From Candidatus Iainarchaeum sp. (lineage in GTDB: Archaea; Iainarchaeota; Iainarchaeia; Iainarchaeales; VGJJ01), in contig JACQJG010000001.1 in assembly GCA_016198125.1 (NCBI GenBank), positions 1 to 51,666 of the forward strand: a stretch of 51,666 bases of DNA. Direction: 5' to 3'. This document shows, piece after piece, positions 1 to 51,666 of this stretch (positions are counted from its first letter, which is position 1; each line of letters begins with the position of its first letter). The notes under the pieces were generated by a model. That model ran no database searches. It was given only the letters and a program-made list of their open reading frames with translations, and was not told the DNA's origin. The position numbers were made by a program, and so were the translations under genes.

Positions 1-225
1 CAACACACGAGAATGATCTAACCCAGCAAACTGCGGAGAAGTAAAGACAGCCTTAACAACCTGCTCACGAGAAACACCATACACTTTTTCGATTGCATCC
101 ATGCGCGATTTAAATTCATTTTTATCCCAACTTTTCACATGAAGAATAAAGTCAGCGTTATCCAAAAGCAATCCCGCTTGAGACCGCAAAAAACCAAGAT
201 CAACAAGATCAGAAACGGAAAGCAT
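1..225 (-). CDS. Partial helical-repeat protein, mTERF-like (N-terminal 75 codons)
   Basis: An open frame runs from an ATG at 225 off the left edge and is missing from the ORF track because it is cut. The visible 75 residues start MLSVSDLVDLGFL and contain a unit resembling mTERF-type repeats: a helix (SRMDAIEKVYG), then VSREQVVKAVFTSPQFAGL, then a new helix. mTERF repeats are about 30-40 residue helical units that bind nucleic acid in eukaryotes; similar proteins in archaea have no defined role. The family call is inference from one and a half repeats. No signal peptide or membrane segment is visible. The 90 bp between it and the next gene hold only an A/T-rich stretch. Confidence 0.55.
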   Translation of the reverse strand, partial: MLSVSDLVDLGFLRSQAGLLLDNADFILHVKSWDKNEFKSRMDAIEKVYGVSREQVVKAVFTSPQFAGLDHSRVL

Positions 226-316
226 GAATCTTTATAGGCATCTCCTAATATAATAATGATTTAGCATTTGGACGCGCTTGAACTCTCCCCCCAGTGAAAT
301 TCTTCAAAGCAGAGTA

Positions 317-1408
317 CTAATCCACTTCAACAATTTTTGGCAGTGGATAGGAAAGCGTCCAGGACATGCTTGTACAATACGCTCCAACATTCTCCACAAC
401 TACCCAATCCTTTGGGTTTATGTGTGCGGTAATAGTAGTCAACTCATCAAATCCCATGAGCGTGGGGCCTGCGAGTTTTACAAGCGCTTTTTTTCCCTTG
501 GACTCGTTTAATACGCGGTACTGAAAACGGTTCAATGTTGAACGCTGGAGCACATTGATGCCTGCGTCCAACACTGCGAAGCGAATGCCGTTCAACTCCT
601 TTACATGGCGTACTTTGCACAGCAATGCCATGGAATGGGATACCATGCAACGCCCGGGTTCAAACACCGCTGTTTTATCCTTCAACAAAAAGCCCACACG
701 ATCCTGAATCAGGTCAACGTATTCCTTCAACGTGTGCCTGGATTCCTGCAAGGCCGTTGCGTCCGGGAAACCCCCTCCAAAATCAATGAACTTCCAATCC
801 CCATCCTGTTCCAGCACACGCACCACGTCATTCAAAAACGCGCCATATTTTTCCAGGGATTCCTGAGTACCCGGGTGCACGTGCAATAATACAGGATTCA
901 AGCCCTTTTCATGGCACTGGGCTCTTGCCAAAGCCAGTTGATCCAAAGAAAAGCCAAACTTTTTCCCGCCAACATTCAAACGCAAGCCCACGTCTAATGA
1001 TTTGGGGGGGTGCGTGCCAAACACGCGTGCAACCAACTCCAAATCAGAAAAAGAATCCAATACAATGAATGCATTCTGGTGCAGGGCCTCGCGCACCTCT
1101 TTGTCTGTTTTGCACGGGCCGTTGAATACTTTAAAGGCCTTAAAGCCCTTGACCAAATCCAATTCCCGTGCAGATGCAACTTCAAAACCAAACCCTTGGC
1201 GTGAAATTTCCTTCAGCACGCTTGGATGCGGATTGGTTTTAACCGAGAAACAGGTTTTTGCCCCAGGAAAAACGCTTTTGACTGCGCGTCCAAAGGATTC
1301 CATGCTTTCCTGCAAGCGCTTGCGGCTTAACACAAAAAAAGGGGTTTCATGCGATTCCGCGGCTTTTAATAAGGTATTGCGCCACCCGGTTGAATGCAAG
1401 CCATTCAT
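317..1408 (-). CDS. PLP-dependent fold-type III amino-acid decarboxylase (LysA/ODC-like)
   Basis: The 363-residue protein has the alanine-racemase-like barrel and C-terminal beta domain of diaminopimelate, ornithine and arginine decarboxylases. SVKTNPHP carries the PLP lysine near residue 57, HVHPGTQ and DFGGGFP form the phosphate-binding region, and EPGR is present. NVGAYCTSM matches the C-terminal GAY motif. The usual cysteine motif after GP (as in GPxCDSxD) reads GPTLMGFDEL, so the dimer-interface catalytic Cys seems replaced; substrate cannot be assigned. The ORF track starts at a TTG (1426); I prefer the ATG at 1408, about 27 nt from a box A (AAATTATAACC, minus strand), which makes it leaderless. 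It is divergent from pheS. Confidence 0.85.
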   Translation of the reverse strand: MNGLHSTGWRNTLLKAAESHETPFFVLSRKRLQESMESFGRAVKSVFPGAKTCFSVKTNPHPSVLKEISRQGFGFEVASARELDLVKGFKAFKVFNGPCKTDKEVREALHQNAFIVLDSFSDLELVARVFGTHPPKSLDVGLRLNVGGKKFGFSLDQLALARAQCHEKGLNPVLLHVHPGTQESLEKYGAFLNDVVRVLEQDGDWKFIDFGGGFPDATALQESRHTLKEYVDLIQDRVGFLLKDKTAVFEPGRCMVSHSMALLCKVRHVKELNGIRFAVLDAGINVLQRSTLNRFQYRVLNESKGKKALVKLAGPTLMGFDELTTITAHINPKDWVVVENVGAYCTSMSWTLSYPLPKIVEVD

Positions 1409-1430
1409 GAGAAGTGTTGCAGGCAAAACG

Positions 1431-1446
1431 GTTATAATTTATAACC
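1431..1446. promoter_or_regulatory. Overlapping divergent box A promoters (decarboxylase / pheS)
   Basis: The 16 bp GTTATAATTTATAACC is almost a perfect inverted repeat and offers a box A on both strands. The minus-strand box predicts a start at the ATG at 1408; the plus-strand box lies about 55 nt before pheS, giving that message a short leader. Based on spacing only. Confidence 0.55.
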
Positions 1447-1498
1447 CTTTTAGCCCTCAAAAGGCAGTATCAGAATTAGAACACGAAGGCCTGTGCCC

Positions 1499-3025
1499 AT
1501 GCCGGAAACTACGCTTAGTGACATTGAAAAAAGCCTTTTACGGCACGTGTACACGCAACGCACAGAACAACTTTTGGAAACTGCAGCCCATGAAAGCAAA
1601 ATGAATGTGGACAGCGTGCGCAGGGCCAGCGCGTGGCTGGAAGAAAAAGACCTTATCAGCGTGCGCGAGGAACGCAAAACAAAATGGCATTTAACACTCC
1701 TGGGCAAAAGCGAACTCGAAAAAGGGGGCCTCATTGAATTGCGCCTTTTGCGCGCCCTTCAACCATTGAAAGGCGCAGGCACCCTGGCAGACGTATCCAA
1801 GGCATTGGCGGCAGATGCAAGCGAATCCAATGCCGCCCTTGGAATCGCGAAACGCAACGCATGGATTACATTGTCAAAAAAAGAAAACCAGGTGCTCCTG
1901 CAGGAAACCGGTTTGGGGGAAAACGCATTGAAAGGCGTTTACGCACCCCAACAGGCATTGGAACGCGTGGCACGCCAGGAAGACCTTTCTTCCAGCGAAG
2001 AAGGAACTGCAAACGATTTGTCAAAACGCGGGCTCATTGAAAAAATTGAAACCACGCAGCGCTTTCTCTCCATTACCACCACTGGATTCAAGGCCGCTGA
2101 ACAATTAACAAACTCGAACCAGAAAGAAATCAACGTACTGGACGCGCAAACGCTTAAAACACGCGCATGGAAAAATACGCCCTTCAAAAAATACAATCTT
2201 GCAGACCCGGTTCCAACCCTTTTTGCAGGAAAAAGACAGCCCTACATTCAATTCCTGGAACACATTCACCAGTACCTGCTCGTAAAAGGATTCAAAGAAA
2301 TGAAAGACCCGCTTGTAACCACGGAATTCTACAACTTTGACGTGTTATTTCAACCCCAAAACCACCCTGCACGACAGTGGACAGACACATACCAACTAAA
2401 AGAACCCGCTACAGGAAAATTGCCCGGCAGAAAAATCGTGCAAGCCATTAAAAATGCCCACGAAACCGGGGGAAAAGCCCCCAGCAAAGGATGGGGGTAC
2501 AAATGGAATGAAGGCATTGCCCAACGCCTAATGCCCGTGGCGCATGGAACTGCGCACTCTGCAAGAACGCTCACAGAAGGCATTGAAATTCCGGGCAAAT
2601 ACTTTACCATTGCACGCGTGTACAGGCCTGATGTGCTGGACGCCACGCACCTCATTGAATTCAATCAGCTGGACGGATTCATTGCGGGAAAAGACCTTTC
2701 GTTCCGCGACCTGCTTGGAACGTTAAAAGAATTCGCGGTTGAAATCGCCCATGCGGAGAAAATAAAATTTCTCCCGGACTATTACCCGTTCACAGAACCT
2801 TCGGTGCAGTTGAACGCATTACACCCTGAACTTGGTTGGATTGAACTTGGAGGCGCCGGCATGTTCAGACCGGAAATCATGGAAAACCTTGGCATCAACG
2901 CCCAGGCAATCGCATGGGGCCTGGGAATAGACCGGCTGGCCATGTTCAAACTTGGCATCAACGATATAAGATACTTGTTCGCAGAAGACCTGAACTGGCT
3001 GCGCGCACAACCTTTGGGAGTGTAA
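1499..3025 (+). CDS. pheS: Phenylalanyl-tRNA synthetase alpha subunit
   Basis: PheS carries the class II catalytic core of the (alpha-beta)2 enzyme that charges tRNA-Phe. The 508 residues match the archaeal/eukaryotic type with a long N-terminal winged-helix region (residues 1-200). Motif 1 is seen around residues 255-300 (FNFDVLFQPQ-type stretch followed by NHPAR and DTYQL), the HGTAHSARTL and YFTIARVYRPD segments follow, and motif 3 is GLGIDRLAMF near residue 475. The ORF track begins at a GTG (1493); the ATG two codons later is preferred because GAAGG lies about 10 nt upstream and the family usually starts just before the first helix. Three bases separate it from pheT, so the pair is one operon. 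Confidence 0.97.
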   Translation: MPETTLSDIEKSLLRHVYTQRTEQLLETAAHESKMNVDSVRRASAWLEEKDLISVREERKTKWHLTLLGKSELEKGGLIELRLLRALQPLKGAGTLADVSKALAADASESNAALGIAKRNAWITLSKKENQVLLQETGLGENALKGVYAPQQALERVARQEDLSSSEEGTANDLSKRGLIEKIETTQRFLSITTTGFKAAEQLTNSNQKEINVLDAQTLKTRAWKNTPFKKYNLADPVPTLFAGKRQPYIQFLEHIHQYLLVKGFKEMKDPLVTTEFYNFDVLFQPQNHPARQWTDTYQLKEPATGKLPGRKIVQAIKNAHETGGKAPSKGWGYKWNEGIAQRLMPVAHGTAHSARTLTEGIEIPGKYFTIARVYRPDVLDATHLIEFNQLDGFIAGKDLSFRDLLGTLKEFAVEIAHAEKIKFLPDYYPFTEPSVQLNALHPELGWIELGGAGMFRPEIMENLGINAQAIAWGLGIDRLAMFKLGINDIRYLFAEDLNWLRAQPLGV

Positions 3026-3028
3026 AAA

Positions 3029-4699
3029 ATGCCCACCATTGAACTGGACTTAAAAGACCTGGAAAAACTGGCAAGAAAAAAAATCCCGCACACGCGCCCG
3101 GCACTCGACGATTTGGTCATGCTTGTAAAAGGAGAAGTGGACGCACTCCAAGGCTCCGCGCTCCGCCTGGATTTAAAAGACACAAACAGGCCAGACCTGT
3201 TGAGCGCAGAAGGCATTGCACGGGAATTGCGCGCGCGCCTCGGCACAGAAAAAGGCATTCCCGCGTACAAAACCATCAAAGGAAAAAACGAAATCACCAT
3301 TGAAAAAACAGTTGAAAAGGCGCGGCCCTTTATTGCATGCGGAATTGCACGCAACATCAAAATCACTGAACCTGTACTCACGCAATTCATTCAACTGCAG
3401 GAAAAAATAGGCACAACCTTTGGAAGGCGCAGAAAAGAAACCGGCATTGGATTGTACGACTGGGATAAAATGACCCCCCCACTCAAATACCTTGGGGTAA
3501 AGCCTGCAGCTGTAAAATTCGCCCCGCTCTCCTTTGAAACACCGATGACATTGAAAGAAATCCTTGAAAAACACCCCAAAGGCATGGAATTTGCACACCT
3601 GGTGCAAGACAAAGAATACTACCCCCTGCTCGTGGATGCAGCAGGAGAGGTGTGCTCCTTCCCCCCCATCATCAATTCCAATCACACCGGAAAAGTAACC
3701 TCCGACACGAAAAACATTTTCGTGGAAGTGACCGGGCACCAGTGGAAAACCGTGAACACTGCACTTAACGTAATGCTCATGGCGCTCGCAGACCGCGGGG
3801 CAGGCATTGAAACCCTGACCGTTCACTTTCCAAGAACCCCTGCATACCCAAAAAAAAGCATGGTGACCCCCACATTTGAAACCGAAACAATTGAATTAGA
3901 CTTGGACTTTGTACGCACGTGGAGCGGCCTACATTGGACACCCAAGCACGTGCTCGCATTGCTCGAAAAAAGCCGCATGAAAGGAACCCTGCATGGAAAC
4001 AAGGTGCACGTTACCTATCCCGCGTACCGCCAGGACGTTTTGCATGCCGTGGATGTAATTGAAGACCTGCTCATCTCAAGCGGCTTCAACGAAATTCCAT
4101 TACACTACCCTGCATTGAGCGTTGCCGGAAAAGAAAATGCACACCATCAAATAGAACGCATGGTGCGCGATGCATGCACGGGCATGGGCATGCAGGAAAT
4201 CATGACCTTCACTCTTACCTCAAGGGAAAAACAAGAAACGCACATGAACATGGAACCGCAGCACTTGGTTGAAATTGCAAACCCCAAGAGCATGAACCAC
4301 CACGTGCTGCGCGCGCGCCTAATCCCTGAAATGCTTGCATTTCTTGCACAAAACAAGAACGCGGCATACCCCCAGCGCGTGTTTGAAATAGGCCGAACCA
4401 TAGAATTGAATGCAGCGTATGAAAACGGCGTGCGCGAGCACAAGAAAGTATGCCTTGCACTCACCAAAGACGCGTGCAATTACACGGAAATAAAAACCCA
4501 CTTTGAAACCCTTGCAAAACTCCTGCAATGGAATGTGCACTACCACGCACACGATACTCCTTACTTTATTCCAGGACGAAGCGTTGAATTGAGGGCAGGG
4601 AACTGCGAAGGAGTCATGGGAGAAATCCACCCCCGGATACTTGAAAAATTTGGACTGGAAAAGCCCGTTGTCCTTGTGGAAATGGAGGTTGGAGAGTAA
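3029..4699 (+). CDS. pheT: Phenylalanyl-tRNA synthetase beta subunit
   Basis: PheT pairs with PheS; it binds tRNA and holds the editing B3/B4 domain that removes mischarged Tyr. The 556 residues are the short archaeal/eukaryotic form without the bacterial EMAP-like and anticodon-binding extensions. The N-terminus has the B1-like KLARKKIPHTRPALDDLVMLVKGE segment and LKDTNRPDLLSAEGIAREL; B3/B4 fills about residues 90-270; the B5 domain (AYRQDVLHAVDVIEDLLISSG) lies about 285-360; the inactive synthetase-like core follows, with NPKSMNHHVLR. Its stop codon shares one base with the next start (TAATG), so translational coupling is likely. Confidence 0.97.
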   Translation: MPTIELDLKDLEKLARKKIPHTRPALDDLVMLVKGEVDALQGSALRLDLKDTNRPDLLSAEGIARELRARLGTEKGIPAYKTIKGKNEITIEKTVEKARPFIACGIARNIKITEPVLTQFIQLQEKIGTTFGRRRKETGIGLYDWDKMTPPLKYLGVKPAAVKFAPLSFETPMTLKEILEKHPKGMEFAHLVQDKEYYPLLVDAAGEVCSFPPIINSNHTGKVTSDTKNIFVEVTGHQWKTVNTALNVMLMALADRGAGIETLTVHFPRTPAYPKKSMVTPTFETETIELDLDFVRTWSGLHWTPKHVLALLEKSRMKGTLHGNKVHVTYPAYRQDVLHAVDVIEDLLISSGFNEIPLHYPALSVAGKENAHHQIERMVRDACTGMGMQEIMTFTLTSREKQETHMNMEPQHLVEIANPKSMNHHVLRARLIPEMLAFLAQNKNAAYPQRVFEIGRTIELNAAYENGVREHKKVCLALTKDACNYTEIKTHFETLAKLLQWNVHYHAHDTPYFIPGRSVELRAGNCEGVMGEIHPRILEKFGLEKPVVLVEMEVGE

Positions 4700-5235
4700 T
4701 GCCGCCCATACGGGGAAAAAGACCCGGTTTGGCGGGTTTTCTTTCCGGCATGTTTAATACATATACCCGCCGCGCCCTTCAAAACCGCGCACGCCCGCGC
4801 CCTGTTCATCCCGGGACAAGAACAGGAGAGGAATTCCGCGAACGAACACGCAGAACAGTGGAAAGAGAAGGAAAAAGATTTGTTGGGCGTGCCCTCCCTG
4901 CACGCGCTGGGAGCAGAGGACCTGCGCCATTCGAAGCGCGCATTGAAATCAACGAAGAAGGCGTATTGCATGAAGAACGCATTCCACGCGAACGCATCAA
5001 CGAAATACGCTTTGCACTGGCCCAACACGGGTTTGAAAAAGTACTTCCAGGCATTGAAGAACACCACCCCCTGCTTGCAGGCGTGCTGTCAAACCCTGAA
5101 GTATTGGAAAGCTTTATGCGCAGCATCCGCAATGAACAAATCCGATATAAATTGCGTGAAGAACTTGCACGCCAGAAAACCCCGTATGGAAAAGCCAATG
5201 TGTTGCTCACCTTCATTGAACGGTTCGCACACTGA
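4699..5235 (+). CDS. Hypothetical basic protein in the pheST operon
   Basis: I do not recognise this 178-residue protein. Its ATG overlaps the pheT stop codon by one base, so it is read from the pheST message. The first 75 residues are rich in Arg/Lys/Pro (RGKRPGLAGFL, RRTVEREGKRFVGRALPARAG) and look disordered and nucleic-acid-binding. The remaining 100 are predicted helical, with a short beta-like segment (ARIEINEEGVLHEERI) first. No membrane segment or Cys pair is seen. A link to tRNA or translation follows only from its position. Confidence 0.75.
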   Translation: MPPIRGKRPGLAGFLSGMFNTYTRRALQNRARPRPVHPGTRTGEEFRERTRRTVEREGKRFVGRALPARAGSRGPAPFEARIEINEEGVLHEERIPRERINEIRFALAQHGFEKVLPGIEEHHPLLAGVLSNPEVLESFMRSIRNEQIRYKLREELARQKTPYGKANVLLTFIERFAH

Positions 5236-5255
5236 ATAAATTCATGTAAAACAAA

Positions 5256-6620
5256 TCACGAAAAAAACCCTTTCAATGAAACCTGCTTTTCAGGATGGGA
5301 AATGAGCGGTTGAACATCCACGGGCACTTCAGCAGGCTCTTTTATTGAAACAGGGCCTTTGGCCTCGTTCACAAGGGACTGCACTTTCTTTGTTTCAGGC
5401 TTTGAATCCAACAAAAATGCGACCTCGTCTTCATTCAAGTCAAAATACTTGACCAATGCCACGGCAGTTGAACGGTTTTGCATAAGCATCTTAAGAAACG
5501 CCAAATCTGAAGAAAGGACCGTGCGCACCGAAGCATGGGTTTTGCCCCCCACTTTTTTTGCCAAATCCTTTCTTAATTTGCGCACGCCCATGGAACCCGA
5601 AAGCTGGCGCAAGAGGGAAGGAAACTGGTACGCCACAAACCCGTGCACTTCTTCCCTGGTTTTAACATTCACGCTGCCCGCAAGCTCTGCGCTGTACCGC
5701 ATGAAACCATACTGCTGCCTGCGCATGATGCGGCCGTCAAATACATCCGCTTTAGATAACTGGTCCCACGCCAACGCATGATCGTCCACGTTCTGGTAAT
5801 GCCGCGGAAGGTTTTCCTCCAGCCATTTTTTCAGCAAGTCATGTTCCACTTCCGAACGAAAACGCAGGGCACGCGCCTCACCCAGAGAACGCGCCCGCAA
5901 AAGCCCCCGAATGACTGAAAAAATGTTTTCACTGCGCTCACGGCCTCCCGCCAAACTCACATCTTCCAGCACAATCTTTCCATACAACAGGGAAACCATT
6001 TGCGCGTCCAACAACGCTGCACGCAAATCCCCTCCGCAATTTTTTGCAAGCCGGGTTACAGATTCCACATCATAATCTACTTTCATGGAATCGCACACTT
6101 CGCGCAACACTCTGGCAATGGAAAGATAGTTTACTTTTGAAAAACCCACCAATTCACACGCACTCCTCAAAGGCGCCAAGCGCTTGTCCGCGTAAATGTC
6201 ATTGGCAGTCAACAACAGGGGATTGCGCGCTTCCTTTATAACCCCCAAAAGGGCTTGAATGCCGCCCTTGTCTTCCCGGCCTTGAATGCCGTCCACTTCA
6301 TCCAAGACCACCAAACGCAAGCCGCCTACAAGACCGGCGTTAAACGCCGCGCCGCCCACCAAACGCTCAACCACATCCTTGGTGCGAAAATCCGAGGCAT
6401 TCAACTCAAAAACAGTCCACTTCATGTGCCGGGCAAAAAGATGGGCCAATGTTGTTTTCCCAGTGCCCGTGGGGCCGTGCAATAACAAGGGCTTACGCAT
6501 TTTTCCATTCTGCCAGTCCAACGCCCACTGTTTGACGGTTTTAACGGCCTCGGCATTGCCGCAAAACGCGTCCAATGATGCAGGAGCAAAACGCTCCACC
6601 CACAACAACGATTCGGACAT
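5256..6620 (-). CDS. rfcL: Replication factor C large subunit
   Basis: RfcL is one of two subunit types of the archaeal clamp loader that opens PCNA and loads it on primed DNA. The 454 residues begin with an AAA+ module: WVERFAPASLDAFCGN, Walker A GPTGTGKTT (near residue 50), FELNASDFRT, Walker B LVVLDEVDGI, and GGDLRAALLD as sensor 2. A helical collar domain follows. The extreme C-terminus, QVSLKGFFS, fits the PCNA-interacting consensus QxxLxxFF. An A/T-rich box (TTTTTAATTC, minus strand) lies about 25 nt before the ATG, which suggests a leaderless message. RfcS lies far away at 29.2 kb. Confidence 0.96.
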   Translation of the reverse strand: MSESLLWVERFAPASLDAFCGNAEAVKTVKQWALDWQNGKMRKPLLLHGPTGTGKTTLAHLFARHMKWTVFELNASDFRTKDVVERLVGGAAFNAGLVGGLRLVVLDEVDGIQGREDKGGIQALLGVIKEARNPLLLTANDIYADKRLAPLRSACELVGFSKVNYLSIARVLREVCDSMKVDYDVESVTRLAKNCGGDLRAALLDAQMVSLLYGKIVLEDVSLAGGRERSENIFSVIRGLLRARSLGEARALRFRSEVEHDLLKKWLEENLPRHYQNVDDHALAWDQLSKADVFDGRIMRRQQYGFMRYSAELAGSVNVKTREEVHGFVAYQFPSLLRQLSGSMGVRKLRKDLAKKVGGKTHASVRTVLSSDLAFLKMLMQNRSTAVALVKYFDLNEDEVAFLLDSKPETKKVQSLVNEAKGPVSIKEPAEVPVDVQPLISHPEKQVSLKGFFS

Positions 6621-6658
6621 GCAAAAAATAGAGGTTGAAAAGAATTAAAAAGTGACCA

Positions 6659-7042
6659 TTAAAATATTTCCGCGTGCTCGTTTGAAGTTCCTTTTAATTT
6701 TTGCAGGCGCTCGCGCAGTAATTGGGCGTTGGACTTCATGTGCGCGCCCATTTCCGCGTGGCCAAAACGCACGCCTTTATTCTCATGCGCTGCGGCTGCA
6801 GCGCTGGGCAAGGGACCATCCTTGGAAGGACGCTCCATTAAGGCCTGCGCCTGTTCCGCTGGAACATCCTTTTCACCCGTCAAAGGAAGGCCTGCCGTGC
6901 GGCCATTCAAGCGCTTGCGCAACGCATTAATCTCATCAATGGGCCCTTCTTCCAGGGGGCCTGCATACCTGCACCTGGAACACTGCTCTTTTCCAAGAGA
7001 AGAACGAAAATCCATGCCCGCACAGTTCGGGCAATACTTCAT
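6659..7042 (-). CDS. Hypothetical zinc-ribbon protein
   Basis: The 127-residue protein opens with MKYCPNCAGMDF and then CSRCRYAG, a CPxC-x13-CxxC zinc ribbon, followed by an acidic segment, an Ala-rich linker and a charged C-terminal helix (AQLLRERLQKLKG). Family and function are not recognised; such proteins in archaea are often nucleic-acid- or ribosome-associated, which is only a guess. The ORF track starts at 7087, but that ATG lies inside the box A (CTTAAATATG, minus strand, 7085-7094). Transcription should start near 7062, so the ATG at 7042, directly before the ribbon, is used. Confidence 0.7.
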   Translation of the reverse strand: MKYCPNCAGMDFRSSLGKEQCSRCRYAGPLEEGPIDEINALRKRLNGRTAGLPLTGEKDVPAEQAQALMERPSKDGPLPSAAAAAHENKGVRFGHAEMGAHMKSNAQLLRERLQKLKGTSNEHAEIF

Positions 7043-7084
7043 CTTCAAAACGTAATCATCCCGTGCAAACAATGACACGCACCG

Positions 7085-7094
7085 CATATTTAAG
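7085..7094 (-). promoter_or_regulatory. Box A promoter of the zinc-ribbon gene
   Basis: On the minus strand this reads CTTAAATATG. It overlaps the upstream ATG used by the ORF track, so that ATG is probably not transcribed; it therefore decides the start of the zinc-ribbon gene. Confidence 0.5.
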
Positions 7095-7151
7095 GATTAC
7101 CGGCAACCAACCCTCAAAACCTCTTTTAAATTATTGAAGAAGAATTTCAAG

Positions 7152-7367
7152 GTGAAGAAACGCGTAATATTTTCTGCCCATGCCATTCAACGCATGACTC
7201 AAAGGTCGATTCGCATCCCCCAAGTCATTGAAGCAATAGACGCCCCCGACCAAATACGTCATACCCATCAAGAGCGAAAAATTGCAGTAAAATGGGTATC
7301 AAACAGAAAAGTACACGTAGTTTATAAAGAAGAATCCGTGACAATTATAGTAATAACAGTGTATTAG
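7152..7367 (+). CDS. DUF4258 protein, putative RelE-like toxin
   Basis: The 71-residue protein has the DUF4258 pattern: VIFSAHAIQRMTQRSI (the AHAxxRMxxR helix), then IPQVIEAI, and a C-terminal beta sheet with KVHVVYKEESVTIIVITVY. DUF4258 is thought to share the RelE/ParE fold and to act as the toxin of small modules; that is family knowledge and was not shown here. A box A (TTTTAAATT) near 7124 puts transcription start near 7150, so the GTG at 7152 is preferred over the TTG at 7134 in the ORF track. The DUF2283 gene starts on the next base after its stop. Confidence 0.75.
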   Translation: MKKRVIFSAHAIQRMTQRSIRIPQVIEAIDAPDQIRHTHQERKIAVKWVSNRKVHVVYKEESVTIIVITVY

Positions 7368-7583
7368 GTGAATCGCATGAAAATCGTTTACGACAAAGAA
7401 GCTGACGCGGCCTACATTTACCTTAAGACCAAAATACAACGAGGAGAGGTAAAAAAAACCAAGCCCCTCAATGAGAACATCCTCTTAGATCTTGACGCAA
7501 AGAACAAAATCATAGGCATTGAAATACTCTCTGCAAGCAAAATCGTGCCTAAACAAACCGTGGCCGAACTTCAAACCCGGTAG
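7368..7583 (+). CDS. DUF2283 protein, putative antitoxin partner
   Basis: The 71 residues match DUF2283: KIVYDKEADAAYIYLK at the start, then NILLDLDAKNKIIGIEILSASK. The family is small, all-beta, and commonly follows DUF4258 genes in archaea and bacteria, so the pair is a suspected toxin-antitoxin module. It begins at a GTG that abuts the upstream stop; an AGGTGA-like run lies across the junction, and an ATG sits three codons later as an alternative start. Confidence 0.8.
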   Translation: MNRMKIVYDKEADAAYIYLKTKIQRGEVKKTKPLNENILLDLDAKNKIIGIEILSASKIVPKQTVAELQTR

Positions 7584-7594
7584 TTTTGGGATTC

Positions 7595-9817
7595 TTATTT
7601 TGTTCCCATCCACGCAAACACGTATTGGGCAATGCGCGTGTCCATCCACGCCAGGGCTTCCAACAGCGAAGCACTCTCTGTTTTGGGCGGAGCAGAAATG
7701 ACTGTTATGTTCACAAGGCCCTTGGACGCGGCCAGCACTTCCGTGCTTTCATCCAACGCCACCCCTGAAACTGCATAACTCCCAACACGCAGTGCAGGCA
7801 TTTCAAGCGCAGGAAGAGAAGGATTCGAAGAACCTGTGAAGGCCAGTCGAATGGAACGGTCGGTTGAAAGCGCTAACAGGGTTTCTACTTGCCCAACGGT
7901 AAACGAATGGGGTTGCACTTCTCCATTCTTTTCCACGCGCACCTCAAATGATTTTACCTTGTCAAATCCCTGGAATGCAGGAATGCGTGCACACAAAGGT
8001 ATGGACAACCCTTCTTCAACCACCAGTGGATTACTTACAGGCTGAGGCGATGGACCTGTTTCAGAACAGGATCCCAACACGATTTCAGGCAAACTTTCTT
8101 TATCAATGCCTCCCCCTTCCTCTGTTTCAGGCCCGCCTGACTCAGGCTTTTCCGAATCAGAAGAAACTGAAGAAGGCTCTGCTGGACTGCGTGCAAGCGT
8201 AATGCTGGGATTGAACTTTTTTTTGGAAACCGCGTCCAAACCATAATTCAACACTTTAATGTACCCGGCATGGGGGCCTGTTTGCGCGTCCTGTACAAAG
8301 CCCCCAAAAAAAGCGGGTTGGCCGTACAACCGTTCGTACTCTGCATTCAATGCCTTTCCCACTTTGCTGTTGGCAAACGCAATGGCACTGACCTGACTGC
8401 GGTTTTGGTACAAGGCCTCGACATCTGCAGGAGTCACGCCTGCTTCCGGGCTGGCTTCCGCCCAATCAATCAACGCTTGCTTGGTGCGCGGACCCATGAC
8501 CCCATCAACAAACAAATGTTCATCTTCTGCTGGAAGTGTACCATACGCCCATGGGTTTCCAATTCCCGGCACTTGGCGTTTTTCCAGCACGCTGGCCAGC
8601 TTCCATTGCTCGAATGCACTCAAAGGCTTTCCAACGCCCTGATTGTATGAAGAAGCGTCCACTACAAAGCGCTCCAGCGACCCTTTGGACAAGGGCACGT
8701 GGCCAGCGGCAGCAATATAGGCATCTACATAGGAATCATTGGACTGCACCAGCAATTCCGCGGCCTTTCTCCCTCCGGCCTCTGTTCGAATCAAATCATC
8801 CGTTGCATCCAAGGAAAGCTTTTCACTTGCAGACACGTCTTGCAAGTAACCATCTTCTCCTGCAGCCGCGTTCAACAATGCACGTTTTTCCTCTGTTGTC
8901 AAGCGGTTCAACAGCGTGTTTGCAGTTTCCCGGTTAATCTCATATGGCCCCGTAGTGCGCACCTGGCCGCGCAAAAAAGGAGTATTCCATGCCAGACTTT
9001 CCTTGAAATTCTGAAAGCCAGTACCGGAACCTGTTTCCTTGAACTTAATGCCGTCCATCAAGGCATCTGAATATGCGTTCAACGCTTCCGGAGAAACTTC
9101 GGGGGGCGAGGGCTGAACAGCCTGCACGGGTTTTGGAGGTTCTTTGTATTCTTCAACCAGGCGTACATCATACGACGCGCGCGTTCCAGTGAGTGCACCA
9201 AACGTAGGTTGAAAACCTGCCCCGGTTTCAGTTTTGGATACAAACCCTGCACTTTCCGGACGCACGTCCACGTGGACATGTCCATCCGCATAGGCAATAA
9301 GGCCTCCAAACCCAACAGTTTCTGCGGCGCGAAAAACCGTTTCAATGGGAAGCACGCTTCCATCCTTTCGCACCGCTCTCACGTCCACTGCACGCCCAAA
9401 AATGTGCTGGCTGTTCTCCTCGCCTTTAATCAAGGCATTGTATGCTTCATTACGGTACCCGCTGTTGATTAACAGGAAAATTTCCTGGGACGGACCAATA
9501 ACCTGGGATTGCTCGCGCTGGTTCAATTCCAAGCGCAACAACTCCAATGCATCCACGAGTTTGGGGTCAATGATGATTTTCGTGTTGCGCAACGCGTTTT
9601 GCTGGGCTGATGCCAAACCCTGAAGGGAATGCTGGCGTCCAAACTCCTGCACGTTAAAATGAGGGGAAGGCCTTTCATTGGACATCAGAGCAGGGCCTTT
9701 ATAGTCAATGGAATAATGCCAGACTCCTTGAACGTCTTTGATAGGCGGCGGGAGTTGGGCATGCGCACTTGAAAGGAAAAAAACCAACAACAGGAATACG
9801 CACAGCGCCTTGTTCAT
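7595..9817 (-). CDS. Secreted M15-type peptidase with putative murein-hydrolase modules
   Basis: The 740-residue protein starts with a cleavable signal peptide (MNKALCVFLLLVFFLSSAHAQ). Residues 50-190 fit the M15 zinc DD-/LD-carboxypeptidase fold: SGYRNEAYN, H138 and D145 in SQHIFGRAVDVR, and H182 in HVHVDVRP as ligands. The middle (about 250-410) has weak lysozyme/SLT-like signs: a Glu in FKETGSG, TTGPYEIN, and DASSYNQGVG resembling the AxYNxG motif. VDGVMGPRTKQALIDW (about 455-475) resembles a peptidoglycan-binding PG_binding_1 helix. A Ser/Glu/Pro-rich linker and a C-terminal beta domain follow. Its ATG overlaps the stop of the upstream membrane protein (ATGA). The M15 call is firm; the other modules are inference. 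Odd in a cell not expected to make peptidoglycan. Confidence 0.8.
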   Translation of the reverse strand: MNKALCVFLLLVFFLSSAHAQLPPPIKDVQGVWHYSIDYKGPALMSNERPSPHFNVQEFGRQHSLQGLASAQQNALRNTKIIIDPKLVDALELLRLELNQREQSQVIGPSQEIFLLINSGYRNEAYNALIKGEENSQHIFGRAVDVRAVRKDGSVLPIETVFRAAETVGFGGLIAYADGHVHVDVRPESAGFVSKTETGAGFQPTFGALTGTRASYDVRLVEEYKEPPKPVQAVQPSPPEVSPEALNAYSDALMDGIKFKETGSGTGFQNFKESLAWNTPFLRGQVRTTGPYEINRETANTLLNRLTTEEKRALLNAAAGEDGYLQDVSASEKLSLDATDDLIRTEAGGRKAAELLVQSNDSYVDAYIAAAGHVPLSKGSLERFVVDASSYNQGVGKPLSAFEQWKLASVLEKRQVPGIGNPWAYGTLPAEDEHLFVDGVMGPRTKQALIDWAEASPEAGVTPADVEALYQNRSQVSAIAFANSKVGKALNAEYERLYGQPAFFGGFVQDAQTGPHAGYIKVLNYGLDAVSKKKFNPSITLARSPAEPSSVSSDSEKPESGGPETEEGGGIDKESLPEIVLGSCSETGPSPQPVSNPLVVEEGLSIPLCARIPAFQGFDKVKSFEVRVEKNGEVQPHSFTVGQVETLLALSTDRSIRLAFTGSSNPSLPALEMPALRVGSYAVSGVALDESTEVLAASKGLVNITVISAPPKTESASLLEALAWMDTRIAQYVFAWMGTK

Positions 9818-10311
9818 TCCCCCTGCCCCCCGGCCAGCACAGCCACGTCAAACAACACACTGGTTTGCGCCGCGGCCCCATTAAGAGTTGCACGTGCCGC
9901 CAACTCATATTTTCCAGGCAGAACGCTGGACAAAAGAACAAACGGCACGCGCACGTTCCATTCATTCTCTCCAGGAAAAACCGTTTCGCTAAAATCAACG
10001 CGTTGAACTGCTTCATCTCCATGACGCAATTCCAAAACGCCCTGCAATTCTTTTTCATCTTCAAAAGAAGAGCCTGCGTAATGCAAAACCCCAACGAACT
10101 CCACCGGGGAACCTGAAAGAATAACGCCTGGCTGAACGGAAAACACGCGTTCACCAGACCATGCAAGCTCAGGGAGTTCAACAAACGCCGCCCCGCTTGG
10201 GGATTCCTCTACCGGAATAACATTGAACGCCAAAACCAGGATTAGAATGAATAACACTGCAAAGGGAATGCCGACCAGCAGTGCAACAGACTTTCTCCAT
10301 GACCAAACCAT
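9814..10311 (-). CDS. Single-pass membrane protein with extracellular beta domain
   Basis: The 165-residue protein has an N-terminal membrane anchor (KSVALLVGIPFAVLFILILVLAFNVIPV) and an external domain of about 125 residues that looks all-beta (VELRH-type strands, PGKYELAARATL), like an Ig or CARDB-type fold. No family is certain. The ORF track start (10383) lies upstream of a likely box A (TTATTATAAGG, minus strand, near 10340), so the ATG at 10311 is used; this makes the message almost leaderless. It overlaps the M15 gene by 4 bases, so the two are co-translated and probably work together at the surface. Confidence 0.7.
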   Translation of the reverse strand: MVWSWRKSVALLVGIPFAVLFILILVLAFNVIPVEESPSGAAFVELPELAWSGERVFSVQPGVILSGSPVEFVGVLHYAGSSFEDEKELQGVLELRHGDEAVQRVDFSETVFPGENEWNVRVPFVLLSSVLPGKYELAARATLNGAAAQTSVLFDVAVLAGGQGE

Positions 10312-10375
10312 GAAGGAACGGAATGTAAAATCCCTTATAATAATACATGCCCTGCTTGGCGTGCGTGCAGGACAC

Positions 10376-11491
10376 TCACGCAAGCTCTTTCATGACAACA
10401 TTTCTTGGAAGTGCAAGTGCAATCACCCTTGTCCTTCCGCGGCCTTCCAGTTCCTTCCATGTAAGCGTGACCAGCTTCAAGGATTCCAGTTTGGCCAGCA
10501 CTTCCCGGGTTCTTCGCTCGCCCAATCCCTTGGCAGTTTGAAGGAGTTCATACAATTGACCCGAAGAAATGGACTCGCCCTTCCAATCCAGAATGCATTG
10601 CAGTACAACGCGTTCACTGTCGCTCAAACGCTCCATGGATTTTTTCAACGGAGACTCCATGGCAGCAAAGGCCTGGCGCGCATGGGGCACTTGAATGCTG
10701 GAAGCATTGGCGCGCTCTGCAATTCTGCCTGCTTTCAACAGCGCTTCAATGGCAATCCTGCAGTCCCCGCCTTTCCTGGCCGCATGGCCTGCAATCAGAG
10801 GAATGACCTCCTCTCCTACCCCGTGTCCAACAAACGCTTTTTCGCTGCGCTCGCGCAAAATGTCTTTCAACTGCATAGGAGTATACGCGTCAAATGCAAC
10901 GCTCAAACGGGAAAACGAACTGCGCACGCGGTCCTCAAAGCGCAAGGGAAGATGGGCATCATTGGATATCAACACCACTCCAACAAACTTTTTAGTTTGT
11001 TCAGAGGTGCGCAGCAAATCATACAACAACGCGTTGCCCTCGCGAAAAAACAACTGGTCAAATTCATCCAATACCACCACGGGAACAAAAGACGCGCGCT
11101 TCAAACCCTCCAAGAACTGTGCATAGGCTTCTGCAACCCCCACTCCGCGGCGCGGAACAGGAACGCCCAAAAAAGCGGCCAACTCGGTTAAAACCGATTG
11201 ACGGGAGTTGAATTCAAAGCAATTCAAGTACTTGGATTTCACGCGGTCTGAAAAGCCCTCCAAGTCGCGCAACACCAGCCGCATTGAAACCGTTTTACCA
11301 GTCCCCGTAGGACCGAACACAAAGACATTTTCAGGCCTGCCTCCCTGCGTTAAAGGCTTGAAGGCAAACGCAAATTCTTCCAATTGGCGTTCGCGGTGCA
11401 ACAATTGTTCCGGAACAAACTCCGGGTAAAGCACGCGTTCATCTTTGAATAAGGTGTGCTCCTTTTTACCGCGCGAAAAAAGATTCGTCAT
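10376..11491 (-). CDS. cdc6: Orc1/Cdc6 origin-binding AAA+ initiator
   Basis: Orc1/Cdc6 binds archaeal replication origins and loads MCM. The 371 residues contain Walker A GPTGTGKTVS, Walker B VVVLDEFDQLF, sensor 1 LISND, sensor 2 GGDCRIAIEALLKAGRIAE, and a C-terminal winged helix (SSGQLYELLQ...LGERRTREVLAKLESLKLV). It is of usual length. Two in-frame ATGs exist (11503 and 11491). The box A TATTTATG (minus strand, centre about 11518) predicts transcription from about 11491, so the second is preferred. Initiator genes often sit beside an origin, but no clear origin repeat was found in the short upstream gap. Confidence 0.95.
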   Translation of the reverse strand: MTNLFSRGKKEHTLFKDERVLYPEFVPEQLLHRERQLEEFAFAFKPLTQGGRPENVFVFGPTGTGKTVSMRLVLRDLEGFSDRVKSKYLNCFEFNSRQSVLTELAAFLGVPVPRRGVGVAEAYAQFLEGLKRASFVPVVVLDEFDQLFFREGNALLYDLLRTSEQTKKFVGVVLISNDAHLPLRFEDRVRSSFSRLSVAFDAYTPMQLKDILRERSEKAFVGHGVGEEVIPLIAGHAARKGGDCRIAIEALLKAGRIAERANASSIQVPHARQAFAAMESPLKKSMERLSDSERVVLQCILDWKGESISSGQLYELLQTAKGLGERRTREVLAKLESLKLVTLTWKELEGRGRTRVIALALPRNVVMKELA

Positions 11492-11576
11492 GCATACTCT
11501 CATAAAACACGTGCATAAATACGTTGTTGAAAAAAAATAAAAAGCACGCCCCTGACTTCACCGGCAACGCACGCCC

Positions 11577-11604
11577 TCCAAGGCTTTAAAACCAAGGACT
11601 TGGA
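11577..11604. promoter_or_regulatory. Inverted repeat around a box A (candidate operator)
   Basis: TCCAAG (11577-11582) and CTTGGA (11599-11604) are a perfect 6-bp inverted repeat. The 16-bp spacer contains CTTTAAAACC, a plausible box A for the gene at 11626. A dimeric regulator such as the AbrB protein in the same pair could bind here; that is inference. Confidence 0.4.
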
Positions 11605-11625
11605 AAAACGTACAGGTGATGTTGA

Positions 11626-11823
11626 ATGAAGGTAACCAAATTCAAATTCCATTCCATGGCCGTAGAAGACCTTGAACGGGAAATGCACATGCTCTTTGAA
11701 AAAATGACTGAAGGAAAAGGCTCCAATGGCACGCGCAACCTGTTATTGGAAGTGATTGGCGTATTGGAAGCCAAGCGCCTCAGACCCGAACCCATTCGCC
11801 TGGGAATTGGAAGCGTGGCGTGA
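11626..11823 (+). CDS. Small hypothetical protein paired with AbrB
   Basis: This 65-residue protein is not recognised. It is charged and mostly helical (VEDLEREMHMLFEKMTEG, TRNLLLEVIGVLEAKRL), with no signal peptide or Cys. GGTGAT lies about 10 nt before the ATG and a box A about 40 nt before. The AbrB frame follows at once, so the two are probably a small two-gene module. It could be the toxin partner, but no toxin family features are visible. Confidence 0.6.
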   Translation: MKVTKFKFHSMAVEDLEREMHMLFEKMTEGKGSNGTRNLLLEVIGVLEAKRLRPEPIRLGIGSVA

Positions 11824-11849
11824 ACCTGTTGAAATCAGGGGGTAAAAGC

Positions 11850-12011
11850 ATGCTAAGAATCAAAAGAAAAGTATGGCGTACGGGACACGTAACCATCCCC
11901 CACGAGATACGCAAGGCCATTGGGCTCAAGCCAGGGGACCGGATTGAAATGACAACTGCCAAGAATAGGAATGACGGGATTACCATTAAAAAGGTCAAAG
12001 GAAAAACCTAG
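11850..12011 (+). CDS. AbrB/SpoVT-type DNA-binding protein (putative antitoxin)
   Basis: The 53-residue protein is a single swapped-hairpin AbrB/MazE domain: RIKRKVWRTGHVTIPHEIRKAIGLKPGDRIEM matches the consensus (Val/Thr-IP-x-x-I-R-x-x-L-x-x-x-x-GD). Such proteins act as dimeric regulators or antitoxins. The ORF track begins at a GTG (11820) overlapping the previous stop; the ATG at 11850 is favoured because a G-rich run (AGGGGGT) lies about 6 nt upstream and the domain starts right after. It lies downstream of an unknown small gene and is probably co-transcribed. Confidence 0.8.
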   Translation: MLRIKRKVWRTGHVTIPHEIRKAIGLKPGDRIEMTTAKNRNDGITIKKVKGKT

Positions 12012-12100
12012 TAAAGTCTTCGCGCGCAGGACTGCCATTGCCCTATGCGACGCTCAACTTACAGCTGACAAAAAAACGACAGAGCCAGCCAAGGAAAACC

Positions 12101-12108
12101 TTTAAATA
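12101..12108 (+). promoter_or_regulatory. Box A promoter of the Gly/Pro-rich secreted protein gene
   Basis: TTTAAATA is centred about 27 nt before the ATG at 12132, the spacing expected for a leaderless archaeal message. It supports that ATG over the start in the ORF track (12114). Confidence 0.65.
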
Positions 12109-12131
12109 GGGCTTTGTGCTTTGCACTTGAC

Positions 12132-14267
12132 ATGAACGTTCGCCGCTCCATTTTTTTTGGAATCGGTTTGTTGCTGGTTCTTGTGCTTGCACCGCTTTCC
12201 GTGGCCCAATTTGGAGGCGGATTCGACCAAGGGCCAGGCGATTTTGGCGGAGACCCATTTGGGGGTGGAGGCGGAGGATTCGGACAAGGACTGCCCCAAG
12301 GATTTGGAGGCGGCGGGCCTGGGGGATTTGGCGGTTTTGGAAGCGGTTTTGATGCAGGCAATCCATTCCAGTCCCAGGGATTCAGTCAAGCGGTTACAGG
12401 ATTCAACGACCAGCGTCAAATCATTTTACCCGGAAGAGTGGGAGAAAATTACGAGGGCGCTGTCGAACAATTCATTGGCTATGCCGTGGTAACCAACTCG
12501 GACGTTGACCAGGACCAATTGGAAGAACTGTGCATTGGGGGGCAGGACGCGCAAGTAGTGGAACAGGTCATGAACGCGGTTCGAAGAGAGGGAACGCAAA
12601 CCCTGCAGGAAGATTACTGCAGTGCATGGGATTACCGCTTGGAGGACATTGAAGACGCAAAAGCCATGTTGAGCGAGTCCTTTGAAGGAGGAGGCCCTTT
12701 TGGCGGACCAGAAGGACTGGACATTTCATGCGACAATCCGGGTGCGGCACAAGAGCAAATGACGGCAAAATGCAGTGAACGCTTCCAATCGGAATTCGAG
12801 GAACGCAGCCAGGGACAGGAAGGCGTTTGCAGTCAAATGCTGGAATTCGAGCGGGGCCGCTTTGAAAATATATGCCAAGATACTTACCAGCGCCAAGAAA
12901 GCCAACAATCCTGGCAACCCCCCGACCAGCAGTACAACCAACAATATAACCAACAATATGAAAACCAGTCTCCACCCCCTGAAAACCAACCTTCATTTCC
13001 TTTTAACGAGCCCCCACCCCAAGAAGACCATCCACCCGAACAACCCCCTCAAGATCAACCCCCCTCAGAACCACCGCCAAGCGAACCCCCGCCGCCCAGC
13101 GAACCACCACCCAGTGAACCTCCCCCAGGCACGGGTGCTGTAATACTACCCCAATTTGATAATCCACCCCCAGGACCTTCTGGAGGAATATATGGAGGAA
13201 CCCCTGGTGGAGGATTTGGCGATCCTTTTGGAGGGGGAAGCTATCCAAGCGGACCCCAGCAATACCCTAATCCCAACCAGTTCCCTGGACCTGGAGGGCC
13301 TGGAAGCGGGTTTGGACCAGGACCTGGGTTTGGTGGACCTGGCGGGTTTGAAGGAGGACCCTTTGGCGGACCAGGCGGACAGCCATTTGGAGGAGGGGGA
13401 CCTGGACCCAGTGGCCAAGGAGGGTTTGGACAAGGACCTAATGGACCTGGAGGAGGCCCTGGAGGCAAAGGATTTGGAGGGCCTGCTTTTTGCGGTTCGG
13501 ATGGTTCCTTTAACGAGTCTGCATTTGTAAGCCAATGCCAGGAAGAAAGCTCCAAGCACCGCGAAGAATTTGATTCCAGCAAAGTACAAAAATTCTGCGG
13601 CCGCATTGCGGAAAAAATGTCCCGCCAGGTGGAACGCATGTGTGAACGCATGGAAAAGCAAAAGGGAAACATTGAAAAGCAAATTGACCGCGCAGAAGCT
13701 TACATGAAAAAGGCGCGCGACAAGTGCTATAACAGTTTAGGGGAAGACCAGATACAAGCAGTCGTGGAAAAAAGGGTAGGAATTGAGTGCGCCCAGGTGC
13801 GCACGGAAAAAACGGCAAGAGCGCTAAGGGAAAAATTCAACGACCGCATCCGAACCGTTGAAACACTGCAGGACCTTGGAGACCTTGTAGATTCCCAGTA
13901 CGTTCCACTGGAAGCAAAAACTGAACTCTTGGACAGCATTGAAGCCACTGCCCATGCAACAGAATCCATTGCCAACCGCAGACAGGACCTTGAACAGAAA
14001 AAAACAGACTTCTTATACAACCTTACAGCTGCCATTGGACTGCAATCAGGCCACAAAGTGGAATCCGCGCAGGAACTCCAACAGGCATCCGAAAACCTCA
14101 TAGAAGCCGCTGAAAAACTGCGCGGCCTGCAGGAAAGCATACAGGACGAAAAAGCGGCAAAGGAAATAGGCGAAAAAGCAAACGAACTGGAAGAGGAAGC
14201 CCAGCAACGCGAAAAAGAAGCCACTGACTTAAGGGCAGGGGCACGCGGCTTCTTTGGCGGCGCGTAA
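12132..14267 (+). CDS. Secreted Gly/Pro-rich protein with duplicated four-cysteine module
   Basis: I do not recognise the family of this 711-residue protein. A signal peptide (residues 1-24, ending SVAQ) is followed by an FGG-rich stretch (about 25-80), a folded-looking segment, a first cysteine module (C-x13-C-x18-C-x14-C, 12729-12875), a Gln/Pro-rich linker with repeated PPSEPP units, a second long GGPGG/FGG stretch, and a second cysteine module (C-x14-C-x19-C-x14-C, 13491-13643). The last 200 residues are strongly charged helix with heptad character (coiled coil) ending in RAGARGFFGGA. It is likely surface-exposed or in the cell envelope. The internal duplication is visible from spacing. 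Confidence 0.8.
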   Translation: MNVRRSIFFGIGLLLVLVLAPLSVAQFGGGFDQGPGDFGGDPFGGGGGGFGQGLPQGFGGGGPGGFGGFGSGFDAGNPFQSQGFSQAVTGFNDQRQIILPGRVGENYEGAVEQFIGYAVVTNSDVDQDQLEELCIGGQDAQVVEQVMNAVRREGTQTLQEDYCSAWDYRLEDIEDAKAMLSESFEGGGPFGGPEGLDISCDNPGAAQEQMTAKCSERFQSEFEERSQGQEGVCSQMLEFERGRFENICQDTYQRQESQQSWQPPDQQYNQQYNQQYENQSPPPENQPSFPFNEPPPQEDHPPEQPPQDQPPSEPPPSEPPPPSEPPPSEPPPGTGAVILPQFDNPPPGPSGGIYGGTPGGGFGDPFGGGSYPSGPQQYPNPNQFPGPGGPGSGFGPGPGFGGPGGFEGGPFGGPGGQPFGGGGPGPSGQGGFGQGPNGPGGGPGGKGFGGPAFCGSDGSFNESAFVSQCQEESSKHREEFDSSKVQKFCGRIAEKMSRQVERMCERMEKQKGNIEKQIDRAEAYMKKARDKCYNSLGEDQIQAVVEKRVGIECAQVRTEKTARALREKFNDRIRTVETLQDLGDLVDSQYVPLEAKTELLDSIEATAHATESIANRRQDLEQKKTDFLYNLTAAIGLQSGHKVESAQELQQASENLIEAAEKLRGLQESIQDEKAAKEIGEKANELEEEAQQREKEATDLRAGARGFFGGA

Positions 14268-14309
14268 TCAAAACAGGTCCTTTAAATCTTTTCAACGCAT
14301 TTTAATGGC

Positions 14310-15146
14310 ATGACCCCGTTGCGCTTTGGCCCTGCAGGCATTCCCTATTCCAGTCCCAAACCAGGATTGTTGGAAGGAATCAAGCACTGTGCAACCCTTG
14401 GACTGAATGCCATGGAATTGGAGTTTGTAAGAGGCGTGTACCTGAAAGAAGAAACTGCACGCGAAGCCAGGCCCTTGGCGGAAAAGCTGGGCATTGCGTT
14501 AACCGTGCACGCCCCCTATTACATCAATTTGAACTCGGAAAAAGAAGAAACCGTAAAAGCCAGCATGCAACGCCTTTTACTTTCCTGCAAAATGGGCGGA
14601 CTCGCAGGCGCGACCAGCGTGGCCGTGCACGCAGCGTACAGGCACGCCACGCCCGCCCAGGAACTCACGCGCATCGTACACGAACGCTGCGTGGAAGTAC
14701 AAGAACGCGTGGACCAGGAACACTTGCCTGCGCCCATCAAAGTGGCCCCCGAACTCGCGGGAAAACACTCCCAATGGGGCACCCTGGAAGAAGTGCTTGA
14801 ACTTGCACAAGACAAGCGCCTGGGGTTTTGCATTGACTTTGCGCACCACCATGCAAAAACCAATGGAAGCCTAACCACTCAAAAAGCGTTTGACAAACTA
14901 TTGGAGGCCATTGAAAAAACAGATTCAAACCACTTGAAAAACATGCACATTCAATGCGCGGGCATTCAGTACTCGGAAAAAGGGGAACGCAATCACTTAC
15001 CCTTTCAACACCCGCAAAACACGCTGAACTGGAAAGCCCTTGCACAAAGCCTCCAAGCATTTGACGTACGCGGAACAGTCATTGTTGAATCCCCTGCACA
15101 AGAAGATGACGCGTTATTGTTGAAAAACCACTATGACTCTATTTAA
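14310..15146 (+). CDS. Endonuclease IV-like AP endonuclease / TIM-barrel protein
   Basis: The 278 residues fit the AP-endonuclease 2 (endonuclease IV) TIM-barrel family, which cuts at abasic sites with three metal ions. Seen: FGPAGIPYSS at the start, LTVHAPYYINL (His ligand), SVAVHAAY, VAPELAGKHSQWGTLEEV (Glu ligand), FCIDFAHHHA (Asp and His), MHIQCAGIQYSEKGERNHLP, and VIVESPAQEDDA (last Glu). These follow the order of Nfo metal ligands. A box A (TTTAAATC, 14281) about 27 nt upstream makes the ATG leaderless. Related barrel enzymes (sugar isomerases) are the alternative, but the ligand pattern favours Nfo. Confidence 0.85.
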   Translation: MTPLRFGPAGIPYSSPKPGLLEGIKHCATLGLNAMELEFVRGVYLKEETAREARPLAEKLGIALTVHAPYYINLNSEKEETVKASMQRLLLSCKMGGLAGATSVAVHAAYRHATPAQELTRIVHERCVEVQERVDQEHLPAPIKVAPELAGKHSQWGTLEEVLELAQDKRLGFCIDFAHHHAKTNGSLTTQKAFDKLLEAIEKTDSNHLKNMHIQCAGIQYSEKGERNHLPFQHPQNTLNWKALAQSLQAFDVRGTVIVESPAQEDDALLLKNHYDSI

Positions 15147-15217
15147 ACACACTGCCTTAAACCAAAAAACGTGTTTTTGGGTTCAAACCACAAGAAAAAA
15201 AGCCTCTTACAGAGCCC

Positions 15218-15823
15218 ATGAATGGCATGAACACCCAAGGATTCATGGCGCCTGCAACCCTGCTCTTTGTGGGCCTCCTGGTGCTTGTTCCTGCAAGCGC
15301 TGGACAAACCGCTGAACAGGCATTCCATCAAACCCAGTACACCCTAATATCATTGGAAAAATCCAACCTGGAACGCACCCTGCTTGAAACAAACTTTGAC
15401 CATTCCATTGAAAATGCCCTCACTCAAGGGCTTTTACTCCATGAAAACCAGCCCGCGCTTGAAAAGCGCGTGCTAAAAACCATGCTGGAATGGAATTCAA
15501 ACGCGATTCAAAATCCGCAAGTAAAAGCAATTGAACTAATGCCTGCGAACACGCATAATTACTGGAAACACGCAGGAAAGCCCGGAAAAAAAGGAAAGCC
15601 TTTCACAAAGGAAAACCTCCAAGGAACATTCAACGTAATTGTGCTCCCATTGAATAAACTGTCCACCCAAGCTGTTTACACGTTTCACGGGGGCGTTTTT
15701 CACGAACACGTTATTTTTGCCCACCTCCAGGCGGGAAACGTAGGGCATGCCATGCTTGTACCCCAAGGATTCCAGGTTTGCAGGAGACTAATCGGGGCAC
15801 TGGTGGTTCCATGCACGCCTTAG
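15218..15823 (+). CDS. Pilin-like exported protein 1
   Basis: The 201-residue protein has one hydrophobic segment near the N-terminus (PATLLFVGLLVLVPASAGQ), preceded by MNTQGF, then a soluble domain with a helix rich in Glu/Asn and a beta-rich end. It may be a secreted protein with an ordinary signal or a pilin-like protein; the class III Q-x-x-x-E pattern is absent. ATGs at 15218 and 15227 are both possible. A box A (TTTAAAC, near 15138) would give a leader of about 50 nt. It opens a run of four overlapping or closely spaced genes with similar N-termini. Confidence 0.65.
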   Translation: MNGMNTQGFMAPATLLFVGLLVLVPASAGQTAEQAFHQTQYTLISLEKSNLERTLLETNFDHSIENALTQGLLLHENQPALEKRVLKTMLEWNSNAIQNPQVKAIELMPANTHNYWKHAGKPGKKGKPFTKENLQGTFNVIVLPLNKLSTQAVYTFHGGVFHEHVIFAHLQAGNVGHAMLVPQGFQVCRRLIGALVVPCTP

Positions 15824-16080
15824 AAGCATTAATGGCATTCCTCCTGCTCATGAGCGCGCTTTCCTTTCTTATCAGCACCCAGACACACGCACTTGAAAAT
15901 GCAAAAAAATCCACGCACACTTTTTCCATTGAAACAAACAAACACGTGTGCATACTAAGCATTAAAGGAGTTCAAGCCAATGAAGGCATTGCATGGAATG
16001 CATGCCCGCTTTCCCTGGTTCAATGGAACGCATTGAATGAAACAGCGTTTTTGGCTGTAGACGCCAACCATTACACTTAA
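15811..16080 (+). CDS. Pilin-like small protein 2 (MHALEAL type)
   Basis: Eighty-nine residues start MHALEALMAFLLLMSALSFL: a short polar tip, a Glu at position 5 and a long hydrophobic helix, as in pseudopilins. The rest is a small domain with two Cys (HVCILSI, NACPLS). The ORF track places the start at 15778; the ATG at 15811 is preferred because GGTGG lies just upstream and because the next gene starts with the same MHALEALxA. It overlaps the stop of the preceding gene by 13 bases. Function is not known. Confidence 0.7.
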   Translation: MHALEALMAFLLLMSALSFLISTQTHALENAKKSTHTFSIETNKHVCILSIKGVQANEGIAWNACPLSLVQWNALNETAFLAVDANHYT

Positions 16081-16097
16081 AAAAAAAAGGAAAGGGC

Positions 16098-16562
16098 ATG
16101 CACGCATTGGAAGCACTACTGGCCATTACGTTTTACCTGCTCGCCTTATTACTTGCATACCAGCATGTAAGCCAAGAACTGCAATACCTTGATGCACAGT
16201 CCAAACAATTTTCCCTGCACGCCCACGCGTTGCTGGCAAGCGATTTGCTTATAAAACACGCCCAACCCAACAACCCCTTGCAGGGCAGTGCAGTGTATTC
16301 AGAGGAAAAGAAACGCGTACTTGAAAATGTTTTGGAGGAAAAAAAACTAAATGAAATTTTTCTTGAGGACCAGAACCTGCAGGAATACTTTGTGCAACGC
16401 GTGCAGTGGGGCTCCTTCAACGGAACAACCCAACTCATTGCGTTGGAAGAGCCTTCAACCCTGTGTGCAAGCATTCAACGCCTGGTGTGGATTAAAGGGT
16501 CCGTTTTGGAAAAAGGAATGGTGGAGGTACGCGTATGCACGCCCGCGGATTTTACTACCTGA
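16098..16562 (+). CDS. Pilin-like protein 3 (MHALEAL type)
   Basis: The 154-residue protein starts MHALEALLAITFYLLALLLAYQHVSQEL, the same N-terminal pattern as the gene before it, followed by a helical spine and a soluble head with two Cys (STLCASIQ, EVRVCTPAD). A purine-rich SD-like run (GGAAAGGG) precedes the ATG. It overlaps the next gene by 28 bases. The shared N-terminus and head layout suggest these proteins form a pilus-like complex, but no class III recognition site is present, so processing by the prepilin peptidase is unsure. Confidence 0.7.
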   Translation: MHALEALLAITFYLLALLLAYQHVSQELQYLDAQSKQFSLHAHALLASDLLIKHAQPNNPLQGSAVYSEEKKRVLENVLEEKKLNEIFLEDQNLQEYFVQRVQWGSFNGTTQLIALEEPSTLCASIQRLVWIKGSVLEKGMVEVRVCTPADFTT

Positions 16563-16894
16563 CTGAATTTTTAATCGGGTTTGCACTCTTGACAGGCTTG
16601 CTTGCACTCTCACCTGTTTCAGAACCCCTGGCACTGGAAAAAACGCTCGTGCAGGCGCGACTGAATGATGCATTAAAAGTGTGGGCCTTTCAGCCCCCTC
16701 CAACGCCTGAAGAAGCCTGGGAAGACCTTGAAAAAATGTTTCCCGCTTATTCCAAAACCCTGAAATGGGGCGAAGAAACATTTGGAAACCCCAATCCAAA
16801 AAGCGAAGGAGTGGCAAGCGAAGGAATACTGTACACGCCCAACCCTATACAGGTAAAGATCATGGTCTACCTTCACGCTCCAGACCCTGTTTAA
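16535..16894 (+). CDS. Pilin-like protein 4
   Basis: The 119-residue protein starts MHARGFYYLTEFLIGFALLTGLLAL: basic tip, G, an aromatic stretch and Glu 11 in the first helix, similar to class III or type IV pilins. The soluble part holds a short helix (EEAWEDLEKMF) and beta strands. It begins inside the previous gene (28 bases of overlap), so expression is coupled. It converges with the minus-strand pilin pair; only about 3 bp may separate the gene ends (16894 and 16891 overlap). Confidence 0.65.
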   Translation: MHARGFYYLTEFLIGFALLTGLLALSPVSEPLALEKTLVQARLNDALKVWAFQPPPTPEEAWEDLEKMFPAYSKTLKWGEETFGNPNPKSEGVASEGILYTPNPIQVKIMVYLHAPDPV

Positions 16895-17316
16895 GGCTGC
16901 AACGTGCCTATAAGGTTGGGCGGTTCATGGGCCATGGAAAACGCAAACGCGCCTTTCACCGTTCCTTCCAACTCATCCAGCCCAGGCACCTGAACTTGAA
17001 TCTTTTTAATTAACATTGAATGGGCATCGTAAACTGAGACTGAAAGAGTGTGCGCATTCACTGAAACATGCCACGTGTTTAATGCCAGGCCTTTGATTAA
17101 AACAGTAGAACCTGAACCAAGGACCTGCAGTGTTTGGGCTTCCCCTTGCACGCGCTGCGCAAACGAGTACGCATACTTTACGTCCAATGCTTCCACGCCC
17201 TTTGCGTGCACAAACAAGGCCAAACCAACAAAAGCCCCTAAAATGCCCAGCATAATGCCTGCAACCAGCAGGTATTCAAGAGAAACCTGTGCACGTACAG
17301 CCAAACCTTTGGACAT
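16891..17316 (-). CDS. Class III signal peptide pilin-like protein
   Basis: The 141 residues start MSKGLAVRAQVSLEYLLVAGIMLGILGAF. RA|QVSLEY is the archaeal prepilin peptidase site (basic, G/A, Q, x3, E). The head domain is beta-rich and ends with GLDELEGTVKGAFAFS, as in the archaeal proteins that carry an N-terminal pilin spine and a small sandwich. Its ATG follows the stop of the smaller pilin directly, so the two form one operon. It would be cut and inserted in a pilus assembled by the motor at 40-45 kb, as no other assembly genes are present here. Confidence 0.8.
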   Translation of the reverse strand: MSKGLAVRAQVSLEYLLVAGIMLGILGAFVGLALFVHAKGVEALDVKYAYSFAQRVQGEAQTLQVLGSGSTVLIKGLALNTWHVSVNAHTLSVSVYDAHSMLIKKIQVQVPGLDELEGTVKGAFAFSMAHEPPNLIGTLQP

Positions 17317-17484
17317 TCAAATATCCTCAATTTGCTTGAAAATATCCTCGGTCTTCTTTTCAATGACCTTGGAACCCTTCTCAGTGGTGGACTGCAATTG
17401 GGATACAAGAAGCAGGACGATGGCCACTACCGCTGCAAGCAGGACAATCAACTCCACTGAAATCTGGGCGCGCTCATCCAACAT
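17317..17484 (-). CDS. Small class III signal peptide pilin
   Basis: The 55-residue protein MLDERAQISVELIVLLAAVVAIVLLL has the RA|QISVE processing site followed by a hydrophobic spine and a short charged tail (KGSKVIEKKTEDIFKQIEDI). The longer ORF in the track (to 17574) is not used: a box A-like CATTTAATGG (minus strand) lies near 17512, so the message should start near 17486, just before the ATG at 17484. It is the first gene of the two-gene operon. Small pilins of this type usually form the bulk or base of archaeal type IV filaments. Confidence 0.75.
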   Translation of the reverse strand: MLDERAQISVELIVLLAAVVAIVLLLVSQLQSTTEKGSKVIEKKTEDIFKQIEDI

Positions 17485-17611
17485 AAAAGAAAAGGGGCAC
17501 GCACAACCATTAAATGGCCTTTGTAGTAAACCAAAAAACGCGAACCTTGTGGGAAGCCGAAAAGTTTTTCCCAACCTTTAAAAACCCTTTCGGGTTAAAA
17601 CAGTGACACGC

Positions 17612-18181
17612 ATGCACGCCAAGGAACGCAACGACCTCATCATCTCATGGATTACCATCAGCATTGCATTTGCATGGGTGTTTGGAAGGCAGGGCCTCAA
17701 CATTACAAGCTTCCTGTCTGTCTTCCCCATGGCCCTGGTGGCTGTTGGAACCGGGTTCATCTTACACGAACTTGCACACAAGTACACGGCCATTCACTTT
17801 GGGGCCAGGGCAGAGTACAGGGCGTGGATGCAGGGGCTTGTATTCGCATTGCTCACCAGCCTCATTGGATTTGTTTTCGCGGCTCCAGGGGCTACCTACA
17901 TTTTTGGCGGGCACATCAACGCGAAAAAGAACGCGCTAATCTCCCTTGCAGGACCTGCCACCAACATCGTACTGGGAATTGCGTTCATCACCCTTGCATT
18001 TCTCATTGGGCCTTACAATCCTTTCTTTGAAACCGCTTCTCTCACTGCAAGCGTGAACCTGTTCCTTGCATTGTTCAACATGCTTCCCATTTTTCCCTTG
18101 GACGGAAGCAAGGTTTTCTCTTGGAGTAAAGGAGTGTGGGCGCTTGTATTCGTGCCTTTGCTCGTACTCGTATTCCTTTAA
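17612..18181 (+). CDS. Site-2-type membrane metalloprotease (M50 family)
   Basis: The 189-residue protein is a polytopic membrane zinc protease. HELAH (zinc ligands His/His and catalytic Glu) sits in a hydrophobic helix, and FNMLPIFPLDGSKVF matches the conserved NxxPxxPLDG motif that gives the third ligand (Asp). About six membrane segments are visible. S2P proteases cut substrates inside the membrane; the target is unknown. A box A (TTTAAAAA, about 17580) predicts a start near 17607, so the ATG at 17612 is chosen over the GTG at 17603. No PDZ domain is present. Confidence 0.9.
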   Translation: MHAKERNDLIISWITISIAFAWVFGRQGLNITSFLSVFPMALVAVGTGFILHELAHKYTAIHFGARAEYRAWMQGLVFALLTSLIGFVFAAPGATYIFGGHINAKKNALISLAGPATNIVLGIAFITLAFLIGPYNPFFETASLTASVNLFLALFNMLPIFPLDGSKVFSWSKGVWALVFVPLLVLVFL

Positions 18182-18228
18182 GCAGCACCGTTCAAAAGAA
18201 TTAATAAGCCCAAAACCCTCCACTGCCC

Positions 18229-18783
18229 ATGCTAGACGCCTTCCTTGTGTCTTTTGCATTATTTTTAGTTTCAGAAGCCACTGACAAAACACAGCTTCTC
18301 ATATTCACGCTCGGCCTTAAATTCAAAAAACCTGTACACGTGTTCTTTGGCGCATTATCTGCGCACACGCTCATTGACGGACTCACCATGGCACTGGGAA
18401 GTTTTTTGGGCCACCTGCTCCGTGCGCCCTGGCTCAAATATGCAGTGGGACTTGCATTCATTGGAATCGGCGTGCACCACTGGATGGCAAAAGAAGAAGG
18501 AGACGGAAAAGAATTCAAGCACAAAAACGCGTTCCTGTACACGTTTGGAACAGTTGCGCTGGCAGAGTTTGGAGATAAAAGCCAGGTGATTTCAGGGTTG
18601 TTGGCCGTGCACTATGAAGACTTTTGGAGCGTGTTCATTGGAATCACTTTTGCGCTCGCACTGCTTATCGCATTGAATTTAACGCTTGAAGAACATTACG
18701 CAAAAAAAATTCCAAAAAAAACCGTTAAATGGGTTTCAAGCGCGCTGTTCATTTTATTTGGAATTGCAAGCATTCTTGCATAA
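18229..18783 (+). CDS. UPF0016/GDT1-type cation transporter
   Basis: The 184-residue, six-helix membrane protein has the two inverted repeats of the UPF0016/GDT1/TMEM165 family, which moves Mn2+ or Ca2+. The family motif E-x-G-D-K/R-T/S appears as EFGDKSQ in the second half. In the first half it reads EATDKTQ, with Thr in place of Gly. A cytosolic charged loop (EEGDGKEFKHK) separates the halves. GAATTAATAAG lies about 27 nt upstream, so it is probably leaderless. It is convergent with CDC48. Confidence 0.88.
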   Translation: MLDAFLVSFALFLVSEATDKTQLLIFTLGLKFKKPVHVFFGALSAHTLIDGLTMALGSFLGHLLRAPWLKYAVGLAFIGIGVHHWMAKEEGDGKEFKHKNAFLYTFGTVALAEFGDKSQVISGLLAVHYEDFWSVFIGITFALALLIALNLTLEEHYAKKIPKKTVKWVSSALFILFGIASILA

Positions 18784-18813
18784 TACGCCTGGGCGGGCGA
18801 AAAAAATAAAATC

Positions 18814-21012
18814 TCAGCCCACGTAGCTTGGCCGGGTTTGTGCAATGTTTTTCTTGAAATCCGAGTACGCTTCCTCTTCGGTTTCCTGAACGGTGGGCAT
18901 GGCTTTTTGCAGGGCCTTGTCAAAATGCTTCCTGGAAACCGGAGTTACTTTCATGGCATTCTCGCTCAGAGTAATCAGCGCGGCTTCCCGTATGAGGCCT
19001 TGAATGTCTGCTCCCGTAAAACCAGGCGTGCGCTTGGCCAAGTCCACTGCAAGCGCATCCTTTTCACTTTGAACGTTCACGGCTTGCAGGTGAATCCTGA
19101 AAATCTCTGCCCGCCCCTTTTCATCCGGGGCCTTTACCTCGATGAGCTTGTCAATGCGGCCCGGGCGCAGCAGCCCAGGGTCAATTAAATCAGGTCTATT
19201 AGTAGCTGCGACAAATACCACATCCTTTAACGCTTCCACGCCATCCAATTCAGTCAACAACTGGTTTACGACACGCTCTCCAACGCCTGAGTCCATGGTG
19301 GAACCGCGCACGCTTGCAATGGCATCAATTTCATCAAAGAACACCACCACTGGAGCCACTTGGCGGGCTTTTTTGAATATTTTTCGGATTGCCTTCTCGC
19401 TTTCCCCCACCCACATGCTCAACACTTCAGGGCCTTTAATGGAAATAAAATTGGCGTCGCTTTCGGTGGCAATGGCCTTTGCAAGCAATGTTTTCCCGGT
19501 GCCCGGCAAGCCATACAAAAGAATGCCCCGGGGCGGGCGAATGCCCATCTTCTTGAACACGTTCGGGTACTTTAACGGCCATTCCACGGCCTGCTTCAAC
19601 TCATTCTTCACAGGCTCCAATGCCCCTACATCCTCCCAGTGAATGTTTGGCACTTCAACAAGGACTTCCCTCAATGCAGAAGGCTGAATCTCCTTCAAGG
19701 CCTCTGAAAAATCCACCTTCTTTACTTCCATGGATTCCAATACTTCCGCTGGAATAATATCATCTTCCAAATTGATTTGAGGCAAGTACCGGCGCAAGGC
19801 CTTCATGGCAGCTTCTTTTGTAAGGGCTGCAAGGTCTGCGCCCACAAAACCATGGGTAATGTCCGCAAACGAATCCAAATCCGTATCCTTTGAAAGCGGC
19901 ATGCCCCTGGAATGAATTTCCAAAATATCCCTGCGCCCATTTCTGTCAGGCACGCCAATCTCAATTTCACGGTCAAACCTTCCAGGCCTGCGCAAGGCCT
20001 CATCCAAGGAATTAAGGCGGTTCGTGGCCGCGATCACAATGACATGGCCCCGCGCCTCCATTCCATCCATTAACGCAAGCAGCTGCGCGACTACCCTGCG
20101 TTCGACCTCGCCAATGACCTCTTCGCGCTTGGGTGCAATGGCATCAATTTCATCAATGAAAATAATGCTGGGGGCATTCTCCTCTGCCTCCTTAAACAAT
20201 TGGCGCACGCGCTCCTCGGCCTCTCCAACGAATTTACTCATAATGCTTGGAGAATTCACTGAAATGAAATGGGCCTGGGTTTCATTGGCCACCGCCTTGG
20301 CAAGCAACGTCTTTCCTGTTCCAGGCGGGCCGTGCAACAACACCCCCTTGGGGGGGTCAATTCCAAGCTTGTGGAACAATTCCGGGTGGCGAATAGGAAG
20401 CTCAATCATTTCGCGCACTTTCTGCACCTGGTCCCCCAATCCGCCCACATCCTCGTATGCAACCCTTGGAACGCCCTGCAACTCGGATTTTACAGGCTCT
20501 TCTTTCAAGACAAACTGCGTGAAATCCGTTACCTTTACAATCCCCCTTGGATTTGTATCCACTACCCGGTAAATGAAACCGCTTCCAAGAACAGAAATCC
20601 ACACATTGTCCCCCCTGGCAAGCGGCCGGCCAATGAAAGTCTTCTTCAAAATCCGGTCATAACCAGAAGCAATGATGCGCACTTCCTGCGTGGGGGCAAG
20701 CACCACTTTTTGGGCTTCCTTGTACTGGGCAGGACGCACGTTCACCTTTTCACCCAAACCCACGCCTGCATTGTGCCGGATAAGATTGTCCATGCGGATG
20801 ATTTCCTTTCCCTCATCCTCGGCACGCGCCGGCCATACAACGGCCGCAGTTTTCTTTGTGCCTTCAATTTCAACAATGTCCCCGGAAGTAATGCCCAACA
20901 AGGACTTTGTCTTCCGGTCCAAGGTCACAATATTCCTTCCCACGTGAGTAGGAGAAGGTTCTTGCACGCGCAATGCCGCATCCCTTTTACCCGGCTGAAT
21001 GCTCTGCTGCAT
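18814..21012 (-). CDS. CDC48/VAT-type AAA+ ATPase
   Basis: The 732-residue protein has the CDC48 order: N-terminal double-psi barrel and domain 2 (about residues 10-190; [21 protein letters not shown]), then two AAA+ rings. D1 has Walker [11 protein letters not shown], Walker [11 protein letters not shown] and the SRH arginines (DREIEIG). D2 has [10 protein letters not shown] (Leu replaces the usual Pro), [11 protein letters not shown] and [14 protein letters not shown]. It unfolds proteins for the proteasome and remodels complexes. The C-terminal tail (TRPSYVG) has no exact HbYX end. The TTG at 21024 in the ORF track is replaced by the ATG at 21012, which lies about 27 nt from GTTTAAGG (minus strand). 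Confidence 0.96.
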
Positions 21013-21068
21013 AAAATTTTCCAACTCTCCCTTAAACGGCGGCCTTTCCTTACCATAAGTAGCGCGCG

Positions 21069-21887
21069 TTAACGTTTTAAACCTGTTGCCTTCACGCCCA
21101 GCAAACCATTTGGAAGCATGGACATTATTTCATCCAAATCCAAAGACAGGGAAGAAAATTCCCTGGAAAAAAGGCCATGCAATTGCTTGGCCACATCGGA
21201 TTTTGAATGAGACCCGCGCACAATTTCAATGCAGGAAATATTTTTTGATTGAAGGCCATTCAAAGGACCTGAAAGAATGCGCGCAAACCCGTTCACGTTT
21301 TCCACGCCCACGCCAAACCTTGGAAGCACGCGTTTATACCACACGCGCGTCCCGGAAATAATGTATGCGCCCTTGCCCACGAACTCTCCGCTTGGCGCTT
21401 TTTTGCTCACCTGATTTGGAAGCACGGAATACACGTCCACTGGAATGCCCTGCTCCCAGGCCTTGGAAAAAACAGCCGCAAACTCTGCCGCTTCATTCAC
21501 GCTTTTTTTGGGCGCCTGATTGTTCTTCGTCTTCAACACGCAATGGGATGCGCCATGAATGTCTGCATGAAAATACAAGTCGCCTTCCTCCAAATGCTTT
21601 TTCACCACCTGCTCATTGCTCTCCACATCACGGCCTCCAATTACCAGCAGGTTATCCGAAGTGTGAAACCAGTGGAATTTTTCAAACCATTCTTTCACAC
21701 GCTTGCGCACTACAACCTTGGACTTTTCCTTTTCAACGGACTTTTCCCTTTCTTTATCCGCGCGTGCACGAACCTCTTTCATCGCCCCCACTACACGCGC
21801 ACGTTTTTTAGCCGCGAGTTTGGACTTTTCAAAATACAAGGACGCGTTCTCGTGCACGCTTTTAGAGAAATCGATTTCGATGTGCAT
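21069..21887 (-). CDS. Stand-alone NFACT-R (DUF814) protein
   Basis: The 272 residues match the C-terminal NFACT-R domain of RqcH/NEMF proteins, which rescue stalled large ribosomal subunits. [22 protein letters not shown] and [17 protein letters not shown] are the hallmark motifs. A charged coiled-coil stretch (about residues 20-60) precedes it, with [18 protein letters not shown], as in RqcH just before NFACT-R. The NFACT-N and HhH domains of full-length RqcH are missing, and no broken remains are seen upstream. The ATG at 21887 replaces a TTG. It is divergent from the M14-like gene and shares a TTATATAA region. Confidence 0.88.
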
Positions 21888-21922
21888 CAGTAACAACCTA
21901 TTGAATGCTAAAGCAACTGAAA

Positions 21923-21930
21923 TTATATAA
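21923..21930. promoter_or_regulatory. Palindromic TATA box between NFACT-R and the M14-like gene
   Basis: TTATATAA is its own reverse complement. On the minus strand it lies about 40 nt before the NFACT-R ATG. On the plus strand it is rather far (about 75 nt) from the chosen start at 22001; there an AATAAATAC run near 21970 is closer to the usual spacing. Confidence 0.5.
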
Positions 21931-22000
21931 CCCTGCCCCTAAAAAAAGAAGGCTTAAACCAAGCAAAACAATAAATACGAAAAATGCCTGTGTGCGTGAA

Positions 22001-23035
22001 ATGGCCGAAGTTGTTCTTTCAACAGGGGTTCATGCCAACGAAGTCGACGCCCGAAGGTATGCACAAGAAATCGCTGAAAAGTTAAGGTCCAAAGGGCACA
22101 CAGTTACCCTTGTAAAGCGCCCTGAAAGCAGCACCCGACAAGTACTGCATTTTAACCGGATGAGAATTGTCTTAGACATATTGTTTACTCACTACGAAGT
22201 AAAAGCTGGCAGGGGCCATTTAGAATCTAAGAAGTTTGAAGAAAGTATTACCCCAAAAGAAAAAGAATTCCTGGACCAGGTACTACAGTCAAGAACGGTC
22301 AACTGGATTTTATCCGGTCACGATTATGAAGAATCCAGGCAACGACTAAACGAAAAAGGACTGAACCTTCTTTCAAACCTCACGCCTATTTTCAAGAAAA
22401 GAGCCCCGGACATTTTTCAAAAAGCAGTGAACGCAGGAATCGAATCCCCCCCAACCAGCTTAGCCCAGCAGTATGAAGAACGCAGAGGGTCAGAACAATA
22501 CCGGGTATCCTTGTCAAAAAAATACCCCCACGCGTTTATCATAGACCTGCACAATTACGATGTAAACACTTTTGAACGTGTTGAACGTGAACAGCCCCCC
22601 TTGTTTAAACCAATGCTAAAAATATCATTACACCCCTCCAATCTGCCCTACGGATTTAAGCGCATGGGGCGCGTGCTGGTGGGGAAAGGAAAAGAAGGAA
22701 TTCAAACCGAACAGCCCATTTACCATGAAGGCAAAGGAAGACCTGTCTTCTTCACCATAGAACTGCCCGCAGTCCTCAGAAGTGTTAAGCTAAACACGCC
22801 GTATGGAAACTTGTTCTATAAAAGCCACGGCGTATTACGTTCAGGCACCACCCCCTTTGAACAAATGTATGGGGCCGTGCATTTTCCCCCCGCTGAACAA
22901 AAAATGCTTGCGCCCCAAGAGATTGAACGGTTAGTGAACTGGCTGCACCGCCAAATTATTCAAAAAAAAATCCGCCTGCCGCGGAATCCAAACCCTTTTC
23001 AAATAAGAAAACCCCGCCGGCCCAGAAGACATTAA
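22001..23035 (+). CDS. M14/succinylglutamate desuccinylase-like zinc hydrolase
   Basis: The 344-residue protein starts MAEVVLSTGVHANEVDARRYAQEIAEKL, where H11-x2-E14 matches the HxxE zinc motif of the M14 carboxypeptidase/AstE/ASPA superfamily (compare HGNE). FIIDLHNYDVN provides the second His (DLH). Later segments (FFTIELPAVLRS, NLFYKSHGVL) could give the active-site Glu. It ends in a very basic tail (RKPRRPRRH), which suggests contact with nucleic acid or polyanions. The substrate is unknown; amide or peptide hydrolysis is inferred. The ORF track starts 32 codons earlier (21905); an AATAAATAC box near 21970 supports the ATG at 22001 as leaderless. Confidence 0.65.
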   Translation: MAEVVLSTGVHANEVDARRYAQEIAEKLRSKGHTVTLVKRPESSTRQVLHFNRMRIVLDILFTHYEVKAGRGHLESKKFEESITPKEKEFLDQVLQSRTVNWILSGHDYEESRQRLNEKGLNLLSNLTPIFKKRAPDIFQKAVNAGIESPPTSLAQQYEERRGSEQYRVSLSKKYPHAFIIDLHNYDVNTFERVEREQPPLFKPMLKISLHPSNLPYGFKRMGRVLVGKGKEGIQTEQPIYHEGKGRPVFFTIELPAVLRSVKLNTPYGNLFYKSHGVLRSGTTPFEQMYGAVHFPPAEQKMLAPQEIERLVNWLHRQIIQKKIRLPRNPNPFQIRKPRRPRRH

Positions 23036-23036
23036 A

Positions 23037-25250
23037 TCACATGTTACCCTGTTCAACTCCTTGATTCCCAACCGGTTTTTTGGCACGGGAAGCTTTAATG
23101 GCACGCGGCTTTTTCTGAAGTATAATAGTGCCTGAACGAATTGACTTTTCGACGGGCAGGGCACTGGAATTTGATGTTGCGTTTTCTTCTGCTTTGGCCT
23201 TTTTCTCCGCGGAACGCTTCTTCCACTCGTCTTTTGAAGGGCAATTCATGTCCAAACACATTTCCAATCTAAAACGCGCCCCGCGCAGGAATACACAGGG
23301 TTTGCCGCATACCTTGCATGGATTCTGAGAAGGGCTGATGGTTCCCTTTTGAGGCAATGGAAAAGTAGTGGTACAATTCGGGTAAGAAGAACACCCTACA
23401 AAGCGTTTTCCGAATTTGCTTTTTCGGATCATGAGCTGACCCGTTTTGCAAGCAGGGCATTGCACAAGCATGGAATCTGCTTGAAGGGCTTTGCGCAATG
23501 CGCTTCCAATGTCTGACTTGTTCTTCAACAATTCCTGCAACAGGCCCTCCAAGAGTTTACGTGATTCCTCCACCACCTCATTCTTGGATTTTTTTCCTGC
23601 GGCAACCCCGTCCATCTCCCCCTCCAATTCAGCAGTCATGCGCGGTTCCGTCACATCCTTGCAGTACTTTTCCAGGGCATCGATCACGGCAAATGCAATG
23701 GCATTGGGTTCAACGGACTTCAAGCCGGAGATGTATTTCCGCGCGTAGAGTTTTTGAATGATCGTATGCCGAGTCGATTTTGTTCCAAGATTTTTTTCAT
23801 CCATGAGCTTCAACAACGCGCTTTGACTGTAACGCGCCGGGGGCAGGGTTTCCTTGCCCAGCAATTCCACTTTGTTCACTTTGACTAAATCGCCTTTCTC
23901 CAGTTTGGGCAGGTGCACTTCCTTTAACACGGAATACGGGTACACGGCCTTCCACCCCGACTTTGTAATGGTCTGCCCGGTTGCAGCAAACGGCTGGCCT
24001 TTGATGAAAAGGTCCACGGAAACATTCAATGTTTCAGCGTCCTCTGAGAGCGTTGCAAGAAAACGCCTTGCCACCAGTTCAAATACTTTCCATTCACGCT
24101 CGCCGGTCTTTGAACGCTCAGGCACTGCAACTGGGTGAATGGGCGGGTGGTCTTTGGATTCCTTTGAACCGCGTGAAGGATTCAATTCTCCGCGCGCCAA
24201 AATGTCCTGCACGGGCCCGTAAAATTCTCCTGTTTTTCCAAGCTCGGAGAGAATCTCCTTCAAATTCAGCACGCGGGGGTAAACAGTATTATCCGTTCTC
24301 GGGTATGAAATGAACCCCTGCATGTACAGGTTCTCTGCAATACCCATGGCCTGTCCTGCGCTCAAACCCAAAACCGTTGCAGCGCGCAAGAATTCAGTGG
24401 TGTTGAAAGGCAGTGGGCGCGCAAGCACGCGCTTCCTGGAAGAAACATTCTCAACAACGCCTTCCTTTGCATCCTTAACTCCTTCGAACACGTTTTTGGC
24501 TTGAACTTCATCCAAAAACCGGCCCTGCTTATGAAATGCCTCAAACCCCACGGCATCCTTTTCCAAGTGGGCAATAAGCTCCCAGTACTTTTGGGGCTTG
24601 AACGCCAAACGCTCCTTTTCCCTGTCAACAATCAGCGCAAGTACAGGTGTTTGAACGCGTCCAACGGACAAAAATTCTTTTCCCATTTTGCCGGAGACAA
24701 TGGAAACAAATCTTGTCAAAACAGCGCCCCACACCAAGTCAATTTCGCGCCGTGCATCTGCAGAATCCGCCATGTTAAAATCTACTGTCGTCAGTTCCCT
24801 GAATGCCTGCCGGATTTCCTGGGTGGCAATGGCAGAAAAGTACGCGCGCTTTACCTCAATTTTTGGATTGGCTTGCTGCACAAAACGCAGGGCTTCCACT
24901 CCAATGGCCTCGCCTTCCCGGTCATTGTCGGTGGCAATGATCACTGTCAACGCATCCCCGGCTGTTTTCTTAAGCAAGGCAATAATGCCTGGTTCAGTGC
25001 CATTGTAATCAATGGGCGCATGCACAAGTTCACGCAAATCTGTTCCAATCCAATAACTGTACTTCCTGGGAAAATCCACTTCCACGATGTGGCCGCGCAA
25101 GGGAACAACTGAAACGTCCTTTGAAGGTTTTGAGAAATCAAATACCTGTGCGCCCTCGCGTGCACGCGTTTTGGCGCTCCCATCCGACAATATCTGGGCA
25201 ATGCGCTGCCCGGCAATACCCTTCTCCGTGATGATCAATTCAACTGGCAT
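23037..25250 (-). CDS. topA: DNA topoisomerase I (type IA)
   Basis: The 737 residues have the TOPRIM start (ELIITEKGIAGQRIAQIL; acidic triad in IATDNDREGEAIG), the type IA gate and the active-site Tyr in GFISYPRTDNT. YSQSALLKLMDEKNLGTKSTRHTII is the last core motif. The C-terminus has two Cys4 zinc ribbons (CPACKTGQL...CSSYPNC; CKVCGKPC...CLDMNC) and a Lys/Arg-rich tail. The enzyme relaxes negative supercoils. A GTTTAAATG box (minus strand, about 25290) lies about 40 nt before the ATG. It converges with the M14-like gene, one base apart. Confidence 0.96.
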   Translation of the reverse strand: MPVELIITEKGIAGQRIAQILSDGSAKTRAREGAQVFDFSKPSKDVSVVPLRGHIVEVDFPRKYSYWIGTDLRELVHAPIDYNGTEPGIIALLKKTAGDALTVIIATDNDREGEAIGVEALRFVQQANPKIEVKRAYFSAIATQEIRQAFRELTTVDFNMADSADARREIDLVWGAVLTRFVSIVSGKMGKEFLSVGRVQTPVLALIVDREKERLAFKPQKYWELIAHLEKDAVGFEAFHKQGRFLDEVQAKNVFEGVKDAKEGVVENVSSRKRVLARPLPFNTTEFLRAATVLGLSAGQAMGIAENLYMQGFISYPRTDNTVYPRVLNLKEILSELGKTGEFYGPVQDILARGELNPSRGSKESKDHPPIHPVAVPERSKTGEREWKVFELVARRFLATLSEDAETLNVSVDLFIKGQPFAATGQTITKSGWKAVYPYSVLKEVHLPKLEKGDLVKVNKVELLGKETLPPARYSQSALLKLMDEKNLGTKSTRHTIIQKLYARKYISGLKSVEPNAIAFAVIDALEKYCKDVTEPRMTAELEGEMDGVAAGKKSKNEVVEESRKLLEGLLQELLKNKSDIGSALRKALQADSMLVQCPACKTGQLMIRKSKFGKRFVGCSSYPNCTTTFPLPQKGTISPSQNPCKVCGKPCVFLRGARFRLEMCLDMNCPSKDEWKKRSAEKKAKAEENATSNSSALPVEKSIRSGTIILQKKPRAIKASRAKKPVGNQGVEQGNM

Positions 25251-25439
25251 GCAAACGCCAAGGATTCATTGAAGGCAAAAACATTTAAACGCACGCGCAA
25301 CAGCAAAAAAAACCATAAAACTCCTAAATCGTGGCACGGAGCAAGGCTTATATTATTTAGCGCCTCCATTTGATTTGGTGGAAGATTGGACCGGTTTGGA
25401 GAAAACCATATTAACGGCATTTCCTTAAAACAGGCCGGA

Positions 25440-25613
25440 ATGGCCAAAGATATAACCGTTTACGTTGCAATGGTTGTGGCAGGGTTACTTATTGTTCAAT
25501 CCCAAATCGTCCTATTTTATGGAATCACTGCAGGCTTTATCGGGCTCGTTCTTATTGCAGGGGGTTTATGGGGGGTATTTGGGGATGAAATACGCCAAAG
25601 TTTCAAAAAGTAA
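25440..25613 (+). CDS. Small two-helix membrane protein A
   Basis: The 57 residues MAKDITVYVAMVVAGLLIVQ... hold two hydrophobic helices and a charged tail (FGDEIRQSFKK). Family is not recognised. The ORF track starts at a TTG (25386). The ATG at 25440 is preferred because CATATTAA lies about 30 nt upstream and the coding region upstream is not hydrophobic. It overlaps the next small gene by 29 bases. Confidence 0.55.
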   Translation: MAKDITVYVAMVVAGLLIVQSQIVLFYGITAGFIGLVLIAGGLWGVFGDEIRQSFKK

Positions 25614-25830
25614 CATCCTACTCAAACATGCCAAATACCTTATGTTCCTGCAAATTCTCGCAGGACTCTGCATTGCCCTGATTGCAGGGCAGTACTTCAA
25701 CTTCCCAATTTCCCTTGGAATACTGGGGCTTATAAAAATAAACAACTTCGTGCTTGCGGTCATCCTTGGTTTTATCGGATTCCTGCACCTGAACAAAAAA
25801 TTAATGGAATTTGAACGCGTGCCGTGTTAA
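25585..25830 (+). CDS. Small membrane protein B
   Basis: The 81-residue frame starts MKYAKVSKSNILLKHAKYLMFLQ and has two or three hydrophobic stretches (ILAGLCIALIAGQYF, NFVLAVILGFIGFLHL). The start in the ORF track (25465) falls inside the previous gene; the ATG at 25585 has G-rich sequence (GGGGGTATTTGGGG) upstream that could bind the ribosome. The two genes overlap out of frame and are likely co-translated. No known family. Confidence 0.6.
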   Translation: MKYAKVSKSNILLKHAKYLMFLQILAGLCIALIAGQYFNFPISLGILGLIKINNFVLAVILGFIGFLHLNKKLMEFERVPC

Positions 25831-25846
25831 GGCACGTTCGAAAGAG

Positions 25847-26329
25847 TCAAAGCCGCTTCTGCAGTGAAGGCGTTGGCAACGAAGCAGAACGCTTGACTTC
25901 GCTCAGCACCAAATGGGATGTTACTTCTTTCACGCCCCCAAGCCTGCCAAGGTCCTGCAGGAACCTGTGCACCAATTCCATGGAAGGGCTTACAACTTTT
26001 ACAAGCAGATTGAATTCGCCCATGGTTTCATACAATTCAACCACGTGGTCCATGGACTGGAGTTTTTTGCGCACGTCGGCGTTCATGGAAGGATCCACCC
26101 TCAAGTGAAGAAAGACGGGTTTTTGATAGCCCAGCGAAGCATAGTCCAGCTGCGCAGTAACCGATTTCAAAATGCCCTTGCGCTGCAAACGCTCCACGCG
26201 CTTTTTAATTGCAACGTCAGTAAGCTTTGTTTCACGAGCAAGCTGGGAAAAGCTTGCCCTGCCGTCTTCAAGCAGGCGCTCCAAAATGAGTTTGTCCACC
26301 CTGTCCAAAGAATGCACGCGAAAAACCAC
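25847..26329 (-). CDS. Lrp/AsnC-family transcription regulator
   Basis: The 160-residue protein has the N-terminal helix-turn-helix (VDKLILERLLEDGRASFSQLARETKLTDVAIKKRVERLQRKGILKSV) and the C-terminal RAM ligand domain (VFLHLRVDP, VVELYETMGEFNLLVKVV, LGGVKEVTSHLVLSE). Members sense amino acids or act as global regulators. TTTTAAAC (minus strand, about 26355) puts the message start at about 26328, so the GTG at 26329 is preferred over the TTG of the ORF track. It converges with the two small membrane genes. Confidence 0.93.
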   Translation of the reverse strand: MVFRVHSLDRVDKLILERLLEDGRASFSQLARETKLTDVAIKKRVERLQRKGILKSVTAQLDYASLGYQKPVFLHLRVDPSMNADVRKKLQSMDHVVELYETMGEFNLLVKVVSPSMELVHRFLQDLGRLGGVKEVTSHLVLSEVKRSASLPTPSLQKRL

Positions 26330-26379
26330 CAAAAAAAGATAACGCCCAACGCGTTTAAAATGGTTTGGTTTTCAAACCG

Positions 26380-27156
26380 TCATGCGCGGCCCGGGGAGCG
26401 TTTGTGGAACTGTTCCTGGATGACCTGCGAAGGGTGGTGAATAAGAGAAAAGCGCATCATGTACACCATGGACTTGAGAATTTCAATGAATGGAATTACA
26501 AATACGAACACCAATAACAGGGAAACAAAGCGTCCCACCAGGAAATACTGGTCCACTACAAATTCAAGGGCAGGAATCAAAAGCACGAGAAGGATTGAAA
26601 CCACCACTACAAACGCATACTGGGGAAAGTGCTTGAACACGAATTCAATGGAAGACGATATTGAGTGGCGCGTGGACTGTTCATCCACCACAATGGCCTG
26701 GGGCACAAACAGGACCAGCAAAGAAATCACGAGCAGGAATGCATTCACAAGCAAAATGTTCCATTCCAGGTACACGGCTCCCGACACCAGCACCAGGAAC
26801 AAGAGAATCATGGCCGTGTAAAAGAAAAATATTTTTAAAAAAAACTTTTGAATCATTTCACGCAAATAATATTCAACTTTTAAGTGGCTGTAATCCCTGC
26901 GCACAGCCAAAACAGTTAAACTCACCAGAACGGCGTACATGGCCAGAAAAAGCAGGACCAGAACAGCTTCAACCGCTAAAACCTCCGGAGAAATTCCTTG
27001 AACGGCATAATCTGAGAACACGGAGCCGCTTGTTATTTCAAGGTTTTCAAAGAACAAGAACAACAACACAAACACCAAAAGAATTCCGAATGAAACTCCC
27101 AGCTTTAAGTGATTCCAGTATGCATTCCATGCCGCTTTAAGGTAAAAAAATGCCAT
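26380..27156 (-). CDS. Polytopic membrane protein, function unknown
   Basis: The 258-residue protein has about six membrane helices in three pairs, with a charged loop (RRDYSHLKVEYYLREMIQKFF) and DEQSTRHSISSSIEFVFKHFPQY before the fourth or fifth helix. The pattern resembles archaeal DUF4013-like proteins, but I am not sure. AAGGAGAG lies 7 nt before the ATG, one of the few clear Shine-Dalgarno sites, which fits an internal operon gene. It follows the methylthiotransferase gene by 23 bp. Confidence 0.75.
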   Translation of the reverse strand: MAFFYLKAAWNAYWNHLKLGVSFGILLVFVLLFLFFENLEITSGSVFSDYAVQGISPEVLAVEAVLVLLFLAMYAVLVSLTVLAVRRDYSHLKVEYYLREMIQKFFLKIFFFYTAMILLFLVLVSGAVYLEWNILLVNAFLLVISLLVLFVPQAIVVDEQSTRHSISSSIEFVFKHFPQYAFVVVVSILLVLLIPALEFVVDQYFLVGRFVSLLLVFVFVIPFIEILKSMVYMMRFSLIHHPSQVIQEQFHKRSPGRA

Positions 27157-27163
27157 ACTATTA

Positions 27164-27171
27164 CTCTCCTT
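27164..27171 (-). promoter_or_regulatory. Shine-Dalgarno site of the membrane protein gene
   Basis: Minus-strand AAGGAGAG lies 7 nt before the ATG at 27156. It supports that start and shows translation within the operon is SD-led, unlike the leaderless first genes. Confidence 0.7.
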
Positions 27172-27179
27172 GTAAAAGA

Positions 27180-28514
27180 TTAAAAATGGGAACCTTGGGC
27201 AAGAATTTTAAATGGAGTGACTGCGGGCAAGGGTTGAAAGGCGTTTGAAGGGAAAGGAGTTATCCTCTTGGCCTTCACGTAATGGGCAAATGCATGGGTT
27301 ATACACACTTTAACGCGTGAACCTGTTGTGCCCTGGTCCAGGGCCACGGGTACGTAAGAGAGCGTGCGGCCAATCACCGTGCCTCCTTTTCCGGACTCGT
27401 TTACGTGCACGTCCAAGGTTTGCCCCACCAGGGCTTGATGGGCATCCAATGACATTCGCCGGCACAACCTGGAAAGTGCGCGCGAGCGGTCTTTTTTCAT
27501 CCACCCGGGAACCTGGGAAGGCATCAAGGCTGCAAGCGTTTTAGGCCTGCGACCGTACCTTGAAATGTTGACCACTTCTGGGCGCGCAGTTTCAAGCGCG
27601 CGAAGCGTTTCCAGAAACTCTTCACTGGTTTCAGAAGGAAAGCCTGCGATTACATCGGTTGAAATCCGGATGCCTGGCACGCGTTTCCTTGCCAGGGTTA
27701 CAAGATTCAACCATTCTTCAACCGTGTAACGCCGCTTCATGGCCGAGAGCACGCGGTTGCTTCCTGCCTGCAATGGAACGTGAAGGAACTTGTACACGCG
27801 CGAATCCTTGTACAAAGAAAAAAGGTCCAAGGCAATGCCCTTCAAATGATGCGGGTTCATCATGCCAATGCGCAGGCGAAAATCCAACTTCAAACCCAAA
27901 ATGGCGCGCACCAGCAAAGGAAGACTTGTTCCAATGTCAACGCCGTAACACCCGGTATCCTCGCCTGTCAACCATACTTCACGCGCCCCTGCATGCACGC
28001 GCCGCTCCACGGCACGCACAATGGTTTCAACGGAGTGGCTTTTCAGGTCTCCCCTCGCCCGCTTGGTCGCGCAGAACGTGCAGTAATCCAGGCACCCTGT
28101 TTCAATGGGAACAATGGCAATCAACGGATTGAATGGAACGCGTTCTCCCAACAGGTCAAATGCGTGCGATTCCACATTCAAATGGTCTGCCAAAGCCTCC
28201 AGGCGCGGAGGCAATTGAACGGCCAACGGGGCTGTGCGCTGGATTTTCGCGCCAGAAACGCTTGGAAGGCAGCCCATGACAATCAAACCCCCCCCATTGG
28301 AAGCAATGCGCGCATTCAACTCTTCCAAGCGGCGCAAAATCTTGAACTCGGTTTGATCTTTTACTGCACACGTGTTGACTACAAACCATTCCGCAGCAGA
28401 CTCCATATCCACAAGTTCAAATCCGTTTGCGGTTAACAGGCCTTTAATGGACTCTGTGTCTGACTGGTTGTGGGCGCATCCATACCCTTCAACGAACACT
28501 TTATGGAGAGCCAT
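27180..28514 (-). CDS. MiaB-like tRNA methylthiotransferase (CDKAL1/MtaB type)
   Basis: The 444-residue radical-SAM enzyme adds a methylthio group to N6-threonylcarbamoyladenosine at tRNA position 37, if it acts like its archaeal/eukaryotic relatives. The N-terminal UPF0004 domain has three Cys (GYGCAHNQ, NTCAVK, MGCLP) for the auxiliary cluster. CLDYCTFCATKRARG is the CxxxCxxC radical-SAM motif. LHVPLQAGSNRVLSAMKRRY and STDVIAGFPSET follow. The TRAM domain (LVGQTLDVHVNESGKGGTVIGR) is C-terminal. It is the middle gene of a three-gene minus-strand operon and is 9 bp from the gene upstream. Confidence 0.93.
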   Translation of the reverse strand: MALHKVFVEGYGCAHNQSDTESIKGLLTANGFELVDMESAAEWFVVNTCAVKDQTEFKILRRLEELNARIASNGGGLIVMGCLPSVSGAKIQRTAPLAVQLPPRLEALADHLNVESHAFDLLGERVPFNPLIAIVPIETGCLDYCTFCATKRARGDLKSHSVETIVRAVERRVHAGAREVWLTGEDTGCYGVDIGTSLPLLVRAILGLKLDFRLRIGMMNPHHLKGIALDLFSLYKDSRVYKFLHVPLQAGSNRVLSAMKRRYTVEEWLNLVTLARKRVPGIRISTDVIAGFPSETSEEFLETLRALETARPEVVNISRYGRRPKTLAALMPSQVPGWMKKDRSRALSRLCRRMSLDAHQALVGQTLDVHVNESGKGGTVIGRTLSYVPVALDQGTTGSRVKVCITHAFAHYVKAKRITPFPSNAFQPLPAVTPFKILAQGSHF

Positions 28515-28523
28515 TCCAACCCC

Positions 28524-29021
28524 CTACTGTTTTTCAACAAGCCAGTGCGCAATCCAACCCAGAACTGCGGCCAATGAAAAAACAAAAAACGCGCTCTCCA
28601 AGAAATACCTGAAAAAATTTGCCATTACGAATTCAACCGTGGACTGCAAAGACAACTGCAACGCATTGGGCTGGCCTGCAAAACGAAAGTATTCTGCATT
28701 GTTAAAATACGCAACCAAAACAGAAAAATACACGGCATATGCCATTACCAGAAAACCTGCCGGAAAAAAAACGGAACGGCCCAGCGTGGTGTCAAACCAC
28801 CTGTTCACCCAGTCAATTCCATAATACATGAGAAAAAAGCCAATGAACGGGGCAATCAGGTACAACGGGTCATAATAAGGCCGGCCTGAAACGCTTTCCC
28901 CGCGCAGCAAGGGCATTAAAAAAGAATCCCAGTCCTTCAACGCATCCACAAACGCGGCCAAGGCATACAACAACAGGTAGGAAAGAACAAACAACCCGGC
29001 AATTTTCAATCGCTTGTCCAT
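28524..29021 (-). CDS. Membrane protein with four helices, function unknown
   Basis: The 165 residues MDKRLKIAGLFVLSYLLLYALAAF... contain four hydrophobic segments and a loop with VSGRPYYDP. No family is recognised. It is the first gene of the operon with the methylthiotransferase and another membrane protein. A GCTTTAAGG box (minus strand, near 29041) lies about 20 nt upstream. Confidence 0.7.
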   Translation of the reverse strand: MDKRLKIAGLFVLSYLLLYALAAFVDALKDWDSFLMPLLRGESVSGRPYYDPLYLIAPFIGFFLMYYGIDWVNRWFDTTLGRSVFFPAGFLVMAYAVYFSVLVAYFNNAEYFRFAGQPNALQLSLQSTVEFVMANFFRYFLESAFFVFSLAAVLGWIAHWLVEKQ

Positions 29022-29121
29022 AACCCCTCATGCCCCTTAAAGCCCCTGCAAACGCAAAGAGCCTCACATGCCATTCAAGAAAAGCGTGCACAACGTTTAA
29101 AGGGTTATGGGGCCCAAGCGG

Positions 29122-29129
29122 TTTAAAAT
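29122..29129 (+). promoter_or_regulatory. Box A promoter of rfcS
   Basis: TTTAAAAT is centred about 31 nt before the ATG at 29157, so the transcript is nearly leaderless. A second TTTAAAGG lies 28 bp further upstream. Confidence 0.6.
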
Positions 29130-29156
29130 GGTTTTCCAACTCAAAAAAGGAATACC

Positions 29157-32042
29157 ATGACCGAATCCCATGAACGCCTGGAATTGCCCTGGGTTGAAAA
29201 ATACCGCCCAAAAACATTGAACGAAATGCTGGGACAGGAACCCATCGTGCAACGCCTACAAAGCTACGCAAAAACCCGCACCCTGCCCAACATGCTGTTT
29301 GCAGGAAGCGCAGGCATTGGAAAAACCAGCGCGGCCATTGCCCTCGCAAGAGAATTGTTCGGAGAAGGATACGAACGGAATTTTTTGGAATTGAATGCGT
29401 CAAATGACCGGGGCATTGACGTTGTACGAAACACCATCAAGGAATTCGCGCGCACGCTTGCATTCAACGCAGACTACAAAATCATTTTTCTCGACGAAGC
29501 AGACGCGCTAACAACCGATGCACAACAGGCACTGCGCAGGACCATGGAATTGTATACCAAGACCACTAGATTTATTTTGAGTTGCGTAACCCCGGATACC
29601 AAAATAATGCTGCCAGAAGAAACTGAAATAACCATTGGGGATTACTTCACGGACTACGAGTCCGGGCAACAGAAAAGGGTGCTAAATGTAAATGAGAAAA
29701 ACGGGACAACCAAGAACGACCTCGTTCTATGTGCCATTAAACAAAATCCAAAAACCACCGGAAAAAAAGCATATGAAATTACCACCAACACCGGAAGGAA
29801 ATTGAAGTTAACGCACGACCACCCGCTCCTAACAGAATCCGGGTGGAAAGAAGCAGGCGGAATATCCATGGGGGAAAGAATTGTCATCTTTCCAACTCTT
29901 GAAACCACGGAATGGCCCATTGACCCAAGACCGCTTTTTGATGTCAATGAATTCAAGCAATACCTCACCCAATATGAAATTGAAAACGGCTACCATCCCA
30001 TTGAACGTGGCAAAAAGTTCATAGAACTCGCCACCCAGGAAAAAATGAAAATAGCCGAAAGAGTCAAGGAACTCCATCAATTCATCCTTTCTGGAAACGG
30101 CTTAACTATCCGTGAGTCAGAACTACTCAAAAAAATACACCCAATAACCCCCATTTCCAGAAAAGAACTTCAAAATCAAATGGGGCTTTCCAGAATACGA
30201 ACGGGCCAGCTTCTCCACTCGCTTGAAAAGAAAGGCTTTGCAGAGCGGACAAGAAAAGGGAAAACCCACCTTTTCATTTCAACACATAAAAACGGTAAAC
30301 AGTTGAGAAACATAATGGACATCAAACGCCTCATTAACCATGAATTTGGAATAACCATCTCATGGGAAGAAATAAAAAAAATCCCGACCACGAAAATAAC
30401 CCATAGCGGAAGATACGCCCACACCTTAATAGAACTTGAAAGAAAAGGCCTCTTGTCTCTTCAATGCGATTCAGAAAAAACATTTCCCCTAACACGAATT
30501 CTGGGATTCATCTATGGGGATGGGCACATTATCCACAGCCGCCAACGCATCATTTTCACCGGAAATCCCAAAGCATTGGAAGAAGTAAGGAAAGATTTGA
30601 CCGGAATAGGGTTTACCGCCAGCCCCCTTCACTCGAAGAAAGTCTCCAGCACCCTGGGCGGAAGGGCATTTGAGGGCACAACCCATTGGATACACGTGGA
30701 CTCACGCCCCCTTGCCAACCTGCTGTGTTTTTTGGGCGCGACCGTGGGCGACAAAATCATAACCCCCTACGCCATTCCGGCAATTATAAAGAATGGAAAC
30801 AAATTGATGAAGAGGGAATTCCTACGGGCATTATACGGGTGTGAAGGGTACAGCCCCAAAATAAAAAAGAATAATTTTGAAGCCATTACATTGCGCATGC
30901 ACAAAGATTTTACATTGCGTAAAAACATGCTGGCCTTCTTTGAGGATTTAAGGCAACTCCTGAATGAATTTGAAGTTGAATCCTATATCACGATTAGCAA
31001 ACTCAATTACGTGCGAAAAGATGGAAAAATTCCGGAATGCTATTCTCTTATTCTAAAATCCAACAACCAGAACCTGTTCAAATTCCTATCCCGAATAGGA
31101 TATGCATTTGAACAAGAGAAAGTGAACAAAGCACGGTTGGGGGCAGAATACCTGCGACACAAACAAGAGCACCTTCAAACCCAAAAAAACAAAGTCCCCA
31201 TCATCCTTGAGGCATTATCTGCTGGTAAAAAAACAAAAACCCAAATAGCAAGAGAAGTGAATTGCAGCCCTGATTTCATCCGTAACCAGTTGAGAAACAC
31301 AGAAGTTCACGTGCCACGCGACTTTCCCCCCTTTGAAAAGTGGAAATTGAAGTACCATTACAAAGAAGGCCTCGTGTACAATGAGGTGGTCTCATTAAAG
31401 GAAATCGATGCGGACTCTGTCATAGACCTCACTTGCCTTGACGACCATAATTTCATTGCCAATGGATTCGTTTCGCATAACTGCAATTATTCCAGCAAAC
31501 TCATTGAACCCATTCAAAGCCGGTGTGTAGTGTTTCGCTTCAAACCATTGAGCGGAACGTACATACAAAAACGCGTGCAGGAAATCGCCAACGCGGAAGG
31601 ATTGGAAGTTACAAGCGGCGCATTGAACGCCATTGAATACGTAAGCGAAGGGGACTTGCGCAAGGCCATTAACGTCCTGCAGGCAAGCGGCACCCTGGAC
31701 AAAAAAATAGACGAAAAAACCGTGTACACGGTAAGCAGCCGTGCCCAGCCCAAGGAAATAAAAGAACTCATTCAACTTGCACTCGCACAAAAGTTTTTAG
31801 AAGCACGCACCAAAATCGACGCACTGCTGTATGAATACGGAATGAGCGGAGAGGATATTATCCTGCAATTGTACAGGGAAATTGTCAATGCACCGGAAAA
31901 CGAGATTAACAGCAAAACCAAAATCGACCTCATTGAACGCGTGGGAGAAGCCAATTTCCGCATTGTGGAAGGAGCCAACGAACGCATTCAATTGGAAGCA
32001 TTGGTGGCGCAAATCATGAAACATGCCCATGAAAAGGCTTGA
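29157..32042 (+). CDS. rfcS: Replication factor C small subunit, interrupted by an intein
   Basis: The 961-residue reading frame is a 328-residue RfcS with a 633-residue in-frame insert. Extein signs: [16 protein letters not shown], Walker A region [10 protein letters not shown] (unusual; family normally GPPGTGKT), [16 protein letters not shown], Walker [24 protein letters not shown], and after the insert [20 protein letters not shown] and [11 protein letters not shown]. Joining FILS to CNYSSK restores a perfect RFC sensor/SRC region. The subunit forms most of the clamp-loader ring with RfcL. The intein must splice out for a functional loader. It converges with the adhesin gene. Confidence 0.96.
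29583..31481 (+). mobile_element. Intein with DOD homing endonuclease and winged-helix insert in rfcS
   Basis: The intein covers codons 143-775 (633 residues). It starts with Cys ([10 protein letters not shown], block A) and ends with VSHN before Cys+1, the standard splice junction. Block B is [13 protein letters not shown]; block F/G is [19 protein letters not shown]. The endonuclease has both LAGLIDADG-type motifs: LGFIYGDG and LRALYGCEG, with acidic residues kept, so it could be active. Between block B and the first motif is an added region with a winged-helix-like segment ([30 protein letters not shown]); a second HTH-like part ([20 protein letters not shown]) follows the endonuclease. 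The N-terminal half is larger than usual for DOD inteins. Confidence 0.95.
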
Positions 32043-32063
32043 GGGCAATGGCCTGCTTTATTA

Positions 32064-34301
32064 TTAGCACGCAGGACTCTTTCCCGTAAAGGAAGTCAAA
32101 TTGCACCCTGCAGAAGGCGTGCTCGTAATGTAAATCTCATCAATCTTAAGCTGATTATTACAAAAAGCCACTCCAAATTGATCAGAAAACATCAACGTAA
32201 TTGTTGGATTCCCGCCAGCCCAGGAAACAGAGCCCGCGGACCTCCACACAAAGGCAGAGGCAGGAGAAGTAAAGCCAACAATGGTGCTTGAAGAAGGATT
32301 CAAACTTGAACTTACCTTCACATACCGCGTGCCTAGCGTTCCGGAAGTATTCGCGCCCCGCACCCACACGTAAAAAGGAGTTGTGCTGGGGGAGGAAGGC
32401 GCCTTCAGTGTAATGGGGCTATAATTAACGGTCACGTTTGTTTCCTGACCGGCAGGAATAGGATTGGTGCAATTTGCTGAATTTGTTGTAATAACGTTCT
32501 GCGTTTCAGGTGTTATTGTTCCAACGGTCGCACTCTGAGACAGAATACTGGTTCCCGCGGATGCAAAAGTTTCAGCCTCGGTTGAATACGTTTCCTTTGA
32601 AGCAGGCGTGCTTGCGGCAGAGTAAGACTCTGTGCAATTCGCTGTGCCTGCAACAACCGTTGCATTGTCCACTTTCTCGCACGCCTGTACAGCGGTGTAA
32701 TACGAGGCGCTTGGAACAAGCCCAGTCTGATAATCCAATACCACATTCAATCCACTCGTGCCTCCTGCCCCTGTTCCGCTCACGGCCTTGCCTGCTGAAA
32801 CAAGTCCAGCCACTTGGGCGGGGGTGGTAATTTGAACGGAATCATACGCTACCTGGTAGTCCACGTTTCCTGCATACGTTCCACCCACGTACACATCCAA
32901 CGGATGATTCCATGTTACAGAAAGCTGGGCGCCATTGGAAGCCCCTGTGGCAGGAGCAAATCCAGTAATGGCATTGGGCGCATCCACGTCATCAGGATAA
33001 GGGGCTGAAGCAGAAGTAATGACCTCGCTTGAACCCGGGTTGGCGGATTGCTCGGCAGTCATTATAAAATAAACGGGATTGGATGCTGAGAATCCTGCAA
33101 GAGATTTTAAGAGTGTAGCTGAAATGATTCCTGTTTGAGTGCCCCCCCCTTGGGTAATATCAAAAAGGGGTTTCCCGTCTTGGGGGCTTGCGAGCGGGGG
33201 CGTGTGGTTCATGTACGTGCCGAAGGCAACCAGCCCGCTTTCACCCGCAACAATACCTTGGTTGATTGGAAGATAGGAGGCATAAATTCCGGAAGGGTTT
33301 TGAAGGGATGCAAAAGGGGTATTCACGCTGTTGGGAAACGTTGAACCCGTCCATGAAAAGTTGAACGTTGCAATCCCTGCAGAACCTGAAGAATAGGCCC
33401 CTGTGAAATTGGTGATTCCTCCCCCACCCCCGCTTGCAATGGTTACACACTGTGAAGCGCTTGCTGGCGGGTCCACGGTGGTTGAAACATTGGACGCAAA
33501 GTCCACTGCCTTAACGGCAAAACAGTATTTACTGCCTTGCGTGAGGCCTGGAAGTGAAAGTGAAAGACCATTTGATATGTAGGTGGTTTGGACGGAATTA
33601 TACGTGAGATCCGTAATCTCTGTCACGTCCTGCTTGATTTCATACTGCTTTATCCCAGAACCCCCGACGTTGTCAGAAGCCGCGCTCCAAGACAAATCGG
33701 CCTGCCCGGGAGTCGTGGAAAACACGCTAAGGTCCGTAACATTGCTTGGGGGCGTGGTGTCAGGAACAGCACTTGAACACTGAGTGGTGTTAAAGGCCAA
33801 ACAATTGGAATAGCAAGCCAACGTGCCGCTTGTGAAATCACCAGGAATGGTCGTACAATCATTTCCACCCAAACCTGTTCCATCGCACACTTCCACTGGA
33901 GGGTTAATTACATTATCTCCGCAATAGTCGGCTCCCGGACCAGTGCAATCGGAAATGTCAATCGTGCAAGTGCCCGTACAACTCAAGTTCTCAGGTCCAG
34001 AATAACCAAAAGAAGCACAATTGTAAGAGCCAAAATATGCGCCGTCACACTGCTCCCCTGGATCTGGCGTGCCATTGCCGCAGCTTGGACCAGGCCCGCC
34101 GCCCCCAAAACCAATTTGATGGGCCAGCGTGTTCTGGTACTGGGTAATATTGTTGTTGATGATTTGGTTTGTACTGCTCGTGCTTGTTATAATGACCAGC
34201 ATGACAAGGGTGGCAACCAGCACGGCACCGCCAATCAACAACAAGTACTCCAACGCGCCCTGCCCCTTGGAATGAAAAGCAAAAGACTGCGTGCCGCGCA
34301 T
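32064..34301 (-). CDS. Large pilin-adhesin: class III signal peptide, Cys-rich repeats, Fn3 and CBM-like domains
   Basis: The 745-residue protein begins with SKGQGALEYLLLIGGAVLVA, a prepilin site (KG|QGALE), and a pilin spine. Residues 75-180 hold three EQCDG/EVCDG-type cysteine repeats (CGNGTPDPGEQCDG...; CGDNVINPPVEVCDG). A fibronectin type III domain (about 185-290; PPSNVTDLSV...KYCFAVKAVD) follows, then a beta domain, a second Fn3-like segment, and a C-terminal CBM-like domain (FYVWVRGANTSG ... LKIDEIYIT). The first 50 residues nearly match the small pilin at 44942. It is likely a filament-borne or tip adhesin. Box A: TTTAAATATA, about 35 nt upstream on the minus strand. Confidence 0.88.
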   Translation of the reverse strand: MRGTQSFAFHSKGQGALEYLLLIGGAVLVATLVMLVIITSTSSTNQIINNNITQYQNTLAHQIGFGGGGPGPSCGNGTPDPGEQCDGAYFGSYNCASFGYSGPENLSCTGTCTIDISDCTGPGADYCGDNVINPPVEVCDGTGLGGNDCTTIPGDFTSGTLACYSNCLAFNTTQCSSAVPDTTPPSNVTDLSVFSTTPGQADLSWSAASDNVGGSGIKQYEIKQDVTEITDLTYNSVQTTYISNGLSLSLPGLTQGSKYCFAVKAVDFASNVSTTVDPPASASQCVTIASGGGGGITNFTGAYSSGSAGIATFNFSWTGSTFPNSVNTPFASLQNPSGIYASYLPINQGIVAGESGLVAFGTYMNHTPPLASPQDGKPLFDITQGGGTQTGIISATLLKSLAGFSASNPVYFIMTAEQSANPGSSEVITSASAPYPDDVDAPNAITGFAPATGASNGAQLSVTWNHPLDVYVGGTYAGNVDYQVAYDSVQITTPAQVAGLVSAGKAVSGTGAGGTSGLNVVLDYQTGLVPSASYYTAVQACEKVDNATVVAGTANCTESYSAASTPASKETYSTEAETFASAGTSILSQSATVGTITPETQNVITTNSANCTNPIPAGQETNVTVNYSPITLKAPSSPSTTPFYVWVRGANTSGTLGTRYVKVSSSLNPSSSTIVGFTSPASAFVWRSAGSVSWAGGNPTITLMFSDQFGVAFCNNQLKIDEIYITSTPSAGCNLTSFTGKSPAC

Positions 34302-34332
34302 AATCAGAAACCTTGTTTTAAAGAAAGCAAAC

Positions 34333-34344
34333 TTATATTTAAAT
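34333..34344. promoter_or_regulatory. Shared A/T-rich promoter region (adhesin / PEP-domain gene)
   Basis: TTATATTTAAAT holds box A-like sequence on both strands, in the 98 bp between the divergent adhesin gene and the gene at 34400. The two may be co-regulated. Confidence 0.5.
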
Positions 34345-34387
34345 CCGTGCTGTTAGTTGGTTTAAACATAAACCCGTTAAATGAAGT

Positions 34388-34394
34388 GGAGGTG
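34388..34394 (+). promoter_or_regulatory. Shine-Dalgarno site (GGAGGTG) that fixes a TTG start
   Basis: GGAGGTG lies 5 nt before the TTG at 34400. No in-frame ATG occurs near, so this strong site decides an unusual TTG start. Confidence 0.7.
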
Positions 34395-34399
34395 CCCGA

Positions 34400-35803
34400 T
34401 TGAGGCACGCGTTTCAACAAATAAAAATAGAATACGAGCCTTCAAGGATTATTCAACCAGGAGAAAAATACATTCAATTCGCATCCCGCGAAACATGCCT
34501 TGCACGCGATGAAGTTTGGATCAAATGGACATTATCGCATGGGTTAAAAGGATTCATTGACTTTCCATCCAACAACCTGTACGAGTACTTTGTAGAAGAA
34601 AAGTCATTCTTAGACCTGCTTGAACAGCTTTTGCAAGAAATAAAAGACACGTGGAAAAGTTACATTCAAACGTATGAAAAGAAACGCGCGCAGGTCATTA
34701 AATCCTCTACAGCACTTTCAAAGTCCCTGCAAAAAGGAAAAAAACCGCTCACGTTGAAAAAGTATTTGGAGTTCATTCGAACAGGAGAAGAATACAGCAC
34801 ATACATTTGGGGGCCCTGGGCAGTCATATTCCACTTGGAAAAAAAAATAATTGACCAGTTTCCGGACGAATTGGCAGTAATTCAATCCCTGGAAGAGCCC
34901 ATTGAATTTCTTAAAATGAAACAGGATTTGCACTTAAAATCCATTGAAAGCGTGCAAAAAGAATATGGCTGGCTTCCCGTGTACAGCCCGCACGACAACC
35001 CCTACACGAAAGAAGAATTATTAAAAATGAAGGGAGAAACCAAAAAAGAAGAGGTAATGGAAGAATTTAAAGGATTTAAAAGAAACAAAAAGGCGTTTCA
35101 AAAACTGCTTAAAAAAATAAAAGACCCTGAAATAAGAAAAGAAGTTGAAATCGTGCACGCGTTTGCGTTTCTAAAAACCGACCGCGTGGATGCATGGAAA
35201 AAAGCCATGCACATTCAACGCCCCTTTTACCAACACCTTGCCACCCGCATGGGTTGGGAGATAGAAGAAGCCGTAAACCTGTTCAACGAAGAAATAATCG
35301 CATTCCTTGAAAGCGAAAAATTACCGGAGCGCATAAAAATCACCCTGCGAAGCCAAAACAAGCCCTTGTATTATTTTACCAGCGGCCAAGTAACCGTTGT
35401 TGAAAGCCCGGCATTGATCGAGCAAACCCGTTCAACCCTTCACCCGGCAAACGAATCCATAACACAGTTCTCCGGCATCACTGGATGCATGGGAAAAACA
35501 ACTGGAATTGTCCGCGTGATTCACACTCCGAAAGACGTTGAGAAAATAAAACAAGGAGACATTTTTGTTGCACGCTTTACCTTTCCAAGCTTCACCCCAA
35601 AAATGATTATTTCAAAAGCCATTGTAACCGATGAAGGAGGCATTACCAATCACGCGGCCATTATAAGCAGAGAGTACAACCTCCCATGCATTGTCAACAC
35701 AAAAATTGCCACTTCCATTCTGCAAGACGGCGACCTTGTGGAAGTAAATGCGGATCAAGGAATTGTACGCATCCTTCAAAGGAACCAACAAAAGTCAAGA
35801 TAA
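34400..35803 (+). CDS. PEP-utilising enzyme mobile-domain protein
   Basis: The 467-residue protein ends with the swivelling phosphohistidine domain of PEP synthase/PPDK: FVARFTFPSFTPKMIISKAIVTDEGGITNHAAIISREYNLPCIV, with the catalytic His in GGITNHAA, then GDLVEVNADQGIVRIL. The first 370 residues are long helices (EKKRAQVIKSSTALSKSLQ and so on). They contain no ATP-grasp Walker-like motifs and no PEP-binding barrel. It therefore cannot be a full PEP synthase; such stand-alone proteins exist in archaea but their role is not defined. The start is a TTG backed by a strong SD (GGAGGTG). It is divergent from the adhesin gene. Confidence 0.85.
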   Translation: MRHAFQQIKIEYEPSRIIQPGEKYIQFASRETCLARDEVWIKWTLSHGLKGFIDFPSNNLYEYFVEEKSFLDLLEQLLQEIKDTWKSYIQTYEKKRAQVIKSSTALSKSLQKGKKPLTLKKYLEFIRTGEEYSTYIWGPWAVIFHLEKKIIDQFPDELAVIQSLEEPIEFLKMKQDLHLKSIESVQKEYGWLPVYSPHDNPYTKEELLKMKGETKKEEVMEEFKGFKRNKKAFQKLLKKIKDPEIRKEVEIVHAFAFLKTDRVDAWKKAMHIQRPFYQHLATRMGWEIEEAVNLFNEEIIAFLESEKLPERIKITLRSQNKPLYYFTSGQVTVVESPALIEQTRSTLHPANESITQFSGITGCMGKTTGIVRVIHTPKDVEKIKQGDIFVARFTFPSFTPKMIISKAIVTDEGGITNHAAIISREYNLPCIVNTKIATSILQDGDLVEVNADQGIVRILQRNQQKSR

Positions 35804-35810
35804 ACCAAAT

Positions 35811-36761
35811 TCAAGGCGCTGGGGTCAGCTCGATTTTATCCACGCGCACCGTCTTTGCATTGCAGGGAATCACCAGGGAAAGCGTTTGAGGGGGCAAACC
35901 CAAGGTCAGGTAATCAGTGGATTCATACCAGTTCAATGCCCCCACATTCGTGCCGTACGGGAAAATAACAGGCACGCGAATGCCTTCGCTTGCAAGAAAC
36001 ACAGTCAACTCGCCAAATGGAGCAGTGTTCACGCCCCGCATGCGCACGCGAAACGCGTTCGAAGAAGGCAATTCCACGTTCACTGCATACTCAACGAAAA
36101 ACTCTTCACCACTTTCACACGCCTCCCCATCCCACTGCACCACGCCCTGGCCGGCATAGGAAGAAGTCTTCAAACCACTTCCAAGAACGCCTTCCTCGGC
36201 CTCTAATACGAGTTCTGAAAGCAGTGGCGGCAAAGGATTTGAGTCAATGGGCTGACTGGGCAGTTGAGCGCACACCGTATTTGAATAATAGGCGCCAACC
36301 TCGTTGAAGGCTTTCACGGCAAAACAGTACTCCTGTCCCGGTGTGCCCTTGAAAACAAAAGGACTGGAAGCGCGTGCATTCACTTCCCAAACCCCATCCG
36401 ATTCAAATTCCAATGCATCAATGACCTGGTCTGAAACAAGGAGTGAGGAAGCGTGCACGCCTTTTACCAGGTACTCCGGGCTGGGGGAACCCAATGCGTT
36501 TGACCAAGACCATTCCACTGTGTCAGGGGAAACACGTGAGACCTGAAGTGAAAACATTCCGGGAGGCACAGGACCTTCATACACCGGGTTACTGCCCCCG
36601 GGCACTGGAACCTGAACGGGAGGAACGCCCAGCAAAAACAACCCGACTATGATGAGAACAAGCAGCGCCCCCAAGGTCAAAAACGGCCACTCGGCGCCTT
36701 TTTGAATGTGCGAAGAAGAGGCATTTTCGCGCACGCGTGCACTGCGGTTCTTTATGGGCAT
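35811..36761 (-). CDS. Membrane-anchored Fn3 / CBM-like surface protein
   Basis: The 316 residues start with a short basic tail, an N-terminal membrane anchor (LTLGALLVLIIVGLFLLGV), a Pro-rich linker, an Fn3 domain (FSLQVSRVSPDTVEWSWS ... EYCFAVKAFNEVG), and a CBM-like domain (FRVRMRGVNTAPFGELTV ... TVRVDKIELTP). The last two match the order and motifs of the adhesin at 32-34 kb. It lacks the class III site, so it is likely a cell-surface protein and not part of a filament. The ORF track start at 36779 is replaced by the ATG at 36761, which is about 25 nt from GTTAAATAG (minus strand). Confidence 0.8.
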   Translation of the reverse strand: MPIKNRSARVRENASSSHIQKGAEWPFLTLGALLVLIIVGLFLLGVPPVQVPVPGGSNPVYEGPVPPGMFSLQVSRVSPDTVEWSWSNALGSPSPEYLVKGVHASSLLVSDQVIDALEFESDGVWEVNARASSPFVFKGTPGQEYCFAVKAFNEVGAYYSNTVCAQLPSQPIDSNPLPPLLSELVLEAEEGVLGSGLKTSSYAGQGVVQWDGEACESGEEFFVEYAVNVELPSSNAFRVRMRGVNTAPFGELTVFLASEGIRVPVIFPYGTNVGALNWYESTDYLTLGLPPQTLSLVIPCNAKTVRVDKIELTPAP

Positions 36762-36813
36762 GCAAAAATGCACCAGCAAACACTATTTAACTTTCACGCT
36801 AAACCTGCAGGGT

Positions 36814-38043
36814 TTAACGCGCCAGGTACTCTGTAATGCGTTTTTGATGGCGGTAAAAGGAAAGCACGTTGGACTCGCGCAAATACGATTCCAATGGAAC
36901 GGATAAACGAGAAGACAAAAAATCCAAGGCCCGTGGAAGCTCGTAAAACGTTAAGGGTTTTTCTTTTAACGCATGCCGAACAGTTTCACGAATCTTCCAC
37001 ACGCCCAAAGAGGCCTGCACTGAAACCCCAATCTCGCGGAAAATCACGCAACCGGATTGGCGTTTAATGGAGCGCAAGTATTCCCCCACGGCCAAGCGCG
37101 CAGAGTAGTATGCACCCGCCACATTGGACGCGTATTTTTTCCTTCCACCGAAAAACTCGTGGTCGGCCATGATTCTTGATTCTGTACTATGCGACGTCCA
37201 CAACCCCCCCGGTTTCCATGCCTCCATTTGCTCAAACTGCCACTCGCTCGGCAACAACAAAATCCAAAAATCATTGTCCACATAATTGGCATGAAACACG
37301 CGGAAATCTTGAATGGGCGAATAGGCTTTCACTTCTTCCACCAAATAATTTGACAAATTGGAGTCAATGGCCGTAATGGCCCACCGCGTGGGAACAAGTT
37401 TGCGCTTACGCTGCACGCCCAACATGCCTGCTGAAAGAATCTTGTACAAGTAATGCACTGGAATATGGTGTTCAAACAGTTCCTGCACTGCCGTTTGAGA
37501 CAAGGCCTGCGTGTCTGCAACCAAGGCGTCCACTTTTTGAGGCACGCTCGGATTCTCTGTGAGCCTGAACTTTTTCAACGGTGCATGCGGGCCCATGGGA
37601 GGCGTTGTATCTGAAAAAGACAGTTCTGCATGCGGGCGCTTGGCCAATTCCACTTCCACTTCAACAGATTTCTCGCCCAGCACCAGTTCCTGCATGCGCG
37701 CAAGTTCACGCGAAGGATTGGAAGCGCTCTGCACAAGGGCTTTGGAAGTAGAGCGCACCAGCTGCTCGCGAAAACCAATAATGTCCTGCGCAGGCAGGCC
37801 ATACCAGCGCTCAGGGTTGTCCAACAAATCCGCATCATCCAAAGAAAAGGTCGGGGCCATGGGAGCAACCGTTACATTCGGATACGAAGTCCAGGAAACA
37901 AACAAAGAAGGAGGCGAAGAACCCTGAAAAGAAGTGCCCTTCATTTGTTCTACCGAGCGTGAAACGATTTTATGCTTTTCCAGCACCCAACAAACAGGCC
38001 CGCACCACAACCGGCCCTTGCATTTAACGCAAATGTCGAACAT
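36814..38043 (-). CDS. nreA: NreA-type archaeal DNA repair protein
   Basis: The 409-residue protein has the DUF650/DUF651 architecture of NreA. It begins with a Cys4 zinc knuckle (CVKCKGRLWCGPVC) and has conserved segments FVSWTSYPNVTVAPMAP, NPERWYGLPAQDIIGFR and SRIMADHEFFGGRK. The last residues QKRITEYLAR fit the PIP pattern QxxIxxYL, as described for NreA proteins that contact PCNA. In haloarchaea NreA loss gives mitomycin sensitivity. The ORF track begins at 38067, before the zinc knuckle; the ATG at 38043 starts right at MFDICVKC. It lies 13 bp downstream of the MazF-like gene, so it could share its message. Confidence 0.92.
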   Translation of the reverse strand: MFDICVKCKGRLWCGPVCWVLEKHKIVSRSVEQMKGTSFQGSSPPSLFVSWTSYPNVTVAPMAPTFSLDDADLLDNPERWYGLPAQDIIGFREQLVRSTSKALVQSASNPSRELARMQELVLGEKSVEVEVELAKRPHAELSFSDTTPPMGPHAPLKKFRLTENPSVPQKVDALVADTQALSQTAVQELFEHHIPVHYLYKILSAGMLGVQRKRKLVPTRWAITAIDSNLSNYLVEEVKAYSPIQDFRVFHANYVDNDFWILLLPSEWQFEQMEAWKPGGLWTSHSTESRIMADHEFFGGRKKYASNVAGAYYSARLAVGEYLRSIKRQSGCVIFREIGVSVQASLGVWKIRETVRHALKEKPLTFYELPRALDFLSSRLSVPLESYLRESNVLSFYRHQKRITEYLAR

Positions 38044-38056
38044 ACACGCAAAACCA

Positions 38057-38407
38057 TTACAAATCAAAAAATGCTTTCAATTTCTGTTTTACTTCAGCCA
38101 ACTTTTCAGGTTTAAGTTTGTCCAAGCGTTGTACTACCAGTTCCTTTTCAACCGTCATCGGAAAGTCAACCATAATCATGCTATCCTTTGCAAGCATTTT
38201 CTTTTCCATGTGCACATTCGCAATGGGCACGTCATAGAATGTGACACCGCTTTGAGAAGTTATCTTTGCCAAAACAACATCGGCCGAATGCGCGTTATAC
38301 TTGGAAGAACTTATCACCAGCGCCAGCCTGCGCTTTACCCCCACCTGATTTGAGTAAAACAGGTCGGCTACAACCACCTCTCCCTGTTCAATGTTTGATA
38401 AGTTCAT
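38057..38407 (-). CDS. MazF/PemK-like endoribonuclease toxin
   Basis: The 116 residues match MazF/PemK: EQGEVVVADLFYSNQVGVKRRLALVISSSKYNAHSADVVLAKITSQ, with the QGEVVxxxL start, the basic loop and the KRRLALVIS strand. MazF toxins cut RNA at short sequences. The ATG at 38407 lies within the end of the antitoxin gene (20 bases of overlap, other frame), so the ORF track start (38476) is not used. The C-terminus is a charged helix (KLKPEKLAEVKQKLKAFFDL). Confidence 0.88.
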   Translation of the reverse strand: MNLSNIEQGEVVVADLFYSNQVGVKRRLALVISSSKYNAHSADVVLAKITSQSGVTFYDVPIANVHMEKKMLAKDSMIMVDFPMTVEKELVVQRLDKLKPEKLAEVKQKLKAFFDL

Positions 38408-38582
38408 CCGCATCATCCCATTTTTCCAAGGCATGCCGCGCCGCATATTGCCGCCATGCAGGGTCTTTCCGCTCAAGCTCGCGCGCCTTTTGCTCTGCGG
38501 CCTGGCGCATCACTTCCGTCCACTTAATCTCAGGGTGCTTTTTCATTGCCTTATGCAATTCTTCAGAAACGGCCAACGTCAT
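38388..38582 (-). CDS. Ribbon-helix-helix-like antitoxin of the MazF module
   Basis: The 64-residue protein has a short N-terminal strand (MTLAVSEELHKAMKKHPEIKWTEVMRQAAEQKARELE) that resembles RHH antitoxins, then a charged tail that ends WDDADELIKH. The message is likely leaderless: the ATG at 38582 lies about 25 nt from the box in the palindrome. The ORF track begins at a GTG (38600) inside that box. It precedes the toxin and overlaps it, the usual order. Confidence 0.78.
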   Translation of the reverse strand: MTLAVSEELHKAMKKHPEIKWTEVMRQAAEQKARELERKDPAWRQYAARHALEKWDDADELIKH

Positions 38583-38598
38583 ATTCACCACGCAAATC

Positions 38599-38621
38599 AC
38601 CTTAAATAAGGTAAATAAGGT
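38599..38621. promoter_or_regulatory. Palindromic operator with a third half-site over box A of the MazF module
   Basis: ACCTTAAATAAGGT (38599-38612) has perfect 6-bp arms around 2 bp. AAATAAGGT follows at 38613-38621 as another half-site with 9-bp period. The box A for the antitoxin (TTATTTAAGG, minus strand) lies inside the palindrome. An RHH antitoxin bound here would block its own promoter. Confidence 0.6.
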
Positions 38622-38735
38622 ATTCTGGTTTTAAGTGTAATGTTTTTGCCGTTGAGTGTTTAAAAAGGCAGCGAAGGTGTAACGCCGGTGAACCCCGCTA
38701 AAAGGTTTTAAACCATTGGCAGTTAATACACCCGT

Positions 38736-40679
38736 ATGCCAGGCAAAAAGGCCGAAGTCAAAGCCAAGGAAAGCATTGCCGTCACGTTTCCGGATGGAAG
38801 CAAAAAACAATTTCCAAAAGACACGCAGGTACTGGAAGTCGTGCAAGGCATTGGCCCAAAACTCGCAAAAGAGGCAGTAAGCGCAAGCCTCAACGGAAAA
38901 GAAGTGGACTTAACTCAGGCCATCCAAGAAAACGCAGCGCTTACCGTGCACACGTTTGAGCACGCGCAAGGAAAAGACACGTACTGGCATTCCACCTCCC
39001 ATTTAATGGCCATGGCCGTTTTGGAATTATTTCCAGGCGCGCAAATCACCATTGGCCCTGCAATCAATGAAGGATTCTACTATGACATAGACTATGACAG
39101 GCCTTTTACGCCCGAAGACCTGCAACGCATTGAAGCGCGCATGAAAGAACTCGCGAAAAAAGACTTGAAAGTGACAAGGCACGAGTGGACGAAAAAAGAA
39201 GCCAAGGAATACTTTGCAAAAAAAAGGCAGGCCTACAAAGTCAAACTCATCGACGAACTCCAAGACAAAACGGTCAGCGTGTACGAAGAAGGAAACTTCA
39301 CCGACCTATGTACAGGCCCCCACGTGGTTTCAACGGGAAAAATAAATGCCATAAAACTGCTCCGCGTGTCCGGAGCATATTGGAAGGGAGACGCGAAAAA
39401 CAAGCAACTCCAGCGCGTGTATGGCATTTCATTCCCCGAACAAAAAATGCTGGACGAATGGGTAAAACAACAAGAACAAGCCTCGGCACGCAACCACGTG
39501 AAACTGGGAAAAGAAATGGACTTGTACTCGTTCCACGAAGAAAGCCCTGGAAACGCGTTCTTCCATGCAAAGGGAATGACGCTTTACAATGCATTGCTTG
39601 AATTCATGCGCGAAAAATACAGGGTAAAAGAATACAAGGAAATTTCCACGCCCATTATTCTGAAAAAAGAATTATGGATTCGCTCAGGGCACTGGGACCA
39701 CTACAAGGAAAACATGTACTTCACCAAAATTGACGACGTTGAACAGGCCATAAAACCCATGAACTGCCCGGGCAGTATTTTGGTGTACAAAAACGCGCGC
39801 AGGTCTTACAAAGAACTGCCCCTCAAACTCGCGGAATTTGGAATTGACCACCGGCATGAACTAAGCGGCGTGCTCAATGGATTGTTTAGACTACGCAAGT
39901 TCATGCAGGATGACGCGCACATTTATTGCACGCCCGAGCAATTAAAACAAGTCATCCCTGAAACCATTGAAATGGTGGACGAAGTGTACAAAGCGTTTGG
40001 CTTTGAATACAAAGTGGAATTGAGCACGCGGCCAAAAGACTCCATGGGCGCGGAAGAACTTTGGACCACTGCAACAAAAGCACTGCATGACGCACTGAAC
40101 GCGCGAAAAGTAAAATTTGAATTGCGCGAAGGAGAAGGCGCATTTTACGGGCCCAAAATTGACTTTCACGTAAAAGACTCTTTGGGGAGAACGTGGCAGT
40201 GCGGAACCATTCAAGTGGACTTCCAAATGCCTGAACGATTTGACTTAACATACATTGGAAGCGACGACAAAGAACACCGACCTGTCATGGTTCACCGCGC
40301 CATTTACGGAAGCCTGGAACGGTTCCTGGGCATACTGGTAGAACACTATGCAGGAAGATTTCCCTTATGGTTAAGCCCGGTACAAGTCAAAGTCCTTCCA
40401 TTGAGCGAAAAGTTTGAAGACTATGCCAAAAGCGTTCACCATGAACTCCTGCAAAGCGGCATTCGAAGCGAGCTGAACGACAGCGGAGAAACATTACAAT
40501 ACAGGATCCGCACTGCGTCTCTGGAAAAAATCCCCTACATTATTGTAGTGGGAGAAAAAGAGGAAAAAGGCAAAACCATTGCCGTACGCGACCGCGAAGG
40601 AAAGCAAATGTTTGGCGTACAATTAGCTGCATTCATTGCAGATGCAAAGAAAAAAGCAATAGAACGAACAGAGGCGTAA
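38736..40679 (+). CDS. thrS: Threonyl-tRNA synthetase, bacterial-type with TGS and editing domains
   Basis: The 647-residue enzyme has a TGS domain (residues 12-72; VTFPDGSKKQF), the SAD/alanyl-type editing domain (HSTSHLMAMA = HxxxH, later CTGPH), the class II core (zinc ligands in MNCPGS, DHRHELSG and VMVHRAIYGSLERF) and an anticodon-binding domain. Most archaeal ThrRS carry an unrelated DTD-like N-terminal editing domain in place of TGS-SAD, so this looks like the bacterial/eukaryotic type, probably gained by transfer. It has its own box A (GGTTTTAAACC), about 27 nt before the ATG. Confidence 0.96.
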   Translation: MPGKKAEVKAKESIAVTFPDGSKKQFPKDTQVLEVVQGIGPKLAKEAVSASLNGKEVDLTQAIQENAALTVHTFEHAQGKDTYWHSTSHLMAMAVLELFPGAQITIGPAINEGFYYDIDYDRPFTPEDLQRIEARMKELAKKDLKVTRHEWTKKEAKEYFAKKRQAYKVKLIDELQDKTVSVYEEGNFTDLCTGPHVVSTGKINAIKLLRVSGAYWKGDAKNKQLQRVYGISFPEQKMLDEWVKQQEQASARNHVKLGKEMDLYSFHEESPGNAFFHAKGMTLYNALLEFMREKYRVKEYKEISTPIILKKELWIRSGHWDHYKENMYFTKIDDVEQAIKPMNCPGSILVYKNARRSYKELPLKLAEFGIDHRHELSGVLNGLFRLRKFMQDDAHIYCTPEQLKQVIPETIEMVDEVYKAFGFEYKVELSTRPKDSMGAEELWTTATKALHDALNARKVKFELREGEGAFYGPKIDFHVKDSLGRTWQCGTIQVDFQMPERFDLTYIGSDDKEHRPVMVHRAIYGSLERFLGILVEHYAGRFPLWLSPVQVKVLPLSEKFEDYAKSVHHELLQSGIRSELNDSGETLQYRIRTASLEKIPYIIVVGEKEEKGKTIAVRDREGKQMFGVQLAAFIADAKKKAIERTEA

Positions 40680-40726
40680 AGTCCTTTCATCAGCCCATTT
40701 AGTGCAAAGCCTGCTTCCGCGCTACC

Positions 40727-40734
40727 TTTAAATA
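40727..40734 (+). promoter_or_regulatory. Box A promoter of the type IV pilus operon
   Basis: TTTAAATA lies 66 nt before the ATG of the ATPase gene, so the message has a leader of about 35 nt. GAGGAG at 40777-40782 is a likely Shine-Dalgarno site. This differs from the leaderless single genes nearby. Confidence 0.6.
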
Positions 40735-40792
40735 AGGGAACTTTGTATTCCAGTGCACGGGAGAACCCCCAGACTCGAGGAGCAAACGCACG

Positions 40793-42628
40793 ATGGCATC
40801 CGAAGATTACCTGAAAACCCTTATTTCGCAGGTCAAGCGAAAAAAAGAGGAAGAGCTTGAGCCTGCGCCACCAAAAACCGCGGAAAAAGAAATCCCCCCA
40901 GGCGTTCAAGACCCCTTAAAAAAAGGGCCCGAAGACTTTTCGAGCATCATTAAACGGTTAAAGGAAATTCAAGTGGAAGTACCGGAAGCCCCTGAAATCC
41001 ACCCAATGTCCGATGAAACGCCCCAAAAAAGCCAGCCCATCCAAAGCCTGTCAGCAGAAAGAGAATCAAATCCTGTTCCAACCGTGTCAAGCCCTGCACC
41101 TGCACAATCCCCTCCTGGCGATGCAACGCCCTCCCAAAAACCTGCAGAGGAAAGCACGGGCACCATAGAAAAAGAAATGGAAACAAAACAAAAAGTAAAA
41201 CTTGAAGAGTATGGAGAAGTTGAAATCTACAAAGTCAGGGGAGAATCCTTGAATTATTACCATGTCCCCGTTGTACGCCCCACCGCATCTGAAAAAAACA
41301 TCATCAACACGCTCAAAGAAGCCGCGACAAGGCTTATCACGATTGCGCCTTACAAAATACGCGACCCCATTCAAAGAAGAAACGTGTACTATCAGCGAAT
41401 CATGGAAATACTCCGCGCGAGCCCGGAACTAAGAATCTCGCAAAACAAGTTCACGTTTTATGCAAATGCGGTAGTGAGCGAAATGGTGGGCTATGGAATC
41501 ATTGACCCGCTCATCCAAGACGACAAATTGGAAGAAATCATGATCATCCAGCCCAAACACCCTGTGTATGTATTCCACCGCGAATATGGAATGATGCTCA
41601 CCAACATTGAATTTTACTCCGACAACGAAATTCAAGACGTGGTAAACCGCATTGCACGCGAAGTGGGCAGAAGAGTAGACATCAGCTCGCCTTTACTGGA
41701 TGCACGCCTGCCAGACGGAAGCCGTGTGAATGCCACCATCCCCCCGGCATCCGTTGACGGCAGCACGCTCACCATCCGAAAATTTAGGGGTGATCCATAT
41801 AGCATCGTGGACCTGATACGCATGGGAACCTTGAACGTTGAAGCGGCTGCATTTCTATGGCTGTGCGTGGATGGATTGCAGACAAGACCTGCAAACATTC
41901 TCATTGCAGGAGGAACCAGTTCAGGAAAGACCACCCTGCTCAATGTACTGTGCTCCTTTATCCCCGACAGCGAACGCGTAATATCCATTGAAGACACTGC
42001 AGAACTCAGCCTGCCGTTAAAACACTGGATCCGATTGGAAGGCAGGCCCCCAGGATTGGAAGGAAGAGGAGAATTGTCATTGGACATTTTAACAAAAAAT
42101 TCACTGCGAATGAGGCCGGACAGAATCATTGTAGGAGAAATACGACATGATGAGGCATTCACTCTGTTCACGGCCATGAATACTGGGCATGAAGGATCGA
42201 CTGGAACTGTGCACGCGAACTCCGCGCAGGAAACCATTGTACGATTAACCAACCCGCCCATGAATGTCCCGGAAATCATGCTGTCAGGATTGGACTTCAT
42301 CATCGTTGAAAACCTTTTTCACACAAAGAAAAAAGGAACATTCAGGCGCATCACTGAAATCGCAGAAGTGCGGGGCGTGCTAGAAGGAAAAGCAAAAGCC
42401 CAAACCATATTTGAACGCGACCCCGTAAAAGACGAGCTCATTAAACTGGATTTGCCGATTGAATACATCTACGAACTTCAACGCTTAACCGGAAAAACAA
42501 AAACGGAAATGGAGTTGGAATTTAAACAGCGGGAAAAAGCCCTCAAAGAAGTCATTTCAAAAGGCATCCGAGACATGCGCACGGTGTCCGAATCGCTTAA
42601 GCGGACTGCGCTTGAGGGGGCAGCCTAA
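40793..42628 (+). CDS. Type IV pilus assembly ATPase (archaeal GspE/PilB family)
   Basis: The 611-residue ATPase powers pilin insertion. An N-terminal charged, Pro-rich extension of about 120 residues precedes the ATPase N-domain and core. Walker A is GGTSSGKTTLL, the Asp box holds VISIEDTAEL, Walker B is RPDRIIVGEIRHDEA and the His box HEGSTGTVHANS. Compared with FlaI it has a longer N-terminus, and no archaellum accessory genes (FlaX/F/G/H) are near, so adhesive pilus function is favoured. It overlaps the next gene by one base (TAATG). Confidence 0.95.
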   Translation: MASEDYLKTLISQVKRKKEEELEPAPPKTAEKEIPPGVQDPLKKGPEDFSSIIKRLKEIQVEVPEAPEIHPMSDETPQKSQPIQSLSAERESNPVPTVSSPAPAQSPPGDATPSQKPAEESTGTIEKEMETKQKVKLEEYGEVEIYKVRGESLNYYHVPVVRPTASEKNIINTLKEAATRLITIAPYKIRDPIQRRNVYYQRIMEILRASPELRISQNKFTFYANAVVSEMVGYGIIDPLIQDDKLEEIMIIQPKHPVYVFHREYGMMLTNIEFYSDNEIQDVVNRIAREVGRRVDISSPLLDARLPDGSRVNATIPPASVDGSTLTIRKFRGDPYSIVDLIRMGTLNVEAAAFLWLCVDGLQTRPANILIAGGTSSGKTTLLNVLCSFIPDSERVISIEDTAELSLPLKHWIRLEGRPPGLEGRGELSLDILTKNSLRMRPDRIIVGEIRHDEAFTLFTAMNTGHEGSTGTVHANSAQETIVRLTNPPMNVPEIMLSGLDFIIVENLFHTKKKGTFRRITEIAEVRGVLEGKAKAQTIFERDPVKDELIKLDLPIEYIYELQRLTGKTKTEMELEFKQREKALKEVISKGIRDMRTVSESLKRTALEGAA

Positions 42629-43806
42629 TGGCAGACCTTTTGAAAAACTTGCGCGCGCGCATTGAAGAAAAAAAGGAAAAAGAAAAAACGGAGTCTGCAC
42701 GCGCAGCAAGCGAAGAAGAAGCAAACGTGAACCCTTCCCAGGTCGAAGACATTGTGCGGAGAATGAAAGAAAAATACCAGCACGAAGGCCTGCAGGAACA
42801 GGCTGTGGAAGGAAAACTAGGAGAGTTAAGAGACATCATCACGGGAACCGAACGAAAAACCATTGAACTGCAAACAGTGGAAGAACTTCAAGAATTCCAC
42901 TCTCCCTTGGTGCGCAGGCTTGGAGGATTGTACCTGAAACTCAAAAAGCCCATGGACTGGTTGAGCGCGCGCGTGGCCCAATTCCCCCAAATGAAAATGC
43001 TCAACTATTACCTGTACTCGGCAGACATGCCCTATTCTTCCAGGCAATGGGTTGCATTAACCACCATATCCGCGTTCATCGTATTCATTTTAAGCGTATT
43101 ACTTGGAACGGTTGTGTTCAACCTATTGCCCCCCTTAAAGCCCCAGTACAAGTTCCTTTCATTCCTTGTACCCCTGGCCATTGGAATCGTGTTGTTTTTC
43201 ATAACAGTCCTCATGGGATTCCTCATCCCCCAAAGCAACGCACAAAAACGCGGGGAAAAAATAAGCGCTGAACTCCCCTTTGCATTAAGGCACATGGCCA
43301 CGGAATTGCGCGCAGGAATCGGGTTGTACAGGACCATTGAAACCATTGCCAAAGCCGATTATGGAGTGCTCTCCGAAGAATTCGCGAAAACCATCCGCGA
43401 AATAGAAGAAGGAACTGACACCAAGGACGCATTACGCCACTTCGCGGCGCGCAGTCAAAGCAAAGCCCTTCAAACATCCCTGCGCCACGTCATCCGCGCA
43501 CTCAAAACAGGAGGAAACCTGTCTGAAATCATGAGCACCATTGCAAGCGAAGTGTCCTTTGACCTAAGAACAAAAATACGCGATTTCTCTGAAAAAATGA
43601 ACTTTTTCGGAGTCATATTCATTTTCATTGGAATTGTAATGCCTGTATTCGTCGGCATTCTTTCAGCGATTGTAAACGCGCCCACAAACCTTCCCCTCAC
43701 CCTGCCACTTACGCCCATATTCACGTTCATGTTTTACGTGGCCATCATGCCGTTCATCCTCGCATTCCTCATATTTTACTTATACATCATACAACCCAAG
43801 GTGTAA
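42628..43806 (+). CDS. Type IV pilus inner-membrane platform protein 1 (TadC/GspF family)
   Basis: The 392-residue protein has a charged N-terminal region (about 90 residues, with a motif similar to the next protein absent), then GspF-type membrane helices and the cytosolic T2SF domain (ELPFALRHMATELRAGIGLYRTIETIAKADYGVLSEEFAKTIREIEEGTD). The LPxALxxMAxxLRAG-type pattern is diagnostic. It forms the pilus platform with the ATPase. It starts at an ATG overlapping the ATPase stop and is followed at 3 bp by a second member. Confidence 0.93.
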   Translation: MADLLKNLRARIEEKKEKEKTESARAASEEEANVNPSQVEDIVRRMKEKYQHEGLQEQAVEGKLGELRDIITGTERKTIELQTVEELQEFHSPLVRRLGGLYLKLKKPMDWLSARVAQFPQMKMLNYYLYSADMPYSSRQWVALTTISAFIVFILSVLLGTVVFNLLPPLKPQYKFLSFLVPLAIGIVLFFITVLMGFLIPQSNAQKRGEKISAELPFALRHMATELRAGIGLYRTIETIAKADYGVLSEEFAKTIREIEEGTDTKDALRHFAARSQSKALQTSLRHVIRALKTGGNLSEIMSTIASEVSFDLRTKIRDFSEKMNFFGVIFIFIGIVMPVFVGILSAIVNAPTNLPLTLPLTPIFTFMFYVAIMPFILAFLIFYLYIIQPKV

Positions 43807-43809
43807 TCC

Positions 43810-44733
43810 ATGGCGCAAAAAAAACTCATTGAAGTGTACAAAAAGTTCCTGAATCAACTGGGCATCCGCATTCCACTCTCCCTGTGGATTTTCATTGCAT
43901 TTGCATTTTCCGCGGCACTTGGAGGAGTTGCCTTTGTTTTCATGTCCACGGTATTCAAAAGCACCAACCTCTTGTTCCCAGTACTGGCCTTTATCATTTC
44001 CATTGATGTAGTGCTTGGAATTCCTTACTGGAAAGGCCAACAGCGCATTACGCAAGTGGAAGAAGCCCTGCCTGATGGTTTAAAGCAGATGGCGGACACG
44101 CTCAAAGCAGGAAGCACGTATGAATACGCGTTGCGTGAAATTTCAGAATCCGAGTACGGGCCGTTGAGCGATGAAATGAAAAACGTTGTACGAAAACTTG
44201 AAGAAGGAGAAAACTTTGAAAACTCGCTCAAATCCCTTGCGGAAAGCGTGGAATCCAGAACCGTACAGCGCACCATTACTATTATCATTGACTCGGTAAA
44301 AGCAGGGGCCGGGCTTGCGGACATCTTGGACGAAATCGCGGCTGACTTGTATGACTCCAACCGCATCCGCGCCGAACGCAAAACCCGCACGCTCCTCCAG
44401 GGACTTTTCCTTGTGGCCGCAGGAGGAATGGTAGCCCCCTTCATTTTTGGCATTGTGTCTGTCATCGCAGCATTCCTCATCAAAACCGCGGTGTCTGCAG
44501 GCGTAGTAGACGCGGTTACCAAGGAAGGCGCGTACAAGGCCGCGGATTTCATCACCGTAGGAATGCAAAGCTACATTTTTGCTGAAATATTCGCGACAAG
44601 CATCATGCTGGCGGTAATGCGGGACGGGAAAATAAACAAAAGTATTATATACCTGCCTATTTTATTATTCGTCGCTTACGCCATATTCTTTGGCGCAAGA
44701 ATATTCGTTTCAAAATTGGTTGGAGGCGTGTAA
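43810..44733 (+). CDS. Type IV pilus inner-membrane platform protein 2 (TadC/GspF family)
   Basis: The 307 residues repeat the T2SF domain (ALPDGLKQMADTLKAGSTYEYALREISESEYGPLSDEMKNVVRKLEEGENF) with flanking helices. The cytosolic segment is a recognisable paralogue of platform protein 1, and both are needed in several archaeal pilus systems that use two TadC-like proteins. C-terminal helices (IYLPILLFVAYAIFFGARIFV) end the protein. Its stop overlaps the start of a small pilin by one base. Confidence 0.93.
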   Translation: MAQKKLIEVYKKFLNQLGIRIPLSLWIFIAFAFSAALGGVAFVFMSTVFKSTNLLFPVLAFIISIDVVLGIPYWKGQQRITQVEEALPDGLKQMADTLKAGSTYEYALREISESEYGPLSDEMKNVVRKLEEGENFENSLKSLAESVESRTVQRTITIIIDSVKAGAGLADILDEIAADLYDSNRIRAERKTRTLLQGLFLVAAGGMVAPFIFGIVSVIAAFLIKTAVSAGVVDAVTKEGAYKAADFITVGMQSYIFAEIFATSIMLAVMRDGKINKSIIYLPILLFVAYAIFFGARIFVSKLVGGV

Positions 44734-44909
44734 TGTCAAGCGTTTGGTGCGATGAAAAAGGCCAAGCCGGAAGCGAAACCCTGCTCATCTTAGCAGGAGT
44801 AGTACTGGTTGCCACCCTCGTGGCATTGTACTTAAAATCCGCGCTTGCAGGAACGCAGCCCATCGTGCAAAACCAAACAAACCAAACCATCCAACAAATC
44901 AACACTTAA
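44733..44909 (+). CDS. Class III small pilin-like protein (58 residues)
   Basis: Too short for the ORF track. MSSVWCDEKGQAGSETLLILAGVVLVATLVALYL has a KG|QAGSE prepilin site and a long spine, ending in a polar tail rich in Gln/Asn/Thr (NQTNQTIQQINT). The ATG overlaps the platform protein stop (TAATG), and the TAA is at 44907-44909. It has a Cys before the cut site that would be lost on processing. Confidence 0.85.
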   Translation: MSSVWCDEKGQAGSETLLILAGVVLVATLVALYLKSALAGTQPIVQNQTNQTIQQINT

Positions 44910-44930
44910 AGAAAAAACACTTACCAAACA

Positions 44931-44936
44931 GGAGGG
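44931..44936 (+). promoter_or_regulatory. Strong Shine-Dalgarno site before the putative major pilin
   Basis: GGAGGG lies 5 nt before the ATG at 44942. It is the clearest SD in the pilus operon and suggests high translation of this pilin. Confidence 0.7.
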
Positions 44937-44941
44937 AAACT

Positions 44942-45118
44942 ATGGACCAAAAAGGACAAGGAGCGTTGGAATACCTGTTGTTGATCGGAGGCGCGGTGCT
45001 CATCGCAACCATTGTGTTGTTGATCATCATTTCAAGCACGACCACGACAAATGGTATCATCAACAACAACATTACCCAATTCAATACCGAAATTCAAAAT
45101 GCCGTCAGCCACGCCTAA
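44942..45118 (+). CDS. Class III small pilin, putative major pilin (58 residues)
   Basis: Too short for the ORF track. MDQKGQGALEYLLLIGGAVLIATIVLLIII has a KG|QGALE site, and the tail (STTTTNGIINNNITQFNTEIQNAVSHA) is almost pure spine with no real head domain. The best SD in the operon precedes it, so it is likely the most abundant pilin. Its first 50 residues match those of the 745-residue adhesin in nearly every position, down to IINNNITQ. Confidence 0.88.
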   Translation: MDQKGQGALEYLLLIGGAVLIATIVLLIIISSTTTTNGIINNNITQFNTEIQNAVSHA

Positions 45119-45152
45119 CGACAAGGACTGAAAAGTGGAAGGAACAAAAAAC

Positions 45153-45326
45153 ATGAATTCCAAGGCACAGGTTTCAGTGGAATACCTTGTAACCGTTGCG
45201 TTTGGAATCGTGCTTGCCACCTTGGCGGCACTCATCGCCCTCCAAGTGGTGCAAATCGCCACCGTGGCAGAAGTGCAGGTACAACAAGTCCGGCAGGAAA
45301 CAATCGGCTCCCTCATGGGGGGGTAG
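45153..45326 (+). CDS. Class III small pilin-like protein (57 residues)
   Basis: MNSKAQVSVEYLVTVAFGIVLATLAALIAL holds the KA|QVSVE site and a pilin spine, followed by a short helix rich in Val/Gln (TVAEVQVQQVRQETIG). The ATG at 45153 is used in place of the GTG at 45135 because GGAAGGA lies upstream and the tip length then matches its neighbours. The prepilin peptidase starts one base after its stop. Confidence 0.83.
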   Translation: MNSKAQVSVEYLVTVAFGIVLATLAALIALQVVQIATVAEVQVQQVRQETIGSLMGG

Positions 45327-45327
45327 C

Positions 45328-46473
45328 TTGTTTCCCTTTTTTTATTTTCTTACCCCCTTACTAGCGTTAGCCATTGGCACGTACACGGATTTCAAAAAAC
45401 GCATTATCCCCAACACGCTCACGTATGGAATGATTGTAACAGGACTTGGAATGCATGCCCTGGAAAGCATGCTTGCCAATGACTGGAACATTTTTGGAAT
45501 TACATTGACTGTGACTGCTGCCACGTTTATGGGCGCGTATGTTTTGTACAAAATAGGGGTGTGGGCAGGAGGCGATGTAAAACTATTCACCGGCATTGCC
45601 GCGTTCAACCCCTTCAACCCTGCCTTTTTTCCCCTGCAATTCAATTACACGCTTGCATTAAACAACGAAAACCTTTTTGGAGTCTTCCCGCTTCCTATCT
45701 ACCCTTTCACCCTCTTCCTGTTCAGCGTGTTCTCCACCCTGCCCTACACTGCATTACTGGGATTAAACGCCCTCCGATCCAATCAACGCGCGCGCACTGC
45801 ATTCATGGAAACAATAAAGAAAGCCGCATACCACGGCATTGCCTGGGGGCTTGTAATAACAGGATTCACTGTGCTCCTGCAAAAACTTGGAATGGATTCC
45901 CTTCTACTTATCCCCCTTCTTTTAATCACAGGCCTGCTGACCTCCCAACAAAAGATTTTCATAGGATTGGCAGTGGTGCTGGGAGTTGCAGGTTTTGCCA
46001 TTAATGGAACAGCGGCAGTAGGAACCCTTGCACTGCTCGTTATTGGAATATTTGCACTTGAATGCGCGTTGGGCGCGTTTGGATTGGCAAGAAAATTCGT
46101 ACTGCGAAAAACAATTCCAGTAAAAGAACTCAAAGAAGGAGACATCTTAGTGGACACGTGGATTGAACGCCAAGGTTCTTTTATAGCATGGAAGGGCATA
46201 GACTTGGAAAAGGTTTTAAAGCACGTGAAGGCAAATACTCTCGCCCAGGCCTTGGAAGAACTGCGGCCCCCCAAAGGAAATGTGACAGCCGACCCGCACA
46301 ATGCAGGCGGACTCTCAGAAGAACAGGTGAAAAAATTGCAGCACGCCGCACAAAATGAAAAAATGCCCCGCGCAGTAGAAGTAAAACTGACTGCACCCTT
46401 TGCCCCGGCAGTGCTCATTGCCTACGTGATTACAAACACCATTGGAGACGCGTTATGGATTGCACTGTACTGA
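45328..46473 (+). CDS. Archaeal prepilin peptidase (A24 family)
   Basis: The 381-residue membrane aspartyl protease processes class III signal peptides. The catalytic Asp pair is in TYTDFKKRIIPN and GGDVKLFTG. The protein continues with more helices and the cytosolic domain found in many archaeal A24 peptidases (IPVKELKEGDILVDTWIERQG...). The ORF track begins at 45196, inside the pilin gene in another frame. The likely start is TTG 45328 right after the pilin stop, with GGGGGGT just before as ribosome site. It overlaps the next pilin by 19 bases. Confidence 0.9.
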   Translation: MFPFFYFLTPLLALAIGTYTDFKKRIIPNTLTYGMIVTGLGMHALESMLANDWNIFGITLTVTAATFMGAYVLYKIGVWAGGDVKLFTGIAAFNPFNPAFFPLQFNYTLALNNENLFGVFPLPIYPFTLFLFSVFSTLPYTALLGLNALRSNQRARTAFMETIKKAAYHGIAWGLVITGFTVLLQKLGMDSLLLIPLLLITGLLTSQQKIFIGLAVVLGVAGFAINGTAAVGTLALLVIGIFALECALGAFGLARKFVLRKTIPVKELKEGDILVDTWIERQGSFIAWKGIDLEKVLKHVKANTLAQALEELRPPKGNVTADPHNAGGLSEEQVKKLQHAAQNEKMPRAVEVKLTAPFAPAVLIAYVITNTIGDALWIALY

Positions 46474-46961
46474 ACGCCAAAGGCCAAATAAGCCTGGAAT
46501 TCATTTTAATCGTAGTCATCATACTCATTTACGTGCAAACCGTCATACTGCCGGTTTCAAGCACGGCATTAAACGCGGCAGACGATGTTACACGGTTGTC
46601 CCAGGCACGCAAAGCCGCACAAGACCTCACCGGAACAATTAATTACATAGGGGCAGTTCCTGGAACCAGCGCGCAAACCATTACAATATTCATCCCAAAA
46701 AACACTGCTATTCATTGTTATGCCAACCCCCTTCAAAAAATCGGGTTTGAAGTGAATTTAAACACGCCTGCATTCGCGTGCCCGGACGCCCTGGGAACCC
46801 CTGGAACCCACTGCGACAAGAATTTTACAATTCCCTCAAATACGTACCTGGAATGCGCGGTGCCCAGCATTTACGCAGGCGGAAACGGCTTTGCCCAGCA
46901 CTTAAAAATAGAAAAAAAATATGACCCGCAACCCAAAGTAACTGTGGAGCCTGTGATATGA
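46455..46961 (+). CDS. Class III pilin with Cys-containing head
   Basis: The 168 residues start MDCTVLNAKGQISLEFILIVVIILIYV, with a KG|QISLE site and spine, then a head domain with four Cys (IHCYANP, FACPDAL, THCDKNF, LECAVPS) and beta strands (TITIFIPKNT). Two disulphides are plausible. It overlaps both neighbours (prepilin peptidase by 19 bases, next pilin by 4), which shows tight coupling. Confidence 0.85.
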   Translation: MDCTVLNAKGQISLEFILIVVIILIYVQTVILPVSSTALNAADDVTRLSQARKAAQDLTGTINYIGAVPGTSAQTITIFIPKNTAIHCYANPLQKIGFEVNLNTPAFACPDALGTPGTHCDKNFTIPSNTYLECAVPSIYAGGNGFAQHLKIEKKYDPQPKVTVEPVI

Positions 46962-47386
46962 AACGCCCCGCTGAACGCGCTCAAACAAGTTTTGAGGCCA
47001 TGCTTGTAGCTGCATTTATCATTGTAGTATCAACGATCATCATGACACGCTTTGTAGAACCCATTCAAACCACCACGGTAATTGCAGAAGCAAAAGCCCA
47101 GGCAGTAAACCAACTCGCAAAACTAAACCAAGCCTATTACATCCAAGACATGGAATACAAGTACTACCCCAACAATGCAAGCGAAACCTTCAACGATGTC
47201 TTCGCAATAAACGTGCGCACCAATCCAAGTGATTTCACGGCCAGCGCAAACAAGCCAACGCCGCCAAACCCTTACTCAGAAATAGGGGCATGGATTGCGC
47301 AAATTGAACCAGAACTCAAAAGCAAAACAAACTACGGAACAGTAAACGTGTTCTTCAATTACCCCAACAACCTGCCCAACGATTAA
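46958..47386 (+). CDS. Class III pilin-like protein, last gene of the pilus operon
   Basis: The 142-residue protein starts MKRPAERAQTSFEAMLVAAFIIVVSTIIM. RA|QTSFE matches the prepilin site, and the head of about 100 residues has no Cys and is rich in Asn/Pro/Tyr. Its ATG overlaps the previous stop by 4 bases (ATGA). After it the operon ends; the next gene has its own box A. Confidence 0.82.
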   Translation: MKRPAERAQTSFEAMLVAAFIIVVSTIIMTRFVEPIQTTTVIAEAKAQAVNQLAKLNQAYYIQDMEYKYYPNNASETFNDVFAINVRTNPSDFTASANKPTPPNPYSEIGAWIAQIEPELKSKTNYGTVNVFFNYPNNLPND

Positions 47387-47477
47387 AAAACAAACCAGTC
47401 TGCCACCAAAAAACACGTGAAAACGTTGAAAGGAAAAACAGGTTAAAACGTGCGCTGCACGCATGGCCTGAAGAGGC

Positions 47478-48659
47478 ATGCTGGAATGGATGCTTGCAGG
47501 ATGCGCACTTGGAATCCTTACCGGGCTTATCCCCGGGTTGCATCCCAATACGCTTGCGGCCATGGCATTGTTACTGCCTATTTCCAACGAACACGCGTTC
47601 AACGCGTGCATAGGACTTGCGTGCATGAATGTAGTGCATGCGTTCATGGAATGCATCCCCAGCATTTTTACAGGAATCCCAAATACAGACACGTTGAGCG
47701 CGGCTCTTCCCGGGCATCGCATGGCCTTGAATGGAAAAGGCCTGCACGCCATTGCGTGCATGACAGTAGGGGGTTTTACCAGCGGGCTTGCAAGCCTTGC
47801 ATTTTTTCCCTTGTATGGAATGTTCATTGAAAAAACATGGGAATGGACGCGCACGCTCATTCCCTTCCTATTGGCTTTAACTCTTGGTGCGCTTGTATTG
47901 GACAGAAAAAAGTGGAAGGAAAAAGTAAACGCGCTTATTTGCGTGAGTGCAAGCGGTTTCCTTGGGTGGATGGTGTTACGCGAAACCCCTATTCAAGAAC
48001 CCCTGCTCCCGCTCATCACTGGATTGTTTGGAGCTGGCACGCTTGCAAGCAACCTTCATGGAAACCATTCCCTGCCCGTCCAAAAAACGCCCACGCTACC
48101 TGCAAGCACGGGACTCCTTGCAAATGGCCTGAAAGGATGCCTCGCAGGAAGCGCAGTATCCCTTGTGCCTGCACTCAGTGCAAGCGAAGCCGCGCTCATG
48201 GTGCAAAAAATTTCCCCCACAAGAAAACAATCCAACTACCTTGCACTTTCCACTGGGATTGCAGTGTCAAACACCCTGTTCAGCTTTGCCGCACTCCAAT
48301 ACCTGAACAAGCCGCGCAGCGGGACTGCAGTGGCTATTCAAAAAATAATTGAATTAAACGCAGAACAATTCACAACTCTATCTATCGCCCTTGCAGGAGC
48401 AACTGCAGTGGGAGGAATAACCCTGATATTGATTGCCCCCAGCATTGCAGCACTCGTTCAACGCATTCCATTGAATAAAACCAACGCAGTATTACTCGTT
48501 TTTCTAAGCGCCATGGTTTATGCACTCAGCGGAACCCAAGGATTAATAGTATTTGGGGCAAGCGCCCTGGTGGGCATGCTGCCAAGCGCCCTGCACTGCA
48601 GGAAAAGCACGTGCATGGCCGCATTACTGGTGCCAACGCTGTATTATTATCTTGTTTAA
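47478..48659 (+). CDS. TctA/DUF112-like membrane permease
   Basis: The 393-residue protein has about ten to twelve helices. GILTGLIPGLHPNTLAAM near the start and SAVSLVPALSASEAALMVQ in the middle are the paired GxxPGxxxxxxA motifs of the tripartite tricarboxylate transporter permease TctA (DUF112). Archaeal members lack the usual substrate-binding and small subunits, and none is present here, so the cargo is unknown. A box A (GGTTAAAACG) lies about 27 nt upstream. Confidence 0.85.
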   Translation: MLEWMLAGCALGILTGLIPGLHPNTLAAMALLLPISNEHAFNACIGLACMNVVHAFMECIPSIFTGIPNTDTLSAALPGHRMALNGKGLHAIACMTVGGFTSGLASLAFFPLYGMFIEKTWEWTRTLIPFLLALTLGALVLDRKKWKEKVNALICVSASGFLGWMVLRETPIQEPLLPLITGLFGAGTLASNLHGNHSLPVQKTPTLPASTGLLANGLKGCLAGSAVSLVPALSASEAALMVQKISPTRKQSNYLALSTGIAVSNTLFSFAALQYLNKPRSGTAVAIQKIIELNAEQFTTLSIALAGATAVGGITLILIAPSIAALVQRIPLNKTNAVLLVFLSAMVYALSGTQGLIVFGASALVGMLPSALHCRKSTCMAALLVPTLYYYLV

Positions 48660-48679
48660 TCACAAACGCAATTCGGATG

Positions 48680-49426
48680 CTATTTATTCATTTTGTATAT
48701 CCGACTAATGGAGTAACGCAGTGTATTTTTCAAAAAAACAGGGATTTGGCGCATGACCCGCGTTTTGGATTGCCCGTGGGCGCGCTCTAAAAACGTGACT
48801 GGAACCTCTTTCAATACAAATCCATGGTCCTTGGCTTGAAAAATGCATTCTGTAAGAAAAAAATTTCCATGATTCGTTGGGCGCAACGTTTTCCAAACCC
48901 TTCGATGCATGCCCCGAAAGTTAAGAGTAAAATCAGTCAAAGGAATGCCGGACAAGTGTTGAATCACCCGGTTTCCAATACGGCTTATTTTTGATTGAAA
49001 AGCCACTGAAAAAGAACTCCGCTCAAAAACCGAGCCCGGCAAGTACTTTGAACCCACCACAAAATCAGCTCCTGAATTAAGGCCCTTCAAAAGAGAGTCA
49101 ATCTCGTTAACCTTCAAAGACAGGTCTGCATCCATTGAAATTAAAACATCCCCGGTGGCAGCGTTATACCCTTCCTGCAAAGCTGAACCAATACCATTGC
49201 TTTTTGCACGCGTGATCAGTCGTACAAACAAAGCTTTCTTTGAAAAGGCATCCACAAAGGCCCCGGTGCCGTCTGCAGAAGAATCGTCCACTACAATTAT
49301 TTCGGCATTCAATCCATTGATTGTAATGTATGCCTCCAGGTCAGGCAACAATTTTTCAATGTTTGGACGCTCATTGAGAGTTGGGATAATAAAAGAAAGT
49401 TTTTGAGTCGACAAACAAAAGCCCAT
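48680..49426 (-). CDS. GT2 family glycosyltransferase (dolichol-phosphate mannose synthase-like)
   Basis: The 248 residues have the GT-A fold: SFIIPTLNERPNIEKLL, IIVVDDSSADGT, MDADLSLKVNEI (DxD), and FTLNFRGMHRRV. This order fits DPM1-type enzymes, which transfer a sugar from GDP-mannose or UDP-glucose to a polyprenyl phosphate. No C-terminal membrane helices are seen, so it is the soluble DPM1-like form. The ORF track start (49468) is on the other side of the box GTATTTTAATG (minus strand); the ATG at 49426 is used. It is divergent from a methyltransferase. Confidence 0.9.
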   Translation of the reverse strand: MGFCLSTQKLSFIIPTLNERPNIEKLLPDLEAYITINGLNAEIIVVDDSSADGTGAFVDAFSKKALFVRLITRAKSNGIGSALQEGYNAATGDVLISMDADLSLKVNEIDSLLKGLNSGADFVVGSKYLPGSVFERSSFSVAFQSKISRIGNRVIQHLSGIPLTDFTLNFRGMHRRVWKTLRPTNHGNFFLTECIFQAKDHGFVLKEVPVTFLERAHGQSKTRVMRQIPVFLKNTLRYSISRIYKMNK

Positions 49427-49467
49427 GCAAAATAACATTAAAATACTATTAAAAGGGTTGCACTGCA

Positions 49468-50109
49468 ATGAAAAAACAATACGCTTTCAATGGCGAAAAG
49501 ACCATGGAACGAAATCCGTTGCGCCAGCAAGCCCTGGCCAACCCGCTTTCACAGTGGGCCTTGAACGAACGCTTGGAATCAGCCTTATTGCTTTTTCCAA
49601 AAAAGGCCAAAAAAGTGCTGGACTTTGGATGCGGCGAAGGCCATTTCATTGGACGCCTCCAAACATCCATGCCTCACGCGGAATTTTTTGGAATAGATGC
49701 GTCCAATGAAAACGTTTTGTTCTGCAGGCGCAAGTGGAAAGGAACATTTGAAACCTGTTCTCACATTCCGGAAAAATTCAGTCAAAATCCAGTAGACGTG
49801 ATTACCCTGCTTGAAATTCTTGACCACTTGGAAGACCCTGCAAAGGTATTGAAACAAGCACACGATGCCCTCACTCCGGATGGAATGATTATTGTAAGCG
49901 TACCCGACACCGCATCTTTGAAGTGGAATGTTATCTGGGGGGTTTGGACAAACACGTTTGGAAGAATTTGGAAACACGCACACATTCAGCATTTTAATGA
50001 GCGCACTTTAACCCGGTTATTGGAAGAAAAAAAATTTACGATTCTGGAAAAGAAGCGCGCGCTCTTTAACTGCATCATGATCTTCAAATGCGTTAAGCAT
50101 ATCCCGTGA
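49468..50109 (+). CDS. SAM-dependent methyltransferase (class I)
   Basis: The 213 residues hold a class I methyltransferase fold: VLDFGCGEGHFIGRL (motif I), FFGIDASNENV (acidic loop), VDVITLLEILDHLEDP (motif II), and LTPDGMIIVSVPD. The pattern resembles methyltransferases next to glycosyltransferases, and here it sits between two, so a lipid-sugar or glycan role is possible. Substrate is not known. The ATG is close to ACATTAAAATAC (about 27 nt upstream). Confidence 0.85.
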   Translation: MKKQYAFNGEKTMERNPLRQQALANPLSQWALNERLESALLLFPKKAKKVLDFGCGEGHFIGRLQTSMPHAEFFGIDASNENVLFCRRKWKGTFETCSHIPEKFSQNPVDVITLLEILDHLEDPAKVLKQAHDALTPDGMIIVSVPDTASLKWNVIWGVWTNTFGRIWKHAHIQHFNERTLTRLLEEKKFTILEKKRALFNCIMIFKCVKHIP

Positions 50110-50111
50110 AT

Positions 50112-51350
50112 TCAGGTACCTTTTTCATCAGGCCAAAATGCGCCAATTAGGAGGAGAGAAAGGGAGAAAATTACATAATTTGAATGAACCAGCCGGGAAA
50201 ACAAGGTAAAAACAAGCATGAATACCCCTGCATACAAGAAAACGTTCCCTGGAAGCGGCTCCTTAAAAAACCGCTTTAACAGGACCGGAAGCAATGCCAA
50301 TACCACGAAACCCTGCAGGATCCAAAACGGAAACGAGTTTAGTTGAGCTGCAGAAAATCCGATTGTTTCCAATAAAAGGGGTAGGCCTCCATAAAGGCCC
50401 CTAGAAGGATATGCGGTTGGAATGCCTCCAAAAATAAAGAAAATCGTGTCCTCTAAAAACGCGCGGGCATCCCATATTATGAATGGCAGCATGGCAGCCA
50501 AAAAAACCAACACGCCTGCCCACGCATGGTGCAGTTTTTTTTCTGACACTGCCCATAATCCAAAGAAAAATAGTATTGGAACTGCCGTGAGTTTGAATGC
50601 CGCCATCAACCCAAGTGTTACCCAAGAAATCCTCCAGTGATTCTTAACGGCCAATGCCATTGCAAGAATTGCGAGAAATAATATAACGACATCATTTAAC
50701 CCCCAAAAAAAACCCATGGGCTCCAAAAGCAGGCTCAATGCAAGCAACAATACAACGGCATGCTCTTTGTTGTTCATTAAAAAGAACAAAAGCCAAAACC
50801 CAAACAGCATCAACAACGAGAAAAGCCAGCGCACGTCAAACCGGCCGAACAGTGCAAAAAACGGGGCTGGAAACAGAAACGAAACCGGAAAATATGCATA
50901 ATGGTACAAGTAGGGTGCATGGTCCAATCCAAACCCTGACCAATACGCTTGCTCGCGCGCATCAAAGTAGTCAAGCTGTGTACCAAAAAAGTCTGTTGCA
51001 TACGGGTTTTTTCCCTCAAGAAAAAAAAGCGCGGCCTCTTCGACTGACACGGCACTATCATACACCATAACCGGGACTCCTTCCATCATACGGGGATCCG
51101 TGGCCGCACGCATGCCTCCCAGCAAAAAAACGGCCAAGATGATGAACACTACAAAATAACGAGGAAGCGGGTTTGACACAAAAAGGCCCACGAGCACAAA
51201 CAATGCCAACAGAAAAAGGAGGAATCCAAAAATGATTCGGCCTGGAAAAAAGTTCATAATGTGAAAAAAGTCAATGACCAAGTAAATCAAAGTGGCCTGC
51301 AAACCCAGCATGAAAACATTCCGGGTTTGACCAAGAGCATGCATAGCCAT
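50112..51350 (-). CDS. GT87/DUF2029-like polytopic glycosyltransferase
   Basis: The 412-residue protein has ten or more helices and an early external loop (VPVMVYDSAVSVEEAALFFLEGKNPYATDFFG). EGKNPY is typical of the DUF2029/GT87 polyprenyl-phosphate-mannose-dependent mannosyltransferases, whose GT-C fold has an acidic residue in this loop. Together with the GT2 gene it could build a surface glycan: GT2 makes the lipid-linked sugar, this enzyme uses it outside. A box A (minus strand, TTTAATGCC near 51370) lies upstream. Confidence 0.82.
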   Translation of the reverse strand: MAMHALGQTRNVFMLGLQATLIYLVIDFFHIMNFFPGRIIFGFLLFLLALFVLVGLFVSNPLPRYFVVFIILAVFLLGGMRAATDPRMMEGVPVMVYDSAVSVEEAALFFLEGKNPYATDFFGTQLDYFDAREQAYWSGFGLDHAPYLYHYAYFPVSFLFPAPFFALFGRFDVRWLFSLLMLFGFWLLFFLMNNKEHAVVLLLALSLLLEPMGFFWGLNDVVILFLAILAMALAVKNHWRISWVTLGLMAAFKLTAVPILFFFGLWAVSEKKLHHAWAGVLVFLAAMLPFIIWDARAFLEDTIFFIFGGIPTAYPSRGLYGGLPLLLETIGFSAAQLNSFPFWILQGFVVLALLPVLLKRFFKEPLPGNVFLYAGVFMLVFTLFSRLVHSNYVIFSLSLLLIGAFWPDEKGT

Positions 51351-51385
51351 GCATTATAAACACGGGCATTAAATAAGTATTGCGC

Positions 51386-51666
51386 ATGTGGCGCATCAAG
51401 CAAAGCCTTTTGGAAAGCATCATGCACGCGTCCAAGAACGTGTACCCCGATGAATTCATTTCATTGCTTGCAGTCAAGAATGATGCTTCTTTGCTGGAAG
51501 AACTTGTAATCGTTCCATCCGAGTACGGGGAAGCCTTTTCGTCCCTGCGCTCGGACCTGATTCCATTTGATTCGCGCATCGTGGGAACCATTCATTCTCA
51601 CCCTTCCGGAAAAGGGCATCCCAGCAGCGAGGACTTGAACGCGTTCTCGCGCATGGGAAGCATTCA
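51386..51666 (+). CDS. Partial JAMM/MPN+ metalloprotease
   Basis: An open frame from the ATG at 51386 runs off the right edge (93 codons visible); it is missing from the ORF track. The JAMM motif is complete: E(FISLLAVK) near residue 23, GTIHSHPSGKGHPSSEDLNAF (HxH, S, D). JAMM proteins in archaea cut ubiquitin-like SAMP conjugates. ELVIVPSEYGEAFS matches archaeal JAB1 proteins. A box A-like CATTATAAAC (about 51355) would make it leaderless. Confidence 0.88.
   Translation, partial: MWRIKQSLLESIMHASKNVYPDEFISLLAVKNDASLLEELVIVPSEYGEAFSSLRSDLIPFDSRIVGTIHSHPSGKGHPSSEDLNAFSRMGSI

Follow-up and report, generated by a model that had tools for sequence, protein, structure and literature searches.

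A 745-residue archaeal surface protein that is probably a modular pilin of an Epd/Tad-type pilus

The protein studied here is a 745-residue putative adhesin, encoded in a 51,666-nucleotide stretch of DNA (the window), which is contig C16 in a genome of Candidatus Iainarchaeum sp. that is 846 kb in size and 71% complete. We conclude that the protein probably serves as a modular pilin in an archaeal Epd/Tad-type pilus, co-assembled with a 58-residue pilin that is encoded in an operon of the same window. Its 13-residue leader ends at a KG|Q site, leaving Q as the mature N-terminus, and would most likely be cut there by the EppA-like peptidase of the operon. The ATPase and the two T2SSF proteins would then build the helical head, which spans 50 residues and is a diverged copy of the 58-residue pilin, into the same filament, and a Gly linker would carry the Cys-rich repeats, the fibronectin type III (Fn3) domain and the C-terminal domain outward as sparse binding decorations. 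An earlier note on this DNA had proposed that adhesin and pilin enter the same filament; the class III head, the Q+1/E+5 residues, the fusion point and the lineage-matched heads described below support this well, if indirectly. At the level of sequence, the lineage matching appears to be the best support for co-assembly.

The adhesin, the operon pilin and their genes

Both genes were found in the window at the positions given in Table 1, and the roughly 10 kb that the earlier note placed between them measured 10.6 kb. The adhesin gene appears to have its own TATA-like element, TTTAAATATAA. In the operon, the ATPase gene is followed consecutively by two PF00482 genes, as in the Epd/Tad-type (clade 1 archaeal T4P) pilus, and the candidate major pilin (58 aa, QGALE) fits the short +1 Gln/+5 Glu type. 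The ATPase has its nearest matches, considered as such and not as a phylogeny, in Diapherotrites and then in methanogens including Methanocaldococcus. The peptidase has both the A24 and the archaeal C-terminal domain and scores 58 bits against the EppA equivalog NF053826, whose cut-off is 450; its true start probably lies downstream of the ORF start. A PDB sequence search with the operon pilin returned no match. The genome also encodes several further secretion ATPases and a second A24 peptidase, and the adhesin could thus be handled by a different machine; it is only the head that points to the pilin operon.

Table 1. Features of the window discussed in the text.
Feature	Positions	Strand	Basis
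745-aa adhesin, probable modular pilin	32064..34301	-	ORF and translation; PF04021 and PF00041 above cut-off
Adhesin C-terminal domain	32112..32594	-	no Pfam match; conserved with G003 orthologue
Fibronectin type III domain	33501..33743	-	PF00041, 25.6 bits; missing from G003 orthologue (alignment)
Two Cys-rich repeats (CGNG..PGEQCD..., CGDN..VEVCD...)	33777..34082	-	sequence; TIGR02232 below cut-off; repeat present in many relatives
FGGGGPGP linker	34086..34109	-	Gly run from mature residue 53, the mature pilin length; kept in G003 orthologue
Pilin head, mature residues 1-50, Q+1, E+5	34113..34262	-	33/50 identity with operon pilin; one-helix prediction
TATA-box-like TTTAAATATAA	34333..34343	-	read from sequence; 32 bases ahead of adhesin ATG
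Pilus assembly ATPase (T2SSE)	40793..42628	+	PF00437, E 1e-45
Membrane platform protein 1 (T2SSF)	42628..43806	+	PF00482
Membrane platform protein 2 (T2SSF)	43810..44733	+	PF00482
58-aa pilin-like protein, first of pilin cluster	44733..44909	+	class III motif
58-aa operon pilin (53 residues when mature), candidate major subunit	44942..45118	+	PF04021, 29.9 bits
57-aa pilin-like protein	45153..45326	+	adjoins major pilin across the order (conserved)
EppA-like prepilin peptidase	45196..46473	+	PF01478 and PF06819 above cut-off; NF053826 EppA, 58 bits
168-aa class III minor pilin candidate	46455..46961	+	PF04021, 21.8 bits, slightly below cut-off
142-aa minor pilin candidate	46958..47386	+	class III-like motif, pattern only

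Three side observations are recorded alongside. The frames of secretion ATPases at G000:C12:24709-26733, G015:C2:556097 and G016:C1:1100164 are 1019-1054 aa long, compared with 611 in the operon; in the C12 frame the PF00437 match falls in two parts, which suggests an insertion such as an intein. An intein also apparently lies inside the reading frame of a 961-aa replication factor C small subunit (window 29157-32042 (+); ...NGFVSHNC). A tandem pair of class III proteins of 55 and 141 aa (window 16891-17484 (-)), which also occurs as a conserved pair in further genomes of the family, is unrelated to the adhesin head.

Alignment of the two N-termini bore out the claim that adhesin and pilin have them in common: the stretch KGQGALEYLLLIGGAVL matches without a single difference, and identity over the first 50 mature residues is 33/50. 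The identical residues fall as 23/30 and then 10/20, so the earlier wording, likeness at nearly every position over 50 residues, was too strong. Beyond the membrane helix, at mature positions 26-50, the identity is 12/25, a value that shuffling of the adhesin segment reached in only 3 of 100,000 trials; the post-helix likeness is therefore not due to chance. Both proteins carry the class III signature KG|Q...E5, and both exceed the cut-off of Pfam Class_IIIsignal (PF04021; 27.5 bits for the adhesin and 29.9 for the pilin, against 23.7). For a comparison within the genome, 10 other class III-like heads were found by pattern. The next-best matches to the adhesin were the head of a large adhesin on contig C18 (24/50) and the pilin at 44733 (17/50), the others reaching 13/50 at most; among the short class III heads other than the operon pilin, none exceeded 17/50. 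The C18 protein (L009:7644-10106 (+); G000:C18) is 820 aa long and adhesin-like too, built in the same way as the 745-residue protein, with a pilin-type head and an EGGGS linker; Pfam detected no cargo domain in it.

Between the adhesin head and the operon pilin, dN is 0.25 and dS 1.40 (50 codons, and hence noisy), and identical codons are used at 16 of the 33 shared residues. These values speak against recent copying and suggest that selection acts on the protein. A recent gene conversion event involving head and pilin was also considered and judged unlikely.

The Gly run of the adhesin begins at mature residue 53, which is the end of the 53-residue mature pilin; across the adhesin's family of four genomes the pilins end at residue 48-53, and the Gly run starts at 49-55 in seven of nine large headed proteins. 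The extra domains thus start where an ordinary subunit stops. The head itself is predicted as one helix at residues 15-56 (single-sequence AlphaFold, low confidence) and has the +1 Gln and +5 Glu that are reported features of EppA substrates (PMC4371748). The hallmarks of a modular type IV pilin found in the adhesin are accordingly a prepilin leader, a pilin module with hydrophobic helix and Glu5, and a non-pilus module (Fn3) joined to it via the FGGGGPGP linker.

Downstream of the linker, the Fn3 domain read earlier from the sequence was recovered, its PF00041 score of 25.6 bits barely exceeding the cut-off of 25. The Cys repeat is visible by eye in two copies (residues ~74-119 and ~127-175) and is also seen in relatives, but its TIGR02232 score of 12.6 is below the cut-off of 20.8. 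The carbohydrate-binding module claimed in the earlier note was not found: the C-terminal 176 residues gave no Pfam match up to E=5, carbohydrate-binding modules included, and single-sequence AlphaFold gave no confident fold for this domain (mean pLDDT 42; 36 for the whole adhesin, modelled with no alignment). A PDB sequence search with the adhesin yielded weak Fn3 matches only, and a scan of genome contigs with the adhesin returned no confirmed relative. A 322-aa membrane-anchored protein (window 35811-36779 (-)), which has a weak Fn3 match and no class III head, faintly resembles the adhesin in its C-terminal part and is possibly a cell-anchored counterpart.

One clear orthologue of the adhesin was identified, in G003; it is 602 aa long, 38% identical and lacks Fn3. 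Its head is identical to its own pilin at 17/50 positions, ungapped, and it retains QG..EYLLLIGGAVLV, Glu5, the class III core and an FGGGGP linker; the I..N.NI..Y pattern is kept after a one-residue insertion, the head having otherwise diverged. The earlier note had named free variation at the N-terminus of orthologues as evidence against its proposal. Such variation is seen in part: core, Glu5 and linker are kept in G003, but residues 20-50 have drifted.

Lineage matching and cargo across Diapherotrites

Class III heads were gathered from some 40 genomes belonging to the same order (Diapherotrites/Iainarchaeota), and 51 large proteins with major-pilin-type heads were scored against the small pilins of 18 families, using a permutation that keeps the score table intact. 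The small pilin of the protein's own genome was the best match for 32 of the 51 large heads, where 2.8 are expected by chance (permutation p=5e-5), and it was also best for 27/51 on positions 21-50 alone and for 22/51 on positions 31-50. For 102 other class III heads of the same genomes, which resemble the major pilins less from the outset and so are an imperfectly matched control, the own pilin was best in 7 (chance 5.7, p=0.21). When only operon-verified pilins were used, the own pilin came first in 21/33 (chance 2.4; p=5e-5), or in 17/33 on positions 21-50 alone, and averaging of this set over 8 families gave z=1.73 (p=5e-5). A tree of 107 heads (50 columns, few forks resolved) follows family with 33 changes, against 72 or more in shuffles; for the big and small size classes the same tree requires 27 changes (shuffles: mean 36, minimum 28). 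The heads therefore track family far more than size class.

The matching operates at the level of the family, since the adhesin head is equally close to the pilin of the sister genome G001 (33/50) and to its own (33/50); matching at the level of the genome was rejected on this ground. Within the adhesin's family, the pilin of the own family is not the top match for four of the nine large proteins. Two old paralogues passed down vertically would not produce lineage-matched heads. Such heads would result from repeated local fusion, gene conversion or co-evolution, and each of these makes most sense if head and pilin have to fit together in a single filament.

A scan of 45 headed proteins for cargo domains identified LamG/concanavalin-like domains in 9, CBM_4_9 in 2 and beta-helices in 2, with single cases of chitobiase C-terminal repeats (in a protein of 1,734 aa), carboxypeptidase-regulatory/Ig-like domains and a BD-FAE esterase. 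What unites the cargo is carbohydrate or surface binding, which makes "adhesin" a fair guess for the 745-residue protein but does not name its ligand. The esterase is found in a 401-aa protein of G003 (L051:2017-3222 (-)) that has a pilin head, a Cys-rich stretch, the BD-FAE domain (E 5e-22) and a GRSAG nucleophile-type motif, and is a candidate pilin-mounted enzyme. The 1734-aa protein (G006 L073:3655-8859 (-)) has about 11 chitobiase C-terminal-type repeats, and its head has GGQSRDS in common with the small pilin candidate of its own genome.

Position in the filament and alternative explanations

The earlier note suggested that the adhesin sits at the tip of the filament. Incorporation at the tip only, as an initiating or capping subunit, is a sub-case of the modular-pilin reading that we consider unlikely. 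It would suit a bulky cargo of 680 residues, and the bimodular pilin PilB was modelled solely at the tip because of clashes (PMC8179133); however, a helix-only pilin with a Gly linker relaxes the packing constraint that held for PilB, and the same study allows a position in the body of the filament given a flexible linker. Pelicic's review (PMC10191384) states that a subunit without Glu5 caps tip complexes and that minor pilins of the dispensable kind are distributed along the filament, yet Glu5 is kept in 54/54 large heads. With Glu5 so conserved, and with a Gly linker that allows lateral display, the tip is not favoured over the shaft. We lean towards adhesins that are scattered along the filament, or that can take either position, and tip-only placement is not supported.

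Two further explanations would keep the adhesin out of the pilus or deny the likeness a present role. The head could be a class III secretion signal and membrane anchor only, the adhesin staying in the membrane or in some other surface assembly. Class III signals do occur on archaeal surface proteins outside pili, such as the subunits of the bindosome, a proposed surface assembly of sugar-binding proteins (PMC4371748), and several heads in the family fail to track the local pilin. Against this stand the likeness that extends beyond the membrane segment and the own-lineage matching that persists on positions 21-50 and 31-50; an anchor requires neither a post-membrane match nor a linker placed where the pilin ends, and we regard this explanation as clearly unlikely. 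Alternatively, the likeness might be the remnant of an event in which the pilin gene was duplicated and fused to a surface protein, and might play no role in co-assembly today. Heads that cluster with the pilins of their own lineage are indeed expected from repeated local fusion, but a dS of about 1.4 with a dN of 0.25 (50 codons) points to an old event under constraint at the protein level, and the pattern recurs in many families with the +5 Glu kept throughout. A remnant is in our judgement very improbable.

Relation to known systems and implications

Modular (bimodular) type IV pilins such as Streptococcus sanguinis PilB and PilC (PMC8179133) consist, like the adhesin, of an N-terminal pilin module, a linker and a non-pilus functional module, and the bacterial proteins carry lectin-like and other binding cargo in many architectures, as does the Diapherotrites set. 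By analogy, the adhesin may work like a bacterial modular pilin within an Epd/Tad-like system. Unlike the bacterial proteins, its pilin module is of the archaeal class III, EppA type and is apparently a helix-only, ~50-residue Epd/Tad-type subunit; the Gly linker is placed at the pilin's end, and the heads track the major pilin of their own lineage. The Methanococcus clade 1/Epd pili (PMC4858521, PMC6668835) also have an ATPase, two T2SSF/TadC proteins and short +1 Gln/+5 Glu pilins, together with an EppA peptidase to which the operon's EppA-like peptidase is a putative counterpart. In the models for those pili, however, the proposed adhesins are DUF2341 proteins of the locus and the major pilins are usually stand-alone genes, whereas here the small pilins lie within the operon and the large proteins bear a matched pilin head. 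PilC/PilY1 tip adhesins are likewise large modular adhesins associated with type IV filaments, but PilY1 itself is no pilin, and Pfam matched neither the PilY1 beta-propeller nor DUF2341 in the adhesin or in its C-terminal part. The survey of modular pilins was based on the bacterial motif IPR012902, and its text makes no mention of archaea (PMC8179133); our literature search, which covered open-licence papers, yielded none that describes modular pilins in archaea. The new elements are an archaeal version that is apparently helix-only, a fusion point where the pilin ends, and heads matched to their lineage.

More tentatively, and with rather more doubt than belief, we suggest that the Diapherotrites Epd/Tad-type pilus could be a general display rack, on which dozens of unrelated binding and enzymatic proteins, an esterase among them, would be mounted along the shaft by heads matched to the local major pilin, in a mixture specific to each lineage. 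In uncultured archaea it is usually difficult to place large surface proteins in any structure, and a matched pilin head would provide a sequence-only rule for which pilus bears which adhesin. The prediction is that helix-only Diapherotrites pili bear lectin-like, Ig-like and enzymatic cargo as decorations. If this is true, these proteins would be direct candidates for how these small archaea bind other cells or polysaccharides, and the concept of modular pilins, which the papers searched describe for bacteria, would be extended to archaea.
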